Source: a virus. From it: 23,527 nt of DNA. Of the stretch, positions 1 to 23,527 are shown in pieces. The stretch covers positions 1 through 23,527 of the IMG/VR virus record IMGVR_UViG_3300017987_000367. One strand, given 5' to 3'. A program made the position numbers and the translations under genes. The notes under the pieces were generated by a model. It was not told the DNA's origin. It worked only from the letters and a program-made list of their open reading frames with translations, and made no database searches. How positions within the stretch are numbered: position 1 is the stretch's first letter; the number at the start of each line of letters is the position of its first letter.

Positions 1-222
1 ACCGAGTTATCTGACAAACTTGCTTTCCCTTGGGTAGCTTGCCTATCTTGCCAACCTGATTGGGTTGAAAACCCGACGACAAAACAGGGCGGTGCTGTTA
101 TTCGTTGTCGATATGCTCTAGATGCTGCAATATCACCTCGCACTCATCAAAGCGACCCCCACAGCGACCCCCAGGGCACGCGGCGGCGTCGTTTTAGTCT
201 TCGTTTTCGTTGTTGGTTCTCA
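1..222 (+). other. Open frame entering from the left edge, unidentified
   Basis: Frame 1 is open from base 1 to a TAG at 220-222, giving about 73 residues that begin TELSDKLAFPWVACLSC. I do not recognise it. The first 120 bases are less GC-rich than the prophage to the right. The frame could be the 3' end of a host gene, but its last third is a run of Arg/Phe/Ser codons that looks non-coding. It lies outside the integrase on the presumed host side of the junction. No start codon is visible because the frame is cut by the window edge. Confidence 0.2.
133..182 (-). pseudogene. Possible remnant of a second integrase C-terminus
   Basis: Read on the minus strand, this stretch gives RALGVAVGVALMSAR followed by TGA. 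The intact integrase next door ends with a similar stretch (ATLGVALGVVG). At DNA level, bases 153-173 and 338-358 share 19 of 21 positions (CGACCCCCA, two variable bases, GCGACCCCCA). No further integrase sequence is readable upstream in this frame, where a stop occurs about 15 codons before the shared motif. It could be the tail of a decayed related integrase, a duplicated attachment segment, or an arm-type binding repeat. Confidence 0.3.
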
Positions 223-223
223 T

Positions 224-248
224 AGGTGTTCGACTCCCCTACGGGGTA
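224..248 (+). other. tRNA T-arm/3'-end-like segment, candidate attL
   Basis: Bases 224-228 (AGGTG), 229-235 (TTCGACT) and 236-240 (CCCCT) have the form of a tRNA T-stem, T-loop and T-stem, with one T-C mismatch. Seven bases that could be an acceptor strand follow, then an A. No 5' tRNA half or anticodon arm was found upstream, so this is not an intact tRNA. Phage tyrosine recombinases often use tRNA 3' ends as attachment sites, and the integrase reads toward this spot, so a partial tRNA copy here would make sense. The CCCC-TAC-GGGG hairpin at 236-246 may equally be a weak structure with no tRNA origin. Confidence 0.25.
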
Positions 249-284
249 CTAGAGGGTTTGTAATTCCTCGAGTTTATGCGTTTT

Positions 285-1445
285 TCAAGCGTTTGAGCGG
301 TTTTGCTGGCGAGGGCTGGCGGGTGATGGCGGGCCAACGACCCCCAATGCGACCCCCAACGTCGCCAATTCGAAATGATGGTCGGTCACGCGGTTGTAGT
401 GCTTGCGGCCGGTCTTGCTCGAGTGGCCGAGCCAGGCGTCGACGACGTGTTCGGGGAATTGCTCGAGTAGGTCAGTCCGACAGCTAGCGCGTAAATTCAT
501 CCACAACTTGGGCCAGGGCTCGAGGCCAGCGGCCGCGATCGTCGAGAGTAGATTCGACCGCCAAACCTTCGAGGCCGTCGTGCGGTATTCCGTGAACACG
601 TGCGCGGCATCGTCGGCCGCGATCGCAAACAGTCGATCGAGGTGCGGCCGCCAGGCGGCAAACAGCGGCACAACGCGAGTCGGCCGAGTCGAGGCCGTCT
701 TGGGCGATCGGATCACAACACGACCTCGCGACCAGTCGACGTCGGACCAGGTCAACCCGAGGGGCTCAGACGGCACCCGCAAGCCGCCGAAGCGGGCCGA
801 GGCAATCAGGGCCGCATAGAACGGCGTGGCACACTCGAGCAACCGCATCGCGTCGGCGGCGGGCACGTAAGCCTCGCGGTCGCGGTCGTGCTGGCCGCGA
901 CTATCAACGGCGACGAACGGGCTCGACGCTAAGACTCGCGACTTGACGGCGTGCGTCAAAATTTGCTTGGCGTCGGCCAGAATTTTGCCAGCGTGCGAGC
1001 TCGCGTAGTTGCTGCGAATTTTGCGGGCAAACTGCTCGGCGTCGGCGACCGTGATTTGATCGAGGCGACAATTGCCAAACGCGTCGACCAGGTGCCGCCG
1101 CACATTCTGCATTCGCGATAAAGTACGCGGCCGCCAATCGGTACGGTCGGCGAAATAGCGGTCACAAAAGTCGGCCAGGCACGTCGGCAGATCATCGCGG
1201 GCAGTCTCGACCAGGCCGAAACGAGCTAGGTGCGATCGCAAGCGGGGGCCGATGTTGCCCAACCACTCGCGAACGCTCGAGGGATAGGCCAGCCCGAGGG
1301 CGTCACAGGTCAACATCTGGTCGATTTGCGCGGCGACCTGGCGGGCGTGCGACTTCGAACAGCGGCCCAGGTAGATTTTGACGCGTCGGCCGCGCACGTA
1401 GAATTGCACACGCCAGCCGGCATTGTGCCGATAAATCGAAGCCAT
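285..1445 (-). CDS. int: Tyrosine recombinase (phage integrase)
   Basis: This 386-residue site-specific recombinase should insert and excise the element at an attachment site in the host chromosome. The N-terminal 50 residues look like an arm-binding domain, residues about 90-180 like a SAM-like core-binding domain, and about 190-352 is the catalytic domain. Visible catalytic positions are Arg223 (GLR), Lys249 (SPKT), Arg319 (MNLR), His341 (WLGHS) and the nucleophile Tyr350 (KHYNRV). The box II histidine of HxxR is replaced by Met316; integrases of this type that I recall from planctomycetes also lack it there. The ATG is at 1445, 11 bases after the stop of the excisionase-like gene, so both are probably co-transcribed. 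Transcription runs toward the presumed attachment site. The C-terminal tail after Tyr350 is repeated in part upstream at 133-182. Confidence 0.95.
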   Translation of the reverse strand: MASIYRHNAGWRVQFYVRGRRVKIYLGRCSKSHARQVAAQIDQMLTCDALGLAYPSSVREWLGNIGPRLRSHLARFGLVETARDDLPTCLADFCDRYFADRTDWRPRTLSRMQNVRRHLVDAFGNCRLDQITVADAEQFARKIRSNYASSHAGKILADAKQILTHAVKSRVLASSPFVAVDSRGQHDRDREAYVPAADAMRLLECATPFYAALIASARFGGLRVPSEPLGLTWSDVDWSRGRVVIRSPKTASTRPTRVVPLFAAWRPHLDRLFAIAADDAAHVFTEYRTTASKVWRSNLLSTIAAAGLEPWPKLWMNLRASCRTDLLEQFPEHVVDAWLGHSSKTGRKHYNRVTDHHFELATLGVALGVVGPPSPASPRQQNRSNA

Positions 1446-1456
1446 CGCGGCGGCCT

Positions 1457-1654
1457 TTATTGTTCAGACAGCCAGCGGACGAGCTCAGAGCGTAGGATCA
1501 TCCAACGGCCGCAGCGTTTCACGGCCTTGAACTCGCGGCGTGCGAGTGCGTCGTGTAGCGTGCGGCGTTCGATGCCAAGCAGGGCGGCGGCCTCAACCAG
1601 TGAATAGGCGAGGCGTTGGTCAATGGGTAATTGGCTGGCGGTCGGTTTCGACAT
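1457..1654 (-). CDS. Excisionase-like helix-turn-helix protein
   Basis: This 65-residue protein matches the MerR-type HTH_17/excisionase pattern: a tyrosine-containing lead-in (LAYSLVEAAALLGI), a recognition helix (RRTLHDALARRE), a basic wing (KAVKRCGRW) and a closing helix (ILRSELVRWL), spanning about residues 15-62. Such proteins bend DNA next to the integrase and direct recombination toward excision, or repress the promoter. It sits directly upstream of int on the same strand, in the normal xis-int order. The start ATG at 1654 is followed by about ten residues that are probably disordered. Its name as an excisionase comes from fold and position and could be wrong; a small repressor is the alternative. 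Confidence 0.8.
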   Translation of the reverse strand: MSKPTASQLPIDQRLAYSLVEAAALLGIERRTLHDALARREFKAVKRCGRWMILRSELVRWLSEQ

Positions 1655-1714
1655 TGTGAACCTGGCGACGTTCTGGTGTGGTGATGGGCAGAACGACGCA
1701 AGCCGCAGCGGTGA

Positions 1715-1732
1715 GTTAGTCAGAGTGCTAAC
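1715..1732. promoter_or_regulatory. Inverted repeat in divergent intergenic region, possible operator
   Basis: GTTAG (1715-1719) and CTAAC (1728-1732) form a 5-bp inverted repeat with an 8-base spacer. It lies in the 180-base gap between the leftward xis-int pair and the rightward small gene at 1835. Divergent promoters are expected here. I see no convincing pair of -35/-10 boxes, so the operator reading rests on position and symmetry only. Confidence 0.25.
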
Positions 1733-1834
1733 AGAATACCAGCGACGCGGCCGGGGTCAAGTTAATCTAGGCATTTGACCAAAGGTGTCTCTCTACGCGA
1801 TTTACTGGACAAATCACAAAACCGAGGCGAGCCG

Positions 1835-1975
1835 ATGTTGTTTCATTTGTACATTTTGACCGACGGGCAATTCGTGCGCGTCAATTCTATCCCCTACACG
1901 CTAGCCGACGTGCGGCAATTTCTCGAGGAAATCGGCGAGCCGGTCGAAGGGCTACGACTTACGCTTGCGGCGTGA
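1835..1975 (+). CDS. Small hypothetical protein, 46 residues
   Basis: I prefer the ATG at 1835 over an upstream TTG at 1775 because GAGG (1824-1827) is well spaced for ribosome binding. The product begins MLFHLYILTDGQFVRVN and contains a compact alpha/beta-looking stretch (YTLADVRQFLEEIGEP). I do not recognise a family. It is the first rightward gene of the element and its 3' end overlaps the convergent minus-strand gene by 24 bases. Codon choice resembles the surrounding prophage genes. A role in early control is possible but not shown by the sequence. Confidence 0.55.
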   Translation: MLFHLYILTDGQFVRVNSIPYTLADVRQFLEEIGEPVEGLRLTLAA

Positions 1976-2224
1976 TTTGTAGCGGGCGGCATCATCACGC
2001 ACCGTATCAACGCGAATTTTTACGGCACGCGTGACGCTACGCGTGAATGCCTCGACTTGCTCAATCCGCGTTTTGCCCGTCTTGATCGCGAGCTCGATCG
2101 ACTCGAGGTCAGACGCGGCCAGGCGATCGCGGCACGTAGCCAGCGACTCGGCACACTCCTCGACGCGGCGCACGAGCTCGCCTAATTGTTCGAGCGTGAC
2201 GGGTTCGGTTTGTTTGGCGGGCAT
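1952..2224 (-). CDS. Hypothetical coiled-coil-like protein, 90 residues
   Basis: The minus-strand frame uses the same codon style as the phage genes, with several CTC GAG pairs, and predicts an almost entirely helical, charged protein. Heptad-like Leu/Val/Ile spacing runs through residues about 9-75, and the tail is strongly basic (KSRRKRKS). No family is recognised. It starts at the edge of the AT-rich operator-like block (2225-2345) and reads leftward, opposite to the early operon. That is where a lysogeny-side regulator would sit, but there is no visible helix-turn-helix. No clear ribosome binding site precedes the ATG. It could be a small DNA- or nucleoprotein-binding protein. Confidence 0.55.
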   Translation of the reverse strand: MPAKQTEPVTLEQLGELVRRVEECAESLATCRDRLAASDLESIELAIKTGKTRIEQVEAFTRSVTRAVKIRVDTVRDDAARYKSRRKRKS

Positions 2225-2345
2225 TTGTGCAATTTATGTACTTTTTTTGTGCAACGCAAGTTCTTTCTTGCTAAAGAGTTGCAGTTACCCAGTGTATGAA
2301 TTGCGTGCAGTTTTTGTACAAAAAGTATTGCAACCAGGTATTCAA
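2225..2345. promoter_or_regulatory. AT-rich bidirectional operator/promoter block
   Basis: This stretch is clearly less GC-rich than its surroundings. It contains a perfect 14-bp palindrome, TTTTTGTACAAAAA, at 2311-2324. A diverged inverted counterpart of the surrounding motif lies at about 2228-2262, where GTAC, a T/A tract and TTGCG/GTGCA words recur in the opposite orientation. A possible rightward promoter is TTGTAC (2315-2320) with TATTCA (2339-2344), spacing 18. It separates the leftward 90-residue gene from the rightward early operon, which fits a regulator binding site for the early switch. The remaining bases to 2478 hold no supported gene. Confidence 0.45.
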
Positions 2346-2478
2346 ATGGGATACAACTACGCCCGGTCGCGAGGGTTGGGATCACCCGAAGCCGCCGAGT
2401 TGTTGGCGAGGCACTCGGCGGCCGCGACTTTAGAACACAAACACCGAAGGAACGCCAAGCAATTCCCGAGGTGCAACC

Positions 2479-2778
2479 ATGCTCGAACAAATGATAGTGA
2501 TGCCAGCCAGCCCGACCCCGAAAGCCAGAAAACGAATCGCCGAACGTGTGAACGCGTCGCGGTGCCTATGTTGCGAGCGGCAACCACTCAAACGCGGGTT
2601 GTGTCATCGGTGCTACTACAAGTGGAGAACGACCCGCCAAGCGCTCGCGAGCGCTGAAAAGCGTGCGGCCTACGATGCCCTGTTGATTACGTCGGGCCGA
2701 CTGTTGCACTCGCAAGCGGTGCGGAGTCTGCGATCGCAAACCGTATTTGATCAAGTCGCCGCCGAGGTGGACGCATGA
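2479..2778 (+). CDS. Small zinc-finger-like protein, early operon
   Basis: This 99-residue protein starts at ATG 2479, with GAGGTG at 2470-2475 as ribosome binding site. It contains two CxxC-type pairs (CLCC, then CHRC, separated by about nine residues) at about residues 31-47, a short treble-clef or zinc-knuckle-like arrangement, followed by a helical C-terminus. The likely role is nucleic-acid or protein binding in early phage control; no specific family is recognised. Its middle carries the first ALASA-encoding palindrome (2640-2655). Its stop overlaps the ATG of the next gene, indicating translational coupling. An overlapping frame from 2346 was judged a weaker alternative. Confidence 0.7.
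   Translation: MLEQMIVMPASPTPKARKRIAERVNASRCLCCERQPLKRGLCHRCYYKWRTTRQALASAEKRAAYDALLITSGRLLHSQAVRSLRSQTVFDQVAAEVDA
2640..2655. repeat. 16-bp palindrome, copy 1
   Basis: AGCGCTCGCGAGCGCT is a perfect 16-bp palindrome. Within the gene at 2479 it is read as ALASA. Closely similar copies occur at 3555-3570 and twice, overlapping, at 4041-4066, always in the same reading phase. Confidence 0.8.
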
Positions 2779-2903
2779 AGCGTTGCGAGGTGCATATCGA
2801 CTCTAGCCAGTGGGTCGACCAGCCGCACCCGACGCGGGCGGGCTGGATTGTGACAACGTGCCGAGTGTGCGGGGCATTCATCGGCAACCGACCGAACAAT
2901 TGA
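2775..2903 (+). CDS. Short CxxC protein, 42 residues
   Basis: ATG at 2775 overlaps the TGA of the preceding gene (ATGA). The product starts MKRCEVHIDSSQW and ends with GWIVTTCRVCGAFIGNRP plus two Asn. One CxxC (CRVC) plus Cys4 and His7 could bind a zinc ion. The motif of Trp, Thr-Thr, CxxCG and a closing aromatic/Arg-Pro stretch resembles small phage proteins I have seen in planctomycete-type prophages. The coupling to the upstream zinc-finger gene and matching codon use support it as real despite its length. Function unknown. Confidence 0.65.
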   Translation: MKRCEVHIDSSQWVDQPHPTRAGWIVTTCRVCGAFIGNRPNN

Positions 2904-2994
2904 AACGACGTCAGTCGTGGCGCGTGGTGCGTCAGAGTACGCGTGCGGGGGCGCGGCAAATCCCCCGCAATTTCCCTATCACAAGGAAGCGGTT

Positions 2995-3306
2995 ATGCAG
3001 TGGGACCTATTCGAGAACCGCCAGGCCACGACGCCGACGCAATCGCGGCAAGCGTCGACGGCCAACAAGCGGCGGGCATTGCGGCGACTCTCGCCGACAA
3101 TCGGCAAACAAGAGCAACGGGTGCTCGAGTGCGTTCGCCAGGCGGCCAGCACGGGCCGCACTCGCGAGGAAATAGCGGCCGAGCTCGAGATTAAAGAAGC
3201 GTCAGTCTGCGGCCGGGTCAATAGCCTAGTCGCACGCGGCCAATTGTTCGAACGTGGCACCAAACGCAATCGCCAGGGGGTGCTATATGCCAAAGGGTAC
3301 GAATAG
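2995..3306 (+). CDS. Winged-helix DNA-binding protein candidate
   Basis: I place the start at ATG 2995, preceded by AAGGAAG (2983-2989), rather than at the upstream ATG 2917, whose extra residues look non-coding. The 103-residue product has a basic, low-complexity N-terminus (about residues 1-40) and then a winged-helix pattern: a helix with KQEQRVLECV, a second with TREEIAAELEI, a recognition helix with EASVCGRVNSLVARGQL and a wing ending near VLYAKGY. This layout is shared by MarR/LexA-like DNA-binding folds. It is a plausible early transcription regulator. The stop overlaps the next gene by 20 bases. Confidence 0.7.
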   Translation: MQWDLFENRQATTPTQSRQASTANKRRALRRLSPTIGKQEQRVLECVRQAASTGRTREEIAAELEIKEASVCGRVNSLVARGQLFERGTKRNRQGVLYAKGYE

Positions 3307-3457
3307 CGACGAATGGGTCGAGCTCGAGCTCGAGTTGCCGGGCGATTTGCTCGAGCAATTGACGGAACAGGCCGAGCAGACCGGGCACACGCTCGGCGCG
3401 TTGATGGTGTTGTATTTGTGGCAAGCGGCGAGGGAGCGGGACCGATGCAAGGATTGA
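3287..3457 (+). CDS. Small helical hypothetical protein, 56 residues
   Basis: ATG 3287 has CAGGGGG (3274-3280) upstream, a better start than the in-frame ATG at 3254. The protein is acidic in its first half, with alternating Glu/Leu residues from WVELELELP, and has a helix rich in Gln/Glu followed by a hydrophobic segment (LGALMVLYLWQAA). The pattern of a beta strand then helices resembles a ribbon-helix-helix or small regulatory subunit, but the match is only general. It overlaps the genes on both sides, consistent with one early operon. Confidence 0.55.
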   Translation: MPKGTNSDEWVELELELPGDLLEQLTEQAEQTGHTLGALMVLYLWQAARERDRCKD

Positions 3458-3696
3458 TGATAGGGCTACAGCGTTTCGGCCGACAACGTCTGTTAACCGT
3501 CGAGACGCGGGGGCATACGTTCGTTTGGACATACAACGCCGACGAATTGCAGCGAGCGCTTGCGAGCGCTTCGCGATGCGGCGGCGACAGCGACAGCGAG
3601 TTGAACTACACCGAGCTGGCGATCATTACCGAACAAATGCGAAACTTCGAAAACCAAACAGGGGGCCGCCGTGGCGACATTTGCGAAATTGTCTAG
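3445..3696 (+). CDS. Hypothetical early protein, 83 residues
   Basis: The start is either ATG 3445 or ATG 3457; AAGGA (3449-3453) sits close before the second. From 3445 the product is 83 residues, with a strand-rich N-terminus (RLLTVETRGHTFVWTYN), the second ALASA palindrome copy at about residues 38-42, and a C-terminal helix. No family is recognised. It overlaps the preceding gene by 13 bases and the following replication gene by 26. Codon use fits the operon. Confidence 0.5.
   Translation: MQGLMIGLQRFGRQRLLTVETRGHTFVWTYNADELQRALASASRCGGDSDSELNYTELAIITEQMRNFENQTGGRRGDICEIV
3555..3570. repeat. 16-bp palindrome, copy 2 (one mismatch)
   Basis: AGCGCTTGCGAGCGCT differs from the perfect palindrome at 2640-2655 by a single base. 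It again encodes ALASA inside its host gene. Confidence 0.75.
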
Positions 3697-4411
3697 CAAT
3701 CTAATCACCTCGAGCCTATGGGCGACAGAAACGGCCGAGGCGAAGGTGCTATGGATTACGTTATTAGCACTAAAAGACCGCGACGGCATCGTCGAGGCGA
3801 CGGTGCCAGGCTTGGCCAGGCTGGCGGGTATTACGCTCGAGGAATGCGAGTCGGCACTCGGCCGATTTTGCGAGCCGGACCCGTACAGTCGCACCAAAGA
3901 GCACGAAGGCCGCCGACTCGAGCCGGTCGAGGGCGGATGGCAGTTGCTCAACCATGCCAAGTATCGGGGCAAGACGTCGGCCGAACGCTCGGCAGCCTGG
4001 CGGGCCGAGCAGAAAGCGAAGAAGGACGCCGAACAGGCCGAGCGCTCGCGAGCGCTCGCGAGCGCTCAAGACACGGCCCGAACGCATACAGATACAGATA
4101 CAGATACAGATACTCTCTCTCCCACACACTCGCGACAATGTTCGAAGCATTGGACGTCGGACGAATTCCAAGCCGCCTGGCATGAGTGGCTCGAGCACTG
4201 CATGATCGCCCGAGGGCAACGCGTCAGCGAGCCAGCGGAAAAGCAACAACTATACGACCTCGAGCGATTCGACACCGCCGACGCGGTCGCGGTCGTGCGT
4301 TTTAGTATTGGCCGCCAGGCGCGGCAATTGATCACCAACGGCGACCACAAGCGACCAGCCGACAACGGCGGGCGCGGACGTCGACGCGACCCCGTGGAGC
4401 TCGAGATATGA
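3671..4411 (+). CDS. Replication initiator candidate (phage O-like)
   Basis: This 246-residue protein starts at GTG 3671, with a G-rich sequence about seven bases upstream. Residues about 8-97 match the winged-helix N-terminal domain common in phage replication proteins: KLSSNLITSSLW, a helix with KVLWITLLALKD, then VPGLARLAGITLEECESAL, and a wing ending in WQLLNHAKYR. Residues 101-127 are a charged helix and residues 128-150 carry low-complexity repeats (ALASA, then alternating Thr-Asp). Residues about 160-225 form a second helical domain. In lambdoid phages the equivalent gene contains the origin, and here the middle of the gene holds direct repeats (4041-4113). It is followed at once by a loader-like and an SSB-like gene, which supports a replication role. 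A transcription regulator is the main alternative. Confidence 0.6.
   Translation: MATFAKLSSNLITSSLWATETAEAKVLWITLLALKDRDGIVEATVPGLARLAGITLEECESALGRFCEPDPYSRTKEHEGRRLEPVEGGWQLLNHAKYRGKTSAERSAAWRAEQKAKKDAEQAERSRALASAQDTARTHTDTDTDTDTLSPTHSRQCSKHWTSDEFQAAWHEWLEHCMIARGQRVSEPAEKQQLYDLERFDTADAVAVVRFSIGRQARQLITNGDHKRPADNGGRGRRRDPVELEI
4041..4113. repeat. Intragenic iteron-like repeats, candidate replication origin
   Basis: Bases 4041-4066 contain the unit AGCGCTCGCG repeated about 2.6 times, forming two overlapping copies of the 16-bp palindrome. Bases 4086-4113 contain four tandem ATACAG units plus ATAC, an AT-richer hexamer array read as alternating Thr-Asp. The pairing of palindromic repeats and a lower-GC array inside a putative initiator gene resembles the general layout of lambda's origin within gene O. 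That parallel is an inference; low-complexity coding sequence would give similar repeats. Confidence 0.4.
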
Positions 4412-4863
4412 CCAAAGAGGAATTTAATCAGTGGCTCAAACGTTTGAAGATCGTGCAACCGTCAATGCCGCGATGGCTGGCCGACAATTGCGAGGACCTA
4501 CGCGGAACGCTCGAGTTATGGCACCGAACGCTCGAGCGGTACACGTTGGCCGAAGCGTTGCAAGTGCTCGACGATTGGGCCAGCGGTACCTATCCACCGC
4601 CGAAGAACTACGAACGCGACAACTTGCATTTGCACGTCAAAGCCGGTTGTGATTTGCGACGCGACCGCGATCGGAAACGGCGAGAGCTTGAGGAATCACA
4701 ACAACGGGCGGCAGCGTACGAGCAACGCGAGGCGACACCGGCCGCGAATTTCCTGGCGTCGTACTATGACGCGTTGAAACTCAAGCAGCAATTCACTAAG
4801 GACGAGCTATCGGAGCTCGAATACATACAACGGCGGCGCGAAATTTTGGAGGCAATCGAATAG
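4408..4863 (+). CDS. Helicase-loader/G39P-like protein candidate
   Basis: ATG 4408 overlaps the preceding TGA (ATGA). The 151-residue product is helical. Its first 75 residues have the pattern of G39P-type loaders/inhibitors of replicative helicases: WLKRL, a tryptophan-centred helix (LELWHRTLERYTLAEALQVL), DDWASGTYPPPKNYER and a following helix. The second half is a charged helix (residues about 85-115) and a C-terminal helix pair. Its place directly after an O-like initiator mirrors O-P order. No helicase gene is visible, so it would have to recruit the host helicase. The family call rests on weak pattern similarity and position. Confidence 0.45.
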   Translation: MTKEEFNQWLKRLKIVQPSMPRWLADNCEDLRGTLELWHRTLERYTLAEALQVLDDWASGTYPPPKNYERDNLHLHVKAGCDLRRDRDRKRRELEESQQRAAAYEQREATPAANFLASYYDALKLKQQFTKDELSELEYIQRRREILEAIE

Positions 4864-5462
4864 TGGCAATAATCGCAAAAGAAGAATTGGCACCGATCGA
4901 GTTGGTGCCCGAGGATACGCACGTGGGGCGGTGCGTGATGCTGGTTGACATCGGCACGCACCAAACCGACTACGGGCCAAAGCGGCAAATCGTGATCGGG
5001 TGGGAATTGCCCGAAGTGCTACGCGAATTCGACGGCCTGGCCGAGCCCGCGATGCTCTCCAAATTCTACACGTTGTCGCTAAGTGAGAAAGCAAACTTAA
5101 GGCGCGACCTCGAGCAATGGCGGGGCGTGGCATTCACGGCGGCCGAGCTCGAGGGGTTCGACCTCGAGCGGTTGATCGGCGTGCCCGCAATGGTTTCGGT
5201 CATTCACAAGACCAGCGGCGGCGACAAGCGTGCGACGATCGCGGGATTGACCAAAGTGCACGCGAGCGTCGACGTGCCGACTCAACAAATAGCCAGCCGC
5301 GTCTATAGCGTGGCCGACCCCGACGCGACCGCGTTCGCAGCGTTGCCGACGTGGGTGCAAAAACAAATCAAGCACTCGGCCGAGTGGCAAGCGATCGACC
5401 AGGCCGTCGACGACTTGCCCGAGGCAGCGATCGACACCGATGCCGACGGAATACCATTTTGA
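4863..5462 (+). CDS. Phage single-strand-DNA-binding-like protein
   Basis: GTG 4863 overlaps the previous TAG, with GGAGG at 4848-4852. The 199-residue product belongs by pattern to a common phage family in replication modules: GRCVMLVDIGTHQTDYG, a strand with KRQIVIGWELPE, KFYTLSLSEKANLRRDLEQWRG, GFDLERLIGVPAMVSVIHK and an acidic C-terminus ending DTDADGIPF. I recall members described as single-strand-DNA-binding or Gp2.5-like; the acidic tail suits that because SSB proteins use such tails to recruit partners. It follows the initiator and loader-like genes, and the terminase start overlaps its stop. The role is family-based inference. Confidence 0.6.
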   Translation: MAIIAKEELAPIELVPEDTHVGRCVMLVDIGTHQTDYGPKRQIVIGWELPEVLREFDGLAEPAMLSKFYTLSLSEKANLRRDLEQWRGVAFTAAELEGFDLERLIGVPAMVSVIHKTSGGDKRATIAGLTKVHASVDVPTQQIASRVYSVADPDATAFAALPTWVQKQIKHSAEWQAIDQAVDDLPEAAIDTDADGIPF

Positions 5463-7621
5463 GCCAGGCAACGTTTGACGGTTTCGACGATTACGAGCGT
5501 CGCAAGGAACGGGCACGGGCACAACAGGCCGAGCAGTCGCGTAAAGGTCGCGACGTTGGGCCGTTGCCCAAGGTGCCACCGCGCGGCGTGTTGATCAAGG
5601 AACGTTGCCGACATTCGTTAAGGGAATTTCTCGAGTTTTTTTTGCGGCCTATTTTTCGACTCGAGTGGTCGCCCGATCACCTCGAGGCGATTAAAACGCT
5701 CGAGGATGTGTTTCTAAACGGCGGGCAATTTGCCTACGCGATGCCACGAGGCAACGGCAAAACGTCGTTGTGCATTGGTGCGACGACGTGGGCGTCCGTC
5801 TATGGGCACCGGCGGTTCATTGTGCCAATTTGTGCAACCGGGCCAGCGGCCGAGCGGTTCCTCGAGTCGGTTAAAACGATCATCGAAACCAATGCCAGGA
5901 TTGCTAAAGTATTTCCCGAGGTGGTGCACCCGATCGCGGCGCTAGAAGGCATCAACAACCGGGCGGCCGGGCAAACGCTCGGCGGCGAACGCACGCGGAT
6001 CAAGTGGACGGGCAAACGCATCATCTTACCGACCGTGGCCGACTCGCCCGCGTCGGGCGTGATCGTGCACGCGGCCGGGCTACTCGGCAGCGTGCGAGGA
6101 CTATCGCAAGCGGCCGCCGATGACGACGTCGAGACCGACGATGACTGGTGGGAGTCAACCGAGGACCTCGACGCGGCATTCGAGCCCGAGATCGACGCCG
6201 ACGGCGGCATGATCCGACCCGACGCGGCAATCCTGGACGACCCGCAGACCGACGAGTCGGCCAAGAATCCGGCACAAACTCAGAAGCGTTTGCAGACTAT
6301 CAACAAGGCGGTGCTAAACCTGGCCGGGCCGGATCGCAAAATCGCGGCCGTTTGCCCGTGCACGGTGATTCAACCCGACGACCTGGCCGACCAATTGCTC
6401 GACCGCGAACGCAATGCCGAGTGGCGCGGCCGTCGCACTAGGTTATTGGCGTCGATGCCCGATGCCGACGTGCTCAAGCTATGGCACAAATACAAAGAGG
6501 TCCGCGAGGAGTCGCTACGCAAACACGAAGACATACGCGAGGCCACCGACTACTACCGCGACAACCGCGACGCATTGTCGGCGGGCGTCGTGGCAAGCTG
6601 GCCGCAGCGTTTCGAGGCGGAGCACGTCGACGCAATCCAATATGCAATCGAGCGGTGGTGCAAGAGTGAGGAGGCATTTTTTGCCGAGTACCAAAACGAG
6701 CCGCGACTCGAGCAGCAAGACGGGATCGAGCGACTACAAGCCAAAGAGCTATTGAGTCGGTGCGACGGGTCCGACCGGGGGCAGGTGCCCGATTGGGCCG
6801 ATCGCGTGACGGCATTCGTCGACATTCAACAGGACGTTTTGCCCTGGATGGTCTGCGCGTGGGGTGCCGACTTGCGGGGCCGCATTATCGACTACGGCGG
6901 GTGGCCAAAGCAGGCCAGGCAATACTACACACTGCGCGAAGTCTCGCCGACGCTACGCGAGGCCACCGGCAGCGCGACCGTCGAGGCGGGAATCGAGATC
7001 GGGTTGCGACAGTTGGCCGAGTGGGTATTTGCTCAACGTTGGGCCAGCGAGGACGGCACGCGCAGCCTGGCGTGCGAGTGGTTCGGCGTCGATGCTAACT
7101 GGCCAATCTCGACGCAGATCGTCTACCAGGCGTCGAGGGAGTGGCAGGGCAAGCTGCAACCGTTTCATGGGCGCTTCGTCGGTGCGGCGTCGTTGCCAAT
7201 GGACAAATGGAAACGCAAGCCAGGCAGCCGGGCGGGGCATTTTTGGCTCGCCGAGTGGCAAAACGGAATTCGAACGCTCGCCGTCGATTCGAACAGTTGG
7301 AAAACATTGGTCGCGAAGCGACTACAAGCCGAGCCCGATCGCGGCATTGGTTGGTTTGGCGACCAGCCGCACCGACATCGCATGTTAGTCGACCAGTTGG
7401 CGGCCGAGTACGGCGTGCGAGTTGTCGGCCGTGGCCGCAAGGTCGACGAATGGAAGAACCAACCTGGCCGCGATAATCACTGGTGGGATTGCCTAGTCGG
7501 TTGTGCGGTCGGTGCCAGCGTGAAGGGTATGCCGATGGTCGGCGGCAAGTCGCGGCCAAAACGCAAGCGGCGATCATTAAAGGCATTACAAGATGAAGCA
7601 CTCGCGAGGCGGAACGGATGA
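5459..7621 (+). CDS. terL: Terminase large subunit (GpA-like ATPase/nuclease)
   Basis: This enzyme packages phage DNA into the prohead, using ATP, and cuts the concatemer. I start it at TTG 5459, which overlaps the TGA of the SSB-like gene and gives 720 residues; an upstream ATG at 5351 would add 36 residues out of character, overlapping the SSB-like gene. Walker A is AMPRGNGKTS at residues 94-103 (Lys101), a Walker B-like AAILDDP is at about 256-262, and the nuclease domain begins near AFVDIQQ (Asp454) with further acidic positions around FGVDANW (Asp544) and the DNHWWDC motif (672-678), similar to GpA-type terminases. A basic tail closes the protein. No separate small terminase gene is obvious, so one of the unidentified early genes may serve. 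Confidence 0.92.
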   Translation: MSQATFDGFDDYERRKERARAQQAEQSRKGRDVGPLPKVPPRGVLIKERCRHSLREFLEFFLRPIFRLEWSPDHLEAIKTLEDVFLNGGQFAYAMPRGNGKTSLCIGATTWASVYGHRRFIVPICATGPAAERFLESVKTIIETNARIAKVFPEVVHPIAALEGINNRAAGQTLGGERTRIKWTGKRIILPTVADSPASGVIVHAAGLLGSVRGLSQAAADDDVETDDDWWESTEDLDAAFEPEIDADGGMIRPDAAILDDPQTDESAKNPAQTQKRLQTINKAVLNLAGPDRKIAAVCPCTVIQPDDLADQLLDRERNAEWRGRRTRLLASMPDADVLKLWHKYKEVREESLRKHEDIREATDYYRDNRDALSAGVVASWPQRFEAEHVDAIQYAIERWCKSEEAFFAEYQNEPRLEQQDGIERLQAKELLSRCDGSDRGQVPDWADRVTAFVDIQQDVLPWMVCAWGADLRGRIIDYGGWPKQARQYYTLREVSPTLREATGSATVEAGIEIGLRQLAEWVFAQRWASEDGTRSLACEWFGVDANWPISTQIVYQASREWQGKLQPFHGRFVGAASLPMDKWKRKPGSRAGHFWLAEWQNGIRTLAVDSNSWKTLVAKRLQAEPDRGIGWFGDQPHRHRMLVDQLAAEYGVRVVGRGRKVDEWKNQPGRDNHWWDCLVGCAVGASVKGMPMVGGKSRPKRKRRSLKALQDEALARRNG

Positions 7622-7790
7622 CGGCGGCGATCGCAAAGAGGAACCGACGCGCGGGTGCGTCTGCCCGTCGTGCGGGTGCGTCGACTTGCGAGCGTACTAC
7701 ACACGCAAGCGGCCTGGCTACGTGCAACGCGTTCGCATTTGCCGAGCGTGCGGCCGCAGGATTTTGACAACCGAGAAGGTGATAGGATAG
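7593..7790 (+). CDS. Zinc-ribbon protein, 65 residues
   Basis: ATG 7593 overlaps the terminase end by 29 bases, with AAAGG about eight bases upstream. After a charged leader the product has CPSCGC and, about 28 residues later, CRACGRR, the two halves of a zinc ribbon resembling the N-terminal finger of NrdR. The protein ends ILTTEKVIG, also reminiscent of the NrdR finger's closing strand. NrdR's ATP-cone domain is absent, so it is not NrdR itself. Small ribbons like this occur next to terminases and may act as late-gene regulators or packaging accessories. It is the last gene before a 208-base gap. Confidence 0.75.
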   Translation: MKHSRGGTDDGGDRKEEPTRGCVCPSCGCVDLRAYYTRKRPGYVQRVRICRACGRRILTTEKVIG

Positions 7791-7933
7791 GAACCAACGA
7801 GCGGCCCGTCGCTCGGCCGCAATAGCGATTGTGGCCCGTATTGTTCCAATACTGGAACGCAAAACGGCGAGCGTGCCCGCGAGTATTGAATCGCGATTCT
7901 AAGGCTGTAGGCTAAACGTGTGATGGGGACTAG
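7791..7933 (+). promoter_or_regulatory. Palindrome-rich gap, candidate late promoter/operator
   Basis: The 208-base gap between the zinc-ribbon gene and the head operon holds no supported gene. It contains GTTCCA-ATAC-TGGAAC at 7843-7858, a 6-bp inverted repeat, and a perfect 12-bp palindrome GAATCGCGATTC at 7888-7899. A stem-loop follows at 7934-7971. A weak promoter guess is TTGAAT (7887-7892) with TAGGCT near 7908. This is the largest non-coding space within the rightward genes and a natural point for separate control of the head genes. Confidence 0.4.
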
Positions 7934-7971
7934 GCCCCGTCGAGGGTTTCTGACCTTTACCTCGACGGGGC
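7934..7971 (+). terminator. 12-bp perfect stem-loop, possible terminator or control hairpin
   Basis: GCCCCGTCGAGG at 7934-7945 pairs without mismatch with CCTCGACGGGGC at 7960-7971, leaving a 14-base loop. The stem is very GC-rich. The downstream bases (ACTCTCTTAACC) have only a weak T bias, so it is not a textbook intrinsic terminator. It could end early transcription, act as an antitermination target, or protect the 5' end of the head operon transcript. Confidence 0.5.
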
Positions 7972-7998
7972 ACTCTCTTAACCTCGCGAGGTGCACAC

Positions 7999-8202
7999 GT
8001 GGCTGAAGTCAATCTCAACATCGACACCAAAGCCGCACAGCCAAAGCAGGCCAGCGGCGACGGGCACAGCGTGTCGGCGCACTCTCTCAGCGAGCTAATC
8101 AAAGCCGAGAAACACCTCGCAGCAAAACAAGCGGCCGCCAGGCCATTTGGTGGGATCCGTATGTCGCGAGTGCGACTACCAGGCAGCACGGGCACGTCAT
8201 AA
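7999..8202 (+). CDS. Small head-joining-like protein between terminase and portal
   Basis: GTG 7999 is preceded by GAGGTG (7987-7992). The 67-residue product has a disordered N-terminus and then a helical stretch LSELIKAEKHLAAKQAAA followed by IRMSRVRLPGST. The pattern of a helix with LxELIxAxxxLAxK, a short Arg-rich strand and a PGS/T ending is shared by small genes found between terminase and portal in similar prophages, the slot of lambda gpW. A gpW-like joining role is inferred from position more than from sequence. The portal ATG comes two bases after its stop. Confidence 0.55.
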   Translation: MAEVNLNIDTKAAQPKQASGDGHSVSAHSLSELIKAEKHLAAKQAAARPFGGIRMSRVRLPGSTGTS

Positions 8203-8203
8203 C

Positions 8204-9715
8204 ATGCGTCAGCTAATCAGCGGCGCACTATCAAGCGTCGCCAATTGGATCGGACCAGCCAAACCGCCGACAAAGTCGAGCAGCGGCGGGCCGCGTATCG
8301 TGCGAGCCCGATACGACGCGGCACAGGTCGACAACTTCAACGAGCGGCATTTTGCACTATCCGACGGCCTATCGGCCCGCCAGGCAAACTCGCCAGGCGT
8401 GCGTGAGCGGTTGCGGAATTATGCCCGCTACGAGGTCGCTAACAATTGCTACGCTCGAGGCGTGGCAAACACACTGGCCGACGTTGAGATCGGCCGCGGT
8501 GCCAAGGTCAATTTGCCTCGCATGATCGAGGCCAGCCGGCAGCAACGCCAGGCCGCCAAGACGGTCGAGCGTATGTTTAACGAGTGGGCCGAGGAAATCG
8601 ACCTATGGGGCAAACTTTGGACGATGCGCGTCGCCAAATTGCAAGACGGCGAAGCCGTGGCCGTGTTTCGCAACAACCCGCGACTCGAGGGCCTGGTCGA
8701 GCTCGACCTGCAATTGATCGAGGCCGAACAGCTATCGCACGGGCACTTGCACAATCCACTCGACCCGAACGAAGTTGACGGCGTGCTAGTCGACGACAAC
8801 GGCAACGTGCTCGAGTATTACGTGCTTCGCGAACACCCCGGCGACGGCTATCAATACGAGTGGGACCCGATCACGGTCGCACCGCAGCAGGTCGTGCATT
8901 GGTTTCGAGTCGATCGACCTGGCCAGTTGCGCGGCATTCCCGAGATCACGCCAGCGTTGCCCCTATTCGCACATTTGCGGCGGTTTACACTGGCAACCGT
9001 GACAGCGGCCGAAAGTGCGGCCGACGTGGCGGGCGTGATTACGTCCAACATCACGCCGGACTACGACCCCGAGGACGACGACGAAGTCCGCGACAATATG
9101 AATTTGCTGGACATTCACCGGGGCATGTGGATGGAGCTACCAGACGGCCGCCAAATCTCGCAGCTAAAGGCCGAACACCCGACCACAACCTACGACGGTT
9201 TCAAACGCGAATTACTCGGCGAGATCGGGCGGTGCCTGAACATGCCGAAAGCGATCGTGCTGGCCGATGCCAGCGACTACAACTACGCGAGCGGCCGACT
9301 CGACCGCCAGGCGTTCGACCGACACATCGAGACAGCCCAGCGGCAATGCGAGCGGCACGTGCTTCGCAAAATCTGGCGGGCCTGGTGGTACGAGGCCAGC
9401 CGCATCGAGGGCTATCTACCGCGCGGGGCTCGAGCCTACGAGGGAATGCAACCGCGCTGGCTCTGGCGTGTGCTAGGACACGTCGACCGCCAAAAAGAAG
9501 AAAGCGGCCGAGCTCAAGCACTCGAGAACAACACAACCACACTGGCCGAGGAATGCGGCCGCGATGGGCTTTGGTGGGAAGACGTGCTCGAGCAACGAGC
9601 GTTTGAGCGTGAGCGGATCGCCGAGACGATGCCGCAACAAATTACCGACAATATGCCGACAGATTCGGCGGATTCCGACGAACTTGACAGAAGCGAGATA
9701 GACAAAAATGCGTAA
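8204..9715 (+). CDS. Portal protein (lambda B-like)
   Basis: The portal forms the dodecameric ring through which DNA enters and leaves the head and to which the tail connects. I use ATG 8204 (503 residues) because it follows the previous stop, while the ATG at 8147 lies inside the previous gene. Lambda-type portal features are an N-terminal helical region (ARYEVANNCYARGVANTLAD), a strand-rich clip/wing region (VELDLQLIEAEQLSHG, VLEYYVLREHPGD), a proline-rich turn near HWFRVDRPGQLRG, and LLGEIGRCLNMPKAIV followed by SDYNYASGRLDRQ (Asp358 starts DYNYASG). This last motif corresponds to the region that in lambda portals reads NYSSARA. Its 3' end overlaps the next gene by eight bases. Confidence 0.92.
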   Translation: MRQLISGALSSVANWIGPAKPPTKSSSGGPRIVRARYDAAQVDNFNERHFALSDGLSARQANSPGVRERLRNYARYEVANNCYARGVANTLADVEIGRGAKVNLPRMIEASRQQRQAAKTVERMFNEWAEEIDLWGKLWTMRVAKLQDGEAVAVFRNNPRLEGLVELDLQLIEAEQLSHGHLHNPLDPNEVDGVLVDDNGNVLEYYVLREHPGDGYQYEWDPITVAPQQVVHWFRVDRPGQLRGIPEITPALPLFAHLRRFTLATVTAAESAADVAGVITSNITPDYDPEDDDEVRDNMNLLDIHRGMWMELPDGRQISQLKAEHPTTTYDGFKRELLGEIGRCLNMPKAIVLADASDYNYASGRLDRQAFDRHIETAQRQCERHVLRKIWRAWWYEASRIEGYLPRGARAYEGMQPRWLWRVLGHVDRQKEESGRAQALENNTTTLAEECGRDGLWWEDVLEQRAFERERIAETMPQQITDNMPTDSADSDELDRSEIDKNA

Positions 9716-11714
9716 GCACTGGCCCAACATTGAAGCCGAAGAAAACAGCAACGCGGCACAAATTGACCTCGACGGCAGCGTGCTCATTGAAGCGGCCGAG
9801 CATGATGCCGAAGGCAAGCAAACGCGGCCGGCGCGTGTAGAGATTGTCGCGTACAACGGCGGCGAGTTGCCCGTCAAGGGTTTTGACGCGCCCGTGATTG
9901 TCGACCTCGATGGCATCGAGGGCATGGACCGTCGCAGCATTCCATTATTGCGGGACCACGACCGCAGCCGCATCGTCGGCCAAGTCAACCCGAAGCGAGT
10001 CGGCAACACGATCGAGGCGTCGGGCAAGCTGGTCGGCCGCAGCGACGACCGCAAGGAAATCGAGGAACTAGCCGCCGACGGGTTCGAATGGCAATCGAGC
10101 GTTGGCGTGCGGCCGAAGGAAATGCAACGCGTCAAAGCCGGGGCAACGGTCGAAGTGAACGGCCGCGAGTTTACCGGGCCAGCCTACGTCGCCCGCAAGT
10201 CGCGACTGGCCGAGTTGACCGTGTGCACCATTGGAGCCGATGCCGACGGCACACACGTCGCGATCGCGGCCGAGGATGGCGACGGCGACGACCGCTACAA
10301 ATACACGGGCGGCGGGTCGAGCAACAGCAACCTCGACGGCATCAAAGCCGAACGTGAACGCCGCGCGAACATCGAAGCGACCGCGATCAAGTTAATCGAC
10401 GCCGGCCACGACCTTGACACCATCGAGGCGATGATGCAAACCGCGATCGACGAAAAGCACACGGTTGAGCGTTTCGAGCTCGACGTGCTACGCAAGGCCA
10501 GCCGACCAGCGGGCCGCATCGGGCCAGGCCGCAGCCGCAACGAGCTCGAGGGCGAAGTGCTAGCCGAAGCGGTCGAGGCGTCGATTCTGAAGTCAGCCGG
10601 GTGGTCGGCCGGTGTGCTCGAGGACAACTACAACGAGCGATCGCTTAACGCGATGGACAAACACAGCACGCTCAAACACGGGCTATCGTTGCAGGACGTG
10701 TTGTTGTTTGCAGCCGAGCAAAACGGGCAGCGGCCGAGCCGTCGCGACGTCAACGCGATGTTGCAAGGGGCTTTTCCGATGGTCCAGGCGTCGGGCCTAA
10801 GCACGTTTGACCTAAGCGGGATTTTGAGCAACGTTGCCAACAAGCAATTGCGGGTCGCGTTTCTGTCGGTGACTGACCTAATGGCACCGGGTGGAATGGC
10901 GATGCAAGCCTACAGCACGATCGGGGCCGTCGGCAGCGTGACCGACTTTAAGCAACGCACCGCGTACAGTCTCACGGGCGATATGACCTACGAGGAACTG
11001 GCACCCGGCGGCGAGCTCAAGAGTGCGACTGTCGGCGAGGAAACCTACACCAACCAGGCCAAGACTTACGGCAAGATGTTCGGCGTTGATCGCACGGACA
11101 TCATTAACGACGACCTTGGCGCATTTACGCAGGCACCTCGCCGACTCGGTCGCGGTGCGGCGTTGAAATTGTCGGACGTTTTCTGGACGGCGTTCATGGA
11201 TAATTCCGCATTCTACACGGCGGGCCGCAACAACTACGCAGACGGTGCGGCGACGGCGTTGTCGATCGACAGTTTGTCGACGGCCGAGGCGTTGTTTATC
11301 AACCAGACCGACCCCGACAGCAAACCGCTGAACATCCTGCCGCAAATGCTGCTGGCACCGCCGGCGTTGTTTGCTCAGGCAACGACGCTAATGAGTTCGC
11401 AGCAAATCGTCTACGGCGGCACGAGTAAACAGCCGATCAACAACCCGCACGCGGGCAAATATCAGCCAATGACCAGCCCATATTTGAGCAATGCCAGTTA
11501 CACGGGCAACAGTGCCCTCGCGTGGTACTTGCTGGCCGACCCCGAGACGATGCCGGTCATCGAAACCGTTTTCCTTAACGGTCAGCAGCAACCGACCGTC
11601 GACCAAACCGAGGCCGACTTCAAACAATTGGGAATCCAAATGCGAGGCTATCACGACTTCGGCGTCGCGGCCGTCGAATATCGTGGCGGCGTCAAGATGA
11701 AGGGCGAAGCGTAA
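9708..11714 (+). CDS. Prohead protease fused to major capsid protein
   Basis: This 668-residue protein joins two functions normally encoded by separate genes. Residues about 20-190 match the S78/U35 (HK97-type) prohead protease: IPLLRDHDRSRIVG with catalytic His84 and FEWQSSVGVRP with Ser130/Ser131 as the nucleophile. Residues about 195-300 are a charged, helical linker resembling a scaffold domain. Residues about 305-668 are a Mu gpT/HK97-like major capsid protein, with KHGLSLQDVLLFA, SYTGNSALAWYLL and a C-terminal FLNGQQQP...YHDFGVAAVEYRG stretch. The fused protease presumably cuts itself off, releasing the capsid domain and removing the linker. It starts at ATG 9708, within the portal's last codons. 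Confidence 0.9.
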   Translation: MRKHWPNIEAEENSNAAQIDLDGSVLIEAAEHDAEGKQTRPARVEIVAYNGGELPVKGFDAPVIVDLDGIEGMDRRSIPLLRDHDRSRIVGQVNPKRVGNTIEASGKLVGRSDDRKEIEELAADGFEWQSSVGVRPKEMQRVKAGATVEVNGREFTGPAYVARKSRLAELTVCTIGADADGTHVAIAAEDGDGDDRYKYTGGGSSNSNLDGIKAERERRANIEATAIKLIDAGHDLDTIEAMMQTAIDEKHTVERFELDVLRKASRPAGRIGPGRSRNELEGEVLAEAVEASILKSAGWSAGVLEDNYNERSLNAMDKHSTLKHGLSLQDVLLFAAEQNGQRPSRRDVNAMLQGAFPMVQASGLSTFDLSGILSNVANKQLRVAFLSVTDLMAPGGMAMQAYSTIGAVGSVTDFKQRTAYSLTGDMTYEELAPGGELKSATVGEETYTNQAKTYGKMFGVDRTDIINDDLGAFTQAPRRLGRGAALKLSDVFWTAFMDNSAFYTAGRNNYADGAATALSIDSLSTAEALFINQTDPDSKPLNILPQMLLAPPALFAQATTLMSSQQIVYGGTSKQPINNPHAGKYQPMTSPYLSNASYTGNSALAWYLLADPETMPVIETVFLNGQQQPTVDQTEADFKQLGIQMRGYHDFGVAAVEYRGGVKMKGEA

Positions 11715-11792
11715 GCACTCCCAGTCTGGCGGCCTGGCTCGAGATTGATGCCCAGCGGGCCGGGTCGCCAATTTTGAAACCATAGGCAACCG

Positions 11793-12179
11793 ATGGCAAA
11801 TTACCTACGCGACGGCATCGAGTGGTTGCATGAGCAGCGGCACTCGCAACTATCCGAAGCGCTCGAGTATTTGCGTCGGGCCGAAGCAACCGCGATCGAG
11901 CTCAACGGCACGTTGGGCACCACCGACCGCGATTTATTGATTGATCAAGAGTTATTTATCAATTCAAGCGTGCGCGATTTTATCGTGCGGCGGGCCGACC
12001 TATCGGACGCGGGCGAATTGATCGAGCCCGAAAGCGGCGACCGTATTACGATCGTCGCGACCGGGGCCGTGTATGAAGTCTGCGAGCTCGGCCAGGAACC
12101 GGCCTGGCGGCCGTCGGACGAATACGACGCGGCGATCCGAATACACAGTCGACTAATAGTTGCGGGCGTCGTGGCGTGA
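11793..12179 (+). CDS. Head-tail connector-like protein
   Basis: The 128-residue product follows the capsid gene, the place of neck proteins that close the portal channel. Residues 1-35 are a long helix (LHEQRHSQLSEALEYLRRAEAT). The rest is strand-rich, with RDFIVRRADL, SGDRITIVATGAVYEVCELG, AWRPSDEYDAAIRIH and a hydrophobic end. The motif of EPESGDRI, a short strand, YEV and W/Y-rich turns is typical of head-closure or FII-like connectors. ATG 11793 lies eight bases after a stop closing a short unsupported frame. The stop overlaps the next GTG (GTGA), so the two are translationally coupled. Confidence 0.65.
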   Translation: MANYLRDGIEWLHEQRHSQLSEALEYLRRAEATAIELNGTLGTTDRDLLIDQELFINSSVRDFIVRRADLSDAGELIEPESGDRITIVATGAVYEVCELGQEPAWRPSDEYDAAIRIHSRLIVAGVVA

Positions 12180-12640
12180 GCGGCAGCAACCAAACACTCG
12201 GCAGCCTACTCGCAACCGCGTTGGGCAGCATGACAACACTACCGACCGTTGGCGGCGGATGGGATACGGCACCCGTCGCGGCCTGGTCGCCAGAATTTGA
12301 CCGCGAGGAAATACAGAACGGCGGGTTGCAGTGCTACGTGTTCCCGATGGGGCACGAGCCACAGCAAGTCGACCGAGCCGGCCGACTCAATCCCGACACA
12401 TTGCTCGAGGTACACGTTGCGGTGTTGTTGCCACGATCACGCGACGGGGACTATGCCGAAGGCGGCCAGGCCGTGCGGGCCGCCGAGTTGGTGATCGAGG
12501 CAACGCTCGGCCAGCAAATCGCGGTTGCGGGGTTTCGGTGCGTCGAATGCGAACACGACCCGGTGATCAGCAAAGAGTATTTGCGAGAGAACCGACTTTG
12601 GTGCAGTTATTTGAAGACATTTTGGCGAAAGGTTAGTTGA
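12176..12640 (+). CDS. Tail terminator/tail-completion-like protein
   Basis: GTG 12176 overlaps the connector stop. The 154-residue protein has a helix (NQTLGSLLATALGSM), then strands with WSPEFDREEIQNGGLQCYV, LLEVHVAVLLPR, AELVIEATLGQQI and a final strand with CVECEHDPVISKEYLRENRLWCSYLKTFWRK. This alternating pattern of a conserved helix and strands ending in an aromatic-rich strand is shared by minor tail/terminator proteins that cap the tail tube. I assign the role from pattern and position. The usual order would continue with neck and tube genes, but four unusual genes intervene. Confidence 0.6.
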   Translation: MSGSNQTLGSLLATALGSMTTLPTVGGGWDTAPVAAWSPEFDREEIQNGGLQCYVFPMGHEPQQVDRAGRLNPDTLLEVHVAVLLPRSRDGDYAEGGQAVRAAELVIEATLGQQIAVAGFRCVECEHDPVISKEYLRENRLWCSYLKTFWRKVS

Positions 12641-12641
12641 T

Positions 12642-12983
12642 ATGGTTTGTGCCCCAAAATTTCCCGACAAGATCCCGTTCGAGTGCCTGGTCGACATTTT
12701 CGAAGCCGTACGCGGCGGCGAGGCAAATGCGATCGAGATCGGCACTCAAGCGACTTGGGTACTCGGCAGCGTGCTCGCCAAATTCGACGGGCGGGTCGAC
12801 CCCGAGGACCCGGCGATCACGCTCAACACGTACGAGGGCAGTCTCGCCGAGCAGGTCGAGCGACTCAAGCCGTATTTTCAGCCCAGCATGAAAGCCGCCG
12901 ACGCCGAAGCCATCCCGCCCAGCGTGTGGTGGATGCTGGTGAAATTTTTACTCGAGCTAATCAGCGAGCGACTCGGCAAATAA
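12642..12983 (+). CDS. Unidentified acidic helical protein, subtilase neighbour
   Basis: This 113-residue protein starts at ATG 12642 one base after the previous stop, and its TAA overlaps the subtilase ATG. It is acidic overall, with helices (PFECLVDIFEAVRGGEANAIEIG, split here at DIFEAV), a proline-containing turn VDPEDPA and a C-terminal amphipathic helix with WWMLVKFLLELISERLGK. The C-terminal hydrophobic helix could touch a membrane or a partner. No family is recognised. The tight coupling to the protease gene suggests a partner, chaperone or inhibitor, but nothing in the sequence proves this. Confidence 0.6.
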   Translation: MVCAPKFPDKIPFECLVDIFEAVRGGEANAIEIGTQATWVLGSVLAKFDGRVDPEDPAITLNTYEGSLAEQVERLKPYFQPSMKAADAEAIPPSVWWMLVKFLLELISERLGK

Positions 12984-13924
12984 TGCACAGCAACGACCCA
13001 CAATTCGAGCCCATGATCTACACACCGCCGGACCTTGAGGTCGGTGCGTTTGTCGACCAGACTGCGCCGACGTTGTGGCATTTGCCAGCCGGCAAGTGGC
13101 GAGACGTTTGGCAACGGGTCACGGGCCGCACGGTCAAGATTGCAATTCTCGACACGGGCTACACCAAACACGCAGACGGCCCGGTGCCGATCGCCGAGCG
13201 TTCATTTATTCGCGGCGAGTCGGTCAGCGATCGCAACGGGCACGGCACGCACTGCGCGGGCACGGCACTCGGCCGCAATGGCATCGGGGTCGCACCCGGT
13301 GCCGAGTTGATCGTCGGCAAAGTATTAAGCGACCGAGGCAGCGGGAGCTCGAGCGGTATCGCGGCCGGTATCCGATGGGCAACCGAAGCCGGGGCCGATG
13401 TTATATCAATGAGTCTCGGCGGCGGGTCGAGCTACGGGCCGACTAATGCCGCGATCGACGACGCATTCGAGCAGGGCGTGATTGTCAACGCGGCGGCGGG
13501 CAATTCCGGCTATCGCGGCCGCAACACGATCGGCTGGCCCGCCAGGTATTCGGGCTGCATTTGCTGCGGCGCGTATCGTCGCGACGGGCAGATTGCCAAT
13601 TTTAGCAGCGGCGGGCGGCAATTGGATTGGGCGTGCCCAGGGCAAGACATTGTTAGTTTTGCAATCAACGGCAGCGGCTACCGCAGTATGTCGGGAACCT
13701 CGATGGCCACACCATTCGGGGCGGGCGTGTTTGCGTTGATCGTCGAGCTAATGCGACGCGAGGGCCAAGCAGAGTGGAGGGCGGCCGACGCGGTGCGGGC
13801 GTTTTTCAAACGCAACATGACCGACGCGGGCCAACCAGGATTTGACGAGCGTTTCGGGCACGGCATACCGACAATGCCCGAAATAATGACGGCCCTCGTC
13901 AACGACAATTTGCAATTTGCATAA
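12983..13924 (+). CDS. Subtilisin-family serine protease (S8)
   Basis: The 313-residue product is a complete subtilase core. Catalytic Asp57 sits in AILDTGY, His87 in NGHGTHCAG, the oxyanion Asn174 in AAAGNSG, and Ser240 in GTSMATP. ATG 12983 overlaps the upstream stop; a longer in-frame extension from 12647 lies inside the previous gene and is not used. There is no signal peptide, no recognisable inhibitory prodomain of the usual length (only about 50 residues precede the catalytic Asp), and no C-terminal domain, so it would act in the cytoplasm, in the virion, or after lysis. Structural operons of tailed phages do not usually contain a subtilase. It may process virion proteins, alter the host envelope, or protect the lysogen. 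Confidence 0.93.
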   Translation: MHSNDPQFEPMIYTPPDLEVGAFVDQTAPTLWHLPAGKWRDVWQRVTGRTVKIAILDTGYTKHADGPVPIAERSFIRGESVSDRNGHGTHCAGTALGRNGIGVAPGAELIVGKVLSDRGSGSSSGIAAGIRWATEAGADVISMSLGGGSSYGPTNAAIDDAFEQGVIVNAAAGNSGYRGRNTIGWPARYSGCICCGAYRRDGQIANFSSGGRQLDWACPGQDIVSFAINGSGYRSMSGTSMATPFGAGVFALIVELMRREGQAEWRAADAVRAFFKRNMTDAGQPGFDERFGHGIPTMPEIMTALVNDNLQFA

Positions 13925-13933
13925 AGGGCCAAC

Positions 13934-14677
13934 ATGTTGAAACTCGCAAGACTAGTTGCACTTGTTGCACTGTTGCCCGTTGCCAGCCTGGCCGAAGTCG
14001 CGGCCGTGATCGAGGGGCCGACAACGGCCAAGAGTGGCGACCTGGTCGTGCTATCGGCCGAGGATTCGATCGGCGATGGGTTTCGCTGGATTACGCCCGA
14101 CGGCGTTTCGGCGATCAGTTGCACGCCAAAACAGCTAGCGTTTGCAGTTGGCCGGCCTGGCAAATACGAATTCACATTGATCGTCGCCGACACGTCGGCC
14201 GCGATCGACTTCGACCGGGTGACGGTCACGGTCAGCGATTACAACCGGCCCGACCCGACACCCGACCCGGTGCCCGATCAGCCAGGCGAGCCCGACCAGC
14301 CCGACGAACCGACACCGACACCGCCGAGCGATGAAGTCGAAACGGTGCGGCGGGTCAGCAACCAAACAGCGGCCGAGCTCGGCGACCCACCGACGGCCCG
14401 ATCTCTGGCCGCCAGCATTCAAGCCGAAGCCGATCGCATCGACCAGCTATGCCAGGCGAGGCGGTGCCCGACGTTGCAGTCGGCCAAAGCGACAATGGTT
14501 GCGGTTATACGCGGGGTGTTGTTGCGTCGCAGTGGGTCGAGCCAACAAGTCGACTGGACACGCTGGCGCATTGCGGTCAATGACGCACTCGGCCAGGCCG
14601 AGACCGACACGCTAGCCAATTATTTGACCTTGATGCGTGCGGCGGCCGTCGGGCTGCGCCAAGCGTTGCCACCATAG
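13934..14677 (+). CDS. Secreted PKD/Ig-like domain protein
   Basis: The 247-residue protein starts at ATG 13934, nine bases after the subtilase, with AAAGGG upstream. Residues 1-20 form a signal peptide (MLKLARLVALVALLPVASLA, likely cleavage before EVAAV). Residues about 22-101 look like a PKD or immunoglobulin-like beta-sandwich: a Gly-rich turn, GDGFRWITPDG, PGKYEFTLIVAD and a closing strand RVTVTVSD. A linker of Asp/Pro/Glu/Thr repeats follows (about 103-133), then a helical C-terminal domain containing CQARRC. It should be exported to the periplasm or cell surface. A phage-encoded secreted protein beside a protease suggests action on, or display at, the host envelope. No exact family is recognised. 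Confidence 0.75.
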   Translation: MLKLARLVALVALLPVASLAEVAAVIEGPTTAKSGDLVVLSAEDSIGDGFRWITPDGVSAISCTPKQLAFAVGRPGKYEFTLIVADTSAAIDFDRVTVTVSDYNRPDPTPDPVPDQPGEPDQPDEPTPTPPSDEVETVRRVSNQTAAELGDPPTARSLAASIQAEADRIDQLCQARRCPTLQSAKATMVAVIRGVLLRRSGSSQQVDWTRWRIAVNDALGQAETDTLANYLTLMRAAAVGLRQALPP

Positions 14678-14693
14678 AAAGGAATTCGAAAGC

Positions 14694-15083
14694 GTGCATA
14701 CAAGTAATTTTGCATTCTTGGCGGCGGCGACGTTTGCGGGAGTCTCCGAAACGGCGGCGCTGATTGCCGAGGTCAGCGTGAACCCGCAAAACGTGTTCCA
14801 AATAGCGCAGTACGGCGGCACGGGTGGTTTGATCATTGCCCTGATTTTCGCGTTGCGTGCACTTTGGCAGGACCGGGCCAAGGAGCATGAAAACTACAAA
14901 AGCGATCGAGCGGAATTGCAAAAGCTACTCGCGGCAGAGCGGACCAGCCACCGGCAAGAGATTGCAGAATTGAGACAGCAACACCTTGTCGACCTCGAGC
15001 AACAAACCAACCGTTTTATTGAAGAACTACAACGACAGATCGCAGCGAGCGAAGCCAAGCAAAACGAGAAATTTGGCGAGTAA
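14694..15083 (+). CDS. Membrane protein with C-terminal coiled coil (holin-like?)
   Basis: GTG 14694 follows AAAGGA (14678-14683). An in-frame ATG at 14637 lies inside the previous gene and would spoil the N-terminus. The 129-residue product has a hydrophobic N-terminal segment (FAFLAAATFAGVSETAALIA), a second clear membrane helix at about residues 41-57 (GGTGGLIIALIFALRAL), and then a long charged coiled coil (about residues 60-125, Glu/Lys/Arg/Gln rich). Two hydrophobic helices followed by a charged tail fit a holin, while one anchor plus a coiled coil fits an inner-membrane spanin or an envelope tether. Its place in the insert after the secreted protein supports an envelope role. Confidence 0.65.
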   Translation: MHTSNFAFLAAATFAGVSETAALIAEVSVNPQNVFQIAQYGGTGGLIIALIFALRALWQDRAKEHENYKSDRAELQKLLAAERTSHRQEIAELRQQHLVDLEQQTNRFIEELQRQIAASEAKQNEKFGE

Positions 15084-15086
15084 ACA

Positions 15087-15542
15087 TTGCTAAAACCAAC
15101 CTATACAACACGTATCGCAGTCGACACGCGACCCGTCGAGCGAGCCTATGCTCGCGGTGAGCGTCGTGCGTTGGCTCGAGGCGCGGGGTTGATACGCACG
15201 ACAGCACGCCGACGAATGCGACGACGCAAACGAGCGGCCAGGCCAGGCGAGGGGCCAACCGTACGCCAGGGACAATTAAAGCGGTTTCTACTGTTCGCAG
15301 TCGAGCCGGGCGAATTGTTCGGCCGCCGCGGCACGGCCGTGATCGGGCCGAAGAAATTGCCAGGTGCCAGCGGCGACACGCCCGAGGCACTCGAGAAGGG
15401 CAAACGCACGATGCGAACCGTCGGACGAGGTGCGAGCCGTCGGCGGCAGTCGGTGCGGTACGAGGCCAGGCCGAGCACGGTGCCCGCACTGGCACAAAAA
15501 CAAAACGACCTGCCGAATTTTTGGCGGGATGCCATACGCTAA
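15087..15542 (+). CDS. HK97 gp10-like neck/tail-completion protein
   Basis: TTG 15087 begins a 151-residue, strongly basic protein. The pattern RALARGAGLIRTTARRRMRRRKRAA, then PGEGPTVRQGQLKRFLLF and AVIGPKKL, followed by PEALEKG, matches phage HK97 gp10-like components. In these a helix with RTxAR precedes a Ser/Gly-rich loop and a strand ending in IGP. Members join head and tail or complete the tail. It sits just before the tail-tube gene, as expected. The TTG start lies three bases after the previous stop. The C-terminal half is rich in Arg and ends NFWRDAIR. Confidence 0.75.
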   Translation: MLKPTYTTRIAVDTRPVERAYARGERRALARGAGLIRTTARRRMRRRKRAARPGEGPTVRQGQLKRFLLFAVEPGELFGRRGTAVIGPKKLPGASGDTPEALEKGKRTMRTVGRGASRRRQSVRYEARPSTVPALAQKQNDLPNFWRDAIR

Positions 15543-15557
15543 TAAGGAACTAAGAAA

Positions 15558-16022
15558 ATGACGCAGGTGTTAGGGTTAGATTGCAAGGCATACTACAACG
15601 ACGTCGACGCGGGCGGGTCGGGCACGATCGCCTCGCCGAATTGGCTCGAGCTCGACGTGATTAAAGACGTTACGCTTAACCTGGCGATGGCCGAGGCCGA
15701 CGTGACGACCAGGGCGGCGGGCGGCATCGAGATCATGGAACCCTCGCTCTTGCAGATTAGCGTTTCGGCAATGCTCAAGTGGCTAAACAACGATACACAA
15801 TGCACGCTGTTATGGGATGCGTTCTTCGCACGCACGGCGCTCGACTTGATGATCCTGACGGGCGAGTCGACCGACACGAATGCGGTCGGCGTGCGCGGCG
15901 ACTTTAAGGTGCTCGGTTTTCCTCGCAAAGAGGAACTGGCAACGGCCGTCGAGATCGACTTAACGTTGAAGCCATCGCGGTCGATTCGAGCCAACTACGT
16001 CGCCAAAGCAGCGGGAGCGTAA
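15558..16022 (+). CDS. Major tail tube protein
   Basis: The 154-residue protein, preceded by AAGGAA, has the tail-tube pattern: an N-terminal GLDCKAYYN strand, a loop with WLELDVIKDVTLNLAMAEADVTTRAAGG, a long helical insertion (LLWDAFFARTALDLMIL), DFKVLGFPRKEEL and a final strand VEIDLTLKPSRS. VKDVT...AEADV...RxxG is a signature I associate with non-contractile tail tubes. Its order before the assembly chaperone pair and the tape measure agrees. It would polymerise into hexameric rings around the tape measure. Confidence 0.85.
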   Translation: MTQVLGLDCKAYYNDVDAGGSGTIASPNWLELDVIKDVTLNLAMAEADVTTRAAGGIEIMEPSLLQISVSAMLKWLNNDTQCTLLWDAFFARTALDLMILTGESTDTNAVGVRGDFKVLGFPRKEELATAVEIDLTLKPSRSIRANYVAKAAGA

Positions 16023-16031
16023 CGCGTAGCC

Positions 16032-16469
16032 ATGCCCAGTTTTCAAGATTGCAGCGGCCGCACTTGGGTCGTCGAGGTCAACATCAACACAATGCGGCGA
16101 GTGCGGCAAATGGTCGACTACGACCTCGCGAAAGCACTCACCGAGGAAGGGCTCGCCGCGATCGCGGGCGACCCAGTGTTGTTGGTCGACGTGCTCTACT
16201 GCATTTGCCAGCCGCAAGCCACGACCCGAGGCGTCACCGACGAACAATTCGGCGAGGCGATGGCGGGCGATGCGATCGAGGCGGGTGCGACGGCATTACT
16301 CGACGCGTGTGCGGAATTTGCCCCAAAAGCACAACGCCAGCCAATCAAGCGGATGCTGGAGAGCTCGAGGAAGCTGGCGGCGATAATGAGCGAGGAAGCA
16401 ATGCAGAAACTCGACAGCGTCGACCTATCCGAAGTGCTCGAGAATTTTGGGAAGAAGTCGCCAGGATAG
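16032..16469 (+). CDS. Tail assembly chaperone, zero-frame product (gpG-like)
   Basis: The 145-residue protein lies between the tail-tube and tape-measure genes, the constant position of tail assembly chaperones. It starts with SGRTWVVEVNINTMRRVRQM, has a helix with LLVDVLYCICQPQA and ends SEVLENFGKKSPG. A second frame beginning in the overlap has no start codon of its own but continues a chaperone-like sequence, so this gene probably makes two products by -1 frameshifting (see next entries). The chaperone keeps the tape measure soluble and recruits tube subunits. Confidence 0.75.
   Translation: MPSFQDCSGRTWVVEVNINTMRRVRQMVDYDLAKALTEEGLAAIAGDPVLLVDVLYCICQPQATTRGVTDEQFGEAMAGDAIEAGATALLDACAEFAPKAQRQPIKRMLESSRKLAAIMSEEAMQKLDSVDLSEVLENFGKKSPG
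16445..16451 (+). promoter_or_regulatory. Probable -1 frameshift slip site
   Basis: The zero frame reads AAT TTT GGG here. The run TTTT at 16445-16448 lets a tRNA-Phe on TTT (16446-16448) re-pair with TTT (16445-16447), so the next codon becomes TGG (16448-16450). This moves the ribosome into the -1 frame, which is open to 16657. It is not a canonical X-XXY-YYZ heptamer, so the exact slip position is uncertain within a few codons. Confidence 0.5.
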
Positions 16470-16657
16470 CGGGTTTCACCGGCCTTGACGTCGGCCCGTT
16501 AACGTGGTGGGAATTACAAGCCGCCGAGCGCGGCGCGAAACATCGAAACACGGACCAGGCCGCCAGGGTATGGGGCGTGGACGAAGAAACCAACCAACCA
16601 ACCAAGCTACGCGGCGACGAAGCGGCCGCAGCATTTAACCAATTCTGGAAGGATTAG
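16448..16657 (+). CDS. Tail assembly chaperone, -1 frame extension (gpT-like)
   Basis: This frame supplies 69 residues that begin WEEVARIAGFTGLDVGPL and contain LTWWELQAAERGA, the pattern seen in the second half of phage chaperone pairs (FWxEVAxxAG, GPLTxxEL). No usable ATG, GTG or TTG opens this frame near the overlap, so frameshifting from the upstream gene is the simplest explanation. The fused product would be about 208 residues. It ends six bases before the next gene. Confidence 0.7.
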   Translation, partial: WEEVARIAGFTGLDVGPLTWWELQAAERGAKHRNTDQAARVWGVDEETNQPTKLRGDEAAAAFNQFWKD

Positions 16658-16662
16658 AAACC

Positions 16663-16989
16663 GTGGCAGAATTCCGACAAACCGGCGAATTTATCGACTA
16701 CACACCGGGCACGGCCGTCGCAGCGGGCGACGTTGTGGTTGTGACCGACCGCGTATTTGTGGCACCTTTAGCCATTGCAGCCAACAACGTCGGCAGTTTG
16801 CAGACGTGCGGCGTGTGGAAGCTGGCCAAGAAAAGCGGCGAGGCGTTCACACAAGGCCAGAAAATTTATTGGGACGATACCAACGACGAATTGACATCAA
16901 CGGCGTCGACCCACAAGGTCGCGGGCTACGCGGCCAAAGCGGCGGCCAGTGCCGACACGACCGCCGAGGTGTTGCTCGGTGTAGGGTAA
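16663..16989 (+). CDS. DUF2190-like virion protein
   Basis: GTG 16663 begins a 108-residue beta-rich protein: DYTPGTAVAAGDVVVVTDRVFVA, IAANNVGSLQTCGVWKLAK, then AFTQGQKIYWDDTNDELT, and a tail of VAGYAAKAAASADTTAEVLLG. The sequence YTPxxAVxAGDVVV, then QGxxIYWDDT, then GYAxxAA matches DUF2190, which covers capsid-associated or decoration-like proteins. In most phages this gene sits beside the capsid gene; here it lies between chaperone and tape measure. A second DUF2190-like gene is at 23053. Confidence 0.8.
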   Translation: MAEFRQTGEFIDYTPGTAVAAGDVVVVTDRVFVAPLAIAANNVGSLQTCGVWKLAKKSGEAFTQGQKIYWDDTNDELTSTASTHKVAGYAAKAAASADTTAEVLLGVG

Positions 16990-16993
16990 CGCG

Positions 16994-17098
16994 TTGCGAG
17001 AGTTGCACTATGTCGGGCTACTCGTTGGGCTGTTGGCGCTAATGCTGGCAGCCTGGCGACTATTGTTTGTGATCGTCAATTATTGGGAGCCTAGCTAA
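16994..17098 (+). CDS. Tiny single-pass membrane peptide, 34 residues
   Basis: TTG 16994 opens a frame of 34 residues whose TAA overlaps the tape-measure ATG (TAATG). The first part is RELHYVGLLVGLLALMLAAW, then RLLFVIVNYWEPS. A hydrophobic span of about 20 residues forms a clear membrane helix. The tight overlap supports translation coupling, and other small genes in this operon use TTG or GTG starts. A membrane peptide here might anchor assembling tail components or act as a small holin. Chance open frame is the alternative. Confidence 0.45.
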   Translation: MRELHYVGLLVGLLALMLAAWRLLFVIVNYWEPS

Positions 17099-18978
17099 TG
17101 TCGGCGGGCGGAATCCGAGCCGGTCGCGCCTTCGTTGAGATCGGCGCAAACAGTGCACCATTGCAGGCCGCAATGCGGCGAGTGCGTGCGCAATTGGCCG
17201 GGTTCGGATCACGTTTGACGGCACTTGGCGGCGGCCTGGTCGCGGGCGGTGCGAGTATCCTAGGCGCGATGGCCTGGCCGTTGCAGTTGGCCGCCAACCT
17301 CGAGAAAGCCGAGACCAAATTCAAAACGTTGTTGGGCTCGACCGAAGCGGCCAAAGCGATAATGCAGGAGCTCGAGCAATTTGCAGCGTCGACCCCGTTT
17401 CAATTCGAAACACTATCGGCGGCCGCGACCAGCCTACTCGCGTTCGGCACCGAAGCGGGCGACGTCACCGACGAGTTGCGTATGTTGGGCGACGTGGCCA
17501 GCGGCGTCGGCATTCCACTCGGCGAGCTCGCCGAAATTTACGGCAAAGCACGCGTGCAGGGCCGGTTGTTCATGGAGGACATCAACCGGCTACAGGGCCG
17601 AGGTATCAACGTCACCGCCGAATTTGCCAAGCAATTCGGAGTCGCGGAGCAAGAAATACGGTCAATGGTGAGCAATGGCGAGGTCGGGTTTGCCAACCTC
17701 GAGCAAGCGCTTAAGTCAATGACATCTTCGGGCGGCGACTTCGCGGGCGGCATGGAGGCTCAGTCGCAAACCTTGCTCGGCGTGTGGTCGACATTGAAGG
17801 ACAACGTTGTCGCAGCAATTCGACCACTTGGCGAGGCATTGTTGCCGATCGTCAAAGGTGCGGCGACAGCTTTAACGACCGCCGCGCAGGTATTCGGCGG
17901 TTTTATCGAGAAAAATAAACAGCTAGCCATTGCAATTGCGGGCACGGGCGTCGCCGTCGTGAGTTTAGGGGCAACGCTCGCCGCGACCGGCGTGGCCGTC
18001 GTGGCGTTCGCGTCGGTTGTGTCGGCAGCGATCACAGTGTTCAGCCTGGCCTCGACCGTAATCGGAACAGTCGGCGCAGTAATCGGCGCATTAGGGTGGC
18101 CCGTCGTTTTGCCCGTCGTCGCGGCAATCGGCATACTGTCGGCCGTGTTCATCGGCCTGACGGCGGCCTTCGTCGCCTTCGCAGCCGAGTCGGGGTTGAT
18201 CACGTCGGCGCTGGGATTTATCCGGACCGCATTTGAGGAATTGCTCGAGACAGTCAACCAGACAATGGGCGGCGTCAGCGACGCATTGCAGGCGGGCGAA
18301 TACCAATTGGCAATGCGAATACTTTGGCAGGGTCTCAAAGTCGCAGCGCTCCAAGCCAGCCGCCAGTTGGCCACCGCGTTCGATTGGATTTTCCACAATC
18401 TCTACAACATTGTTGAAGGCTTCTTCGTCTACCTGCTGGAACAGACCTACAAAGTATTTTCGTCGATTCCGGGCATCATGCAGGCCGCAATAACAGGCGG
18501 CGGCAATTTTGCCAAGCTACTTGCCGATGCAATGACTGGCGAGTTAAACGTGAGTAATTTATTCGACGATGCAATCGAAGACGCCGAAAGCGAGCTAAAG
18601 CGATTACGCGACGAAGCCGCCAAACTCGGCGACAAGCAGCAACCCGAGAAAACAGTCGACGCACAAGCCGACGAAATAGTCGAGGCACAAGCCGACGCGG
18701 CAACGGCCTCGAGGGAAACCGCCGAACAGGGTCGCCAGGCCGCCAAGGAAATTTCCGACGCACAAGCCGCCTACGAGAAAGCCTACAACGCGGCCAAGAA
18801 TCCACCAAAGCCGCCAGAATTCGAGCAACAATCCGCAGGCACGTTCAACGTGTCAACGATCGCTCAGCAACTGTCAGCACTGAACGAAAACGACGAACAA
18901 TTGAGGGCCGCGAAACGCACCGCCGACGCGACCGAACGCATAGCAGAACAAACCGAAGAGGGGGCCGCGTTTGCCTAA
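17098..18978 (+). CDS. Tape measure protein
   Basis: This is the longest tail gene, 626 residues, and sets tail length. It starts GIRAGRAFVEIGANSAPLQAAM, a typical tape-measure N-terminus. The central region (about residues 85-240) contains the conserved tape-measure segment with FQFETLSAAATSLLAFG, GDVASGVGIPLGELAEIYGKA and LQGRGINVTAEFAK. Residues about 275-365 are a long run of hydrophobic segments, and residues about 490-590 are charged helices. The C-terminus reads LSALNENDEQLRAAKRTAD. By the usual proportionality, a 626-residue tape measure would give a short tail. The stop overlaps the next ATG (TAATG). Confidence 0.92.
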   Translation: MSAGGIRAGRAFVEIGANSAPLQAAMRRVRAQLAGFGSRLTALGGGLVAGGASILGAMAWPLQLAANLEKAETKFKTLLGSTEAAKAIMQELEQFAASTPFQFETLSAAATSLLAFGTEAGDVTDELRMLGDVASGVGIPLGELAEIYGKARVQGRLFMEDINRLQGRGINVTAEFAKQFGVAEQEIRSMVSNGEVGFANLEQALKSMTSSGGDFAGGMEAQSQTLLGVWSTLKDNVVAAIRPLGEALLPIVKGAATALTTAAQVFGGFIEKNKQLAIAIAGTGVAVVSLGATLAATGVAVVAFASVVSAAITVFSLASTVIGTVGAVIGALGWPVVLPVVAAIGILSAVFIGLTAAFVAFAAESGLITSALGFIRTAFEELLETVNQTMGGVSDALQAGEYQLAMRILWQGLKVAALQASRQLATAFDWIFHNLYNIVEGFFVYLLEQTYKVFSSIPGIMQAAITGGGNFAKLLADAMTGELNVSNLFDDAIEDAESELKRLRDEAAKLGDKQQPEKTVDAQADEIVEAQADAATASRETAEQGRQAAKEISDAQAAYEKAYNAAKNPPKPPEFEQQSAGTFNVSTIAQQLSALNENDEQLRAAKRTADATERIAEQTEEGAAFA

Positions 18979-19322
18979 TGATCGACTCGAGAAAATACAC
19001 AAGCCAAACCATTGCCAGCGGCCAAACAACCAGCGAGTCGCTAGACTTGCAAAAGTCGGCCGATTGCGTGCTCGGCATCGTGACGCCGGCAGCACTGACC
19101 TCGACCGCGATTACGTTCGAGGCCAGCTTTGACGGCGGCACGACGTGGGTGCCCGTGCAACAGGTCGACGGCGGCGGGGCGTTTTCGTTGACCGTGTCAA
19201 CGTCGCAGTTTATACCGATCGACCCGCGAGTCTTCGCGGGCGTCGAGTTGTTGCGTATCGTCGGCGGGTCGAGCGAAGGCGCCGACCGCGAAATCGGCGT
19301 CGTGCTTCGCGAGGTGGCCTAA
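18978..19322 (+). CDS. Small virion/tail-tip protein, 114 residues
   Basis: ATG 18978 overlaps the tape-measure stop. The protein is beta-rich: TSQTIASGQTTSESLDLQK, CVLGIVTPAALTSTAITFEAS, FDGGTTWVPVQQ and then FIPIDPRVFAGVELLRIVGG. The pattern FEASFDGGTTWxPV is shared by many small phage structural proteins after the tape measure, resembling a jelly-roll or carbohydrate-binding-like fold. I take it as a virion protein of the tail tip. No catalytic motif is present. Confidence 0.65.
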   Translation: MIDSRKYTSQTIASGQTTSESLDLQKSADCVLGIVTPAALTSTAITFEASFDGGTTWVPVQQVDGGGAFSLTVSTSQFIPIDPRVFAGVELLRIVGGSSEGADREIGVVLREVA

Positions 19323-19324
19323 CC

Positions 19325-19450
19325 GTGTTGTTATTATTCCGAGGCGACAGTAGCCCAGTCGGGCCAATTGTTGCAACATACTACCGACGACCTGGCGGCG
19401 TTGACCGATACCGCCGACCAGGCGGCGTTGACCTATATTTGAGGCCGTAA
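19325..19450 (+). CDS. Small protein with tandem RRPGGVD repeat, 41 residues
   Basis: GTG 19325 begins two bases after the previous stop and the frame ends four bases before the fibre gene. The product begins MLLLFRGDSSPVGPIV and contains two tandem YRRPGGVD units and a degenerate third (YLRP). The DNA repeat unit is 24 bp, beginning CCGACGACCTGGCGGC and CCGCCGACCAGGCGGC. The regular, in-frame repeats and close fit between neighbours favour a real gene. Similar short Arg-Pro-Gly-Gly proteins occur, from memory, at this place in planctomycete prophages. Function unknown; it may be a structural linker. Confidence 0.5.
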   Translation: MLLLFRGDSSPVGPIVATYYRRPGGVDRYRRPGGVDLYLRP

Positions 19451-19454
19451 ACCG

Positions 19455-20810
19455 ATGGCAGACGTTACACTTTCCGCAGACCTCGACGCGTTTTTGCTAT
19501 CCGCAAATAAGTCGGCGGCACGCACTAATCTCGGCGTCGCGATCGGGTCCGACGTGCAAGCCTACTCAGCCAAACTGGCCGCAGCGGCGGCATTGTCGGG
19601 CGACGTTCTTGGCACAAGCGACTCGCAGACGCTAACGAATAAAACCATCGACGGTGACAACAACACCATAAGCAATCTCGACATCGGTAACGAGGTCGAC
19701 TGGGCAGCGGCAGCGGATGTTGCGGACAGATCAGCCGCACCTGCTAGTGGAGACAAGCTGTTGCTATTCGAGGCGGGCGTCGGGCTACGCAAAATCGACT
19801 GGGACGATTTGCCAAGCGGCGGTGGTGGTGGTGGTGGCCTCAATGATCTCGTAGACGATACGACGCCGCAGCTCGGCGGGCAACTCGATGTCAACGGTAA
19901 CGCGATTGGAGACGGCACGCTCGAGCTTCTAGCATTCACAGAAACGGGTTCTGCCGTAAATCATGTAAACATTACCAATGCGGCAACAGGGAATGGACCG
20001 CTCATTTCCGCTGTCGGTGACGACACAAACATTGATCTGGATTTAACCGGAAAGGGTACAGGAGCCGTAGCTATTCGCAACGGCACGACAGCCCAGACGC
20101 TGAACATCTATAACACATACACGTCAAGCACGAATTATGAGCGGCTGGCTATTACATGGGATACGAATGAATGTATTTTGCGGACTGAGGCTGGATCAGG
20201 AGGCGGAACAAAACGTGGAGTAACAATCAATTCGTCGGTTTCGTCTGCTGATACAGTCACGATTGGAAATCTTGCCGGTCTCAACATGACGGGCATACGA
20301 AACGTAGCGGTTGGTGATGAAGCACTTGAGGCAATGACCAGCGGGTATGATAACGTCGCTGTGGGACATCAAGCGCTTCATCTTCTGACAAGCAACGCGA
20401 ATCGCTGTGTTGCAATAGGTAAAGCAGCCGGGATCCAAATGACCGGAGGCTTTAATGCAACATTGATCGGTGCAAATGCAGGCAATACCTATCCAAACAT
20501 GACAGACTGCACGATCATCGGAAGCGGTGCCGATACTTCAGCCTCCGGGGAAACTGGCTCAATTGCTATTGGGTCTGGCATCATATCATCCGGCACAGAC
20601 GGCCTAAATATCGGTAACGTCATCCAAGGCACGATGACATCGAGCAGCGAGGTAATTCGCTTCCGTGGGGCATCGTCAGCAGCAGCCGATCCGACAACAA
20701 CCGAACTACCAACAGCCCGCGACTGGGGCATTCACAAGAACACTAGCAGTGGCAGCGTGTTCCTAGCGTACAACGACGGCGGTTCCATTGTCAAAGTCCA
20801 ACTTACCTAG
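19455..20810 (+). CDS. Tail fibre with YadA-head-like repeats
   Basis: The 451-residue protein begins with a short attachment segment, then TSDSQTLTNKTIDGDNNTISNL, a typical phage fibre motif (about residues 53-75), then LNDLVDDTTPQLGGQLDVNGNAI after a Gly run (about 122-128). Residues about 280-343 contain repeats of the form GxxNVAVGxxAL, as in GIRNVAVGDEAL and GYDNVAVGHQAL, the left-handed beta-roll pattern of trimeric autotransporter heads. The last section (WGIHKNTSSGSVFLAYND) is a fibre-tip ending. From about 19930 the DNA is lower in GC (near 50% in sampled lines, against about 65% before) with different codon choices, so the tip was probably acquired. Receptor binding is the expected role. 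Confidence 0.82.
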   Translation: MADVTLSADLDAFLLSANKSAARTNLGVAIGSDVQAYSAKLAAAAALSGDVLGTSDSQTLTNKTIDGDNNTISNLDIGNEVDWAAAADVADRSAAPASGDKLLLFEAGVGLRKIDWDDLPSGGGGGGGLNDLVDDTTPQLGGQLDVNGNAIGDGTLELLAFTETGSAVNHVNITNAATGNGPLISAVGDDTNIDLDLTGKGTGAVAIRNGTTAQTLNIYNTYTSSTNYERLAITWDTNECILRTEAGSGGGTKRGVTINSSVSSADTVTIGNLAGLNMTGIRNVAVGDEALEAMTSGYDNVAVGHQALHLLTSNANRCVAIGKAAGIQMTGGFNATLIGANAGNTYPNMTDCTIIGSGADTSASGETGSIAIGSGIISSGTDGLNIGNVIQGTMTSSSEVIRFRGASSAAADPTTTELPTARDWGIHKNTSSGSVFLAYNDGGSIVKVQLT

Positions 20811-20827
20811 TTACAGGAAAACTACCT

Positions 20828-21208
20828 ATGTCACTAATCGACATCACGCCAGACGCAACACCACGAGCAACCAAACTTGCTGATGGTTTCATCGAAAAGA
20901 CCAATCAAGTATTCCAGGAGCAACGGTTAGCTGCCTATAGCTCAGTTGAAGAGTTCTGGTATCGAAACCAAGACGAAAATGGCGACCCAGCTTTGCAAGG
21001 TGATGAGCCAAGCGGTGTAGAAATGCTGGAAGCAATGGGCACGAAAGCCCAGGCGTTTTGGGAAGCGGCCTCACAACGAGCAGTCATGGTTATGTCAATC
21101 GCAACCGCATCAGGTAAGCCCGATGAGGTGGACCTAGCCAAAATCTCGGCACCGTACGAGTTGACATTCAAGGCAGACGGATCGCTCGATCAAGCAACAC
21201 TGAGATGA
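20828..21208 (+). CDS. Fibre-associated hypothetical protein, 126 residues
   Basis: ATG 20828 follows ACAGGAAAA. The product reads SLIDITPDATPRATKLADGF, then helices with VEEFWYRNQDENGDP and LEAMGTKAQAFWEAASQRAVMVMSI, and ends with DLAKISAPYELTFKADGS. Base composition and codon use match the low-GC end of the fibre gene and not the surrounding phage, so the two probably arrived together. A fibre chaperone or receptor-binding accessory is a reasonable guess; no family is recognised. Confidence 0.6.
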   Translation: MSLIDITPDATPRATKLADGFIEKTNQVFQEQRLAAYSSVEEFWYRNQDENGDPALQGDEPSGVEMLEAMGTKAQAFWEAASQRAVMVMSIATASGKPDEVDLAKISAPYELTFKADGSLDQATLR

Positions 21209-21224
21209 AACTTAAAAAAACAGT

Positions 21225-21422
21225 ATGAAAATCGAACTAGAACTAAACGACGCCGAAACGCGGGCCCTAGTTGGCTTGCTCGACATCGCCAACAAGGCGG
21301 GCGGCCTCGAGGTCGCCCGGCCGTGTGTTGCGTTTGCCGACAAGATCGCAGCGGCGCGCCAGGCCGCAGCCGAGCAACAGCCAGCCGAACCGACACCCGA
21401 CCCGGACACCGCCGAAGATTAA
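21225..21422 (+). CDS. Small helical protein, 65 residues
   Basis: The protein begins MKIELELNDAETRALVGLLD, has a helix with FADKIAAARQAAAEQQ and an acidic, proline-rich tail (PTPDPDTAED). The GC-rich codon style returns here, marking the right edge of the imported block. The small size, the helix and the Pro/Asp tail suggest a structural accessory. Its function is unknown. The next gene starts at GTG 21432, nine bases after the stop. Confidence 0.6.
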   Translation: MKIELELNDAETRALVGLLDIANKAGGLEVARPCVAFADKIAAARQAAAEQQPAEPTPDPDTAED

Positions 21423-21431
21423 GCGAAACAC

Positions 21432-22256
21432 GTGGCAACATTTGAGGCAAGCTGGAATTATCCTACCTGGTCGGTAGGTGAAAACGGGTCGGCGAAATAT
21501 CGCGGCGTCGTTTTCTTCGACCCCGATACAGAAAGCGTGTTCGACGTCGAAGCGGCGGCCATTGCTGCATTGCCGACCACGTACGTCGGCTACTTTCTAA
21601 ACGTTATCTCGATCAGGCAGAAAGCGTATAACGCGTTCGACGTCACGGGCAGTTATAAGGCGACCAAGAAACCAGAAAACAACGACCCGGCCAGCCCAGG
21701 CCAGAACGGCGAGTTCACGTTTGAGGTCAGCGTGCAAAACGTGCGAGCGTTGTACGCACTCGCAAAAGTCTCGAGCGGTGCCGTCAAAGGTGCAACAGCG
21801 CCCGACAACAAGGGCCTGGTGAACGTCAACGCGGATCGGGTCGACGGCGTCGACATTCCGCAACCGAATTACACGTTTTCCGAAACGCATTACTTCTCGC
21901 AGGCGGCCATATCGCAAGCCTACAAAATCACGCTTGGCGGCCTGGTCGGCACGGTCAACAATGGCACTTTTCGAGGCCACCCAGCGGGCACGCTATTATC
22001 GACCGGCGTTTCGGGTTCGGTACGTGGCACCGATCAATGGCGGTTGCGGTTCCAGTGGGCTATGTCGCCCAACGTGTCAAATCTGTCAATCGGCGATCTA
22101 ACCGGCATTACGAAACGCGGTTGGGACTATCTCGAGCTACACTATCGGCCAAAAGCCGACGACTTCAACGGGCTACTAGTCCGCGAGCCGTACGCCTACA
22201 CGGTTCACCAAATGATGCGGTACACAAACTACGCGGGGTTCGGAATCGGTAGCTAA
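21432..22256 (+). CDS. Virion structural protein, probably tail/baseplate
   Basis: GTG 21432 begins a 274-residue protein without signal peptide or catalytic motif. It is beta-rich with aromatic residues: FEASWNYPTWSVGENGSAKYRG, VYDVEA-like strands, FTFEVSVQNVRALYAL, YTFSETHYFSQAAISQAYK, and a C-terminal WDYLELHYRPKADDF and MMRYTNYAGFG. The place after the fibre and the high Gly/Tyr/Asn content suggest a tail-tip or fibre component. I do not recognise the family. Confidence 0.6.
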   Translation: MATFEASWNYPTWSVGENGSAKYRGVVFFDPDTESVFDVEAAAIAALPTTYVGYFLNVISIRQKAYNAFDVTGSYKATKKPENNDPASPGQNGEFTFEVSVQNVRALYALAKVSSGAVKGATAPDNKGLVNVNADRVDGVDIPQPNYTFSETHYFSQAAISQAYKITLGGLVGTVNNGTFRGHPAGTLLSTGVSGSVRGTDQWRLRFQWAMSPNVSNLSIGDLTGITKRGWDYLELHYRPKADDFNGLLVREPYAYTVHQMMRYTNYAGFGIGS

Positions 22257-22257
22257 A

Positions 22258-23040
22258 ATGGCATTTGAACACGTCAAACCAGGCGACTCGGTTCACCCGA
22301 TCGCGGCCGAGGAATTCAACGCGATGTTGGATGCTGGCCGAGCGTTTCGCAACGGCGGCCCGTCACTATCGGCACAAGTACCTCGAGGGCTCGGCCCGTC
22401 ATCCTGCCTAGTTTGGATACACAACGCCGGCCCGTTGCTGAAGCGGTTTTACGGCACGTATGTTCGACCCAAAGGGAACTTCCTTGACTTCGACCAGGAT
22501 TCCGACCCGCAAGCCGTGTTGCTAAATGGCTCGAGCGATTTTGAAAACAGCGGCGGCGTTATTGCAGTCGCACAAGAGCCGATACGCGAGGACGGCGTCG
22601 GCCTGGCGTGCATTTACGGCCCGACCATTTTTCGCGGCGATGCCAGCCTAAATGTCGATCGAGCCAAACTACAATCAGACGGAAGGTTCACAAAAGAGGA
22701 CGGAACCAACGCCGAAATGCTGGTCGTGCGTTGGGCCAACGACGGCTACGGGTTCGGCGTGATCAAGCAAAACACCGACGCCGATCGTCTATTCCGTTTC
22801 AAGCTGAACGAGGATATGGCATTTCCGCCAGGATCAGGCGGACCGCTGGTGGTAGCCGATGCAGCAATCCGAACAATGGGCGGGGTGTTCGTCGGCAATG
22901 CACGCGTCCAGGACCCCGACGGATTATTCGACCAGCTACTAACCGGTGATGAGGGGTATTGCATGAAACAACAGTCGTCGTATTACCCGATCGTGAGCGA
23001 ACGCCAGCCAGACGGCACAATACCGGCACCACCACCGTAG
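22258..23040 (+). CDS. Virion structural protein of prophage type
   Basis: The 260-residue protein begins two bases after the preceding stop. It opens FEHVKPGDSVHPIAAEEFNAMLDAGRAF, an N-terminus I associate with planctomycete prophage structural proteins, and continues with LVWIHNAGPLLKRF, strand-rich stretches (VLLNGSSDFENSGGVIAVAQEPI) and ends with Pro-rich TIPAPPP. Mixed alpha/beta content and a trailing proline tail are seen. It is likely a tail or baseplate component; no enzymatic residues are visible. Confidence 0.6.
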   Translation: MAFEHVKPGDSVHPIAAEEFNAMLDAGRAFRNGGPSLSAQVPRGLGPSSCLVWIHNAGPLLKRFYGTYVRPKGNFLDFDQDSDPQAVLLNGSSDFENSGGVIAVAQEPIREDGVGLACIYGPTIFRGDASLNVDRAKLQSDGRFTKEDGTNAEMLVVRWANDGYGFGVIKQNTDADRLFRFKLNEDMAFPPGSGGPLVVADAAIRTMGGVFVGNARVQDPDGLFDQLLTGDEGYCMKQQSSYYPIVSERQPDGTIPAPPP

Positions 23041-23052
23041 AAAGAATAAACG

Positions 23053-23490
23053 ATGCCAACTCTAACAGTCACACTAGCCGACGTCGGCGTCGGGTCATCG
23101 ACCTGCAAAGTCAAAGCTACACCCGTACAAGTCGGCGAAGCCGTCGACCAGGGGCAGCCGCTATACCTCGACACGACCGACAGCAAATATTATCGGTGCA
23201 TCGCCAACGGCACAGTGACACAAGCCGAAACCGAATATATTGCAATGACGGCCTCCAGTGCCGACGGCTACGTAATAGTAGCCGAGCCCGGCACGTCACC
23301 CGGCGAAAGCCTAGTCAACCTTGGGGCGACCCTAGTAGTTGGCACGTGCTACGCAGTGGACACCACGGCGGGCGGCATCATCGAGGTGCAGAACGTGGCG
23401 AGCGGTGCCTACGTCACAACTCTAGGGATCGCAGTATCCGCCGCGTTGCTCGACTTCCAGATCCAAGCCTCGAGGGAAACCAAGCCGTAG
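23053..23490 (+). CDS. Second DUF2190-like virion protein
   Basis: The 145-residue beta-rich protein starts at ATG 23053. It carries the pattern VQVGEAVDQGQPLYLDTTDSKYYRC, then AIAMTASSADGYVIV-like strands (TEYIAMTASSADGYV), and GTCYAVDTTAGGIIEVQ, similar to the GQKIYWDDT core of the DUF2190-like protein at 16663. Its middle and end keep regular alternating strands. It may be a decoration or tail-tip protein. The gene ends 37 bases before the window edge, and those last bases contain no clear feature. Confidence 0.6.
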   Translation: MPTLTVTLADVGVGSSTCKVKATPVQVGEAVDQGQPLYLDTTDSKYYRCIANGTVTQAETEYIAMTASSADGYVIVAEPGTSPGESLVNLGATLVVGTCYAVDTTAGGIIEVQNVASGAYVTTLGIAVSAALLDFQIQASRETKP

Positions 23491-23527
23491 CGTCGCGGGT
23501 CCTCCCCGGCCAGGCCAGCGAGTTAGT

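Follow-up and report, generated by a model that had tools for sequence, protein, structure and literature searches.

The lysis cassettes of double-stranded DNA phages comprise an endolysin, a holin and spanins, and their endolysins are known in holin-dependent and Sec-exported forms. Subtilases of the subtilisin Carlsberg family (MEROPS S8A) include intracellular subtilisins, and clostridial collagenases ColG and ColH work with PKD domains. Phage-borne S8 enzymes are known from large Bacillus and Staphylococcus phages (SP-15, vB_BsuM-Goe3, and others). At the locus described here, an S8 subtilase and an exported PKD protein are encoded together among the tail genes of a phage. Within an incomplete library, no description of such a phage protease module was found in the literature.

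Layout of the insert and its four proteins

The window, i.e., the whole stretch of DNA analyzed, is an IMG/VR fragment of 23,527 bases. Using profile searches and comparison with relatives, it was found that the plus strand encodes a terminase, a lambda-type portal, a protease/capsid fusion, and a head-tail joiner; tail-terminator, neck, tail tube, tape measure, and tail-tip genes lie on the same strand. An integrase-like ORF recognized by eye at the left end on the minus strand (positions 285 to 1445) suggests a temperate phage, and a similar ORF was seen at the corresponding end of a related contig, G012. A sequence-only reading had placed four ORFs at positions 12642 to 15083, between a tail-terminator gene and a neck gene, and both place and strand were confirmed. 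The left boundary is formed by a tail-terminator-type gene (12176 to 12640, plus strand) with a homologue at the equivalent position in G012. The right boundary is a neck-type gene (15087 to 15542, plus strand) with 35 homologues in related phages and a PHROG neck/tail-completion match at an E value of 0.045; both flanking genes thus belong to the corresponding families of related phages. The cassette is compact and co-directional, and the codon-position GC of its genes resembles that of the capsid and tape measure genes. Overlapping starts, claimed earlier for the insert as a whole, exist between the first two genes only (TAATG), whereas the other junctions are gaps of 1 to 16 nt. No promoter signal above chance was detected in the cassette.

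The first ORF, termed A (12642 to 12983, plus strand), lies directly upstream of the subtilase gene and encodes an acidic protein of 113 aa that ends in an amphipathic helix. Its AlphaFold model is helical, and a search with this fold returned no PDB match. Homologues of 104 to 106 aa lie directly upstream of the protease gene in 11 contigs. A leave-one-out HMM identified A as the only credible ORF of the window, with an end-to-end alignment at an E value of 0.004, and the homology is weak. A could be a partner, chaperone, or inhibitor of the protease.

The second gene (12983 to 13924, plus strand) encodes a 313-aa subtilase, here termed S8, which matches Pfam Peptidase_S8 at 3e-46. The proposal that it is a complete protease with the triad Asp57, His87, and Ser240 was borne out, as these residues and the oxyanion Asn174 are invariant among aligned homologues at 54 to 69% identity. 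Such homologues are present in 12 contigs, and a leave-one-out profile from which the window sequence had been excluded recovered S8 at 6e-144. S8 matches PDB entries of the subtilisin Carlsberg type at 1e-44, with intracellular serine proteases among the matches. Direct reading of the N-termini revealed no signal peptide or recognizable propeptide in S8 or its homologues, in which a short stretch without a hydrophobic leader precedes the catalytic domain; in this, S8 shows neither the signal peptide nor a recognizable inhibitory propeptide such as secreted subtilisins have. The exception to the short N-terminus is G012, whose S8 carries a helical-looking extension of 62 residues and in which no separate A gene was found. 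A scan of species genomes for S8 yielded distant genes only (Nitrospira, Aliikangiella, and HR40). In PADLOC, only the generic subtilase core matched S8 (8.7e-22), and the partner genes of subtilase defense systems gave no credible match to A, the PKD protein, or the membrane protein.

The product of the third gene (13934 to 14677, plus strand) has a signal peptide, a PKD domain (about residues 24 to 101), a Pro-rich linker, and a helical C-terminal domain (residues 133 to 243). Its AlphaFold model is confident (mean pLDDT of 82), and the best PDB matches found by Foldseek are the PKD domains of ColG and ColH (E value of 4e-5), which point to a PKD beta-sandwich; the Pfam match, to K319L-like_PKD, is below the cut-off. 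This agrees with the earlier description of a signal-peptide protein with a PKD-like domain, which is predicted to be exported. A leave-one-out profile recovered the protein at 9e-52, and a homologue lies downstream of S8 in 12 of 12 contigs.

The fourth gene (14694 to 15083, plus strand; GTG start) encodes a 129-aa membrane protein with a C-terminal coiled coil, as read from its sequence. By eye, positive charges follow the TM segment; under the positive-inside rule the coiled coil is therefore predicted to be cytoplasmic, and the protein is probably N-out/C-in. The periplasmic coiled coil of an i-spanin is thus not predicted here. No holin family matched at E values up to 1, and the size and topology are compatible with a holin; nor was a recognized holin or spanin family found in the cassette as a whole. 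TM/coiled-coil proteins occupy the equivalent place in the cassette loci, while G012 has a different TM protein. A leave-one-out profile detected no homology to the window protein, and a scan with the membrane protein as bait returned nothing. Membership in a conserved family was accordingly rejected, the strong HMM matches being to the model's own members. Hence, the membrane protein appears to be common to the loci by position and topology only: the coiled-coil membrane protein noted previously is present, but it is not conserved in sequence and its coiled coil is probably not outside the cytoplasm.

Recurrence of the cassette in other phages

To the 10 contigs obtained from a scan of IMG/VR with S8, the PKD bait added one (L093). 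The order A-S8-PKD was found in 11 further IMG/VR contigs, which represent no fewer than two unrelated phage backgrounds, and L009 to L011 look like copies of one phage, having identical coordinates and scores. In all 11, S8 is preceded by A and followed by the PKD gene, and a TM/coiled-coil protein is encoded beyond these. The carriers include a 70-kb podovirus-like phage encoding a giant protein of 4,026 aa (G006), one with a lambda-type portal and a Clp protease (G007; attributed from a scan pooled with G006), and phages of 67 to 107 kb (G008 to G010). The giant proteins of G006 and G010 (4,026 and 3,831 aa) are encoded at L115:49-12129 and L121:8140-19635, and the former is 29% identical to a protein of Bacteroides phage BS-TP4 over 55% of the 3,000 aa searched. 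A tail-region protein at L014:18925-20556 contains a long Ser/Gly-rich stretch as well as a segment (CFLFGTLVRLEDGRRVPIERLKPGDRIASL) that is Hint/intein-like.

A further pattern scan identified G012, which is genuinely related to the window phage (57% identity in TerL, 47% in the capsid, 69% in S8, and 44 to 47% in the PKD protein) and holds S8, the PKD protein, and its own TM protein in the same slot between the tail-terminator and neck genes. Some cassettes have a 226-aa gene between S8 and the PKD gene, and some a small secreted Cys-containing protein after the PKD protein. The 226-aa gene is found at L117:8308-8985 and also in L003 and L008, and had no NCBIfam or PADLOC match. PKD pattern scans and scans with A and S8 as baits located A or PKD homologues only in cassettes with S8, and no cassette with an endolysin in place of S8 was found. 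Annotated phages gave no match to the PKD protein or A, and plasmids none to the PKD protein.

As homology is strong for S8 and the PKD protein, weak for A, and absent for the membrane protein, the conserved core of the cassette is A-S8-PKD. The suggestion that these genes belong together would have failed had they never co-occurred elsewhere; instead, A-S8-PKD recurs in 11 contigs, and S8 with the PKD gene in G012, supporting the conclusion that A, S8, and the PKD gene form a real, recurrent unit.

PKD-trypsin fusions in relatives and the probable hosts

In phages related to that of the window, the interval from capsid to tape measure is a cargo site that holds many unrelated genes. Methyltransferase-like and glycosyltransferase-like genes, for example, are alternative cargo near the decoration gene at L029:5271-8348 (also in L030, L031, and L082). 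In two S8-less relatives, L083 and L071, an exported protein combines a PKD-like domain with a proline-rich linker; in L083 it also includes, by fusion, a complete trypsin-like protease, whereas L071 is cut by the contig end. The fusion matches Trypsin_2 above the Pfam cut-off, and its PKD part is homologous to that of the window protein (hhalign E value of 1.8e-6). A scan for this PKD-trypsin (PKD-S1) arrangement gave 44 loci (L071, L083, and L192 to L235). All three catalytic motifs are present in 30 of the 35 that were readable, and where gene calls could be read, the order was mostly neck, tail tube, PKD-S1, gpG-like, tape measure. In L229 to L232 the PKD-S1 gene follows tail-type genes, and in L229 it is near small membrane proteins. 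No S8 of the cassette type was present in the seven PKD-S1 records examined, and no description of an exported PKD-trypsin family was found in the literature searched. A few of the PKD-S1 records bear isolate-type IMG numbers, with names that start with 2600255093, 2671180531, and 2910142821.

Two protease clans are therefore found in related phages, in similar places, with the same PKD domain, a pattern which argues that the PKD domain and the protease act together outside the cytoplasm; being an independent line, it is the best evidence for such joint action.

Several further genes were observed in this group. A helical-looking protein of 60 to 64 aa (MLEL..LLGL...DDLVLRVLRALVP) recurs in PKD-S1 phages (L199:5176-5361, L208:1792-1977, L211:2881-3066, and L232:6810-6989); its gene directly overlaps the PKD-S1 start in L232, and the protein may be a counterpart of A. 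Near the equivalent place, L078:5202-6659 encodes an exported trypsin-like domain with a thioredoxin domain, a Pro-rich stretch, and a TM segment; its neighbors are a TM/coiled-coil gene and a gene of 207 aa, NlpC/P60-like by eye. At L076:12756-14840, an exported protein that by eye resembles a cysteine protease is followed by an exported thioredoxin-like TM protein; neither had a Pfam match.

The large serine/threonine kinase of L201, a PKD-S1 phage, had its best-ranked plasmid match in Planctomyces sp. SH-PL62, with Paludisphaera fourth and many other plasmid matches being to Streptomyces. An apparently complete PKD-S1 prophage (G034) seems to extend from a recombinase and repressor to tail genes and lies between non-phage flanks whose proteins carry an N-terminal LEDR..P-type motif that we take to be one known from planctomycetes. 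Through the capsid, tail, and PKD homology that the window phage has in common with its PKD-S1 relatives, the hosts of the cassette phages are probably of planctomycete type. Planctomycete envelopes were reported earlier to be SDS-resistant, cysteine- and proline-rich, and disulfide-stabilized (PMC3035269), and planctomycetes also possess peptidoglycan, which lysozyme disrupts (PMC4432640). No account of how phages leave planctomycetes was found in the literature searched, and the protease module is a concrete candidate for this step. It also bears on the old question of how much of the strength of the planctomycete envelope derives from protein (PMC3035269) or from peptidoglycan (PMC4432640).

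Candidate functions and comparison with known systems

That no endolysin was seen in the window had been taken to keep a lysis role open. As the record is a fragment, this alone means little, and S8-less relatives likewise showed no endolysin (one family search and inspection of the gene calls). The absence is therefore no trait of S8 carriers, and for this reason it was rejected as proof of protein-based lysis. Amidase_2, SLT, phage lysozyme, M15_3, and M23 were absent from the cassette records (the Amidase_2 search covered the records other than G012), and none of the Pfam families listed revealed a murein hydrolase among about 200 proteins, of up to 700 aa, of G006, G007, and G010. G034 has Trypsin_2 and no recognized murein hydrolase among the families listed. 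The absence characterizes the phage group as a whole or reflects the limits of the libraries, and endolysins of unknown families are possible. The peptidoglycan hydrolase of a canonical endolysin-holin-spanin cassette was not recognized here, and the cassette is inside the head-tail genes, away from the usual lysis position. As planctomycete peptidoglycan is disrupted by lysozyme, a murein hydrolase is still to be expected. Protein-based lysis by the cassette is possible.

An envelope-active protease module is, by comparison of these sequences, a well-founded description: the envelope-active cassette proposed earlier is supported by the recurrence of the unit, the exported PKD protein, and the PKD-trypsin fusion in relatives, but loses the membrane protein as a conserved member. 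Our preferred reading, to which we would give a little under an even chance, is that the insert represents a late protease module, conserved and exchanged horizontally between phages, that acts on the host envelope, probably for virus exit. S8 would be its enzyme, held in the cytoplasm for want of a signal peptide until the inner membrane gives way. The PKD protein, exported ahead of S8, might position or prepare a proteinaceous envelope substrate, as the PKD domains of collagenases suggest by analogy. A, coupled to S8 in translation, would act as a partner keeping the enzyme folded or inactive, its place in G012 perhaps being taken by the fused N-terminal extension, and the small membrane protein might supply a membrane step, for example as a holin-like protein. 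The module would then cleave proteins of the envelope as infection ends and assist the release of virus. More broadly, and doubtfully, this phage group may open its hosts by proteases (a subtilase with an exported PKD protein, or an exported PKD-trypsin, once with thioredoxin), a murein endolysin being either replaced or used only afterwards, and the host envelope being largely disulfide-stabilized, proline- and cysteine-rich protein.

The exported PKD binding domain and the exported trypsin forms of relatives would also suit superinfection exclusion or receptor destruction, in which surface proteins are stripped late so that progeny avoid re-adsorbing to debris or to the infected cell; the cassette is placed compactly among the tail genes, and the receptor used by the tail may be what is attacked. 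Without a signal peptide, however, S8 could get to the surface only once the cell has lysed, no promoter signal was seen that would allow separate expression in a lysogen, and the PADLOC match is to a generic core only, so we regard this role as unlikely. We find it harder still to credit that S8 travels with the virion, inside it or on its outside, and degrades a surface layer of the host during entry. Its gene is inside the head-tail operon, it has no signal peptide, and large Bacillus phages also carry subtilases, but the PKD partner and the S1 alternative carry signal peptides, which the proteins of virions put together in the cytoplasm do not usually have, and the cassette occurs with unrelated head and tail genes.

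The latter observation, of the same cassette alongside unrelated tail genes, also weighs against a maturation protease that processes tail or neck proteins, as do the head protease already fused to the capsid in the window phage and the export of both the conserved partner and the S1 protease of relatives; a cytoplasmic S8 encoded between the tail-terminator and neck genes would fit such a role, which is nonetheless improbable. Given that the capsid-tape measure interval is a cargo site that also takes in methyltransferase-like and glycosyltransferase-like genes, the insert might be an ordinary late moron without a role in the infection cycle, such as a nutrient-scavenging or host-fitness protease. 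The co-inheritance of A, S8, and the PKD gene and the independent PKD-S1 fusion argue instead for a specific joint function, and we consider mere cargo very improbable.

The protease module has partial counterparts among known systems. The subtilases of the large Bacillus and Staphylococcus phages are about 28 to 39% identical to S8, but no PKD or A homologues accompany them in annotated phages. S8 has the full catalytic domain and triad of the S8A family and, as in intracellular subtilisins, no signal peptide; it differs in the lack of an identifiable propeptide and in having a separate upstream A gene and a PKD partner. ColG and ColH likewise pair a protease with PKD domains, but they are metalloproteases, whereas here the PKD domain belongs to an exported protein of its own or is joined to an S1 protease. 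Unlike the lysis cassettes of double-stranded DNA phages, the module has a protease as its enzyme, contains no recognized holin or spanin family, and is located between tail genes. It resembles them in being a small group of late genes that combines a hydrolase without a signal peptide, small membrane proteins, and an envelope protein that is exported, and in that relatives have a version of the enzyme with a signal peptide.
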